Part shown: positions 1 to 64,000 of the stretch, piece by piece
Numbering within the stretch: position 1 is the first letter of the stretch
How the letters are laid out: each line of letters starts with the position of its first letter
Assembly (NCBI RefSeq): GCF_003073045.1
Contig: NC_037600.1
Location: 10,280,758-10,344,757, forward strand
Reading direction: 5' to 3'
DNA: 64,000 nt
From: Pomacea canaliculata
Lineage: Eukaryota > Mollusca > Gastropoda > Architaenioglossa > Ampullariidae
The notes under the pieces: generated by a model
Seen by the model: the letters and a program-made list of their open reading frames with translations, nothing else
Databases searched by the model: none
What the model was told of the DNA's origin: nothing
Program-made: the position numbers and the translations under genes

Positions 1-707
1 ACCAACAAAAGAAATAAGGACAAAATAAAAGGGTAAATAATATTTTAAAAAGTGTGTCATGGCCAAAAAGGTCACTACCAAACCAAAGGTTGTAAATAAA
101 ACCAAAAACTTAAATCTGATGGTAAAGCCCTACCAACTTTGAAAATAATAAAAAAAAAATCAGCTGGGATGGACCTTCAAAAAACAAAAAGCTAGCCGTT
201 AAAAATGTTAAAAACTGCTGGCAGACCCTCTGGAACCCAGGACAAATGATTAAAACATGTAAAAAAGTAAAGTGTCTCTGACACTATGGACAAACTGGTG
301 GGGGTTCACCTGGTGAAAGGTGGAAATATGTGGCTTAGGGGTGTCCCATTTTAAGTCTACTACTACTTCCTTCGGCCGGACAAAAATGGCCTTGCAGTGG
401 ATGGTCAGAAAGACAGGAAATGATTTTATAAAACTTGTTCTGGCCCAAAGTTTCCCAGTGGCAGTCCCATAGGGACTAAACATAGGCATATTTCAAAAAC
501 AAGATATACAAAGCTATAAAAGTAGTAAACTAATCAATTTAATTAGTTCAAACATAGTTTGCAAAAATACATTTTAATTAAATCTTTTAGCTTGTGGCAA
601 ACTGGAGCGGATTAAATCTTAGTGAATGTATATTCCGATTTAAGACTATGCTTACAAGACAAATGAACTAAAGATAAAATGAAACAGCAGAATGGCAGGC
701 CCCTTAC
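1..707. other. UBAC1 intron or downstream part, no exon recognised
   Basis: This stretch lies downstream (in gene direction) of the last UBAC1 exon I can see. It is AT-rich. A 79-codon open frame on the minus strand at 250-489 is not recognisable as UBAC1 and has no convincing splice sites; it may be a repeat fragment. The second UBA-domain exons of UBAC1 are expected to the left of the window. Confidence 0.4.
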
Positions 708-2619
708 TTGTTAATTACCAGCGCTTTCTTGGCACGAGCCTCTGGGAAACCCATGTCAGTCAACTGTTTGAGTGCAGCATAATCAATTTTGGGTTGCTGC
801 AAAGGTTCACTTAGCATATCTTGCAGCACACACATAGTTCATACGAACACATTTATGCACACATGCAAGAACACACACACACAAATATATATAAATACAC
901 ACACACCCAGAGGTGCAGACTATTTGATAATAGTGAAATAATATCTTCTAGTAAAACTATGACTTTTGCTTTTAAAAGAGTTATTGGTATAGTGATTGCC
1001 ATCGTAGGACCTACTTAACAAACTGCCCTTTGTCTCTTGCATGTCAATTTCCACATGCTAGTTAACAATGTATGCAAGTTCAAGGAAATGAATCAAATGT
1101 GGTTACTGATGGGAATGATATTGAAGAATCAACATAGCAAAAGATACCATTAGTAAAAGTTTATACAAATATAAATTTTTGCAAACACACCTTCAGCCTG
1201 CTTGAAGATCTTGGCAGCTGATGGGTTGAGGCAAAGAATTCTTTGAGAAGCTTCTATAAGAGAAATAAGGATTCGACGCAGCTCTGTCTGAAACTGAGCA
1301 CCAATGGAAAAAGTGGCTCATTTACTAATTTATTGACACAACCATGTTTATATGGTAAGATTAAAATCATATGAATGACCAGGCAAAACTGAAGAATGAG
1401 GGGAGGGGTAAAAAACGAGTGACACGAAGAAGTCTTAACATGCTAGATCTGGGCTATTTACTGCTTAATTTTAACTGTTATTGCTTTAATAAGCAATGAC
1501 TACATGCCACATAACAATTTTAGTCAATAGATGGACCCAGTGTAATAAAAAGCAGTATCAGAGCATTGTCATATTTTTCTTTTACTCATGAGGTGCCCAG
1601 TGCATCTGTGAAGAGATCTTTTAAATAAATCTGCAAGTTATTCACATTTTTTGGTCAGAGAGGAAAATAATACCTGTTAATTCGATTCTTACTTTACTTT
1701 AATTACAATGCATCAAAATTCAAGTAAACAGAAACTGCAAAATGAACATATTTATGTAATGCCATATATACATCTACTGAGTTTGTTGGTTCCTCTTCTT
1801 TAACACTGTATGGAATTTTGGGAAGGTGTGACGTCAATTTTCGTATTGTGCTGAAGTCTGGAGTTCGTCGATCATCCTTCTGCACAAAAAGAATTTATGA
1901 AAGATATCAAAACACAACCAAAAGTCTGTGTGTGTTTTTGAACCTTTCAAAATAGTAGTGAACATTTATACTATCAAAACATCAATAGTATATTTAATAC
2001 AGTCTAAAACATCAATATTTATTCAAATGTGAAAGTATACTGAAAGTTAAAAATTTTATTATGATAGCGCTGACAGATAGATGACAACATACGGTAGGTG
2101 TAAATAAGTATCATTGCCAGTAACTTACGTGTTTCTCTGACCCTTCAAATGCTGGTGGCAAGCGTCTTTTCAGAAGTAGAAGTTCATCTGAAGCAAATCA
2201 ACAATTTATGATACCTGGAAATATGTAATATGACTGCTTTTTCCCCTTACATTGGTTAGTCACTAAAATAATATGAAAAGATATGAATTTTTATTACATT
2301 CGTGTCTTAAAAGCGATAAAAATAGTGTAATCTCTAAAATGTACAAATTCAATGAAATATTACCATTTTCTTTGACGCCCTCTTGAGAAATAGTCATAGA
2401 TTCACTTAGTGTCTTTGCAAGACGCACATTCACAAGTTTATGATACAAAGAAGTCTTTACACTGTCTCCTGAACGTGAAAAATGTTCCATGGCGACGATC
2501 TTAACTTTATCTACAGTCCACTCGCGCTGAAGATCGGTGATAAAGTCTCGACCGTCCCAACTAGTAATTCGGACCTTCATGTCGTGGGGTGGAAACAATT
2601 GCGTATCTGTCACCACCAT
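708..2619 (-). CDS. UBAC1: UBAC1, ubiquitin-associated domain-containing protein 1 (5' part)
   Basis: UBAC1 (KPC2) is the adaptor subunit of the cytoplasmic KPC ubiquitin ligase; it binds ubiquitin chains and the proteasome. Five coding exons are seen on the minus strand: 2364-2619, 2129-2187, 1772-1879, 1191-1293 and 708-819. All have GT-AG borders and continuous phase. Exon 1 encodes the ubiquitin-like N-terminus (YHKLVNVRLAKTLSESMTI). Exon 2 gives DELLLLKRRLPP. Exon 4 gives FQTELRRILISLIEASQRI, very close to the vertebrate FQTELRKILVSLIEVAQK. Exon 5 enters the first UBA domain (LKQLTDMGFPEARAKKALVIN). The start at 2619 is the first Met; Met at about 2580, just before the ubiquitin-like strand, is an alternative. 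Exon 5 may end at 719 if the nearer GTAATT donor is used, but 708 (GTAAGG) keeps the expected residues. The second UBA domain and the stop lie beyond the window edge. Assignment rests on recalled family sequence. Confidence 0.87.
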
Positions 2620-4800
2620 TTAGTGTCCCTACTGCGTAGATCCCCGTAGTTCGAGGAAACTCTGGCACACATTTGCCTACAGCCAAGGTCGGAACAAGTC
2701 AAAGTTTACAGGGATAACTTGCCAAAACTTCGACTTTTCAGCCATGTTTGTGTAGCGAGACTCAAGTGCCATCTGCTTCCTGTTGAAGTGATAAGGGGCT
2801 TCACTCTTTCAGCATCGACGGAAGCAACACTTTTAGAATAATTTTCCAGAAAAATATTATTTGTGCGGCGATCCATATTATACCGTTTCTTGAGGTCAAT
2901 GTTACTAATGTCTTCGATGTTTCCTTTGCCTTACCTTGTAAACAGTCTTGTTTTAACATCAATAAGAATAACAAAGTTCGGACCCTGGTTACGCAAAAGC
3001 GTGAATAGAAACAATATGGCGGAAAGACTGGATGAGCGCCACTGACGCGATTCTTGGACAAAAATAAGGGAAACATTGTTTTAGGTAAGACCTTACATCA
3101 CACGCATATGCTTGTTTTAAATTAAGATATGGGCTTTATTTTTACACATCTATGTCAGAACGTTCGAAACTGGGTCTACGTCATATAAGTAACATTTGCA
3201 TGACTGTGGCTAGGGACGACCTTTACCTTTTTCCTTTTAATCGTGGTTAATTTAGTCGATCGTTGTAGAGATAAAGCTAATATGGTACACGTTGTTTCTG
3301 TTATATTATTGTCATGAGCTGTTTGTGAATGCATACGACAATGCAAAGCTTGGCGCAATCGAAAGAGACAGGTGGGAAAGGGGTCTGTATGGGTTTTGTG
3401 AAAATGTGATCTGCACGTTGTTTTTTTAAAGAATGAACGAAATATTGTAAGCCTTAATTGCCTTAATTGCTCCTAATTTCTGCATCTGTGTGTGTGTTCC
3501 AAATAACTGCGTATGCATATTTTTATACGCTTTCGACGCAAGATTCTCATTGAGCTACCTCGTGGAGGGGTTGCAGCTATGTGAAGGAAAAATTGTAGAC
3601 ATGTCCAGTTGTAGCTTAAATCCTCAACCTGTGTATCTGCATGGCTGAGTAGGGGATGCGTAGGGGTGGTAGAAAGGGAGAAGAGATGATGCGGCAGCTG
3701 AGAGAACTCACCGTCTGTCCTGTCCTCTGCTAGGCTCATCAAGTTTGGAATGTCTAGATGCATGGACCTCTCTTTGATGTTTTATGTTTGTTTTTACAAT
3801 GGAACTGCATAATCGTATCATGGTCAGGCCCTGTTATCTCATCCGTCACGCTTTCAACCTGTGGTACTTTTAATACATTATTTTAAGGGGGGGGGTTTGT
3901 TTTTGTTTTTTGTTGTTGTTTTTTGTTTTTTTTTGGGGGAGGAGGAGAAGGAGTGTAGCATACTACAAGAAGACTTGCTATCACACAGCGCTTTAAAAAA
4001 ATCATTCTTGGTCTTTATATACAATGATGACGCATCCGCAGTGACCAGAACTCGTCAAACAAGGATCCCTGTTAAAGGCTGATCACTATTCTAAATGCTA
4101 ATTCTCACTGAGTCACAGAAATCCTATCTCATCGGCCCATTACTTAGCTACAAGCAAACACACCTGTATAAATTTCTTCGTCGGTAGCTACTCGGACAGA
4201 TGGTTCTAGTTCAATTCACACTGTCGACTGCCAGACGATATTGATAGTGGAATCAACTCTTTCAGGATTAATTGTTCTTTTGCAATGAAGCGTCATAACC
4301 TTGTAACAGTAAAACTTCCATGCCTGTAACGCTTTTGTGAGACGATGCTTGACGAGTTGTTGTATGTTCTTCTAAATGTTGGGTGGGGAAATACGCAATA
4401 GTTGGTAAAAATGTAACATTCTTTAGTTTTCTCAGCGAGTTTTAGCATGTTGGACTACATACGATAACTGAGTATTGGCGTCCAAGCCAAAGACGCCCAG
4501 GTTCGATATCTGTGTGGCGCAACTAACATTTTCTTAATATGAAATGGGTACTTGAGTCCATTGAGGGTTGGGGAAGGTAAAGAAGCAAAACTCAATCTCT
4601 CTCTATCTCTCTCACACACAAGCACGCGCGCGCACACACACATACAAACACTCGAGAAAACCATTTTAGGTGTCGGGGGGTGGGGGGAACCTTTACCCAC
4701 GTTCGTAACTTTGACTGAAAAATACCACCCGTTACGTTGGATATTTTTACCTTCTCAGGTCGCAGAAGCAGATTCAGGCGCCGACTTTTTCAACTGACTC
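2620..4800. other. Divergent intergenic region between UBAC1 and the STPG3-like gene
   Basis: UBAC1 is transcribed leftwards and the STPG3-like gene rightwards, so both promoters must lie here. I see no coding exon. The stretch holds a G/T-rich tract near 3885-3945, a short CA repeat near 4610-4645 and a tRNA-like SINE head near 4433-4520. Confidence 0.5.
4433..4520 (+). repeat. tRNA-derived SINE head (putative)
   Basis: A box-A-like stretch (TAGCATGTTGGAC) is followed about 55 bases later by a box-B-like stretch (GGTTCGATATC), the spacing of an RNA polymerase III type 2 promoter. The sequence does not fold convincingly as a working tRNA. I take it as a SINE head, unconfirmed. Confidence 0.4.
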
Positions 4801-7800
4801 ATGGCCGACGCTGAAGAAACACTAACCTCCCTTGTGAGAGACACATCCGAACGTTCCGTGTCCCCAGATGCGACAGACAACGCTGTCACGATTTTGGGTC
4901 AAGAGATCGTTAACGATGTAGTTCACGTTGAAGCCGAAGGCAGGAGACGCGATAGATGTAATGAACGGCACAGAAGTAGACAAGAAGATGAAGTCAACGT
5001 GGCGACAACTTCGACGGTAGCCGACGTGGACAGCTTATTTCCAGTAAAACTCGACAACAACGATGTGCCGACAGCATACGAGGAGACCGACACGGCAACT
5101 GGCGCTGACCAAATCATTTCGGGGAAGGCGGCCAGACAGCACCGCAAACTGTGGAATCACTATCACGTCCGACACCAGTCAAATGAAGCAAAAGAGGCCG
5201 GCGACAGCGCCCTCGTGGACGAGGACTCTGCGAACTTAGCAGGTCTGGTAACTCCGTCGCAAGAAGAGAAGGGCGAGGCGCAGGAAATGGCGGCAGCCGA
5301 AAAACCGGAGCTACACAAGCCCGATATTGGACAAAAAGAGAATATCGGGGACAATATCGGACAAGAAGAGGATATTGGGGACAATATCGGACAAGAAGAA
5401 ATACCTACGGAGAGCCCGCACACCGGAAACGACATCATCAAGACGGAGCTTGATGTCAGACCCAAGGAGATGCCTGCGGAGAAACCCGAGACCGGAAATG
5501 ACGTCACCACAACCCAGGAAAAGGAGGAGGAGGCTGCACTGGTGCTGGGCGAGGTTGACATTCAAGGCGAAGCAAGTGGTCCTATGCTCGACCCGCCCAC
5601 TACTCCGGTCCTGAGCGAGGAGGAGTTGGAGAGCTACGATGACATTGCTGCTGATATTGCTGCTTCTTCTTTTGAGAACGGTGGCGAGAGGCTGTCTGCC
5701 AGGCGCCAGGTTTGACCTTCTGCCATCGGCTCGGCAGGTTCCGCCTCCCTATCCGGCGTGGCAATGAAGCGGTCGAGCGGCGGACGTGTCCTCCCAGCGG
5801 CCCCCAACTCCACAACCCCGACCTTGGCGGCGCGCGGCCAGGCGTGCGTGCAGCAGATGACGTCGTCCATCACGGAGGCGGTGAAGGGGGAGTCGCTTCT
5901 GCCTCTACGTCGACCCGTGAAGCTGCGGCGACCGGCCAAGTACGCCAGCGCCGGCACTACCACCGTGTCGTCCGTGAGGTGAGTGCAAGTACCCGAGATG
6001 CAGCTATCCGCATCCGTCTCTCCATTCAGTGGGCAGAGCCATGCATAGACCTTGACTGCTTTTGTTTACGTGAATCACGACCTCTGAGCATCCCTCCTTC
6101 CCACAACAAAACACACACCATGCCTCCCACAATGCCAGTAACATCATTGTCTCTCTGTTCTCGCAGAGTAAGGAGGTCTCTTTCTCACGGTCCCAGCCTT
6201 TATTACGAAGAACGAAAAGCCCAGAAAGTGATCACATGGTCTGAAGCGACCAATGCGCGTCCACCGCTAAGGATTGACATGGAAGGCCCCACTCCATGCA
6301 CATACTCTCCACGTGTCAAGCCTTTGCAGGAAACCAATGCTCCTGCCTTCACTTTCGGCTCCAGGTGCCAGCCCGAGAAAGGTAGCTTTGTTACTAGCAC
6401 GTAAATGTTTTTATTTGTCTTTTATTTGTTTATTTTTTTTAACTTATTACTTTCTATATTATGAGTGCTAGCTTGTTTTCAGTTTAGAGCATCGTCAAAT
6501 TTGTCTCTTCAGATGGAGGCTCTCGCACTTCCTGGGCCAAGACATGGTTCCAGACACCGCATGTGTGGCTCAACAAAGTGGACTTTGGCAGAGAGGAGCT
6601 GGTCAGTGATTCTGGCTTATATTTATAACTGTCGTATATTTGATAGAAGAAGATGGAGCAATTTTATGGATCAGTAAATATTAAAACGTTTCAAGACTGA
6701 AATTAGACAGTCCTTCGCGAACTAACCCATTTTTTTGCAATAGATTATTCAATATTTTATGCATTTCTAAAAATTGAACTTTCTTGGTTTGCTGAGTGTG
6801 CACACAAAACGGAATGTTTTCCTGTTTCTCTTGAGAAATCCACTTTCGTGTGGTGCAGTTGTTTTTACCAAAATCCATCTCACGAAACAATAGTGGTTGA
6901 GCAATCCATTTAAATGAAGTGATATCACTAACCTTACTCAACTGTCTTTAAACATAGGGAGATTAACTGAGGATTTTTGTCTCCGTTGGAAACAAGATGA
7001 CTGCGTTGATAACATGCATTCTTGGTGTTGTAGTGGCCTTCTCCTGCACAGTATCACAAGCCTTCGTGCCTGGGACCACGACAACGCACAATGCCAGAGG
7101 CACCCAGCTACACGTTTGGGCACCGTTCTGAATACTCGATCGTTAAACAAGGTATGTATATATTATATGTATATATCTCCTCTCTTTTCATATTGTCTCA
7201 TATCTTTCTAGCTCTCTCCTCTTTCTATCTCTTGACTCACTCCCTGTTAGCCTGGCTGGCTGGCTGGCTGGTACTCCAAAAAAAAAAAAAATCATGAGTG
7301 AGTGGCTGATGACAAACGGTGAACAGTCCATAGCATCTTCTATCTCACATCTTCTGTCAGAAAGCATCACGAAAGCAACAAAAGACCACTAACATCTTGC
7401 TTCTCTTCGCATTGTTTTATTTGTCTGTGTCCCTTATATTTGATATCATACTTAGAGAAATGTGAGTTGGAAATGATTACTATGTAGTAGTAAATGATTA
7501 CTATGTAGTAATGAGTAAAAATCTCAACTATTGATATTTCAAATGCACCTTCGTTTTAAGGAGCAGGTAAGGAGCCCTCTCCCAATGAATACCAGCCACA
7601 CCTGGCGGACAAGATTGTCCTGCGCCGTTCTCCGGCCTTCACTCACCAGTTGCGTCGGGAAGGGACTGTACTCTGGGGGGCGAGTGGTACGTCTGCTTTT
7701 TCTATAAAGGATGGGAAAATGGAACTGAGATGATGATGATGATTGATGATTGATTGATTTATTGATTGATTGTGATGATATGGAGGATGATGATGGATGG

Positions 7801-8011
7801 ATTGATTGATGGTTGATTGATGGATGATTGATGATTGATGATGATGGCAATGTGAACAATACAACAAAAAGATGTGTTTTCCCGCTCCGCAGAAATTACG
7901 CCAGGCCCAGCCTTTTACAACCCAGTTGTTCCGAGCAGAGAAGCCCCTGCCTTCACTATACGAGGAATTCGCCGGGAAAACACTCACTTGCCGGGCCCCT
8001 ACAGCCTCTGA
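4801..8011 (+). CDS. SHIPPO/STPGR-repeat protein, STPG3-like, six exons, in-frame TGA in exon 1
   Basis: Proteins with sperm-tail PG-rich (SHIPPO) repeats are structural parts of the axoneme or sperm tail. Exons are 4801-5978, 6167-6381, 6513-6601, 7034-7151, 7567-7686 and 7893-8011; every intron is GT-AG and all phases close to a stop at 8009-8011. Exons 2-6 carry the repeats: PTPCTYSPRVKP...PAFTFGSR; WPSPAQYHKPSCLGPRQR...PSYTFGHR; PSPNEYQPHL; TPGPAFYNPVV...PAFTIRG; LPGPYSL at the end. Exon 3 (WAKTWFQTPHVWLNKVDFG) recalls vertebrate STPG3, but I could not check this. The first 304 codons are acidic, with a short repeat (IGDNIGQEE) at 5325-5400. Codon 305 (5713-5715) is TGA; the same frame then stays open for 88 codons to the exon-1 donor. 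Translation could instead begin at ATG 5764. Sequencing error, polymorphism, readthrough or a separate upstream ORF are all possible. Confidence 0.68.
7720..7852. repeat. Imperfect GATT/GAT microsatellite
   Basis: An irregular run of GATG and GATT units fills the last intron of the STPG3-like gene, between the donor at 7687 and the acceptor at 7892. Confidence 0.8.
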
Positions 8012-10163
8012 CAATGTGTCTACCGAGTGCAAACTCTCCCATGGAAACTTCTAGAGATACGAAACGCTTTCCCCAGCATTATAAATTCAGTGTGCGTGCA
8101 TGAGTGGGTGAACTTTTATGCATGTATGTGCGTGTGTGCATGTGTGTGTGTTTGTTGCTGTGTGGTGGAAATGTAATTCTGAGATACCCTGTTCCTTGTA
8201 AATATGGGTCTATCGCAGGTTTTTTTTTCAGAATCATTGTGCTTTCATTCGTTTTGTCCTTACCTACCCATTTCATATCCCACCCTGTGGATTGGTCGGT
8301 TATCTGGGACATTGTAGCTTAGGGGCGACATCTTCCACTGGGATTTGAATAATCGCGCCTCACGTAGCACAAAGGTGTTTCACTTTCGTTTAATCACCGG
8401 AGATACATTCCAGCATACATTGCTGTGGTATCATTTGCTCAAAAGTGCTGTGTTTATTGCAGCTAATTAGAACTGGATGCTCATCAAAGATGACTGTGAT
8501 AGACTAGACTTGTTTATATGATCTGTTGTTCATGCTATTGTTTATTCTGTTTACGGAACTTGTTTATACAAGTTTGTACAGTATTTGTAGTTGCCATTAT
8601 TTCGGCTTTCCTGTCAGTGTGCCATAATTTCTCCTAAAATTGTACAGAACTTGTATTTGCATTTAGTGTTCTTGTGTGACACTCAAACCCTTTTTTAATT
8701 TTTTTTTTTTTGGAAAAGAAAAAATTCGACACCGTGCAAACGTTATATTATTATGACTGCCTGATGTTGTCTTTATATGTTTATATTTGTTGTATCAGCA
8801 AAAATCGGTTTTGCCAAGTCTTTGTACTGCTGCTTCGATTGCAAACTTTCAATTTCTGTAAGACGTATATTTTCTGAATGGAATATTTTTTCAAGATCTC
8901 AGTTTTTAAAGTGAGAAAAATGTAAAGACAGTTATTTTTATATTGTGTCAAGGGTCACTCTGTAGTCTAGCTTCCTATATTCCTGTTTTGCAATGATGGA
9001 GTGCTGAGATATAAGAAGGCCATGATGTTTCTTTTGAAGCAAGTTGAAGTGCTTAACTTAATATCTACTTGGTTTGCTGCACTACTAATAAGTGCACTAT
9101 TTTGGTGCAAGTTTATTTGTGTGATATAGTATTTGTAATCAGCTTGTATTCAGGAATGCATTGCTGTTAGAATACATAAAACTGTTTTGGTAAACTCTTT
9201 GTTTTGTTGTTTGTAAAAAAGAGCATGGAGATGTTGAACTAACACACACGCACAAAGGATGGATGGGGAGAGTGAGATAAACTGAGAAAATCTTTAATTC
9301 GTCCTGCCGGAGGAAAACAACATTAAGCATTGCAACCCCTGTTTATCAGTTTACATGCCTGTCTCTCTGTCTATATCACTCATTCACTTCAATCAATCAA
9401 TCAATCACTGAAAGAAGCACAAAATAGCGGAAAATGTGTGTACATTCCTTTTGTGTAAACGAAGGATAGGCGGGATTTGGCAGGATGGAAACCAAAGAAT
9501 ATTAGCGGCATAATTATAACATTCATATAAAATGGCGACAGGTTTCTTTTCCTCTTTTGAATACAAATTTATGTACGTTCAAAAAAAGAATATTCTGAGT
9601 AAGAAAGCAATTATGTTTTGCGGCCTACCTGAGACAGCAATTTGGGTTTGTTTGCTTGATTGTTATGTTTTGTTTAATTTTCACGAGCATGCTTTCCAGC
9701 AAAGCAACTAAGGTTGGGACCAACTTTTATAAGGTCTTTGCATTGCCTTGTGATTCGTGTTTTTCTTCTCTTTGTGTTGAAGATTCAATATAAGCTACAA
9801 GACGATGCGAAAATATCAAGTTTGCCACTAAATGATGCAAAGACTTGGTCCACAGCAGCCGTCGCACACTAGAAGGACGCTGACGTTTGTTGTGATGTGA
9901 CATTGGAAGAACGTTGTCTTGGTGTGTGACGTCGCAGCAGAAGATCGCTGTTTTGTTGACGTGATCGTAGGACACAAAAAGGCCCTGATTTTTACGTCAT
10001 AGTAGAAGACCGTTAATTGACTGTAACCTCATGCAGGAGGCCAGTTCAAAGCGCAGCAACCGAAGGATTTCTACCACTCCCGCCCCAACCCCCTACCCCC
10101 ATCCCAGAACGATGTGCCTCTGATTCTTGAAAAAAGGTTGGGAAGTTGGAAGAAATAAGAGTC
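8012..10163. other. Convergent intergenic region, no gene seen
   Basis: This lies between the stop codons of two converging genes, so it should hold both 3' UTRs. It is AT-rich with a short GT repeat near 8110-8150. I see no coding exon and no polyadenylation signal I would rely on. Confidence 0.5.
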
Positions 10164-13100
10164 TTAATCGTCGCCATCTATATCGACGCTACACTCACTG
10201 GAACTGCTATCGTTGTCGCTTCTGCTGCTGTTGATGAGTACGTGGGTGACGGGGCTCTCGGACGCGCGGCAGTGGTTGTGGTTGCCATCTCCTACCAGCC
10301 TCTCGATGGAGGTGAAGGCGGAGCACTTGCTGCTGCTGCTGCTGCTGCTACTATTATTACTGCCCACAACCATCGACTTCGCTTCTGGTTGTGCATGCGA
10401 AGAGGCGCCGGAGAGGCTAGACACCTTAGTGGGTGATGTCTCCCGCACGGGAGGAGCGTGCAGGAGGAGGGGAGGGTTGCTCGTCGTCGGTGATGTCTTC
10501 AAGACCGACGTCGGTGACGGAGGAGCAAGGAGTGGGGAAGACGTCATGGAAAGCAAGGCTGGGGGCTCGCAGGGAGTGGGCATGAAGCCCCGGATGGAGT
10601 TGGGATGGATCTGCGGGGTGTGGAGGTCAATAGGCGAGTAACGAAGGAGAAACGGGGTGGATGTGTGCAACAGCTTCAGTCTCTGCTGTCGCCGCCACTT
10701 GGCCCGCCGGTTAGAGAACCACACCTGGAAGGTAGAACCACAGCACACAATGTTAATAAGTGTCTCTTTGAGTCGTTCGCTTTTTAAATGCTTTGAGCTC
10801 GCTATCCTGTGAGAGAATACATTTGTACGTGCTATAATAATAATAAAAATCATCATCATCGTCGTCGTCGTTGTCAACATCATCATTGCCGTTGTGCATA
10901 TATGATTACCACCCATATTCCCAAGTCCACGATCCTAAGGAATCAGCACCTTTCCGTTTCAGACATGCCTGCTTACAAATATTATCATGCACAGAGGGAG
11001 GTCAACAACATTGAAGTCAGGGCTGTTTAGTTAACCAACTAGTGGACTAGGCGTTGGACCGGTTTACTGTGCCTACCTGAACCCTTGCCTCGGACAGTCC
11101 AGTCCTGCTGGCCAGCGCCTCGCGGACCGCCACCCCGGGGTAGTGGGTCTTCTCGAACTCTTTCTCCAGCACCTGTAGCTGCTCCGCCCGGAATGTTGTC
11201 CGTGACCTGCGCAGCTTCTGTGGGTTGTCGTCATATTGGTCACAAGTGCTGCCGATGGGTTCTGCGACACGCAGGGGCAGACAACGCGTTAGGATGTGTT
11301 GATGAGTAAGATGCAATAAGGCGCCACTTAAAGACCCTTGTTTATCAATTTTTTTTTTTTTTTTTTTTCCCTTTATTTTTTCGTTTGTTTTTTTTTTTCT
11401 TTATTTTTTTTTCGTTTTTGTTTTTTTGTTTTTTGTTTTTTGTTGTTGTTTTTTTTTTTGTTTTGTTTTGTTCACTTGTATTCTTTTGTCCATTTTTCTT
11501 TTTTGTTTTCTTTTCCGTATCTAGGGGGACCACAACAAGACCATCAAAGGTATAGAAATATAAATTGTAGACAATTTGATTGTCATTAACAGTATGTCAT
11601 ATACATTTTTTAAATTCACACTGCTTTTTTACAACTACAGCAGATAACAAAGTTACATGAGGTAAATTTACTGAAAATACAAGTATAAAGAGAACACGCA
11701 TACACACTATTTTAGGAACTTATCTCTCCCTCTAACCTTTGAGGACAAATAGAACTGTGCCCCTATTGGGAAATACGTTATTGCCCACGTGATTATATAT
11801 TCAACATACCGTCATCCGTGTCTACGTCCTTGTCACTGAGAGAGATCGCGTGATCTTCGCTTGGACAAGAAGACGTAATTTCGGCGTTGCAAGAACTCTG
11901 TAAGGGAGGCGACTTCAAGAAGGGCGTGCCAGGAAACGGCAGAGGAGGGGCGGTAACTGGAAGCGCTGCAAGCCAAGGGCGGTAAAAAGGATGAAGAACT
12001 TGCGAGGCCATTTTGGCGTACTCGGAGGCTGCGCGTTCGGCGGCTCTGTTACGTAATATCCGGTTGATAGAGCTGACGCTCGGCACGTTTGACTGGCTGC
12101 ATACACCTGTGAAAGGGAAAACACTCTGAGAATAGAAAGAAAGAAACAAAGAAAGAAGCGGAACTTGACGATTCTGATAGAAAGACAGAGAAGAAGGTCA
12201 GGCGACAGGACGCATGAACCTCTCTATTAAACAGCATAATTAAACGTTTTTGTTTGATTTTTTTTTTTTTTACCTTCAGAGAGAAGTCTGTCTCGAATCT
12301 CCCACGCAAACATCGTCGGGTTGTCTCTCTTGAGCTCTTCGATCTTCGCCACGACACTAGGGGTCGCCACTTTGGGTTTGCTCCCGCCAATGCTGTTGCA
12401 GCGTAACGACAGTGGGTCATATAGTCTACCTGCAGAGACAGAGTCAGGGAACTCTTAGGTCACATCCCATGTCAGACACCAAAGAGGGAGGACTGAACAA
12501 TGTTCGTAGACCAAACTATTGAAGTAACAGTTCGTTATTTTATCTGTGGTGAACTGCATTTCATTATGAACTTAAAAAATCTTCAGGCTGTCTAATTAAA
12601 AAACAAACACAACGACTCTTAGTTCATCAAACAAGTAGAGCTGTCTAAAAGTTTGATACACGATTATTTCGCGTTTAATTATTAATGATTACCACCAGAA
12701 TTATAATCAAATTAGTCGAAAATTATCTCAAAAACCTTGATCAGTGCACCCGACAAGTTCATTAAAAACATGTACGAAAATTAAGCAGCAGCAGCCACGT
12801 GCATTGCAACTGTTATGACCGTTTCTTTTTTAAATTCTACAAATATGGAAATAAACAGGAGCAAGATGAAACGATAAAGCAGAGAACCGTGACGTCGACA
12901 CGAAGCATGCGCACGTGAGGGCGTATCAATTGCAGCTACGCGCATTACTTGCTTGTTTGCAAAAGCTCTCCTGCTCTCGCCACCCTTATTCTGCTGTCTC
13001 TTTTCCAGCACTCACCCTACTCACCTTCCTACCCCCCTGACCCCGCTCCCAACCTCTCATTCTTCATCCGTCTTCTCCCTCCCTTTCGTCCTTTCTATGC

Positions 13101-14509
13101 ATTTTTTTTTTCTCTGTTTTACTCTGTTGCGGCGTAAACACCCACCCACCCACACATACCCGTTTTACCCTCCCCTTTTTTCTCCCACACCCTCCAAATG
13201 TTTTTCTTCACGCATGCGCGTGATTAACCCATTCCAGCCACTTGTTGCGCGGTCTATCTTTTTTCTCCCTCCCATCCCCCCACCTTGCTTTTTTGTAATC
13301 CCGCTCTGGGATCAGCGGCCGGTGCAATCCGTTATTGACACTAACGTTGTTATTCCGTCATTAACGGGAGTCTATCAGCCAGGCAACAGCTCATGCCTGA
13401 TCGACTGGGCGCATCCCGGGCCCTGCGGTGAGCAACGTGGCGAAGCCGACATCAGGCTCTCATCGGGGGGACAGCGACAACATCTCTATTTCCTCCATCG
13501 CTCGCTTTGGGCGGCTGGGGTTGAACAGGAAGTGGTTGTTGGGGTGGGCAGGTCGGGGGAACCGTTATTGGCTGTAAATCTCTCGGTGGCAGGAGCCCAC
13601 TGCGCTCTGTGCAACGATTGGAACCAAGGCATAGAACCTTGAACCTTTTGCTCTAACATGTAACACTTAAAAGGTGTTCCAACAGGAAACACTAACAGGT
13701 GTTCTGAAAGGCAACACAGTTGCGCATTTCGGCCAGGTTAGATGCTTTAGGCTGAAATATCGCAGTCCCTGCCTTGACCTTAGTACTGACCTATATCTAC
13801 ACGTAGTCGGAGATGTAGTAGACTACTTAAGATAGAGAGAAACTACTTTTTAAGCATCCTTTAATGTAAACATATGTTGTCATCAAATTTTCATAGCAGT
13901 CTCTCTCTGTGTAAAAGAATGAGATGTAAAACAAAAGAAAGAAGAAATATTAGTACAGGAAAGAAGGGAAGAAAGGAGTAAAGTAGAGAGATAACAAGAA
14001 AGTAAATGTAGATGAAAATGTAAATCTATATATATATAAACAAAAAGAAGAAATAAATTTTTGAGAACGTGAGTGAACATGCAGCCTGCGATGAAAAACA
14101 GAAAAAAGTAAAAAATAAAAGGACTAATGGAAAACAAACAAAATGTGGGGAAAAAATAGAAATGTGGTATCGACAAAGAAAGAAGAAAATACAAGAAAGG
14201 TAAATATAGAAAGGTGATGAATTAAGAAACAAACAGGTCAAAGAAATCATGAAAAGAAAGAAAGCCGACGAAATCAGTTATAAATTATTAGGAAAGAAGG
14301 AAGGAAAGAAAAACACTATCCTTAACGTTTTGTGTTCCTGTCTCACACTAGCGGACCAACTAAGGACAAGTGAACTCTTTCTCCAGTTCCTACCTTCCCC
14401 TCTACAAATATAGTTCTAGTGGTTAATGAACACTGCATATGTCTTCCTTACTACAAGACGTTAGCTGCCGTCGTCGTCGTTGCTTTCCTTCTTGTTGTTT
14501 TCCTTGTTG

Positions 14510-14548
<39 letters not shown>

Positions 14549-17500
14549 ATAATATCCGATGATGTGGATTTTTTCATAATTATAATGTTTGTTATCGTCG
14601 AGGGTATTAAGTGAGGCCACTAATATCGAGACTTGGCCGCGGGCTAATCTGATACGCCAGACGATAAGGACGATGAAAAGAAGGTAAATGGCTCTTTCTA
14701 TCTGTGCACACGTGTGAGAATGCGCATGCGCGCGTGAGTGTGTGTGCACACGTGCCTGTAGCGCTGACGGAGCGAGGGGGAGACTGTTAAAGAAAACATC
14801 ACGGGAGGACGAGGGGAGTATAGATGCTCCTCCCCACCGAGAAAAATGGCGGTAAGGTAGACTGGAAATGCCACTCTGATCGTTTTTAATTAAATCCGAG
14901 GACCGCAATGGCAACAGCGTGAGCCCGGGGGACGATGCTGCCATAAGTGCGGTTTTATTAGCCACGCTCCGTCAAGCAACGAGAGGAGTCCAGAGTTTCA
15001 CCTGTAACTGTCACCGGCAACACGGCCCTAGTACGGCGTGCACGCTTGCACAAATATGCTTCCGTTTGCCACCCCATCCACACGCACGCACGCACACACA
15101 CACACACAGGAATTAATTTCCACACACAACAGTTGTCGCTGACGAATTACAGAGTCGGCTAATTTAAGTGTTTGTTGAAAATACTTTTGTATAGCAACCG
15201 CTATTGTTGTGATAAATTATTTTCGTTCAACCCTTCAATTTCGTCTTCTTTCTTGGCATCAACCTTTACTTTGCATTTGCGTAATATATACCCGTCGACA
15301 ACTTTTCTCCTATGTCCTTCTCTCTCTCTCTTGTCCCTCCGCCACCCTCTAACAAAATACTTTAATAAAGACATTCAAAGAGACAATAGCAAGTGAGAGA
15401 ATAAATAACCACTTAAAAAATAGATTATTCGCAGAGCATCTATGCATTTCAAACGGAAATTGCTTTTCCGATTCAGTCCATTCTGCTTCCTTCACCTGCG
15501 TGATTGTAGAATCCTCATTTTGCATAAAGAAAACAAACACACAAAAGGCAGAACTCTAAATAGATGGGGAAACTTATTATCATCACGCAAATCGATTGGT
15601 TTTTTTTTTTTCCTTTTAGGCAGGAGTGCGGAAAAAATGGAGAGCGAACCATCTGTGTTACTGTCATTTCTCTTCGTTTACTTTGTTTTCAAACTAACAT
15701 GTGTCTCTTTGGTTATCTGTGAAAGCGAACGGGATGTCTCGCATGATTGGCTGAAGGGATTTGGCTGGCTAGCAAAGGCGTCTGGCACTGATAAATGAAT
15801 TGTTTTGTTGAACTTACTTAATTGATAGTAGGAGCAGAGAATAAATGGAGACACGCGGGGGAGGGGGTGGGAAGAGAGAAGAGACTGGAAGGAGGGAAAG
15901 AAGGAGAAAGAAAGATGAGTCAGCAATGGAAAAATAAAACAAACAAACAAAAACAAAACAAAACAAAAACAAAAAAACACACACACAAATACGAAAGTAA
16001 CAGAGACTTCACGGACCCAGAAATCGATATGAGAAATGTTTTTCCAACACGTCCTTTGTTGTTGTACCGCGTTACTGCGAAGCCTAAACACGCAGAAGCT
16101 ATTTAATCAGTCGATTTATTTTGTCTTCCCAGTCATCTCCATCCACCGACTCTCTTCGTTCTACTGTTTGTCCCTAGTATCACCTTTTTACCTTCATCCC
16201 GGAGATAGAATTTCGATATTTGCATAGATAGTTCAGGCACAGGTGTTCGGAGTAAGAGCTACTTTGTTGATGCTGCCTCTCCTCCTCCAATTTCAGTCGT
16301 GCCTGCGTCTATGTGCTTCGAAGACCCTCTCCCCGGGTCGCATTCAGGGTGCTGGGAGCACGCGCGGTCACCCGGCGCCGATTGGTTCGAAGAGAAGCGC
16401 GTGCCACGAGCCTTGCACGCGCCTCCGAGGCCAACAGGTGCGAAAGCTGTCCTCCTGGCCACAGGTGGTAACAGCAAGAACTGTCGTCGCTGCGTTTAAA
16501 CCGTGGGAACCGCGGATGTGAACCGGCGAGCTGCTACTTTTGAGACTCATTATTGACTGAACAAGTCTACCGTTCCTAATTTTCTCTTCTAGAAAACTCT
16601 TTCAGAGCAAAGGCAAGATTCATGACAGTGACTCAAGGCACAAACTAAAGAGGTCTAGAGTCTTTTAAAATTTAACTTTATCAGTAGAGTTGACAGCAAC
16701 ACGTAAGCGATGAGCATTTAGGTACCTGTGTGTGAGAGAGATAGAGAGAGAACGCTTAACCTAACAATAATGAACCTGGCAATTACAATGACCTTTGTTA
16801 ATGACATGTACAGCTAAAATAACACTGGCAACAAAAATGTAATTGCAATTGGCGTAGCAATTATAACAATTACAATGGCAATTATAATGAGCATGACCAT
16901 GACAATTGTTCATTAACAAGGGTAGCAAACAATGAGCTATTCTTTATTCTCGGCCTGAAGAGGGAGAACCATGTTTTCAAACTGAGAATATGAAAGAGGC
17001 AACGGGTTGAACTTTTCACATTTCTGGATCTTTGAGCGCATAATTTAAATATGACCCCAGGTATTGTAGACACGACACCTCTCTCTCTCTCTCTTCCTCT
17101 ATGCGCCTCTCTTTCAGTCACTCTTGTCATGCATGGGAAGAAGAGGCGCCATTTCTCTTTCAGTATGCGGGTTTCCCCTCGCGCGTGTTCATCCACCTGT
17201 GACCGATTAAAAGCTTTCAAGCACGATCGTGCATGCTAATTAGCGAACTCTCCTGTTCTACCCGGCCCATCCATCCTACCTCCATCTAACCGCCATTCCA
17301 CCCACCCAACCCTCGGTCCCTTTGGTGTGTGTGCGGACACAGCTGTGACGCGGTCGTTTTCGAGCCTAGCGGACGAATCGACATGCGTCAGCTTGGCAAT
17401 GACGTAGCACGATCGTGACGACTGACTTTAACGTCACAATTGGGAAGCTGTCCTGCCACTCTCCACCCCCAAGTCCCTGGCGCGCTTCTAGAGTTCGAGA

Positions 17501-17979
17501 AATTTCTTGCGAGGACGCTAACATATTTAGCACTAAGTTTGCTATATGTAAGTATGTGATGATACCACGAACTGTACATACTTTCAGATTTTAGCGGTAA
17601 ATCTTGGACAAGAATTACGAATGCTAAAAACATAGAAACAAACAAAAGCGTCAGATCTCTCAAGAAAAGCACTTACCAAACAAAAGATGAGAAACATTTA
17701 TTTACAACTCACACTTATAGTCTTTAGGTCAAGAAACAATACAAATAAAACAGAAACAATGCAAAATAAGTCAGGGATGACGTTTACACAAAGATGGTGA
17801 TTGATGCACAAAACTAACTCACTCCACAGTCTGTTGAAGTAGTCACGTGGCACTGGAGGGGCTCTTGGGTCAATCGCCGACCGCAGAAGAAGTGACGGGG
17901 GCAAAGGTAAGCCCAAAAGGGACGCCATATCCCGACGTCCTGACGTGAGACTCAAAGATGAAGGCAAGAGGTCTTCCAT
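10164..17979 (-). CDS. eyg: Eyegone-type Pax transcription factor (RED half-paired domain plus homeodomain)
   Basis: Nuclear DNA-binding regulator; fly eyegone acts in eye, antenna and salivary patterning. Five coding exons on the minus strand: 17823-17979, 12274-12429, 11810-12106, 11077-11261 and 10164-10724. All are GT-AG, phases close, and they give 451 residues. The RED subdomain spans about residues 66-127 ([20 protein letters not shown] to [19 protein letters not shown]). The PAI half of the paired domain is absent, the hallmark of eyegone. The homeodomain is about residues 220-279 ([20 protein letters not shown] to [14 protein letters not shown]), with Ser at position 50 as in Pax proteins. 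An intron falls between homeodomain positions 46 and 47, a site used repeatedly in Paired-class genes. The C-terminus is Ser/Pro-rich with an eight-Ser run (AGC repeat) near 10330-10355. Exon 1 is preceded by a TTTCAG acceptor at 17980, so an upstream non-coding exon is likely. Its assignment rests on phase match and lack of any rival; the other exons are certain. Confidence 0.92.
13200..13700. promoter_or_regulatory. GC-richer noncoding block in eyg intron 1, candidate regulatory element
   Basis: Within the long first intron of eyg, this block is GC-rich and CpG-containing compared with its AT-rich surroundings and shows no exon that joins eyg in phase. A second such block lies at about 16240-16520. 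Enhancers in first introns are common for Pax genes. The call is inference from composition only. Confidence 0.25.
14505..14548. repeat. TTG/CTG trinucleotide microsatellite
   Basis: About four TTG units run into about ten CTG units inside eyg intron 1. On the minus strand it reads as a Gln run, but it lies outside any supported exon. Confidence 0.9.
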
Positions 17980-20319
17980 CCTGAAATGATGCCAGTAGGG
18001 TAGCCATTCTTCAAAGCAGAATGAGTGAGTCAGTCGGTGAGTCAGTCAGTGAGCGATTCAGTTAATCAGTCAGTCATTCTGTCTCTTTCGATTTTTAAGC
18101 AGAGTAACACTTCACTGTCTCATAGACGCTAAAAATTAGCTAAAATATTAGCTGAGACAGAATTGCACACTAGAGAGATGACTATTTTAATCAGTTTGAT
18201 CACCTCGCTGAAACTCCATAACTTCATTTTTCTGTTGTCTCCTCATATTACTTTAGTTTTTCTAGTTCAAAAATAATAAAAAGACAAACAAACAAACAAA
18301 CAAACAAACAAAACTGTTACTTATGCATAGAATATCATTTTAGGGATCATTTTAGTGTTAATTCTGTGACAAATTTTCTTGCGTTTGAAGCTTAGGTTTT
18401 TCCAAGTTTGGTATTTCCAATTTATCCTTTTATTTTGCTACATAACGCGATGTAAAATGTTTATACACGTGTTTGCTGTGGAAGTTAGTCCTTTTGAAAC
18501 GGAATAAATCGTATCTCCGCATTGAAGTGAAGCATTCCGGTCCGCTCCACAAGCCCCTTTGTTTCCGACAAGAGTAGCACCTGTGACATATTTTGTATCC
18601 AGGTTTCTCTTCCCACCTATGTTCCGAATTCTAGTTAAAAACTACCTCAAAAAAGATTATTATTATTAATTCAAACTCTAAAGACTGAGTTTTTTAAAAT
18701 CTATTGTCATAAGAGATATTAGCATATGTAAAGGTGTTAGGGGGCATTTTATTCGTAATTTGATTGCATTAACATATATCCTATCAAGCGGCAGATGTAT
18801 TTGACAATATTCTCGAACATTTTTTTTTTTCATTTATAATCTGGTTATTCTGATAGATACCTTTTTATTTTTAAATGTTCTCAGTTCAAATCCATGCCAT
18901 AATGATACAGACTGTCTTAGTTGCTATTTTTAACTGAAGTAGGTATGCCAGTCGATCTGGTTTCGTATTAATAATTTAGGACTTACCACTGTTTCGCTAC
19001 ACCTACCTCAGTTTATTGCTCTTAAGACTCTTTGACTTGAAAATGTTGGATAGAAAAAGGTTACATAAATTAAAAGCTAGTTTTATCGGAATTTATTTCG
19101 CTGCTAAACTGAAATTTGTGATCAGCCCTTCGCACTTGTGGGAAAGTGCTTGGAAAGTACAAGATGACATTTTTTGTTGTTAACTATTTGATTTTGAAGT
19201 TACTGTTGTTGTTTCCTTGTTGTTGACTACGTTATTTTTATTTATTTATTTAATTTTGTTTAGTTTCGTTTCATTTTTGATGTTTCATGATTCAATAACT
19301 GAAAACACTTTTTCTATCTTTAATTTTATACATATATATATATGTTTTCGCAACTTTAATATGCTATTTTTTCCTCTTAGATAAGGTTTATTTTCGCCAA
19401 AGAAAAAAAATCAAGAATAGAAAGAAAGAAACAACCAAAAGAAATAAAGAAACAACAAAAAAGAAACAACAAAAATTAAGAAACGAAGAAAAATTAATTA
19501 AATTTAATTAATCATATAAAAAAGTAAATGAGCCAACAAAGAAAAATCAATTAAAGAAATAAAATAACAAGCTCACAAATAAGGAAAGAGTCTCCTTAAG
19601 ATGACATTCAGACTGTTGACATGCATTTCAAATCTTTCGACCCTCATTCCTAAATATTGAGGCTAATTCGTCCTTTTTTTTTTTGTAAAAAATCGCTTTA
19701 AGCTTCCATCACCTAAGGAAAATTTTAATCATTCTAGAACACAAAACAACTGAACACGAACATTTGAGTATTTAAACAATTAACTTCCTATTAAATGATC
19801 CCCAAAAAGGATTTAATTTTAATCCTATCCTAATTGAGACCTAGGTTTTCTTTTTAACGCGAACTATAGATTCATTATTCGAAAAAAAAAAAGCTTAAAA
19901 TTCATTGCAGTGCCACACGCTTACATTTTCGACCTGTTTCCAGGGACAAGAACAGATAAAACGTGAGCGCAGGTTTTAATATTTGTGTAATAACATAAAT
20001 ACAAAGGGGCTTTTCGAAAAACAAGGATTATACATCAGTGATATGTGCCTACCTGATGTTGCAGAGTCAACGGCACGAAGGCGCAATGCACAAAGCTTAT
20101 TGTTTGAGTGTCACTAAGTTCGCAGTGCTTGATGAAGCTGTGAAGTTGAAGGAACCCCAACTAATTAAATTAACTCACGCTTTATATACTCCCCCTCCCT
20201 TATCATCATCGGACACCCCTTTCACGGCTGTGAGTTGCCACAGGCAAGACGACCACGTAGAGAAAATTGACACTCGAGTGATAAGAACCACTACTACTGT
20301 TGCCCACGGTTAACCCTAC

Positions 20320-20925
20320 CCCTGACCTGGCGGACCCCGCCTCCGAGCGAGCGGCCCACAAAGCAGATCACCGCCATCCGTAGACACGCCCCCTCGGTTA
20401 GGAAACTAATTGCCGATGCAACTGACAATGACGTGGAGAGAAGGTTAAGCCACGCCTACTTGTTGCGCGCTGCTGCTGTTTGTGCGGTGATGGAGGTGGT
20501 GGGGTGTCCCTAAGACACTTTATTTAAAGTACGAACTGTTGCCACCACGATCTGTTGCATATTTTGGTGTTCACTGATTGTTAAACGCTCGTGAATGGTT
20601 GATGAGCTCGGCAGTCACCCTGTCCCGTCTAAACAAAATGTTTGCCGACAGGCGGCGTGGCGTGCGTCACCTCGCACGCGCCTCGGGGTCCGTGGCACGC
20701 ACGCTGCGACTCGGCAGGTGCCTCTATGCAAATCCTTCGTCCGGTGATAAAGTTGGTCTGCCATTTGGGAGCCCAGTGGTCACTTATTTATCTCCCAGGC
20801 TCGTGCGGCCAGCCTCCGAACCCCGCTCTCACTGCGCATGCGTGGTGCGACGCTTTCCGGCAATCTGACGTCGGGAGGCGCTTTGATCATGCGGCTCATG
20901 CAAAGGTAAAATAGGGCGGAACTGA
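20320..20925. promoter_or_regulatory. GC-rich, CpG-containing block upstream of eyg
   Basis: This stretch stands out from the AT-rich flanks by GC content and CpG density. It includes a perfect octamer-like site, ATGCAAAT, near 20726. It could be the true eyg promoter with a non-coding first exon, given the splice acceptor just before the first eyg coding exon. That is inference. Confidence 0.3.
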
Positions 20926-21994
20926 CGCAGTAATAAAATTGTTCGACATTATCGTGTTCCTTGTGTTGACATAGTTTAAGTCACGCGCATGACGTTAAAG
21001 TGAGAATGACGTAAAAGTGAGAGGGAAAAGGAAAAAAATGTGTCGTCTGCTTCAGTCACATGTGTGTTCTTCATTAAAGAACGATTGTTTATGCCTTTAC
21101 CTGTAAGGTTTAGTGAAATTTGTTTCACTGAAGGATGCAGTTTATATCTCTAAAAGTAGTTTATTTAATATTTGTTACCTGTGAGTTCCGCAAAAATAAA
21201 ATACTGGCCAACAAACAACTCTGGCTAGTTTCAAGTCAGACATGCGTTACATTCTGACGACATCATCAGTTCAATCAGACTTGAGTCCAGACTTGATATT
21301 GTGACATCAAAGTAATTGCTCCTTGCGATTCTGACATTTGGAAAGACTACCATCGACCTGCTGTACTGATTATGACAGTTAGTTACCTGTTATCACGAAC
21401 AATATCGGCTCACAAAATATCAGTAGGGTGACACCATGCTTCTTCACATAAAAAATAAATATGTGCACTGAACTTTGCTGTTTTATTATATTAATTTATT
21501 TAACCTCTTTCACCAGACACTTCATATCTACTTTTTATTAGTTCTAATACTTTCGATCTTGTGCAGCTATCATTCGTTATTTATTGTTCTTTCAGCGTTA
21601 TTGTTCTTTAAGTACCCCCTTATGTGGAAAATTGTTCTCGTGGGGTGACCACACATAAGTTCATGTTTTAATTAATAAATAAATACGGAGGGCAGTCCAT
21701 TTGTTTAAGTTATTTCCATCTGCACCATGTTTACGTACGTACGTGTGTGTGTGTGAGAGAGAGAGAGAACGTGACGAGGTCAGTTCGCGCATGCGCGCTT
21801 TGCGGCTCTGGAGTTCGACACACATTTATTTAGGGAGGATTTTACTCGCAAAGCCCCTGCATAATAAATACATTTCTCACTTCCCGTGCCATCGTGTCTG
21901 TGCAGATGTGATCATCAGTAAACGATGCACGTGCGACATTGGTTGCTCCACCCCTTTTCTCCTTCTCTCCCTCACAATGGCGCAATCTCAGACA

Positions 21995-22190
21995 AAGAGA
22001 TTCCTTTAAGTTTTAGAGTCCAGCCTAAAAGTGCAGACGAAACAAATGGGTTTTTTTTCTTTCTTTCGCTTCTTTCTCTCCCTCCTCCTTCTCAAAGAGA
22101 TTCCTTTAAGTTTTAGCGTCCAGCCTAAAAGTGCAGACGAAACAAATAGTTTTTTCTTTCTTTCGCTTCTTTCTCTCCCTCCTCCTTCTC
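21995..22190. repeat. Two-copy tandem repeat, about 100 bp unit
   Basis: Two nearly identical copies begin with AAAGAGATTCCTTTAAG at 21995 and 22094. They differ by a few substitutions and by the length of a T run. Confidence 0.9.
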
Positions 22191-25100
22191 ATTCCATTTC
22201 CCCCGCTCATTAACAAAGCAAATTGTCTGCAAAATTAAAATGGAGGTGAAAGCACAGGTTGCAGGTATTCCCCGACAATGCTGTGCTTTTCCATTACGTA
22301 CGCCCAACTGAACACTAGTCAGTATAGGTGAAGATTCTGTGCAGCATACGGTACAAGCTAATTTTTTTTTTCTTCTGTGTGTGAGAGATAACCCACCCAA
22401 ACATTTTCGCCCTCCCCCCCTACGCCTACACCTTCCAACTGCTCTTGTTATGTGTGAAGTGCGCGAGGTGTCAACAAGGATATCCCACGACGCGGACAGT
22501 CACTTGAGGGTAAACAGTTCCGGGAGGTTGAGACGACGTGTCGTCTAAATCAGACGACAGGCCCAGCACAACGCCGGCTTGGGTTCAGGTCTCTCTAATT
22601 GAATTTTTATCCACCTGCGTGGCCGCAGTGGCACACTGTATCAATAGACCTGCAACAGGCGAAGGATAAATCGGCCTGAAACGGGAATGAAGCTGTCACT
22701 TTGATATCAGGATGAGGCCAGTGACTTCCTCCTGCACTTTCTCTCTCACACATTCATTGTCTCACCACTACAAGCTGGTAGGAATATCACGCATCAAAGA
22801 TGCTGCTGCACTGTCTGTCTGAATTTTATCCTCTCTCCCTCGCTAGAAGCTTCTGTCTGTCCGTCCTTGCAACAATCTGTCTGTCCACTTTTTATTTTAT
22901 TTCTTTTGCTCCTTCATTCTATCGCTCCTTTCTCCTCTCCTTTCCCATTCTCTGGGTTCAAACATTAGATTGTTTGTCAGATCGTCTTTTACCCCGGAGA
23001 AAAGTAAGAACTATTCTTCCTCCGTCTTATCCTTCCTCCCTGGGTACACGACACAAACATGCACATACATATAGGCCAGCATACTTGTGACTGTGTATGT
23101 GTGTAGGTATAATTATGTGCGTGTATGTGTTTGTATGTGTGCACAAAATTTCCAAACACATTCCTAGGCACACACATGCACACATACACCATATTTGTCT
23201 GTCTGTTCATGAATTTATACATTTATATATATACACACAAACCTATATAGACACGCGAAGATATAGGTAACACATATACTTATGTACAAAGATACTTACT
23301 TGCCAATACGTACACAATGATAAAATGCATAACACAATATATACATGCAAAGATACAATAATTACACAAGCATATAATGCGTTGCAGAATAATACCAAGT
23401 ATGTATACACATAATTTTAGTGAACTGGGGGTTGCTTATATTGCTTGTGTCTCCAATATAACCACACTTCACGCTCCACACACACGCGCGCGCGCGTATC
23501 CATTGTATTGTACACTTCACAAAGAGAAACAGTGTAATCAGTGGAAATCACGAGATGACGTTCCATAGTTTATGTACCGTTTTACCATAGTTTACTCATG
23601 TGTGCAAGTAATTAAACAAGTGAAACATTGCATGCAGGTTCTATCCGTTATACCACACCTGGTGTGCCTGTAGGCCTGTCGCATCGCCCCTAACCATGCA
23701 GCCTCTCGGATATCTTTCCTTGTGACAAAATGATCTCCATCACAATCACTATAGCTACAAAGAGCAACACCTGACTACAAAATGGCGTCGGAAATAATAT
23801 CAACTAACAAAGAACATTAATGCAATGGAACAAAAAAACCACGGACAGTCAGCGAAAGGTGTAATCACAACTGTGTGTGGTGGGGCGGGGAGGGTAGGGT
23901 AGGGGAGGGGCTAGATTGTTTGAGTAAGAAAATATCTTTCCCGTGACGATATGAACGTGACGATGTAATTTTGCTCACCCGCTCTCATGCTACAACCATT
24001 TATTTTGGGGAATTTCTCCCACAAAGTACGTTTTGACCTGACCAACAATTCATATTCATGCTCAGAAATAAATGTAGACATACTTTTCACGCGCAAGAAC
24101 TCGCGCGTGCGATCGCACACGCACATACGCACTTACGCACACTACCAGCTGTCTACCACGAACTAGACATGTGAAGGTAAACAGCATGTGGGTTCGAATG
24201 CTATGAACCTCTCATCTCCCCCTAAAGTTGTATTCACCGCCCCTAGCAATTCGGTGACAGGAAAAAAAAGGAGTTCAATTAAGCAACTTCCGCAGTCTGT
24301 GCGTTGACATCACGAAGAGCCAGTTAAGTTTTTAATTGTTGGGACTGGATCATTTTGTGCTCATTATAACAGTAACAGATGTTTATTTCCATGCTCCCAT
24401 ATTGCCAATGGTTATGCAGGTTAAAAGGCTATAATCGTAAAAAGACACATTAAGATAAAAGACAGTGTGTGGCAAGCACGCGAATGCGTCGGTCCAAAGC
24501 AAATACAAGGGTCATGTCTTGCATTGAGAGGTTTCAGTTCATAAAGTGTAAGCTCCCCGAAACCATTAAAGTGAACTGTAGCCGCCACACAATGCGACGC
24601 CATCTTGTGCAGGTAACCATTCTGTGACGAAGTTGCCCCGCGCGGTAACCTTTACCTTGATTTCTAGGCAGCAGGTGTTTAGTAAACATGAACACACTAG
24701 AAGGGCATGTTAATTACACATTGTAAACAGCTGGTATCCCAAACTAGTGTCAGAAAATGTTACATATCTCAGATTACATCATGCTAAAGTTCCTCTATAG
24801 AAACGCATTAAAAAGATATCCTAGTCTTTCTGGATTCATTCATTTTTTTCTCCCTCTTTCATCTTTTTTTTAATTTTCTGTATTTTCTATCTTTCTTAAT
24901 TATTTTCTTATCTCTACCTTCTTTGATGTTAGATGCAAGCTTAACTAATTAATTAATGGAATTATTTATAAGTTTCCACGACGGGATGATACCAATGACT
25001 GAAGTGAACTTTAAACCAACGTCGAGGTTCATGTACGGAAGTATAAAGAACTGTACCGATGAATATTAATAATAAAAGAAAAACAAATACAGAAACGCAA

Positions 25101-26555
25101 AGAGGAACCAAATACACACAAGAATGAAAGGCCATGTTTCCAGAGCACTTATTGGTTGATCTTTGACCTTCTTGCCCCATATGCAAATGAGCCAAGCCTC
25201 GTTCCGTATAATTTCAATTTTGTAGTTACGGAATGGAATTGTTTATATAAAATGAATTGGATTGCAGCTTCTGAGTGTAATATAAATGAATTCTAAAAGT
25301 ATAAAATACATTTTACAGCTAGAGAGAGAAAATTGGAGAAAATTCCCCTCTTGGCGCCCCGTAGCTCACCATTTCTTTCCAAGCTCCAATGACCCGTGTT
25401 ACCATGCACACAAGGGAATCAACTCGTGAAGTCATGTAGGCGTCTGACTGATCTATGGTCTCCGCTGTCCTACTGGAGGGTCTTGCCGTCAGTGTACCCG
25501 TGTACATACACATACTTTGCTTGATGGGATCTCTTTCTGAGCATTTGATTTGTTTCTGTGCATGTATGATGTTTGCAGGCTTGTATGTCTGTATGCACGT
25601 GCTTGCATATTCATTGTGGAGTTTCAAACTGTTGTTTATTCTCGGCATAGTAGTAATCATCCTTACCACCAGCGTCGTTGTCGTCGTCGTCAGTATCATT
25701 ATCATAGTTGTCTTCCTCTTCCTTCTCCTCCTCCTCCTCCTCATCATCATCTGAGAAGATTATTTAACTCAGACTTGCGGGAATGGTAATCAAATCTCAT
25801 CTACAAAAATTTTTTTATCAACGGTTTCATACACCCCAATCAGATTTTCCGACTGGTTTCTCTGGTTTAAAACAAAAGGTACCTATGTTACTGCAACACA
25901 CTCACACCCGACGTAAAAAAAAAAAAAAAAATCCCACCCCACCTCCACCCCAAAATAAACACTTCCTCTTCGGCTGGAGCTCGGACACGCTCCCAGTGCG
26001 CATGCGCGGAAAGCCGCTATGATCAATGGCTTGTCAAGAGTAGCGTCACCCTATAATAAATTGGTAATTGAGGCCTTGTCGTGCAGCAGGTGCTGCAGTG
26101 GCACTGCGGCAGCGAAAGCAGAGAGAGAGGGAGGTGGGCTGAGCGGAGTGGGGTGGAGTGGGGCAGACCGAGCTGCGTTGTCGAGGCGGCAGTTATCTTG
26201 ATGTGCGCAAACGCTGCTTAAAGATCAGTTCATCAGCAGAGGATGTTTTCTGATGTTACTGAATTGCTAATTCGTGGCGTTAACATGCTATCACTCACCG
26301 GTGTGTGTGGTTGTGTGCATGCGCGTTGGTGTGCGTGCGTGCGCGTGTGTAAGGGTGTGTGTGTGATGGATGTGTATAGGTTGGAACTGTATGTGAAGGT
26401 CGTGTGTATATATGTGTGCGTATATGCGAGAAAGTCATCTACGTGTGTTCCAGCGGTCGAACGGCAGTGTTAATATGAATGTGTGTGTGTGTGTGTGTGC
26501 GGGTGCCTGCGTGCGTTTATGTGTGTGAATGTTTATGAATGAAGTTTCTTACATT

Positions 26556-26557
26556 TT

Positions 26558-26632
<75 letters not shown>

Positions 26633-26645
26633 GTCATCATCATAT
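26556..26645. repeat. TCA/ATC trinucleotide microsatellite
   Basis: About 27 ATC units in a row with one ATC to GTC change near the right end. Confidence 0.95.
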
Positions 26646-27079
26646 TGTATGTTTTGGTAATGGTGGTGGTAGAAATGGTGTATTGCTGCTCTTGTTTCTG
26701 CTGCTGTTGGTGTAGCTGATGTTTGTGTCGAGGAAGATGGCGGTCACAAACTAAATGATGGCGGCAGTTTTGTTTGCTGACAACGAAACAGCTACAACCC
26801 GATGTCATTAGAATAGAGACAGCTAAAGAGATTTACGAAATCGTTCAGCCTCTTTTATTATTTCCCCCTTTCCCAGCACTGCTCAATTGCGAGGAAGGCA
26901 CGTTTCTGGTGCCCATCAATTTTTAGACGACGTGAAGTAATTAATTAATAAATCTCATCAGCAACTAACGGTTATCAGTGGCGTAATTATGACTGTTTGA
27001 CGAAATATAAACTCTTAATTAAACAGTCCTCAGCTAGCCGCTTCCAGGAGCAGATAATCAGGCAGGAATGCTAGGGTTA

Positions 27080-30000
27080 TCACGCTTGGGCTGTTGGTGG
27101 CGCTGGCACGAAGGCCCGGGTGTGCTCGTTGTGGTTCACAATCTCCCATTTGCCGATCCAAGGGCCCGTAACTCTGGTGTCGAAGTCGGGATCAATCCCC
27201 TGTAACGTAAGCTCACGCGCAGTTAAAGGGCAACTCGAGGAATTTTTTTTAAAAATCAAATGATTTTAGTATAAGATATCAATAGTTCAAATCTGAGCCA
27301 AAATCCACATTCCGTTCATAATATTTGTGATATACAAGCCTTTGAACTTTGCGATTCTCACCACGGTATCCGAAAATATCGAGACTTCATTTTTGTCTGA
27401 CGTAACACAATTATTTTTTATGCAATGCTTTAATAGCACTTACACTTAATTCACGAATGGGTCGCGGAGTTCAGTGACGTCAATATTTACAATTTAAATC
27501 AATCCATACATACTTTCTCGAAAACAACTTATTTAAGAATATCACAATCCTTCTTTTGTTGGCGCTATATTCTGTCAGCCTGTAAATTTTCTGACTGCTT
27601 GGGTTAGCCTTTAAGCGCGGGTACAGGCAGACAGGACGAAATCAAATCTACCTTCCTCGGGGAAGGCCGTGTGACTTAGGTCGCACTCACCTCGTCCTTC
27701 ATGTGACGTTTCTGCCAGACGGCCTTGCGGTCCACTTTGAGAAAGTCCTCCCAGTCTGGCTTCAGGTCCGGCAGGTCTGGCGTCCTCATCAGTATGCCTT
27801 TCTGAATGCCGTAAAAACCAAAGTTGTCCCGCGGAGACTGCCAGCGAAGGTCCACGCTCCATCGCACATCGTTGGAGACGTTGGGCAAACTGGGAAGAAC
27901 AGAGATTTACGTGCTTTGGTTTATCTGTCTTTCTGTCTAAATGTGTTAAACACAATCCGTTGGACCCACCAGAGACCGACCGTTGAATGAATAAATAAAC
28001 TGTGTGGAATCCAGCTAATGATCCACAAAAATATCATCTTTAAACTGTTAAGAAGACAAAGGCAGAGTGCTCAAAATGAAAGAAAGAAAGAAAAAAAAAA
28101 GAGGTGATCTTGACAATCTCAAAACTACCTCCTCGCTAGAAAGACTTAAACCATCTCTAAGCCATGAAGTAAGCGTTCTGTTATCAATTTGATTGTGTAA
28201 AGAAGAAAGATTAAACTATTTGTCAGTCTCTAGTAGAAGCTGAAAGACTTTAATAGCAGTTATTTTTTGTACCTCCGATGTGGAGTAAGGTTGTGGAAAA
28301 GAATAAATCCGCCGTATTCCACAGGTTCTACATGAATGTCTTCTTCGAGGTCAACACCTGAAAATTGTACCAGCATTGATAAAAAAAACTTTGTTTTGTG
28401 GTTTTCTTTTCTTTTCTTATTTGTTTGCTTTATTTTTGTTTTTATAGTTCTTTTTGTTCTTATATTGTGTGCCAGAACTTTTTTACCTGTGGACAAACTA
28501 AGGAACAAACAGTACAGGTATATAGACAATAAAGGGATATACTTGCAGCTGTACAAGGATAATTACTCTCTCTCTCTGTGAACGTGCGTGCGTGTGTGTG
28601 AAACAGCCGGTGTACAGCAAATGAGTGTGTATTAACCATGAGCAGTGAATTAGAAAGGAAAACGCACCCAGCGAATCCTTCATGTCTTGTTCGTCCAGCA
28701 TGACGTACCACGTGGGGCCTTGGCAACACGTGTGCACAGCCACCTTTCCGCTTTTGTGGCCGTTCTTCGCCATCTAAAGTAGGTCATTCACACGTCACCA
28801 ACACGTTCTGAACACGTCACCACATACACACAAGTCTCTGCAACCTCCCCTTTCTATCTGGTCATACCTTCTCTATGATGGCATTGATGTCTCACAGGTA
28901 AATTATGTCATCCTAGATAACTTTCCTTCTGAAGCAGTTAATAATTATAATACAAAAATGCCTTTAAATAGTGTCTAGTAAGATCTAGATTCAACGGAGA
29001 CAAATAAATTAACAATATTTGCCACACTGGACCAAGTGATACAACCAATTTGTTGAATAATACATTTGACACAAATTTCATGTTCATTATCACCTTTTTT
29101 TAAGTCTTAATTTACACAATTTATGTTCGTTTCTGAATACTGAACTCCATTGTTCATTCACTGTTTGTTATAAAAATAAAATTTATTTTTAAAAAAATGT
29201 TTATGCCTGCCTGCATGCACCCATTTTCCGGTATAGCGTCAAGAAAGGGTATCCACGCCGTGGCAATCAAGTGGTCATATGACTCATTACTCATGTAGGC
29301 GCTGTCTGAAAAATGAAGAGGTCATTGATGAATATGCCCACGTCAATCTTGCATCCATATAAAACAACGTTTGTCCTAAATTGCGCTCGTTTTGTTGGCA
29401 TGTTTGTGTGTGTGTGTGTGTGCATGATCTTCGCATAGCAATTATCTTGGCAATTACTCCATCCACTTATTTTTATAAGTAGTTTTTACAACATTTTAAA
29501 CACACGCATCATACATGTATGAATGTGTCCTGCCACTCGTATATCCAGGGCTTCTGCTTACGCAAAAAATTGCGTACAGTACGCATTAAAAGTTCGGAGG
29601 ACCCCTTCAATTTTCGTCAATGGGGTCCCCTCCAAAGTGGGGCGAAGAACAGGACCCTTAAAAAATCTGAAGAAGGGCTCCCTGCCCCACCCCAAAGAAT
29701 TAGCGCCTTAGCAGAGAAGCCCTGATATCCATAAACAAAATACATATATAGTTGTGTGCAATTTGTGTTTGTGCGTGTGTGAGGGAGTGGGGGTTGGTAG
29801 GTGGGATGGAATACGCGGGAGCCCATGTTTGGATATGTGTATGTCTCAGAATGTATTATGTGTCCGTGTATGCTTGCGTGCGTTTGTGTGTGAGGATGAT
29901 AAAGCTAGCAAACATCTTGGCAATTATTACGGCAGCACACCTTGGTGCCAGGGAATGTTGACGGCCTCGCTAAAGGGTGTCTTGGTACGAAGGTTCCACG

Positions 30001-32604
30001 TCGGGTGGCCGGCGATTTCTGGCCCCAGGATCTGCTCCAGGAGGTTGAGAAGCCGCTCGTTGCTCCACAGGGCGCGAAAAGACTACCAAAAAAATAAATT
30101 AATTATTATTTTGGGATTTTTTCCTACAGTCACCCTCCAGCGGTTTATATGTTTTTGATGATGTGTAAGGAATGAAGACAACATACAATTGGTTTTCTCG
30201 TGTGCGGACGTTTTGCCGACGGACGTTTCACCGCCGGACGTTTCGGAGCCGGACGTTTTGTCGACTGGACGTTTCCGCTGGACGTTTCGGGTCGGACCGT
30301 TTTTGCCGACCGCGTTTCGCCGCATTATGTCAGAGAGAAGAGAGAGAGCTTACTTACTTCTCAAAGAATGAAAGTAACTACTAGATACACAATAATTCTT
30401 TATTTCAAACAAAATTGACACACAGACATTCACAGACAGTTCACTTTGATTGTCACAGATTATGCGCAAACTAGCTTTGAGAAAAAACATTGATCAATGC
30501 CGAGAGAAATGTGAGCTAACGTTCACATGAGGAGGGATAGTGAGAGAAGAGTTCACTGATACATTGAATCCAATGGCGAGAGAAATGTGTGAGCTAAGGG
30601 GCGTCCCACACTTGACTTCGGCTAAAGGTCCCGCGTGAAATGCCCCGAAATGAAGTGTCCCGCGCCGAAACGTCCGGCGGTAAAGCGCCGTCGGCAAAAG
30701 ACTCCGACTCCGAAACGTCACGGTGCGAAACGTCCGATCGCAAAACGTCCGGCTCCGAAAACGTCCGGCAGGCAAACGTCCGGCGGCGAAAAGTCCGTGT
30801 ACCGGTTTTCTGATGTATATAAATAACGCAGAGTATGCCCAAGAAGTATGTCCTGACGTGTAAACATTGTAGGGTGCACATAAGGGATACTTTATGATGT
30901 GTAAAAATATTGGCTACGCATAAGTGATACTTGCAGACGTGTAAGCAACACAGACTACATACGGCAGGTATTTGCTGGTATTTAAACATCAGGATGTTGG
31001 CGCCTTTGAACTCTTCTTCAAGTTTTGTAAGCCGTTGAAACAATCCGTACTCCTTGTACAGATCTGTCATCGAAAGTGGATAAGCATTACAGTCAGTGCA
31101 CACTTGTAAACACTTACATACACACACAGAACAGCAGTACGTTAAAGCAGTAAATGCTGAATTCAAACTGTACCTACTTTTCACTTTGCCAGCTTTGTAC
31201 AGCTTCTGGGCCAGCTCCTCCACCATGACCTCGATGTCCCGCCGACATGGCTCCAGTTCTTCCGGTGTGAAAAAGTTACGGACTACAATGTAGCCCTACA
31301 GCAATCAAGGGAAGAGAAAGAAAGAAAAATAAATTGTAGAGATGACTCTAATCAGTTTCATTAGTTTCCTCCTTACTTTTGCCTAGATGTCCTCCTCCTC
31401 CTCCTCCTCCACCACCTCCTCATCATCATCATCGATCGTCATCACCATCATCAACAACAACAAAAACGACAAAAACATTAGCAATTTCAACATCTTATAT
31501 TTTATACACTTATTACGCCGTCGTGTGAAGCCTGAAGTAGTAACTTTTACAAGCAAAATATTCCTGCACAATAACGTAAACTGAAATGCAAAAATGCATA
31601 AAAATAAACAGCAAACTATATGCAAGAGAAATCTATCTGCATAGTTTCAAAATATCATTTTGTTTAAAGAAATCTCCACGCTAGGAAAGCGACGAAACAT
31701 CAGTTAATAATATTGCTCTTCTCATGTTATTCGACGTGACAACTGTCATCGTAACTTTAATTTCTGCAGAGCAGAAATGTGACAATGGCTAGTCACGCTT
31801 AATTAATACACCGCTGGCTTTTTAATGTCAACCAGGGCTCGTTGCAAATTGCCCAGAGGCAAATCATCCTCCGCGGGCTGAGTATGTGCATATCGGTGGT
31901 TACGATAGTTATGAACACGGGACAGACACGAGCAGCTGCCTCGTAGCCATACAGTTCAAGGACGAAAGGCGACCCTCGCTATTTTCATACCTGCATTTCC
32001 TTGACTACTGCGCATGAGCATTTGAACACACAACGACAAATCTTCAAAAAGAAGCAGAAATAACTAACTGCTTCGAAAGGAAATTGTAAACGCGAAAAGA
32101 GAGCAGTGCAGTCCAATTTATAAAATATCATCGCAAATCAAGCAAGGAGTGTTTGGTGGTAAACAATCACGAGAAGGTAAATGAATGCCGGCATGCAAAG
32201 CGATCCGCCGCAGATATGCACCCTAAAAATAAAAAAAGAACACTTTTAAAAATTACATCCCAAACAAGATGTGGCCGCCTTCCCAGACCACGAATTGAAG
32301 TCATAACAATCATCACCTAATCTACCAGCAAAGACGAAAAATAACTGCGACCAGTCACACTCTAGATTTGGGAGCTAGAGTCAGTTTCAAGCAGAGCCAG
32401 CCAGGATCCGTCCATTAGATCAGTGACTCACTGCGTTCGCAACTGCATACATAAAATAAAGCGTAACAATCTTGCAATCTAACAATCTTAGATTTTAAAG
32501 AACTAATTTATCAGTTTACCAACCTCATCGAAAGATTTCTGATTTCCCGAGTTAAGGGGAAGTTGACCCTGCCTTGGGTAAAGTCCACGGAGACTGCGTG
32601 GGGG
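27080..32604 (-). CDS. Phytanoyl-CoA dioxygenase (PhyH) family protein
   Basis: Fe(II)/2-oxoglutarate-dependent oxygenase; the family includes phytanoyl-CoA 2-hydroxylase, but the substrate here is unknown. Exons on the minus strand: 32520-32604, 31178-31295, 30963-31063, 29941-30082, 29211-29305, 28668-28773, 28273-28357, 27691-27889 and 27080-27199. From 31295 onward phases close and give 321 residues. Landmarks in order: GYIVVRNFFTPEELEPCRRD; GHPTWNLRTKTP; the metal-binding HxD motif in NIPWHQDSAY, split by an intron; TAWIPFLDAIPENGCMQ; the distal His in LFHNLTPHRS; and the 2-oxoglutarate-binding Arg region VRWSVDLRWQSP. The HxD and distal His are intact, so the enzyme looks active. The first listed exon (NSPHAVSVDFTQGRVNFPLT) looks like the usual N-terminus. 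A short exon between it and 31295 is probably missed, since the residues just before GYIVV are absent. The intron after 29211 appears to use a GC donor. No peroxisomal targeting tail is evident (ends PTAQA). Confidence 0.9.
29546..29724. mobile_element. Non-autonomous DNA transposon (MITE), hAT-like ends
   Basis: The left end CAGGGCTTCTGCT and right end AGCAGAGAAGCCCTG are imperfect inverted repeats. The flanks share ATATC on both sides (29541-29545 and 29725-29729). Length is 179 bp, with no coding capacity. It sits in an intron of the PhyH gene. The CAGGG-type ends suggest hAT, but the shared flank is shorter than the 8 bp typical of that group. Confidence 0.6.
30195..30805. mobile_element. 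Foldback-like element: inverted arms built of short tandem subrepeats
   Basis: The left arm (about 30195-30325) holds repeated CGGACGTTT units spaced roughly 15 bases apart. The right arm (about 30655-30805) holds the same units in reverse complement (AAACGTCCG). A unique-looking 330 bp centre separates them. The whole lies in the PhyH intron between 30083 and 30962. This is the structure of Foldback-type non-autonomous elements; no transposase is present. Confidence 0.6.
31389..31450. repeat. TCC/TCA microsatellite
   Basis: Short run of TCC units passing into TCA units in a PhyH intron. Confidence 0.85.
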
Positions 32605-32855
32605 CTGTTGAAAGGAGACAGTATGCCTTGTCACGAGCCGGAATGCTGGATTGACTCTTCGTGATCAGGAGAGTTTACTGTTGTGGCAAAAAATGAGTGC
32701 TTTTAATTATTAAGGCAATGACCTTAGATGTCGTCCTTATTTAAGTATTAGAGAAGCTAATTAGTGCTTTAAAATGATAATATAAATTATAGCGGACAAT
32801 GATCCAGCGTGAAATGAAATCGCAAGAAACTGAGACCGTATTTTAGGGTTTAGAG

Positions 32856-33069
32856 CAGTGGTGGGCAATTAATTTTCCCAAGGGGCCGCATGAGACATTG
32901 GGATGGTTTTAGAGGGCCGGACTAATATAGTTAACTTATACAGTTTTACCAACAATACTGTATACTCATCGATAGTGTTTATATCTACTGGCGGCGGGCG
33001 CGGCCAGCGGGCGGGCCAGCGGGCGGGCCGGTCAGAGACAGGAGGCGGGCCGGCCTTTGCACAGGTCTG
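32856..33069. mobile_element. hAT-like MITE with 8-bp target duplication
   Basis: The 214-bp element begins CAGTGGTGGGCAA and ends TTTGCACAGGTCTG, imperfect inverted termini of hAT style. It is flanked by the identical octamer GTTTAGAG at 32848-32855 and 33070-33077; 8-bp duplications are diagnostic of hAT insertions. The interior is GC-rich (GGGCGGGCC units) and non-coding. Confidence 0.75.
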
Positions 33070-33449
33070 GTTTAGAGAGTTATGACGATGTTTCAGAAGA
33101 CGACGACTGTATTAAAAAAAATTATATATATATATAAATATAAAAAATCATCTGAAAATAAACCCTAATACTTCTTTTGGAGAACAAGTTAATATAGTTT
33201 AGTTTATTCGTTGCTGCTCCTTTGAGGAGCATAAGGCCGCAACAAAAATTAATATAAGAACTAATCTTATTTTCAAGTCATAAATGTTACTGCAAAATAG
33301 TAACTCTTCAGTCGCTCCAAAGACTGCTTAAAATAAGATAACAGGCCCCAGCTCTCGCTGACATTCATAGTGGGAGACATTTGCAACGAACATGGCTTCC
33401 CGTTCCATTTTCTGAAGACAAAGTAGTGCAGCTGATAAAGGGAACTTAC

Positions 33450-34753
33450 CTTCCCTGTCTCCTTCTTGAAGTGAACAGCTTATTGGGAAACTTTCGAAAT
33501 CACCGAGTGGGTCCTCTAGGATGCTGTCGTCCTCGCTGTAGCTGTAACTGTAGCTGGACAGCTGTGACGTCTCCTGCAGTCAAAAACCGTGTTTCTACGT
33601 CGCGTTGTGCTTAATCTGTTGACCGTCTACACAACTAGCGTGTCGAAGATAACACAAGTCTTCCCTCAGTGAAGACCTACCTTGACCTGACCTCTTGTGT
33701 AAGACATCTGTGACCATAGTTCTAAAAATAATTTGGGTAAAAGATTTTTTTTAAATAAGCCATTAAAGTAGAGATTGGAGAGTCAGTGTCAGTCCAAGGC
33801 ACCCTGATGCTGTTACTAATCTCTGTGTGCGTGTGCGTGCGTGCGTGTGTGTGTGTGGTGTGATCTTATATCATTTGTTATGTTTGCCATTGATAAATGT
33901 TTGTAATAATTTCAGTCATAAAATTTCTCTAACAGCTATTGTAATGAGTGGTGCTATAAATTCACCTCGAATAGATAAGCGTATTCCAGTGTACAATAAA
34001 CAGCAATGCTGATCTTTAAAAATGTGTGTTCCCGTTTGCTTGTGTGTGTGTGTGTGGTGAGAGAGAGTACAGAGAAAGAGAGAGACATTTGTACATTTGT
34101 CTGTTGCCTATGAGGAAGTTGAAATGGTTGGCATCTGCACGCAGAGACACAGACATTACTTTTTTTTTTTTTTAAAAAGAAGATTTTTGCATCATTCTTG
34201 GATTTCAAACTGTTTTAGAGTTTTGACAGCTAGTTGTGTGCATGTACTGAAACCACCAGATTTAAACCTTGATTTGCTCCCAGCATACCATTTTGAATAA
34301 TAAACAAGAAACACCAAGTTCAGGGAACATGTTTATTTCTTAAAGTGTGGAAAAGCAGCGTATTCAATGGATTATGTATTATTTAAAAGCCGATAAGAAC
34401 GAGATATCCCCTTGCCAGCACTCTTTGATATGTTATCGCCTAATAGCGATACGGTGTATCGAACGAGACAATGTTTTTCCCATCATTGGGTGGATCATGC
34501 ACTTAAAAAGAAACATGTGCATTCCCATATTACCACAGATACATCCCCCACAGACGTCACAAAATGATCATTGCCTTTTGTCATCGATAGTTGAACACTC
34601 GACTTCGGTGATGACAAGGGCTACGTAGCCTTCACAGTGAGTAAGTCGGGTACAGTGTGAGCAAAGAGCGTGAGGGGCAGGGTGAGAATTACCTGCCGGG
34701 CTGTTGTCAGATCTCAGCAAGAAGTTTCCAGCTGTTTCCAGCGACATATCCAT
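33450..34753 (-). CDS. Three phase-compatible orphan exons, unknown protein N-terminus
   Basis: I do not recognise this protein. Three minus-strand exons fit together: 34693-34753 (ATG start, MDMSLETAGNFLLRSDNSPA), 33681-33721 (LWSQMSYTRGQVK) and 33450-33573 (ETSQLSSYSYSYSEDDSILE, then DPLGDFESFP). Each has GT-AG borders (donors GTAATT, GTAGGT, GTAAGT) and the phases 1, 0 and 1 agree. The product is acidic and Ser/Tyr-rich with no signal peptide. The exons lie directly upstream of, and in the same direction as, the PhyH gene. If the PhyH exon at 32520 began at an alternative AG before 32626, the phase would also join. So these could be a 5' extension of that gene, an alternative first part, or a separate gene whose 3' exons I missed. 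Confidence 0.42.
33824..33860. repeat. GT/CG-rich microsatellite
   Basis: Run of GTGC and GTGT units; a second GT run lies near 34037-34058. Confidence 0.8.
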
Positions 34754-34949
34754 TCTGGTTCTAATTGCCGAGCTCTTTTTTTCTGGTCAAGCGCAGCAGA
34801 AGCTACACCAATCGTACATGTCACTGATAAAGACTAGCGGACTGTAACCGTTCCCTTTGCCTAATGGAAAGTCATGTTTTTGATATAACTTTTAGCATCT
34901 GGATCACCTAATTGCTGTGCCGAGCTTTCTAGTGCCACCTCTTCACCTC

Positions 34950-35550
34950 ACCCAACACTTCTTCACTCTCTTCATTGACTACCAGTTAACAGTAGAATAG
35001 ACTGCAAGCTCACACCTCTATGCTAAGGATTCTTTAAATTCTCCTCCCCCAACTACTTTACTGAAATCTTGTCTGTCCACACTCCTGCCCCAAACCTTCG
35101 CTCCTCATCAGACTCCTGCATTCTATCCTCCCTTCCACAAAGTCACATGGACAATGGATGTTCTCCCTCTGTGCTGCTAAGCAGTGGAACTCTCTTCGTC
35201 ATCACATTCGCCTCTCGGACTACAAGGCTACATTCAAACTTTTTCTGAAAACATATCTGTTCATTAAGTACTGTTCCTTTACTTAGTATTCTTAATTCCC
35301 TGGCAATACTCTCTGCCATGCTAACCATCATGTAACGCTTCCATCTGACACTGTTTATAGTATCTACATCCCTTCATACCTTCATCCATTGCTTAACGAT
35401 CTACTCTTGTACCTGATCTTTATGTTGTTCAGTGTGTCTACACGTACCTCACTGTTTACTTTCATTTATCAGTACTGGTCTGCACAGACAGTGTGATCTA
35501 TCTTGGTCGTGATGCTGCGCGTTAATAAGTTCCCATTATCATTATTATTA
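34950..35550 (+). mobile_element. 5'-truncated LINE, 3' end of reverse transcriptase ORF
   Basis: The translated segment CAAKQWNSLRHHIRLSDYKA, then TFKLFLKTYLFIKY and a stop near 35283, matches the common C-terminal tail of non-LTR retrotransposon ORF2 proteins (recalled form: AA..WNSLP..IR...S...FK..LKT.LF). Weaker traces of the preceding LHWLPV-type segment start near 34960. The tail ends in an ATT-rich stretch at about 35540. Left border is approximate and the clade is not resolved. Confidence 0.7.
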
Positions 35551-35666
35551 AACAACTTGCAAAGGATAAACTAATCCAAGGTAGGTAAGCCACATAAAAG
35601 AAGGAGAGCTTGTTATCTCCCGTTTATTGTGTTTCCGTAGTTACGTTATCCGCAAAGTTTTTCTCA

Positions 35667-36245
35667 ATACAGATATAAAAAATTAAATCTATGAAAAACA
35701 AACTGCAGGTTTATCACAGTTTTGAATTGTTTATTTAATTTGTCTGTTTTTGCTATCTTTAGCAAAATGCATCCTGAGGAAACGTTTAGTTTCCAAGTAA
35801 ATCACACTGGAAAAAGAAGCATGCACGGGTTGACTTTTTCTGTTCATTTAGACTTCCTAGTCTTTCCGTTTCCGTTCTCACGCTTTTCCTTTGAAAGATC
35901 AAGTTATGTTTACACCAGATACAATGCTGACATTAATTGTAATATTTCTTTTTGCGATATCGAGTCAGTTATTAGCTGTGTGTGTGGAATAGCCGTTACG
36001 ACAACCTAGATACTTAATTGTAATATATAACAACACACAAACACGCACGCACGCAAAGAAAAAATAAAAAGACAGAAACGGGAGAAGAACTCACAAGTTA
36101 AAAAGACATGAAAAGATTTTGTTTCGCTAGAACCCCTATGAGGATGACACAGCATAAAATTTTCTTTCAATGGAAAACATAAGCAAAATAGGGTTTGTTT
36201 ACAAGTCCTTTATTTTACAAGAACATAAGCTGTAATAATGTATCG
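35667..36245. repeat. Dispersed repeat, copy 1
   Basis: Similar over its whole length to 47816-49050, which however carries about 670 extra bases at 48290-48960. Shared landmarks are a CACTGGAAAA(A/G)GAAGCATGC box, a GTTTACACCAGATACAA-type box and a TTTTCTTTCAATGGAAAAC box. A partial third copy lies at 38905-39056. On the minus strand the inner end carries AATAAAGGAC. Family not recognised. Confidence 0.75.
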
Positions 36246-36360
36246 AACTTAAAATGATTTCATTGTAAGATATAAACTCAAAGCTGTTACATGATGCCAA
36301 TAGGTCAAGTCACTTTTCTACGGCTTCAGCGGATATGTAAGTAAATTCTCTTCACGTGCC

Positions 36361-36600
36361 TCAGCTTCCATCAAGTTCGTGTATCTCAGTCTCAACGCGA
36401 GAATCATTGGTGGCGAGGTGGTTCTCTTTCAAGGCATCCGCTGGTATGATGGCCAAGCCAAGTCCGAGCGGAAACGACCTGATGGCCGTGGTGAGAGGAT
36501 GATGGCAGGGGGTTTGGGCCGGAGGGCCGTGGTGGGGAGTCGGACTAGCTTCACCACTGGGTAAGAGCACCACCACGGGCCTTTCCTTAGAGAAGCTGCG
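36361..36600 (-). pseudogene. Exon-like open frame containing a single copy of the minisatellite unit
   Basis: On the minus strand an AG acceptor near 36600 leads into an open frame ending at a stop at 36361 (VVLLPSGEASPTPHHGPP to VETEIHELDGS). An AATAAA lies downstream near 36211. Bases 36549-36583 match the core of the 60-bp minisatellite unit with about 3 differences in 35. The protein is not recognised. It may be a terminal exon of an unidentified gene, a retrocopy, or part of a repeat; nothing upstream could be joined to it. Confidence 0.35.
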
Positions 36601-37309
36601 AGCGGACTAAGCAACGTCGATATAATTTTTTAAAACCTAAAACTATTTTAAAACAAAATTCAGCATTTAAAAATGCTCTTTGTTTAATTTTTAAAGGCAG
36701 ACTGAAGTGACAGAAAAATTACTTTATTATCTGTCATAAAAGGCGAGATCGATATATGAAGCCGACAGAGAACGAGGTCTCGGCTAGCCAGCGTGCACTC
36801 TCGACACAGCAACGAAAGCGTTAGAGACGGTTTATCACGCAGAGAAAAGGCAGACTATGTCTTTGTTGACTACCCCTCGGAAGAAAGAAAGGAGAGAATG
36901 ATAGACTTTAATGGCTGAAAGACGTCTTTGAGGATCGTGATCTCCATGGCTAAACTTTATGTCGAGCATGCATGCAGTCTTTGAAGCACATGCGGCTATA
37001 AGCGTAGACATGTAAAAGTTGACTTATTTGTTCACCTTCAGTACGAACTCTGAACAATGTCATCATTTAATTGTTTCACAATGCTCGTCCAGATGCTGAA
37101 AAACCAGTTGTCAGCAGAAATATAGCCAGACAGCTTGCTCCTTGTGAATCGCGTGGTTAGTTGGTGGTTGGTTGGTGGTTGTTTGATGAGAAATAAAAGT
37201 ATACTTACACCAAGAAGTGATTTCGCACTAATCGGGGGAAAGGAAGGAGGGAGGAAACTGAAGTACTAGGGGGGGGGGGGGAACCCGCAAAATAGGTGTC
37301 ACCTACAGA

Positions 37310-37400
37310 GAGTGTCTCTAGATGAGATCTGAACCAGGACCACTCACTGCGGTAGTAACATTAAAGAATTGTTTTAACCACAACACTACCGGACGCTCGA
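37310..37400 (-). repeat. tRNA-derived SINE head
   Basis: On the minus strand GGTAGTGTTGTGGTTAAAAC (box A region) is followed by GGTCCTGGTTCAGATCTCAT (box B region). A diverged copy with the same order lies at 63455-63545, which supports a dispersed tRNA-like SINE. Confidence 0.6.
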
Positions 37401-38904
37401 TCCGTGACCTCGTGCGAAGGTTATCAGATGTTTAAAGATGTCATGCGCTGTTTTGTGATTTGGAATGACATGTTGATCCATACATTTGGCATTAACCAAT
37501 AAAAAGAGCCTCTTTTTGTTGCACGGTGATTGCTTTCACATGCCGCTGTTTGTACCGATTGTGTGCCCCAATGACTGGTGATCTGTAGCTTCTTCTTGAA
37601 CTGAGCACAATTACTCAATGGGGAAGGAGGTTCGAATCCGCTTGTCCTTATGATTGAGTAGACTTAGACGCTCACAGATTAGTAATACTTGAAGAAGGTT
37701 AGGGTTAGGAACTCCATCCAGCTAAACTGGGCGAAGGTTTTCCACGGTGAAAATACCGGTCACGGCTTGGGACCATCGTGTTCACGAAAACGACTACCCA
37801 TCATTGAAGGGTATAGGCTGTCTCACTTGGATAGGATCGAGATGGCTATCACTAAAGACGACAAGCCAACAGACAGCTTAAATAAAATATCAAGCCTGAT
37901 CTGTCGAGCGTTTACGACGCGCGTGCTACTGGAAAGCTTCATACTCCGCACGCGCTTTTGGGCGAAACTTTATGACCAAAGATTCGGATGTGTGGAATCT
38001 GGCCGTTTGGTCTTGACGGTTCCACCTTCCTGCCAGATATTACTGTAACCCCAGACACTTGACGTGTTTTGTTCAGTCATCTTCCAGGCAGTCAGCGGTA
38101 CCTGCAAACCGATTTTCTTCATGGATTGTTGTTACAATGTTTTATCTCTGTCACTGCCCAGGGGCGCACACTTATTGTAATTATAGTCACTCGTGTTTAA
38201 TGGTTTCAACAGAATTTTGTGCACTAGACAATGTGACATTGTAAGAGACTTTCAGTGAAGACGGACGTGGAAGGGGGGAGGAGGCGGCTTAAATTAATAG
38301 CACCGATTGTGGACAAATTTGATCTTCTGATGCCTCTACAGGTTTTCTGTTTTCCGCTTCACTGGGTTGAATTTTTGTTTAATTGATTATCTACACTTCA
38401 CTATGTTTTTGTTTTATAGGTGAAAAACTTTTATTTTAATTTTTTCGTAATGCACATACACCAGAAACATTAATACACAGATAATACACTAATTAAAACA
38501 TAGAGAGATAATACAGATAAAAAATATAATACCATAAATTTCGGTTTACAAGCCGACTTTGTGCCCTGCGGTTTATAACCACAATGAAGATTTCGCCAAA
38601 TCGTATTAATTTTTCGATGAGCCCCATATTCACGTTATTACGGTGTTAACTGCTTACATTTTTAAATCAAGGCTGCATAAATTAAATAGTTCAGATAATT
38701 TGCTCAACCACACACCCTCATCATGCCGGAACAACGAGACAAAATGCGTACCAGGACAGCTGACCTGGCCATTGAAAAATTGATAAAATTGAGCTATAAA
38801 TCAGTGTGGTTTATGTGTAAATAAAGTAGAGATTAAAATAAAAATTAATGGATGCAGCTTATTTACTTAACAGACAAAAATTTACAAAAGGCGGTGTGGG
38901 GAGT

Positions 38905-39056
38905 CGGCGTAGTAGCGTTTACACCAGATACAATGATGACTTTAATCATTTTTTTTCTCTTTTCGATATCTAATCGATCATTCACAATGATTGTGCAAGC
39001 GATGACCGTCACAGCAAACACTGGATATCACTTGTAATACACAAAAGCAGCACACG
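38905..39056. repeat. Dispersed repeat, partial copy 3
   Basis: Shares the GTTTACACCAGATACAATG box, the following TCGATATC box and the TTGTAATACACA-type stretch with copies 1 and 2. It ends about 60 bp before the minisatellite starts. Confidence 0.6.
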
Positions 39057-39116
39057 CACCGCTGACCACTCCCGCTCTTGATAGCCTAGCCCTGTACACG
39101 CAGCCAATCGGCATGA

Positions 39117-41483
39117 AAGGTGGTGGGTCGGCCAGCTTACCACTGGGCAAGAGCACCACCCAGCTGCCTGGGGTGGTGCAAGTTCAGAAAGGCGGCCCTG
39201 GGTGCAAAGCAGTGGTGGTCGGCCTGCTTTACCACTGGCAAGAGCACACCCCTGCTGCAAGCAGGGTGGGTGGAGTGGGTGGGTCGGCTAGCTTTACCAC
39301 CTGGGCAAGAGCACCACCCTGGCTGCAAGGCAGGGTGGGGGTCCTACTTTACACTGGCAAGAGCACCACCCTGGCTGCAAGGCAGGTGGTGGGTCGGCCT
39401 AGCTTTACCACTGGCAAGAGCACCACCCTGGCTGCAAGCAGGTGGGTGGGTCGGCTAGCTTTACCACTGGGCAAGCACCACCCTGGTGCAAGGCAGGGTG
39501 GTGGGTCGCTAGCTTTACCACTGGGCAAGAGCACCACCTGGCTGCAAGGCAGGGTGGGTGGGTCGGCCTAGCTTTACCCACTGGGCAAGAGCACCACCCT
39601 GGCTGCAAGGCAGGTGGTGGGTCGCCTGCTTTACACTGGGAAGCAGCACACCTGCTGCAAGGCAGGGTGGGAGGGTCGGCCGCGGCAAGAGGCACTAGGG
39701 CAAGGCAAGGGTGTGGGTCGGCCTTTAGCTTTTCACTGGGCACCACTGGGCTTCTGTGGTGGTCGGCTAGCTTTACCACTGGGCAAGGCACGTGGCGTGG
39801 GGGTCGGCCTAGCTTACTGGGCAAGAGCACCACCCTGGCTGCAAGGCAGGTGGGTGGGTCGGCCTAGCTTTACCACTGGGCAAGACACCACCCTGGCTGC
39901 AAGCAGGTGGGCAGGTGGGTCGCCTACTTACACTGGCAGAGCCACACCTCTGTGCAACACGGCCTAGCTTACCACTGGGCAAGAGCACACCCTGGTCTGC
40001 AAGGCAGGGTGGTGTGGGTCGGCCTAGCTTTACCACTGGGCAAGAGCACCACCCTGGCTGCAAGGCAGGTGGGTGGTCGGCCTAGCTTTACACTGGGCAG
40101 GCACCACCCTGGCTGCAGCAGGTGGGTGGTCGGCCTAGCTTTACCACTGGGCAAGAGCACCACCCTGGCTGCAAGGCAGGGTGGTGGGTCGGCCTAGCTT
40201 TACCACTGGCAAGAGCACCACCCTGGCTGCAAGCAGGGTGGTGGGTCGGCCTAGCTTTACCATGGGCAAGAGCACCACCCTGGCTGCAAGGCAGGGTGGG
40301 TGGGTCGGCCTAGCTTTACCACTGGGCAAGAGCACCACCCTGGCTGCAAGCAGGGTGGGTGGCGTCGGCCTAGCTTTTACCACTGGGCAAAGAGCACCAC
40401 CCTGGCTGCAAGGCAGGGTGGGTGGTCGCCTAGCTTTACCACTGGCAAGAGCACCCACCCTGCTGCAAGCAGGGTGGGTGTCGGCACTTTACCACTGGGC
40501 AGAGCACCACCCTGGCTGCAAGGCAGGGTGGGTGGGTCGGCCTAGCTTTACCACTGGCAAGAAGCACCACCCTGGCTGCAAGGGTGGGTGGGTCGGCCTA
40601 GCTTACCATGGGCAAGAGCACACCCTGCTGCAAGCAGGGTGGGTGGGTCGGCCTAGCTTTACCACTGGGCAAGAGCACCACCCTGCTGCAAGCAGGGTGG
40701 GTGGCGGCCTAGCTTTACCACTGGGCAAGGCACCACCCTGGCTGCAAGGGCAGGGTGGTGGTCGGCCTAGCTTTACACTGGGCAAGAGCACCACCCTGGC
40801 TGCAAGGCAGGGTGGGGGTCGGCCTAGCTTTACCATGGCAAGAGCACCACCCTGGCTGCAAGGCAGGGTGGGTGGGTCGGCCTAGCTTTACCACTGGGCA
40901 AGAGCACCACCCTGGCTGCAAGGCAGGGTGGGTGGGTCGGCCTAGCTTTACCACTGGGCAAGAGCACCACCCTGGCTGCAAGGCAGGGTGGGTGGGTCGG
41001 CCTAGCTTTACCACTGGGCAAGAGCACCACCCTGGCTGCAAGGCAGGGTGGGTGGGTCGGCCTAGCTTTACCACTGGCAAGGCACCACCCTGGCTGCAAG
41101 GCAGTGGGTGGGTCGGCCTAGCTTTACAACACTGGGCAAGAGCACACCCTGCTGCAAGGCAGGTGGTGGTCGCCTAGCTTTACCACTGGGCAAGAGCACC
41201 ACCCTGGCTGCAAGGGCAGGGTGGGTCGGCCTAGCTTTACCACTGGGCACAGAGCCCACCCTGGCTGCAATGCAGGGTGGGTGGGTCGGCCTAGCTTTAC
41301 CACTGGGCAGAGCACCACCCTGGCTGCAAGGCAGGGTGGGGGCCCTGCTTTACCATGGGTGGCTGCAAGTGCCGGTGGTCGCCTAGCTTTACACTGGGCA
41401 GAGCCCACCCTGGCTGCAGGCAGGGTGGGTGGGTCGGCTAGCTTTACCACTGGCAAGAGCAGGCTGCAGGCCCAGCTACTGGT
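39117..41483. repeat. Minisatellite, 60-bp unit, about 40 copies
   Basis: Head-to-tail array. The cleanest units, at 40861-41060, are exactly 60 bp and identical. Each contains CTTTACCACTGGGCAAGAGC and then CACCACCCTGGCTGCAAGGC. Other units differ mainly by one-base losses in G, C and T doublets and triplets. On the minus strand the unit reads as a 20-residue repeat (RVVLLPSGKARPTHPPCLAA). Confidence 0.97.
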
Positions 41484-41513
41484 GGCTGCTGGCTAGCTTT
41501 ATGGGAATGCTGA

Positions 41514-44500
41514 CATGGCTGCATGGCTGGGCTGATGGCTGATGTCTGATGGTGATGGTGATGGCTTGCCTACTGACTGCACCTGAAGATGGCCATGGCC
41601 CTGCTGGCTATGGCTCTGATGGTGGCTGATGGTGATTTGCTGATGGTGCCTATGAGCTGATGTGACTGATGGCTGATGGCTGATGATGCTGAGATAGGCT
41701 GATGGCCTGATGGCTGATGGCTGATGCTGCTGATGGCTTGATGGCTGATTGGCTGATGGCTGATGGCTGATGGCTGATTGGTGTGGTGATGCTGATGGCT
41801 GATGATGGCTATGCTGATGGCTGATGGCTGATGGCTGCTGGCTGATGGCTGATGGTGAGGCTGATGGGCTGATGCTGATGGGGTGATGGCTGATGGCTGA
41901 TGGCTGATGGCTGATGCTGATGGCTGATGGCTGATGGCTGATGGCGATGGCTGATGGCTGATGGCTGATGGCTGATGGCTGCTGATGGCTGATGGCTGAT
42001 GGCTGATGGCTGATGGCTGATGGCTGATGGGCTGATGGCTGATGCTGATGGTGATGATGGCTGATGGCTGATGCTGATGCTGATGGCTGATGGCTGATGC
42101 TGATAGGCTGATGGCTGATGGCTGATGGCTGATGGCTGATGCTGATGGCTGATGGCTGATGGCTGATGGCTGATGGTGATGGCTGATGGCTGATGGATGG
42201 CTGATGGCTGATGGCTGATGGCTGATGGCTGATGGCTGATGGCTGATGGCTGATGGCTGATGGCTGATGGCTGATGGCTGATGGCTGATGGCTGATGGCT
42301 GATGGCTGATGGCTGATGGCTGATGGCTGATTGGCTGATGGCTGATGGCTGATGGCTGATGGCTGATGGCTGATGCTGATGGCTGATGGCTGATGGCTGA
42401 ATGGCTGATGCTGATGGCTGATGGCTTGATGGCTGATGGCTGATGGCTGATGGCTGATGCTGCTGATGGCTGAATGGCTGATGGCTGATGGCTGATGGCT
42501 GATGGCTGATGGCTGATGGCTGATGGCTGATGGCTGATGGCTGATGGCTGATGGCTGATGGCTGATGGCTGATGGCTGATGGCTGATGGCTGATGGCTGA
42601 TGGGCTGATGGCTGATGGCTGATGGCTGATGGCTGATGGCTGATGGCTGATGGCTGATGGCTTGATGGCTGATGATGCTGATGGCTGATGGCTGATGGCT
42701 GATGGCTGATGCTGATGGCTGATGGCTGATGGCTGATGGCTGATGGCTGATGGCTGATGGCTGATGGCTGATGGCTGATGGCTGATGGCTGATGGCTGAT
42801 GGCTGATGGCTGATGGCTGATGGCTGATGGTGATGGCTGATGGCTGATGGCTGATGGCTGATGGCTGATGGCTGATGGCTGATGGCTGATGGCTGATGGC
42901 TGATGGCTGATGGCTGATGGCTGATGGCTGATGGCTGATGGCTGATGGCTGATGGCTGATGGCTGATGGCTGATGGCTGATGGCTGATGGCTGATGGCTG
43001 ATGGCTGATGGCTGATGGCTGATGGCTGATGGCTGATGGCTGATGGCTGATGCTGATGGCTGATGGCTGATGGCTGATGGCTGATGGCTGATGGCTGATG
43101 GCTGATGGCTGATGGCTGATGGCTGATGGGCTGATGGCTGATGGCTGATGGCTGATGGCTGATGGCTGATGGCTGATGGCTGTGGCTGATGGCTGATGGC
43201 TGATGGCTGATGGCTGATGGCTGATGGCTGATGGCTGATGGCTGATGGCTGATGGCTGATGGCTGATGGCTGATGGCTGATGGCTGATGGCTGATGGCTG
43301 ATGGCTGATGGCTGATGGCTGATGGCTGATGGCTGATGGCTGATGGCTGATGGCTGATGGCTGATGGCTGATGGCTGATGGCTGATGGCTGATGGCTGAT
43401 GCTGATGGCTGATGGCTGATGGCTGATGGCTTGATGGCTGATGGCTGATGGCTGATGGTGGTGATGGCTGTGGCTGATGGCTGATGGCTGATGCTGATGG
43501 CTGATGGCTGATGGCTGATGGCTGGTGATGGCTGATGGCTGATGGCTGATGGCTGATGGCTGATGGCTGATGGCTGATGGCTGATGGCTGATGGCTGATG
43601 GCTGATGGCTGATGGCTGATGGCTGATGGCTGATGGCTGATGCTGATGGCTGATGCTGATGGCTGATGGCTGATGGCTGATGGCTGATGGCTGATGGCTG
43701 ATGGCTGATGGCTGATGGTCTGATGCTGATTGGCTGATGGCTGATGGTGATGGCTGATGGCTGATGGCTGATGGCTGATGGCTGATGGTGATGCTGATGG
43801 CTGATGGCTGATGGCTGATGGCTGATGGCTGATGGCTGATGGCTGATGGCTGATGGTGATGGCTGATGGCTGATGGCTGATGGCTGATGGCTGATGGCTG
43901 ATGGCTGATGGCTGATGGCTGATGGCTGAGCTGGCTGATGGCTGATGGCTGATGGCTGATGATGGCTGATGGCTGATGGCTGATGGCTGATGGCTGAATG
44001 ATGGCTGATGGCTGATGGCTGATGGCTGATGGCTGATGGCTGATGGCTGATGGCTGATGGCTGATGGCTGATGGACTGATGGCTGATGGCTGATGGCTGA
44101 TGGCTGATGGCTGATGTGGGCTGATGGCTGATGGCTGATGGCTGATGGCTGATGGCTGATGGCTGATGGCTGATGGCTGATGGCTGATGGCTGATGGATG
44201 GCTGATGGCTGATGGCTGATGGCTGATGGCTGATGGCTGATGGCTGATGGTATGATGGCTGATGGCTGATGCTGATGGCTGATGGCTGATGTGATGGCTG
44301 ATGGCTGATGGCTGGCTGATGGATGGCTGATGGCTGATGGCTGATGGCTGATGGTCTGATGGCTGATGGCTGATGGCTGATGGCTGATGGCTGATGGCTG
44401 ATGGCTGATGGCTGATGGCTGATGGCTGATGGCTGATGGCTGATGGCTGATGGCTGATGGCTGATGGGCTGATGGCTGATGGCTGAGGCTGATGGCTGAT

Positions 44501-45186
44501 GGCTGATGGCTGATGGAGGCTGATGGCTGATGGCTGATGGCTGATGGCTGATGGCTGATGGCTGATGGCTGATGGCTGATGCTGATGCTGATGGCTGATG
44601 GTGATGGCTGATGGCTGATGGCTGATGGCTGATGGCTGATGGCTGATGGCTGATGGCTGATGGCTGATGGCTGATGCTGATGGCTGATGGCTGAGTGAAT
44701 GCTGATGGCTGATGGCTGATGGCTGATGGCTGATGGCTGATGGCTGATGGCTGATGGCTGATGGCTGATGGTGATGGCTGATGGCTATGGCTGATGGCTG
44801 ATGGGCTGATGGCTGATGGCTGATGGCTGATGGCTGATGGCTGATGGTGATGGCTGATGGTGATGGCTGATGGCTGATGGCTGATGGCTGATGCTGATGG
44901 CTGATGGCTGATGGCTGATGGCTGATGGCTGATGGCTGATGGCTGATGGCTGATGGCTGATGGCTGATGGCTGATGGCTGATGGCTGAATGGCTGATGGC
45001 TGATGGCTGATGGCTGATGCTGATGGCTGATGGCTGATGGCTGATGGCTGATGGCTGGCTGATGGCTGATGCTGCTGATGGCTGGATGGCTGATGGCTGT
45101 GCTGATGGCTGATGGGCCTGAATGCTGAATCTGATGGCTGATTTATCATGATGGTCTGATGTGCTGATGGCTGATGGCTGATGGTG
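41514..45186. repeat. Heptanucleotide satellite, unit GCTGATG
   Basis: About 520 units of the 7-mer GCTGATG cover 3.7 kb, with scattered one- or two-base losses and rare gains. Because 7 is not a multiple of 3, every frame cycles through the same seven codons. On the minus strand these are all sense codons (ISHQPSA), which produces a 1249-codon open frame with no biological meaning. Confidence 0.97.
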
Positions 45187-45632
45187 ATCATTCTAATAAT
45201 CCAACAAACATCATCATGCATCATCAAAACAACAACATCAATAATCAACCAACCATCAATTCAACATTAACAACAACCATCAACAACCTTCATCAACAAC
45301 ATCATTAATAATCATCAACAACAATCATCATCATCATTAATCATCATCATCATCATCAATCATCATTAATTATCAACAACATAATAAGTACTATCAACAA
45401 CTATCATCATCAACTATCTTCAACAACAATCATCAACATCAACCATCAATAACAACCATCATCAACAACCATCATCAACAACCATCATCAACTATCATCA
45501 TCAACTATCATCATCAACTATCTTCAACAACAATCATCAACATCAACCATCAACATCAACCATCAATAACAACCATCATCAACAACGATCATCAACTATC
45601 ATCATCAACTATCATCATTAACTATCATCAGT
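45187..45632. repeat. ATC/AAC-rich trinucleotide tract
   Basis: Imperfect runs of ATC and AAC triplets with longer internal repeats (CAACAACCATCATCAACTAT type). It abuts the 7-bp array directly, making a 6.5 kb compound satellite block. Confidence 0.9.
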
Positions 45633-45769
45633 GTCGCGTACCACCCTCAGCGTCCCCAGAAGCATGCGTACGGCCACTCGCACAGCCGGCCAAACACACA
45701 CTCAGCCGGAGGCGGGACTCAACTTACCTGTCGAACCCTTGCAAAGCGAAGACCACGACAAAGACGTAA

Positions 45770-46330
45770 GGAACGACACAAATTCGAAGTTTAATCAAAA
45801 AAAAAAAGCCTCCTCCTTCTTGGCAATTATATTAGCTTCCGCTTTCTTGGCTATTTCTAAGCTGTCTGCTTGTTTCTTTGCAATAATTTCCACATTTCTA
45901 TCATAACGATGGATACTCTGCATTATGTATGTAGTAAAAGCTTTCATGGGATCAAATACTAATACTTGCACACAAAGATAGCACATGATAATAAAATAAA
46001 ATCTCCTAAAATTATCTCACAAATACAGTCGGGATAGAAATGTAATCACAGCATCAAAATGTGGCTTCACAATGATTCGCAAAATGAAATAAGTAATAAA
46101 AATCCCTAAGTCAACTACAGTTGTAAACACTTCAAGGTGTAAGCCCTAGTTCAATCAAGGCTAGTTAGGAAACAACTATACTTAATCATCAATCAAAGCA
46201 GTCAGTGTACACACATCTCAAATCCAAATCTCAGTAAACACAAAGCCCACAATGGCAATTTCTCTCTAGAGATGCAATAAACACATAAGCAATCCTAACG
46301 AGCAAACAAAGAGCAATCAGATTCTTTAAA
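45770..46330 (-). mobile_element. Fossil LTR-retroelement fragment, leader and start of gag-like ORF
   Basis: The minus strand holds a leader followed by a gag-like start rich in Lys, Glu and Ala (the region around VFDPMKAFTTYI and RYDRNVEI). This recalls the N-terminal gag region of Gypsy-type elements. It is homologous to 48455-48960 in opposite orientation. It is a broken fragment without recognisable protease, reverse transcriptase or LTRs. The age is probably moderate to old, judging by divergence between the two copies. Family assignment is tentative. Confidence 0.4.
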
Positions 46331-47815
46331 TGTAATAATGTGAACACTGCTAATCATCATGATTTAAAGTTCAATATAGATTTGAGGAACAGCCAAAATT
46401 TTTTTCTTAAAACAATAGAAATGAGTACCTAATGGGGAAGATAATCACGCTCTCAGACACTACCAAGCTTCTTCCAATAAACACCACGGACAATCACAGA
46501 TGATGGCAGATAGATGATGGCAGATGGCAAATGTTTTTATAAGCTGGTTAAGGTCGGATCACAACAACACAAATCCTCTGCCCCAATACACGTTCAAACA
46601 CCAAATAACTCTCGCACAGAGAAAACTCAAAGCTGTCTATACCATCTCGCAATTCTTAGCTCCATGCCACAAATGTAAAGTTTCTTATATTTGTCCTCAC
46701 GTCTGTCTACTTGCTGATTAGAAAAATGGGATATCGTCATGGAACTATGTCCGATGACTAGTGGTCACACTGAAAAATTAGAATAAGTCGAAGATAATAC
46801 TTACAATTCCCGTCATCTGCCATCTGCCATCCCGATGTAGGATGCTCTCCCAAACCTCAGCGCCAGGAATGCTCTTCCTCCACCCAGTCACTGCCAGGCA
46901 GGTGCGATGTCACACTAGCAACTACACTAACACGCCACTGCACACATTTCCATGGAAACATAAAGGCTGGTAGACACTTCTATACTCCTTGGCCAGGACA
47001 TTCGTGGAAACGTCGACAGGATGCTCGATTCCACGACGATCCACAAGGGAAGAAACTCCAGGGCTACCCGGATCGGTTCCAGCTACCCAGTCCTGCCTCG
47101 GTGTACAGTCACCCCTGGGTGGGTCCGGTGTAGGAAGAAAGCTCTCAGGCCCTCCTGTAGTTAGGGATCCGTTTCAGCGGGTCCTCCTTAGCTGTTCCTC
47201 CACATTAGTTCCTGTAACTTAATGATCATTCACTGCTACTATTAGTCTCCCTGAGTTAAACTCATCACGTGATTTCTTATTGAACGTTAGGATTTTTCTC
47301 ATGAAACAATTTAACAATACTTTTGCCGTGAAATCAGAATATAGAATTCAGGACAATATAAACAGATATTTGTTTAAATTACCTTTACTCGGCAAGGCAC
47401 TAAAAGCACAGATTCCCCTGTCTGCATTCACACCTGTACAGGTAGGACCAACCGTCTCGGCGCCTGCGTTGGGAATGTCACACACTGTTCACTGAGCGAA
47501 AAACGTGGAGGTGAGCTGTCGTTACTAGTGTCACGTGTCATCAGTCATGCTCCTGCACGGGGTTTACGACTTAGACCCCCCCCCCTTTTTTTTCTTTTTT
47601 ATTCTCGCGCGGTACACACACTCGCACACACTCGCGAACTACGCTTACACTGGAAATAAGACATTTCCCTGACACACAACATTATCCTTATCTTGTGATT
47701 AGCACTTGTTTTGCTTAGTTTATTTTTTTACTCTTTTGTTTAGTTTTATATGTGAGCACACTTGTTAGTATTCCTGCAAGATGAAAAGCGTTTAAGGTAC
47801 GTTGTCAGTCCAAAA

Positions 47816-49050
47816 TACAGATATAAAAAAATTAAAATATTAAAACAGAAGAAAAAATTGTTAGTCTCCCATTGTTTTAACTTGTTTATTTTAATTTGTC
47901 TGAATTTTTATTATCTTTATCCTGAAGAAACTTTGTTTACAAGTAAATCGCACTGGAAAAGGAAGCATGCACAAGTTGACTTTTTCTGTTCACTTATTCC
48001 TCCGAGTCTTTCCGTTTCTATTCTGACGCATTTCTTTTGAAAGATGAACTCACGTTTATACCACATACAACGATGTCTTTAATTATAATAATTTAAATTT
48101 TTTGATATCTAGTCGGTTATTAGCAGTGAGAATGTGTGGGATAACCGTTACCGACAACCCAGGTTCTTAGTTGTAATACACACATACAGACGCACGCACA
48201 CACAAACAAAAAGAATAAATAGACAGAAACGGGAGACAGAAGCACGAGTTAAATAGACATTAAAAGATTTTCGTTTCGCTGAAATCTTTACGGACCAGTC
48301 CGTGTCCCCTGTGTTTTTCTTAGTGTTTAACCCTTTCGTGGCTCACGGACTAAACGTGTATGTAAAGTCCCAGCAACCATGCAAGATTCGGCCAAGCTTG
48401 ACCGACACAGCCAGTGTGTATGGCCAGTGTGTACTGCTACTGTATGTGTGTGTGTGATTACTCTTTGTTTGCTCGTTGGGATTGTTTATGTGTCTATTGC
48501 ATCTTTAGAGACAAATTGGCACTGAGCAATTTTGTGTATACTTAGATTTGAACGAGATACATAGTGCAGTGTAATGATAGACAGATAAGAAAAATTTGAG
48601 ATGTTTTTGATGGTTCAGGATAGTTGTTTCCTGAATAGCCTTAATTGAACTAGGGCTTACACTTTGAAGTGTTTACAACTGTATTTGACTCAGGGATTGT
48701 TACTCCCTCTTTGATTTTGAGAATCACTGTTAAGGCACATTTTGATGCTATTACATTTCTATCCCGATTGCATCTGTGAGATAATTTTTAGGCGATTTTA
48801 TTTTATTATTATTTGCTGTCTTTGTGTGCAACATGGATCCCCAGCTAGTATTTGATCCACATAAGAAAGAATAGCCAGAGAGAAAGAAGCTGATAGAATT
48901 GCCAAGAAAGAGGAAGCCGATAGGATAGACAAGAGAGAAGCGGACGAACTAGGAAGAAAGCAGCAAAATAATTTTCTTTCAATGGAAAACAAAAGTGAAA
49001 TCGGATTGGTTCACAAGTCCTTTATTTTTCAAGACATGAACTGTAATATT
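47816..49050. repeat. Dispersed repeat, copy 2, interrupted
   Basis: Similar to 35667-36245 but with about 670 extra bases at 48290-48960, most of which is the gag-like fossil fragment. Either that fragment inserted here or copy 1 lost it. Confidence 0.65.
48455..48960 (+). mobile_element. Fossil LTR-retroelement fragment, inverted partner
   Basis: Matches the reverse complement of 45770-46330 through the leader (TTTGTTTGCTCGTTGGGATT onward) and into the start of the gag-like region. Broken, with no other element parts seen. Tentatively Gypsy-like. Confidence 0.4.
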
Positions 49051-50334
49051 GTTTCAAATAATCCCAGTTGAATCCCATTAACTCATCTTCACCTCCCCCT
49101 CGTCCCAGCTCCGGCAGCCCTCTGAAAACATTTAACACACCTTTCCATGATAAGTGTCTTGACGAACTGCATCCCACATCTATTAACTATGCACGTCTGA
49201 CGATATGGAAGGTATTTATCAAAGTCAAGATAGACTTTTTTAAAAAATGAAAAAAAAGCAAGTATTAGCATTCAATAATGAATTTAGCCAGCGCACAGCA
49301 TGGTAATGAATTCCACAAAAGCTTATAACACTGACCATATCCATAGATATCTATGATATCCAGATAATGAAAATAAAATGATTGCCAGCATACAGTTAAC
49401 AAATAAACGACAGTTTTTGTCTGGTGTCTACATGGATCAAGATGCACCCAGACACGCACGCATGTACACATATGCACATACGCACACACAAACACAAGTT
49501 TGACTAGGTGTCGATGTCACGGCAGCACGGATCCTTGTCCTCAAAAATGGCTAAGATCGGCAGGGGTAGGTAGTTATCAAGGGAAGTAATTTCTTTCAAC
49601 GGATTGTTGTAAAGGGAAGTAATTGCTCTTACCTTTTTTTTTTTTCCCCCAACAGATCATTGCGAATAATTTTTTTTAGTGAAATACTTTAATCAGTGTG
49701 TTTAGATAGATTAACAGAGACAAAAGAATGATTTAGTAAAACAAACTGTGATAAAACTCCTTTAATTCAATGCATGAAGGAAAGAAGCGGCCAATTACAG
49801 CACGCGTATTATAAATAATGACATGGATATATTGTGCCATCCCTTTTCCTCTTATACCCAGAATTTGTAGACTTCATATACAAAATTTCGTTCCTGTTAA
49901 AAATAGTCAGAATGGACGTCCATAAATCCCTGCCGGATAGTTTGAAGTCGAAATGCCGAGAAAGAATAAAGAGATGTTTGTCTTTGCTTAATAATAATAA
50001 ATCTCCTTTCCATAACATAACAATCTCCTACTGATTCGCAACTAAGAGTAATGCATCTCCCATTGTTAATAACTTCATAATAACAATTTCATCACCTTTA
50101 ATATACAATATATAACAAACAGTGATGGGAAATGAGCGTAGCACGAGGAGATTGATACCTGAAGTCTCAGAAATTTCGAGTAAAGACTATCGTTAGTTAC
50201 TTGTTGCCCCCACTATAAACATGCTCTGTCGGCATTTTTCGATATCTGAGATGAAATGTCGATCCTTTTGTGAATTCAGCCTCAGGGCAGGGCATGGCAT
50301 GGAGAGGGGAAGGGGCACGTGACCTCACCTTGGT

Positions 50335-53321
50335 CTACTTCTTTGACGCATCGAGGTCGGACAGGACGTGCTGGATCTCGTTGCGGCGCTGCACGGCACG
50401 CTCAATTTCGAACTGGGCACGTGACAGCTGATGCTCGTACTGTGAAGCTAGCATGTACAACAGTACACTCTTGCTCTCGGCTGAAAACAAACATGTAATC
50501 AAGGGTCAAAAAGAGATTTTATTTTTTCATAAAAGACAACAACAGCATGTGAACACAACAAAAAAAAAAAAAAAAAAGAAGTTTCCAAAATCAATCACCT
50601 GAGGGTTTTTTAAATTTTTTATTTTAGTCTGGAAAGTGTTTGGGGGTCAGGCTGTTTCTCTAGGGTCGCAGTTATGAAGGCGAGGTCGTGTTACCTCAAG
50701 GTTATAGTTATGTACCCGAAGTATTCCAGGGTCTTGCAGTTAAAAACAGGCGCAGATATAGTAAGAGTAGGCTGATGATCTAGAAGTTGTAGAAATTTGA
50801 CTTTCAGTCTCTCTCTCCACTGCTGACCCCTCAAGACTGATATCATTTCGTTTTAAACGTTAAATTCACTGTTCTCAAAGTAGTGAAATCTGCTTCTGCT
50901 GCACGTTTCCGTCTTTGGTACGGTCTACAGCTAGCTATGCCTACGGATGATTCTAGAAATGCATGCATCGAGCAGACCTGAAGCAAACTCGACTGGGTTT
51001 ACAAGAATGGCCGTAGGAATGGGAAGAGGGTTAGCGTTCTAGGCATCGGACCATATACTTTTAGAATTGTCTATGCTGCTTTGATTGACACATCAATGTT
51101 TTGGATATCCGGTAATTAGCGTTTTATAAGACAAGAAGTTATCATCCAATAGCTTTGAGCGGACATACACTGTTAACTCATTTTATATCTAAAATACCTA
51201 AGTGAGAAGTACAAGATACAGACTGACAGTACAACCACACCCTTTAGAGAACGACCCTTGATATAAATAGACTAGAAATCTACCGGTAAAGGAAAATACT
51301 TTAGTAACTATAGCATGCAGCATGGTCCTCATCCTTTAAAAAAAATGTTAAGAAATAAAACTAGAAATACCAATGTCCCCAACGAAAGAGCATAATAAAG
51401 AGTTGAACACTCACCTTAAAAGGATGACAAAAGAGGTAAACGAATGAAACAAAATTGTGTGGGAGAGTGTGGATGGGGAGTGAGAGAGGTATCTCGCAAA
51501 ATCAATTTACAATTAACTTCGAAGCCTTTATTTTATTCTAAAGAATTGCGAAAGTTGACATTTACCTGACAGGTGTTTGTAGAAGTTACGTCTTTCTTCT
51601 TGTGAACTGCGAGTCAGCTCAACGCCTGTAAAAAAAAAATTAATAAAATAATAATTAATGATTGATGGTACTAGACTAGACCTCGTGTATTCAACACCCT
51701 ATGGGCGAGTAACTTTGATGGCTGATTTCATAGAATCGTGCCACCACCTATAAAGAGGTATCTTTGCAAAATGTGGAAAGGGATGCTCACAGAAAAGGGG
51801 AGATGGAGAGAGAGTGCGTGTGCCCGAGATCTTTCCCGTACTTTCGACAAACATTTCACTACTAGTAAGCCATTTATCGAAAGCTGATGATGATGAAGAA
51901 AGAAAGAAACAAGCAAATAATTACTGTGCTACCGAAAACTCCTCTGCACCAAAACCTTTAAATCGAGAAGAAAATCGGGTGACTACACCGTAATATCGCT
52001 GAAGCTCTATCAAAAACTCAACAAACCCAGACTGCAGTCGCTGCCCCAGAATCCATCCATGCATCCTTCCAGACAGACCCCAGTCTGTGGGTTGCATTTT
52101 TCCTGACGGCAATTGGTGGAGCAGGGGAGTAGGCAGTTGGGCCCATAGAAGCCTTTAGAACATTCTGTGGAAGTATCGTCATTGTTTAAAATTTATGAAT
52201 TCATGTATAAGATTAATTTTGTTAGTCCAGTCCAGTTAATAATTTGAAACAATTAATTAAATAGATCCAAATAATTATCTATACTTGTTGAATTTTTAGA
52301 AATAAAGTTTAATGATTTTTTTTTTTAGTTTGAGGAAAATCTAGTTAAAATATTTTTGTTCCGGTCTCCTTGCTGGTGAGTCAATGCAAACAAGAAAGTG
52401 TAAAGCACACCTGTATTGCAGTCCTCTCCATTATAGCCAATCAGGCAGCCATGTGTGCACTGACCTGTGTCCATCTGACACGTGCTATTATGACAGTTGG
52501 TAGGACATGTCTTTCCACACTCGTCTCCGTAAAACCCATCCGGGCATTCTGTTTTATCTAAAGAGTTTGTGAAGACATAGCAGAGTGAAGCTGGGGCAAT
52601 AAACAAATCTAGAATAAGTATGGTTTATTCCTGGCTTTTCTATTTTGTTGTTTGGAGATTTGTAGCCTTTGTTTATTCATAATTGTCTCAGATGAAGAGT
52701 ATAATAAGATCTGCTTGTCTAATATTTTCTCACAGTAGTACATTGACATTTATCACAATTACTCAAGTTTACCCTCTCAAAATTCGGTCCAACTTCAAAT
52801 GACACGATTTTCCTCGACAAAAGTAAGCTTTATATACAATCCGTTTCATGTTAATTGTCAAGACGCTGCGCTGTGAGAAGGGCAGGTCCCTCGTGCTTAC
52901 GTCACGAACACAAATGTAGGTAGTTTTCCGTTACTTGCCTGTGACCAGCTTCAAGTCTCCGGAGGCAATCCACTCCACTACACAGTTTCCGGTGACGTTA
53001 TCGCAGTTTTCTGGAGGACAAGTGGAAGGACATTCCACTGCGCACAGGTAAGAAACAGGTAACAGCTTACTACCGCGTATGGAACTCTTACGGGTACGAT
53101 GGAATACATAGGCAAATATCTCCCTGGTTACAAATTATTAATGAATAGCGATAAGGAAAACCGCTATTTCTGTTTAAAATGAGGGAGAGGACAGGTTTAT
53201 ACAGACTCCATCCTCCACCTCTCTCATCCCACTTACCTCCTTGCACGTGCAGTCCGAGATTTGCAACCAGAATCACTGAGATGCAGACAGCATCCATCTT
53301 AGCCATTCGTGACGCCCGCAT
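50335..53321 (-). CDS. Small secreted protein with EGF-like modules and C-terminal helix
   Basis: Six exons on the minus strand: 53237-53321, 52939-53037, 52411-52557, 52027-52164, 51566-51625 and 50335-50480. Phases close and give 224 residues. Residues 1-28 form a signal peptide (AVCISVILVANLGLHVQG). Three Cys-rich segments follow, one per exon: ECPSTCPPENCDNVTGNC; ECPDGFYGDECGKTCPTNC and CTHGCLIGYNGEDC; then CSKGFYGPNCLLPCSTNC and CLEGCMDGFWGSDC. The spacing is that of MEGF or scavenger-receptor type EGF repeats. The last two exons encode a charged, probably helical tail (YEHQLSRAQFEIERAVQRRN), with no transmembrane segment or GPI signal. The start could also be Met at 53306, which gives a cleaner signal peptide. 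The intron after 52939 needs a GC donor (ACAG/GCAAGT); the nearby GT option would create a stop. No specific orthologue is recognised. Confidence 0.82.
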
Positions 53322-56300
53322 GTCATGGCGACATCAACAGTTGCTTATCCCTTTGTCTGGCCAGTCGCTGCGTAGGAGACACGTGGCATTTCATCATCAT
53401 CACTACTACTAGAGTACTACTACAACCCTAATTGACTGATTTCCACATTTGCCCAGATGTCGAGAGAATTTACATCAGCTTGTCATCTGTAAACTGTTAA
53501 ATCTTTCTTCATTCAATTTTTAACACATTCTTTTTACAGTTAACCCAAAGTCATACTTGAAAATTGGGCTTGAAGCTGTGGAAAGGCTTTAAAAAAAGGA
53601 GGACGGGGGTGAAGCGTCAAAAATCATTGGAGTCATTTAAATCGCTAAATAGGGTAAATTGTCTTTTTTTTATTTATTTATTTTTATTTTTGAAGGACGG
53701 AGTGTTGATGGACGGCATGGAAGGCTGCATTATTGACCTATATTGTAACCTCTAAACGTCACTCGAGTCTGCAGTGAGTACGAGAAAGGCAAACACTTGT
53801 TAATAAAGCATTGTAATAAATAATTATCATGCCTTTGTGACGTGGCAGGAAAGTGCATTTTGACCGCTTTCCAACATCGCGGGCGAAAATGCTAATACTA
53901 CAGCCTGCGTACCTCCTGAACCAAAAACGCGCATTCGCTAAGATTTTTTTTTAAAATAACAATCTTATCATGAACTAATCCCAATCATTTGAAATAATTT
54001 AATTTCCTAGATGATGAAAACGATGACTGCAACATTTAAAAAAAAATTGTCATGAGGTAACTAAATGCGAAAAAGATACCCGTTCAGACTTACCTAATGA
54101 CAGATCCTGTACCTTGTGAACGATAAGTCTGATATCACAACAGTTGTCTCATATGATCAAAGGTTTGGCGAAATCTGTGAATCCCAAGCACATGTGATTT
54201 TACCTCATTCTACTTCCTGTCTGAAATCTTTAGTACATTGCGTGTACTGTGCATGAAGCAAAATAAGGGCAAGGGCGAATTTTCAACCTGTCTACGTCAT
54301 CGTGTCCTGCAGGGACCAAAACTTTTCAGGCCTCTTCCCATGTCAGAAATTGCAGCAGTTGATAGAGCACACATGAACTGATATTTACAGAAATTTTGAA
54401 GAAAAAAAAAAGGTGGGGGTGCTTTAAAACTAGCTTCGTCTTTTTTTGCAAGACTTTCAGAACTTAAGAACGTAATTTTGCATGCTTTAGACAATTTAGA
54501 TCGTTGATAGAAAATTTCCAGTACTGCAGCTAATTCATCAATCTATGTTTGACCAGGATTCCTCCTCCCCCAGACCTTTTTCTTTATATATAAAATAATG
54601 CGAGGCAACGACTTGGTTGTCAGAACCGCCCCGGAAATTACGAGCACGAATACCAAGAGCTAAGGGGGTCAGGGGTGAGCAGTTCTCTAGCGCAGGCCCC
54701 TTGGTCTGTGCACCACGGTGCCTTCGATGGCCATCTTGCTGCTTGCTTCCGGCACTTATGCTCTGCGACTCAAAAACCGGACGAGGGTAGAGTTGTTGAC
54801 AATCAGGTCTCCTAGCACCAGCAGCAGAAGACAGCTCAAAACGAATACAAATGAACTGCCGACTTTCGCTTGACGTCACTATGGGATATGGTGAGGGTGA
54901 GCAGACAGTCAGGAGCAATGCCATAAACCTTACTACATAATAATTATCATGTAAGATATTTATTCTAGCGCTTGTTTCTAAAACAGGATGGTTTAAATTC
55001 TTGGGGTTCTTCTCATTTCATTCAGCTTATTCCTCATCAAAAGTTGTTTGTCATTAAAAAATACACCTGCGATGTTGCGATACTATCGCACGTGACTACG
55101 ACCTTTCGCACATCCATGCCGACTGCACGCGCGTTGAAGAGGCTGGCCCACACTAAGACGGGAATCCGTGATAGCGCTATCTTTCAAGTCCATGTAAAGG
55201 CAGGTGGCTTGCCGAATACATAAATTCTACCTGTTACCAATCAAACCATCAACCCACATCTGCCGCTCAACTAATAGACGATACATCGCGATGTCACAGC
55301 AGCATTTCAGTGAATAAAAGAGCCGTTTAGTGCAATAGGAAAATTAAAAAGTGAAATCAGGGTCGCTTTATCGGGTTAAGCTGATCTGACATGGGCTTGC
55401 ATATTTACACGTTAACAGCTTCACTTCCACGCCCAACATCTTTCCCCTGCTGCTCGTCACAATAGCACTCGTTTAAAGCCTAAGCCATATTCACTGCATG
55501 GACAAAAGTGTGCTTGTGAACAAGACTCATTTTTATTAGTGTAAAATGTAAATAAACATTACATTGCCCTTTTTTAACACTATCATTTAACTTGCTGTCT
55601 GCGAGCAAATCCAGTTTAAATTTTTCGCCCACTACGAGTCTGAAATTTTCACCAATAACTCCCTTCCACCAGTTCCCCGAGTAGTAGAATAATTTTTCCA
55701 AGTTTTTTTTCCAGAAAACTGAGCAGATATTCCACTTCTGTGTGCAAATTTTTTCCCTTGGATGATTGCATTTTTAAATCAACGTGCCCCTCTCGCTTTC
55801 CGAGACCGAAGGAAATTGTTTTAGTAGTGCTGATTTTTTCTCTCGTTTTGCTCACGATCTATTTGCTTGGTTTCACTTTATACACTATCTTGTTTGTGGG
55901 TGGATGAACATCAAGCCAGCAACTACACAAACAGGTACAATAAAAAGATAACCCTATTCCCTAGGACAGTTTTGAGAACAGGTACCTGGAAGGATGCTCA
56001 GATTATTATCAAATAATAAATGTATTAAGCACTGTTATCACACGTAGGGTGCAGGAGCTCTTCGAATACTTAAATTTCTATTAGAGCTCATTTTCCAAAC
56101 AGTGAATCAGCTGTCAAAAGACTGCAAGTGTGCTGCCCCCTATCCAGCCTGTAGTTTGATTCAACATTATTTGTTAACAAGTCAAAGCCAACTACCAATA
56201 AAGTAATCAGAAAATGAATTAATCAAGTTACGCAAAAGTGAAACTGGAGAGACTTGTATTCCAGCTGTACTTCTTAAAAAGAACCTGTTCAACAGCATTC

Positions 56301-56526
56301 AAGGGGTATTCTACTTTTAAAAAAAAATTGCTCTGAAATGAGGTGTAATGAGCAACATGCGCAAGAAAAAAACATGTTTAATGCCATGCATAGGATATGC
56401 ATGTTCTTGGATCTGTCCCTGAGGAACTACCGCATCAAAAGAAAAGCAAAATAAGAATAGCAAAACTCAAACCAATAAGGTATTTCCTCCCCTTTATTGT
56501 GACATCCAAACTAAACAACAGCACAA
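53322..56526. other. Intergenic region, no gene supported
   Basis: AT-rich. A 128-codon open frame on the minus strand at 54538-54924 begins with a signal-like MALLLTVC but then shows no motif, and its codon use looks random. No tRNA or repeat recognised. Confidence 0.45.
56493..56498 (-). terminator. RPL35 polyadenylation signal
   Basis: AATAAA on the minus strand about 30 bases after the RPL35 stop, giving the very short 3' UTR typical of ribosomal protein genes. Confidence 0.7.
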
Positions 56527-59467
56527 TTATTCTCGAACTGCAAATTTTCGCTGTGGGTACAAGCGCTCTTTGCGCTGCTGTTTCTTTGTCTTAAGGGACA
56601 GCTCATATGATGTCAGGGCTCGTCGCAGGGCACGTGTCTTTTTGGGTCGAAGATCCTTAGGACGGTACTTCTTGGGGCGGTAGAATTTTCTCAAGTTCTC
56701 CTTTTTGGTCTGGTTCATTACAGTCAAAAGACGAGCAATAGACTTGCGCACGGTGTGGCTGAGAATATAGAAGGTTAAACAAGTAAATAAATTGCTGAAC
56801 CTAGAGTAACACAGCATAATGCATAAAAATAGCTGACATCCCAAAGGTAATATAAGTCACAAATTTTATGAATGAGTTACAAAGAGATGAATTTTTCAGT
56901 TACTTTTCCAAACACATTGTGTTCTGCTATACATTTTGATAAGCCTTAGTCCTGCTGCCAACATGCAACAAGACGAGCAAACCACAAAGTGATTCCAGTG
57001 ATTATAAATAACAGTAATTTTACACCAAAACAAGAAAAGCTCTTACATCTTGGCAAGCTTGGAAGCTGCTCCCCCTGTTACTTTAGCAACGCGAAGGGAC
57101 TGCAGCTCCTGCAAAAAAAATAATGCACCTGATTCAAGCCTAGGAAGACAGATGCTATGCACAAATTTTACCAAGCAGACATGAATTGTATGGTACTGCT
57201 CATTGTAGCCACAGCAAGGTAAAGCAATCTATGTCCTTGAATGGAGCATTTCTTGACTGGAATCCTCAGGGGAAAAGGAGAGACGCGAGGCCAAAGAAGA
57301 CTTGCAAAAGAACAGCAGAGAGCAAGGCAAAGGATGCTGAACTACATGATTTAAATCAAGTGTGGGAGAGAGAGAAAGGGCTTCCTTAAAACCCAGTCCG
57401 CTGGTGAGGAATTGTTTTGGCCTGAAGCTCCTTCAGGAGTAGCAAGGAAAAACCTATAAACATTTGCTCAGATCACAAGCCACTCGTATAAGATTTAGCA
57501 TACATTTCCAATAATACTATATGAAGAAAAGTAAAATGAAGTGACTTAACACTGACCTGCTTTAGGTCCTCGAGCTGCTTCATCAGCTCATCCTTTTTCT
57601 TTCCACGTAGATCTTTAGCCTTGACCTTGCCCTGTCAATAAATAAAAGCACATTTTGATCATATACACCATATATACTGTACAAAATAAAAGTAGACATG
57701 CAAAGCTGAAGGCTGCCTTTACTGATCATGCACTGCTGTGTAAAGCACAAGATGGTGAAACTTAACTGCTGTTATTCTTATGCTGTGAAAGTGGGTCAGT
57801 CCTATCGATCCATTTAAGCAATTCATCAGCCATTAGTGATGTCAGTGACTGCATTTCTCATCATCCCCACTACACGAAACTACTCAATAGTCTCCAAACT
57901 CTAGAAACCATAAGTAAAGTTCACACATTATGACTCGGTTACTTTCATTTATCAACCACTAGTCAAGCATATCTTAGCTCTGTTCTACTCGAAGGCAAGC
58001 TTAAATGACCCATGTAATATTATTCTCAGATGCCACTTTACATTCCATTGTGGAGATGTTTACAGAGCCTAAGCACACACAGACACAGAAACAATGTATT
58101 GGAAGTTACTTTGGACACAAGCCATATCGATCCATTTAACACTGACTGTTACTGCATGTTTCCCACTCACTAATGCTTTTGCAATTCATTTGTCTAAAAC
58201 ATGACTGTTTCTGAGCTTTCAGACACATTTTCCTTGTGTTATTTTCTGCAGAGTAGCACTAGGAGAATGGTTATCAACAAAACTCGAGACATTCGTCAGG
58301 GACATCCATCAGTCAATTGCAAAATTAACAGTAAACAAAAGTATATGCATACTTAACTTAACTGGAATGACATAAGTACAACTGTTTATTTACTTCTGGC
58401 TAAATGACGTGTACGAGAAACCAAAGGACGAATGATTATTAAAAATGAATGTTTCTGGGAATTCTCTATGCAATGAAAGTGGGTCAGTCCTATCGATCCA
58501 TTTAAGCAATTCATCAGCCATTAGTGATGTCAGTGACTGCATTTCTCATCATCCCCACTACACGAAACTACTCAATTGAGTCTCCAAACCCTGGAAACCA
58601 TAAGTAAAGGTTACACATTATGACTAGGCTACCTATTAACAGGGTTCCCAGGGATCAGGGATGGTGCCAAAAAAGGACCTTAAAAGGACCTTTCATGCAT
58701 CCGTAAGGACCTAAGTGACAGTCATCAATGCTTATGTTTTTCTCTTGTGTGGTCGGAAGATGTATTATTTATGATCTGTGGTCTTCTCTATGAAATACAT
58801 GTATTTCTAGCTTAAATGACTTAAAAAGTGTCCTTAGTGTAATAACCGTTTTCTCACATAACACTTTACATTTCCATTTTCTAGAGAAGAGAGAGAGAGA
58901 GAAATGTATTACAGAGCCTAAACACACACAGACCGAAACAACGTATTGGAAATTACTTTGGACACGAGCCATATCGACTCATTTAAGAAATCAATTTAAC
59001 ACTGATAGAGTTACTGCATGCTTCCCACTCACTAATGCTTTTGCAATTTATTCGTCTAAAAATTTACTGTTTCTGAGCTTTCAGCTACACTATCCTCGTG
59101 TTATTCTCTGCCAAAAGATGAATGATTAAGTTTCTAGAAATTCTCGAGCTAAAATTTATTGACAAGTTTCTGTTAATCTTCTGAAAATAAGTCCTCAAGA
59201 TATAAGTAATATCAACTTTTGATAAGCAGATGTAGTATTCAACAAAAAAAACAATCTTAACTTATATGGAAAGCTCTGCCTACGATAGCCAACACTAATT
59301 CTGGAAAACATAAAAGGTAGTTAGAATAATGATTAATAAGAAATTGCTATTGGTATGACATGAAATTTAAATCGAGCACTCAAAAATAACAGTATTTCTC
59401 TTTGTTAAAGATTGAGTGTAGTGAGATGATAAATGATTATAGAACACTTAAAGATATCACCCACCAT
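56527..59467 (-). CDS. RPL35: 60S ribosomal protein L35 (uL29)
   Basis: Component of the large ribosomal subunit at the polypeptide exit tunnel. Exons on the minus strand: 59465-59467 (the ATG alone), 57557-57631, 57047-57108 and 56527-56758. The product is 123 residues, the same as human RPL35. Exon 2 encodes [20 protein letters not shown]. Exon 3 encodes [20 protein letters not shown]. Exon 4 encodes [20 protein letters not shown] to [18 protein letters not shown], nearly identical to the vertebrate protein. A first exon that ends right after the ATG is known in vertebrate RPL35. Here I place it at 59467 because the ATG is followed by a GTGGGT donor and preceded by a pyrimidine-rich start. 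An AATAAA (plus strand TTTATT, 56493-56498) lies just past the stop. Intron 1 contains an internal duplication; intron 2 contains a LINE tail. Confidence 0.97.
57186..57390 (+). mobile_element. LINE C-terminal fragment in RPL35 intron 2
   Basis: The plus-strand frame reads [20 protein letters not shown] followed by an acidic helix and a stop at 57389. It matches the recalled tail motif W.PQGKR.RGRPK.TWRR of non-LTR retrotransposon ORF2 proteins. It is antisense to RPL35. Only the tail is present. Confidence 0.65.
57785..59110. repeat. Segmental duplication inside RPL35 intron 1
   Basis: Copy 1 (about 57785-58255) and copy 2 (about 58474-59110) share long near-identical stretches, for example GTGGGTCAGTCCTATCGATC at 57790 and 58479 and TTACAGAGCCTAA at 58069 and 58909. 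The offset grows from 689 to 840 bp because copy 2 holds about 150 extra bases near 58640-58790. I saw no snoRNA box pair that I trust. Confidence 0.85.
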
Positions 59468-59791
59468 GTTGTATGGAGAAACCGGAAGAAGAGACTTGCA
59501 AACCGGGATAAATATACCACAAGTCTCACAGTTCGTCCTGTAAAAGGTCAGCGCAGTCAAATGTTTAAATTTTATGTAATAAAAAGTGTTAAGTTTTAAA
59601 TTCTCTTCAAAAGATCAATTACTTCAATCATATTAAAATTTTTCAAAGAATGAGTCTCTTGTCAGTGTTACGATACGTGTATCGGTGTATCTTAACTGTG
59701 GTAAGAATTGAGCTTCCGGGGTGTGTTCAGCGTGAGCCAAAGATTGTCAACGAGCATACAAAGTGCCATAAGTTACTAAACATATTTAGTG
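59468..59791. promoter_or_regulatory. Shared promoter between RPL35 (minus) and ARPC5 (plus)
   Basis: Only about 320 bp separate the two start codons. On the minus strand, GTCTCTTCTTCCGGTTTCTC at about 59478-59497 combines a 5' terminal oligopyrimidine-type start with an ETS-like CTTCCGG, usual for ribosomal protein genes. The ARPC5 side has GCTTCCGGGG near 59713. Confidence 0.6.
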
Positions 59792-61587
59792 ATGGCAAAG
59801 AACACAGGAGCTAGTAAATTTAGAAAGGTGGACGTAGACCAATATGACGAAGAAAGATTTCAAGACGATGATACAGCCACAGATACTGGAGATCAAGGAC
59901 CAAACGACACGGAAGTTAGCAACTTGTTAGCTCAATATCCTTTCTGTGTTGTGAACACTTTGATAAGTTAGTATTCAGCTATTTTAATTGTGAGCATTTT
60001 GACTCGATTATCAGCTCATTTAATATTATGCAAACTCAAAATACATAGCTTAATTTAACATGCAATTGTTATGTTTGACTGTCAAATGAGGACAATACCA
60101 GTCACTCTAGTTGGCTATTAAACGTTTCATTTTGCGTTCGGCTTCTTTGTAGATTATTTTCTATATAGTATAGAAGTGTATAGTAATTTTTGTTTAGAAA
60201 ATATCACCGAATGAATATATAAACAATGGAAATCTAGTATTTATTTTCTGTTCTTCGTTTTGCCTGTTGTATTTTCCTATTTATGTATCATAGGTGAAAA
60301 CGTTTAGATGATTGCTTTTGTATGGACGGACACTCTTAGTTTATAATAAAGTAGTAGAGGTCGTATTGTTGATGTCAGTCGTATTTAGCTATGTACATTA
60401 GAAAATCATACACACAGTCGGTCACATACTAACACATAATCTTAATGTGATTATATCCTAGAAACATTTTGTATTTCTTCTCTCAGTTAGTAATTAGCAA
60501 TCTGTTATATAAAGGCCTTAACCAAAAGCACAGGTAAACACCAGGAAGCCTTGTTACTTGTGTTGAACAGTGCTCCACTGGGTTCCAAAAGTCAAGCACT
60601 GAAGGTACATGAAATTCACTGCAGTATAAAATTGTATCAAATCTTTGGTGAAAGCATAATAAAAATGGCATGAAAGTGTCATTTAATGCAAAATGTTTTT
60701 CTCCAGGACCCTTCTTAGCAAAGCTTTTTATTTTTTTTAATTTTGTGAGAATGTTTGTAGGTGAAGCTGGAAGGAAACAAGCACATCATATTTAAGGAAT
60801 TACTTTGAAAAAATTTTGATAGTATAAATTCTCCGCTACTGTTTTGCTTGTGTTTGGCTCAGGATCGAGCAGCAAACACAGTACTGCGGGTGTTGACATC
60901 ATTCAAGTCTGCAGACGTGGAACGGGCCGTGAAGTCGTTGGATAGCAAGAATATTGACACTCTAATGAAATATATTTACCGGGGATTCGAGTCACCTTCT
61001 GATGGTAGCAGTGCAGTATTGCTGACCTGGCATGAAAAGGTGGGAATTGCTTTATCTAAGTGCATACTAATTTACAACATATTGCATGGTTTTAATCTTA
61101 ACCTAAGGTTTACATAGTGTGATATATACATAAATAGTAGAGAATAAATTAAAACATGTTGTAAGTGGAAGCATTCTTACATTTGTGAACATATATCTGC
61201 TTGCACATAATTGATGTCCCTTTTTTTTTTCTTTTGGTCTCTGTTGCTGATTAGCTATACTTTACAGGCCTTCAAGGTGATGCCTTGGCCTTTAAAACTG
61301 CCATAGCCCCTTTTAGCTCCCATAGAACTTTCTATGGCTGTCATTTTTGTTTTTCAGTAGGGGATGGTTTTAAAGGATGTGCTTATTTCATTTGGTCTTC
61401 TCATCCTCAGATGCACCCCTTTATAATAGCTTTGTGTTATGTAGGGATACTTTGTAAGAAAAAAAACATGTGAATGATCTTGGTTCTGTAATGTTTCGTT
61501 AAATGGTAATTGCTTTCATAACAGGTATTTGCTGTTGGGGGACTTGGCAGCATAGTGCGAGTGTTGACAGATCGGAAAAGAGTATGA
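59792..61587 (+). CDS. ARPC5: Actin-related protein 2/3 complex subunit 5
   Basis: p16 subunit of the Arp2/3 complex, which nucleates branched actin filaments in the cytoplasm. Exons 59792-59934, 60532-60604, 60863-61039 and 61525-61587 give 151 residues, the length of human ARPC5. Exon 1 encodes [20 protein letters not shown] plus an acidic linker. Exon 2 encodes [20 protein letters not shown]. Exon 3 encodes [20 protein letters not shown] to [20 protein letters not shown]. Exon 4 encodes [20 protein letters not shown] and the stop. Intron 1 is not GT-AG: it starts ATATCCTTT and ends with a CCTTAAC branch site and AC, which restores the family sequence LLAQ-GKHQEA exactly. Introns 2 and 3 are GT-AG. 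The gene runs head to head with RPL35. Confidence 0.97.
59935..60531 (+). other. U12-type AT-AC intron of ARPC5
   Basis: The 5' splice site is ATATCCTTT, the exact U12 consensus. GCCTTAAC at 60515-60522 matches the U12 branch motif TTCCTTRAY closely and lies about 10 bases before the terminal AC at 60530-60531. There is no GT donor near the required junction. Joining 59934 to 60532 gives GCT CAA GGT AAA, in phase with the conserved protein. Confidence 0.88.
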
Positions 61588-64000
61588 CATTCTGGCATTT
61601 AAACAGCCGAAGGATTAAAACTGCAATTCTTTGCCACTTTAAAAAAAGCCTCTGACGATTCTGAATGCTTAGTAAGTGCTGTGCATTGAAAACTCTGGCA
61701 GGAACCAAGTCAAGAGGCAAATGCCATGTCTACGTTATTCCTACATTTTTATCAAGACAAGTTTGTCTCCCTTTGCCTCCATCTTATTCACAAAAATAAT
61801 GGAAAATTTTTTTTGCAGCAGATGACTATTGAAGGATATGTTTCTGTGATTGCCACTTTCATCTGTATGTCCTTTACTTATTAGTGGAAAGTGTGTTCTC
61901 TATTACCAGGATTTTTGATTACACTTTGTTTTAAAATAAAGATAGCGAAACATGAGTATTTCACCAGTCAACAGCAGTAATTTATTAATTTTTTTAATGG
62001 ATAAATCTGTCAGATCATTGTTATCCCTATTTATATGAAGTAGACTGGTAAAAATGAGTGGCATTTTAATTAGTAAGGCTATAGCATATTTGTCAAGACC
62101 ATCAAGAAATGACTCCTATATTAGATTATATGTAAAGCATAGCAACTATGGAGTCAACAATTATCAATGAAAGAAATATTTATATAACTGCTGTTAATGT
62201 CATCTTTGACTTGGCATTGTTGTGTAAATATGTTGCAGCATGTAGTCATATACCGTAATATTGCATTAAGGCTTTAAAATGCAGTGCCAACTTTTAGAAT
62301 CTACAAAACTTGTACAAGACTGGTTACCTTTGTGACTATTAGACACTAATATTTGCAATTCTGTATGTTCATCTATATGAGCTCATTAGCTTTGCACCAC
62401 CATCTAATTCTGCATATTGGGATGATCTGTTTTCAAAACTTAACAACTGAAAGTTTGAAGTGTCTGGAATGAGCCTGCAAGAGTATTCACTGGGTAAAAG
62501 CTCATATTCACTTGTTTAATGTATTGCTTTTAATTTCATATACATTTCATCTCAAATGGGATGCTTATGGAGTTTCTGTATTCTGTTATGCCATGCTCAT
62601 GCTAGGGAAATAAAATTTAAAATCCTCTAAAGTTTTAAGCTACGAGTTCAACTTAAATTTTTGCGTGATCTGAGTATTATGTTCCCATCCCTCTAGAAAA
62701 GACAAAAGACATTTATTTTAAAAAGCTCTTTCTTGCCTCGATTAACATTTTTAGGTAATTTTATGTTCAAAAATGTAACCATTAAAGTAAGATGTATAAG
62801 CATCAGTAGCATATCAAGGTTTTATCTAACACAAAAGCCCTTAATAAAAAGTGCTTTTAATAAGTGTAATATCTTGGAGGATCATGATGATAAACTAGTT
62901 TATAATCTGCTAGTTTATTATCACCATGTTGATCTGCAAGAAATCACCACTATCGGAAGTCAGTGGATAATGGTACTATTTAAAACAAAAAATTGTTTCC
63001 AAACCGCTTACCATGTGTAATTTTAGCAATTTTAAGACAACTTTCGGGATGATGTTTCAATGCTCATAAAATAGGCTACCAAAAATCAAATTCATTGTCA
63101 ACATCTTTACAGTCTAGTACACATATCTGTAAGACATTAGATATAACAGGGTCTAGTTGCACAACATGTTTCTTCAACTTAAACTGTTCTAAAGTAAATT
63201 TAGAAATGTTTTTCAAAAACCACTCTTATGCCATTTAGATGTGTTGCATAAAAAAAGAAACAAAAACTGTGCTAGTAAGAATGAAAGTCTGGCTTAAGAA
63301 GTCTTATCTAAAATAATGTTATAAAAAGTTCTAAAATTGCGTTTCTATTAAACAGATTATCTAAATAGATTTAGCGCCCTAAAAATAGGAGGGATTGATG
63401 TTTCACATCAAACCAAAAACTAAAGCTAAATTACAGCAAAGCAGCTGATCCTGTAAACAGGTGCCTGAGATGAGATCTAAATCCAGAACATCTAATCTTC
63501 ACTGGATTGGCCACAGGCACTAACCGTAGTGCCACCAGATCACCTAGCATCAAAAATACAGCTAGCAAATGGAGAGGTCAATCTAAGTGTACCTGTGAAG
63601 CTTGTTCTTAATGTGTTGATTGATGTGCTAATGAAAATAAGGTTAGCAGAATTAAGGTTTTTAGAAACACCTATTTCAATGTTAGCTACAAGAAAGAGGG
63701 ACATATTACATGCAGCAGTCATGTTATGGGTGGAGGTCAAGAGAGAGAGGCTCATCTTAGTCATGTTTCAGGCAAACACAACCTGCACAACACTTCAACC
63801 CACCTCACCATATCCCAGCTCAACATACAACAAATTATATTTCCTGCTGATGTGTTTGGGGTTCAAAAACTGTGCTCTAAATATTATTCTATAAAAAAAA
63901 AATCTATAAAGTTTTGTACACTGTGGTGTGAAAATTTGAGCTTGCCCGTAGGGTAGGGATATAGCGCTACACAAGCAACCTTTATGATTATTATATACTG
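61588..64000. other. ARPC5 3' UTR and downstream region
   Basis: A possible polyadenylation signal, AATAAA, lies at 61935-61940; others occur farther on. Beyond it the DNA is AT-rich with no supported exon on either strand. A tRNA-like SINE head lies at 63455-63545. Confidence 0.5.
63455..63545 (-). repeat. tRNA-derived SINE head, second copy
   Basis: On the minus strand GGTGGCACTACGGTTAGTGC (box A region) is followed by a diverged box B (GGATTTAGATCTC). Order and spacing match the copy at 37310-37400. Confidence 0.55.

What the first reader, a model, noticed from the sequence alone, without database searches (positions are those of the whole stretch)
59935..60531. Minor-spliceosome AT-AC intron in ARPC5
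The intron has the exact U12 5' site ATATCCTTT, a CCTTAAC branch motif about 10 bases from the 3' end, and AT...AC termini. Phase and the conserved ARPC5 protein demand exactly these borders. AT-AC introns are rare, and this implies a working minor spliceosome in the species. I recall minor introns in vertebrate ARPC5-family genes, so this may be an ancient conserved intron; I could not verify that.
Basis: partly seen in the sequence, partly recalled or inferred. Interest (0 to 1): 0.7.

Follow-up and report, generated by a model that had tools for sequence, protein, structure and literature searches.

The report
AT-AC minor intron in snail ARPC5
The first intron of a snail's ARPC5 gene, which encodes a small subunit of an actin-building complex, carries the signals of the rare minor splicing machinery; human genes of this family are also reported to contain such an intron, so this is a clear but ordinary example.

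Summary
Window 59792-61587 (+) encodes a complete 151-aa ARPC5 protein (P16-Arc, E 6.4e-52) in four exons. Intron 1 (59935-60531, 597 nt, phase 2) has AT-AC ends, the U12 5' site ATATCCTTT and a CCTTAAC branch motif whose second A lies 10 nt before the last intron base. At fixed borders the joint chance of both motifs is about 1e-8. Of 17 in-frame border choices scored (of 74), this one fits the protein family best: 176.4 bits against 151.2-169.9. The other two introns are GT-AG. The same genome holds U12 (117.1 bits) and U6atac (94.7 bits); the intron's positions +4 to +10 pair with U6atac over 7 bases. U11 and U4atac requests did not complete. The species is almost certainly Pomacea canaliculata: contig C6's length equals the published scaffold N50 to the base. 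Human ARPC5 and ARPC5L are reported as minor-intron genes, and molluscs as relatively rich in minor introns. So this is a well-formed member of a known kind. One untested extra: strong U2-like sites overlap its 3' end.

The parts
59792..59934 (+). ARPC5 coding exon 1 (ATG at 59792), ends in phase 2
   Evidence: Pfam P16-Arc on the joined product
59935..60531 (+). ARPC5 intron 1, U12-type, AT-AC, 597 nt
59935..59943 (+). U12-type 5' splice site ATATCCTTT; +4 to +10 (59938-59944) complementary to U6atac positions 10-16
60516..60522 (+). U12-type branch motif CCTTAAC; second A at 60521, 10 nt before the last intron base
60532..60604 (+). ARPC5 coding exon 2 (73 nt)
60605..60862 (+). ARPC5 intron 2, ordinary GT-AG (U2-type)
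60863..61039 (+). ARPC5 coding exon 3
61040..61524 (+). ARPC5 intron 3, ordinary GT-AG (U2-type)
61525..61587 (+). ARPC5 coding exon 4 with TGA stop
60487..60533 (+). possible U2-type decoy exon (47 nt): U2-like 3' site TTCTTCTCTCAG before 60487 and U2-like 5' site CAG|GTAAAC at 60533/60534; overlaps the U12 branch site and 3' end. Function untested

Best explanation
Intron 1 of the apple snail ARPC5 gene is an ordinary, well-formed U12-type intron of the AT-AC subtype. By established minor-spliceosome biology, U11 and then U6atac recognise ATATCCTTT, U12 pairs with CCTTAAC and bulges the branch A, and AT-AC excision joins CA|A GGT to restore the Gln-Gly of the protein. Shown: motifs, borders, frame, protein family, U12 and U6atac genes in the same genome, and complementarity of the intron to both. 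Inferred: that the minor spliceosome actually removes it, and that it is the same ancestral intron as the minor introns reported in human ARPC5 and ARPC5L.
For: Motifs, spacing and phase; joint chance about 1e-8 at fixed borders; best Pfam score of 17 border choices; full-length U12 snRNA, 117.1 bits against a cut-off of 53, its first 30 letters identical to the consensus; full-length U6atac, 94.7 bits against a cut-off of 33; 7 contiguous pairs between intron +4..+10 and U6atac 10-16, and CCTTA complementary to U12 19-23; neither family matched in the tool's 14 control genomes (their identity is not given); human ARPC5 minor intron very sensitive to U6atac loss and human ARPC5L U12-type intron; molluscs relatively minor-intron rich; all four minor snRNAs reported in another mollusc, the giant squid.
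Against: No transcript was available. U11 and U4atac were requested but not answered. The two bases before the branch core are GG rather than the TT that I recall as usual, so pairing with U12 is somewhat shorter. 40 GT/GC-AG choices also keep the frame; 12 of these were scored and all fit the family worse (155.9-169.9 bits), the other 28 were not scored.
Confidence: 0.95

Rival explanations
1. The stretch is spliced by the major spliceosome with a GT-AG pair nearby, and the U12-like motifs are coincidence.
For: 40 of 74 in-frame, stop-free border combinations in the searched range are GT/GC-AG; a strong U2-like acceptor (11.0 bits) lies at 60487; one U2 donor (59828) spliced straight to exon 3 keeps the frame, giving a 91-aa protein.
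Against: The motif pair at the borders has a chance of about 1e-8. Twelve of the 40 GT/GC-AG alternatives were scored and all fit the family worse (155.9-169.9 against 176.4 bits). Four chosen U2 donors joined to the four best-scoring U2 acceptors, each read two ways, give an early stop in 32 of 32 products.
Confidence: 0.02
2. Twintron-like switch: the intron is normally removed by the minor spliceosome, but U2-type sites at 60487 and 60534 compete and give frameshifted or truncated mRNA, tuning ARPC5 output to minor-spliceosome activity.
For: U2-like 3' site of 11.0 bits, above all five U2 acceptors of ARPC5 and RPL35 here (4.0-10.8); a best site this good occurs in 2.8% of 1000 Markov sequences; CAG|GTAAAC 5' site 7.6 bits. 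32 of 32 products from four donors and four acceptors end in early stops. In human RNPC3 patients, cryptic U2 sites near the ARPC5L U12 intron are activated.
Against: The splice matrices were typed from recall, and 2.8% is before allowing for the several sites looked at. The best U2 donor inside the intron is no better than chance (74.5% of random sequences reach it). The chance of the 60534 donor was not computed. No transcript or cross-species evidence. In a mouse/human study, cryptic-exon use was not affected by minor snRNA inhibition (PMC8034651, passage).
Confidence: 0.07
3. An AT-AC intron spliced by the major spliceosome, as in some sodium-channel genes.
For: AT-AC ends alone do not prove the U12 pathway (PMC2831892, passages).
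Against: Those introns are described as having G at +5; here +5 is C, and the whole 9-base U12 5' site is present with a branch motif.
Confidence: 0.01

Closest known systems
Minor intron of human ARPC5 (PMC3728624) and U12-type intron of human ARPC5L (PMC3958305)
   Same: Same gene family, minor class
   Different: Position, phase and AT-AC versus GT-AG subtype of the human introns were not seen; whether the snail has further P16-Arc copies is unknown (request not answered)
U12-type AT-AC introns in general
   Same: ATATCCTTT 5' site, CCTTRAC branch motif close to the 3' end, AT-AC ends, phase other than 0
   Different: The two bases upstream of the branch core (GG) depart from the TT that I recall as usual
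U12/U2 twintrons (prospero, PRMT1; PMC3564746, passages)
   Same: U2-like sites lie within and overlapping the U12 intron
   Different: Use of those sites is not shown, and the U2 products examined here are truncated

Membership tests
U12-type (minor) spliceosomal intron, AT-AC subtype | 5' splice site [A/G]TATCCTTT at the exon border | tested here: met
   ATATCCTTT at 59935-59943
U12-type (minor) spliceosomal intron, AT-AC subtype | Branch motif CCTTRAC a short distance before the 3' end | tested here: met
   CCTTAAC at 60516-60522, second A 10 nt before the last intron base
U12-type (minor) spliceosomal intron, AT-AC subtype | AT...AC terminal dinucleotides with reading frame kept | tested here: met
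U12-type (minor) spliceosomal intron, AT-AC subtype | Removed by the U11/U12/U4atac/U6atac spliceosome in the organism | not testable with these tools
   needs RNA-seq or snRNA depletion
U12-type (minor) spliceosomal intron, AT-AC subtype | U12 snRNA present in the same genome | tested here: met
   117.1 bits, gathering score 53, 1-151 of 151; a second copy at 66.3 bits. 44 of 31040 first-look candidates were scored
U12-type (minor) spliceosomal intron, AT-AC subtype | U6atac snRNA present in the same genome and complementary to the 5' splice site | tested here: met
   94.7 bits, gathering score 33, 1-126 of 126; intron +4..+10 pairs with U6atac 10-16
U12-type (minor) spliceosomal intron, AT-AC subtype | U11, U4atac and CENATAC present in the same genome | not tested
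   The genome search busy each time: U11 nine requests, U4atac three (57, 98, 108), CENATAC two (60, 100)
U12-type (minor) spliceosomal intron, AT-AC subtype | Same intron position in orthologues | tested here: inconclusive
   human ARPC5 and ARPC5L are reported to have minor introns, but their positions were not seen
ARPC5 (Arp2/3 complex 16 kDa subunit) | P16-Arc domain over the whole protein | tested here: met
   PF04699 176.4 bits, profile 1-150 of 150; ARPC5 chain 1k8k_G E 8.3e-52 over 1-151
U12/U2 twintron | Both intron types spliced as alternatives | not testable with these tools
   only sequence scores

The most novel reading that the evidence does not exclude
The snail ARPC5 minor intron is a poised twintron: a 47-nt U2-type decoy exon (60487-60533) overlaps the U12 branch site and 3' splice site, so that major and minor spliceosomes exclude each other and a drop in minor-spliceosome activity diverts ARPC5 pre-mRNA into truncated, decaying transcripts, linking actin-branching capacity to U6atac levels.
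Probability: 0.06. Interest if true: 0.45.

Novelty: new member of a known kind. Interest (0 to 1): 0.2.

Why it matters
It gives a clean molluscan example of a minor intron in a gene family where humans also have one, and ties it to U12 and U6atac genes in the same genome. The value is mainly for annotation: gene finders that assume GT-AG ends can misplace these borders. A position match with human ARPC5 and ARPC5L would date the intron to before the protostome-deuterostome split.

Tried and rejected
GT-AG alternatives at intron 1: 74 combinations enumerated; the 17 with a product within 6 residues of 151 were scored against P16-Arc (ten, the other seven, done after the report was first sent back); the 16 others are worse.

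U2-only splice products, 38 in all: four donors by four acceptors, each read two ways, 32 of 32 with early stops; four donor-to-exon-3 skips, of which one (59827 to 60863) stays open and gives a 91-aa protein; intron 1 retention and exon-2 skipping from the U12 donor, both with early stops. The four donors were not the four best by score: the intron's donors at 60294, 60374 and 60447 were left out because any of them would keep the in-frame stop at 59969-59971 (inference).

Relatives elsewhere: ARPC5 in viral contigs (23 pattern stretches, 0 confirmed) and in prokaryote genome contigs (62 stretches, 0 confirmed); neither collection is expected to hold animals. Rfam on the whole window: 0 matches at gathering score.

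Literature: ARPC5 with 'AT-AC intron', 0 papers. RPL35, ARPC5L, bidirectional (any two): 110 papers, 10 listed; titles and starts of abstracts show nothing on the gene pair, and none was opened. PMC2846911: none of five terms (actin-related, Lottia, Aplysia, mollus, Capitella) occurs. ARPC5 does not occur in the main text of PMC3564746, PMC8034651 or PMC8280824.

An indexing slip gave -7.9 bits for the RPL35 intron 1 donor; the corrected value is 7.9.

I left the odds as they were.

Full report
What is there. On the + strand, window 59792-61587 encodes a complete 151-residue protein in four exons (59792-59934, 60532-60604, 60863-61039, 61525-61587). It matches Pfam P16-Arc over the whole profile (176.4 bits, E 6.4e-52) and the ARPC5 chain of solved Arp2/3 complexes over its whole length (1k8k_G, E 8.3e-52; the ARPC5-like chain 6yw6_G, E 4e-49). 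Introns 2 and 3 are GT-AG. Intron 1 is not.

The intron. Intron 1 runs 59935-60531, 597 nt, phase 2. It begins ATATCCTTT and ends GGCCTTAACCAAAAGCAC. The second A of CCTTAAC lies 10 nt before the last intron base. Each motif alone is unremarkable in 64 kb: RTATCCTTT 1 seen against 1.26 expected, CCTTRAC 11 against 14.3. Under the window's dinucleotide model, finding the first at a fixed donor and the second within nine offsets of a fixed acceptor has a chance of about 1e-8. Of 7 looser U12-type donor matches on both strands, only this one has a suitable branch motif within 5 kb downstream.

Are the borders forced? Not strictly. Among donors ending 59792-60099 and acceptors starting 60300-60604, 74 combinations keep an open frame to the native stop: 34 AT-AC, 28 GT-AG and 12 GC-AG. 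I scored the 17 whose product is within 6 residues of 151. The AT-AC pair of the finding reached 176.4 bits; the 16 others (12 GT/GC-AG, 4 further AT-AC) reached 151.2-169.9. As a U2 donor the site scores -13.1 bits, which mostly reflects its AT instead of GT; the five U2 donors of ARPC5 and RPL35 in this window score 5.3 to 8.9 (matrices recalled).

The machinery. The window lies in a 440,159,624-base genome of 24 contigs. A U12 snRNA is present: 117.1 bits over model positions 1-151, and a second, weaker copy at 66.3 bits about 2.8 kb away (repeated by cmscan on the two loci). The strong copy keeps the consensus 5' segment AUGCCUUAAACUAAUGAGUAAGGAAAAUAA. U6atac is present once: 94.7 bits over 1-126. 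Only the best first-look candidates were scored (44 of 31040 and 46 of 24610), so copy numbers are lower bounds; the tool's 14 control genomes gave no match to either family. Intron positions +4 to +10 (TCCTTTC) are complementary to U6atac 10-16, and CCTTA of the branch motif to U12 19-23. U11, U4atac and CENATAC were requested and never answered. CENATAC is reported to promote splicing of AT-AN minor introns (PMC8280824, passages).

The organism. Contig C6 is 31,531,291 bases long. The P. canaliculata genome paper gives a scaffold N50 of exactly 31,531,291 (PMC6129957, passages). Its table gives 440,071,717 assembled bases, 87,907 fewer than here, and 14 large scaffolds against 24 contigs here; gap letters and small unplaced pieces could explain that, which I did not check.

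What is known. Human ARPC5 has a minor intron that is very sensitive to U6atac loss (PMC3728624, passage). Human ARPC5L has a U12-type intron, mis-spliced to cryptic U2 sites in RNPC3 patients (PMC3958305, passages and one section). Molluscs are named among protostomes with relatively many minor introns, and AT-AC makes up about 26% of human minor introns (PMC10639083, passages and section 24). All four minor snRNAs are reported in the giant squid (PMC6962438, passage). I found no paper naming ARPC5 together with 'AT-AC intron' (0 papers); supplementary tables could not be read, so the snail intron may well be catalogued already.

A possible extra. The end of the intron carries a strong U2-like acceptor before 60487 (11.0 bits; a best site this good occurs in 2.8% of 1000 Markov sequences), and the U12 acceptor is followed by a U2-like donor, CAG|GTAAAC at 60534 (7.6 bits). 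Together they outline a 47-nt decoy exon over the U12 branch site. Joining four U2 donors to the four best U2 acceptors gives early stops in 32 of 32 products; but one donor (59828) spliced straight to exon 3 keeps the frame and would make a 91-aa protein. So most U2-type outcomes looked at are unproductive, not every one. The test is post hoc, the matrices are recalled, the U2 donors inside the intron are no better than chance, and one study saw no effect on cryptic-exon use when minor snRNAs were inhibited (PMC8034651, passage). I keep it as a low-probability novel reading.

Verdict. The finding is correct and the interpretation sound. It is a textbook member of a known class in a gene family where the class is already known in humans. 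Interest is low to moderate.

Noticed in passing
56527-59467 (-): RPL35 (uL29) gene lies head to head with ARPC5: ATG at 59465-59467, exons 57557-57631, 57047-57108 and 56527-56758; joined product 123 aa (one of four acceptor choices for the last exon), Pfam Ribosomal_L29 E 2.6e-19. The two start codons are about 325 bp apart. I recall that human RPL35 and ARPC5L are also head-to-head neighbours on 9q33.3; if so, this is a very old shared-promoter pair.
   Followed up: partly
2266-2619 (-) and 30597-31295 (-), with 56527-61587: A UBAC1-type ubiquitin-like domain (PF23326, E 6.6e-12) and an ORF that by eye resembles PHYHD1 (no Pfam match) share the window with RPL35 and ARPC5. I recall the four human counterparts on 9q33-q34, which would suggest conserved linkage.
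   Followed up: no
10167-12197 (-): Part of a homeobox gene: homeodomain ORF at 11050-11400 (E 1.1e-14). Neighbouring ORFs at 10167-10934 and 11796-12197 by eye hold the end of the homeodomain and of a paired domain, but have no Pfam match; possibly an eyegone-type Pax gene (recalled likeness only).
   Followed up: partly
39000-45260: Two long minisatellite-like arrays, one with a 'HHPGCKAGWVGRPSFTTGQE' reading and one with an 'SHQPSAI' reading open for 991-1253 codons in all three minus-strand frames.
   Followed up: no
57787-57940 and 58468-58630: A near-duplicate block of about 150 bp sits twice inside RPL35 intron 1 (by eye).
   Followed up: no
L002:1501-1651 (G000:C6:27472237-27472387): Second, diverged U12 snRNA-like copy (66.3 bits) about 2.8 kb from the strong one, with the 5' branch-pairing segment kept but several broken pairs elsewhere; a pseudogene or a variant.
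   Followed up: partly
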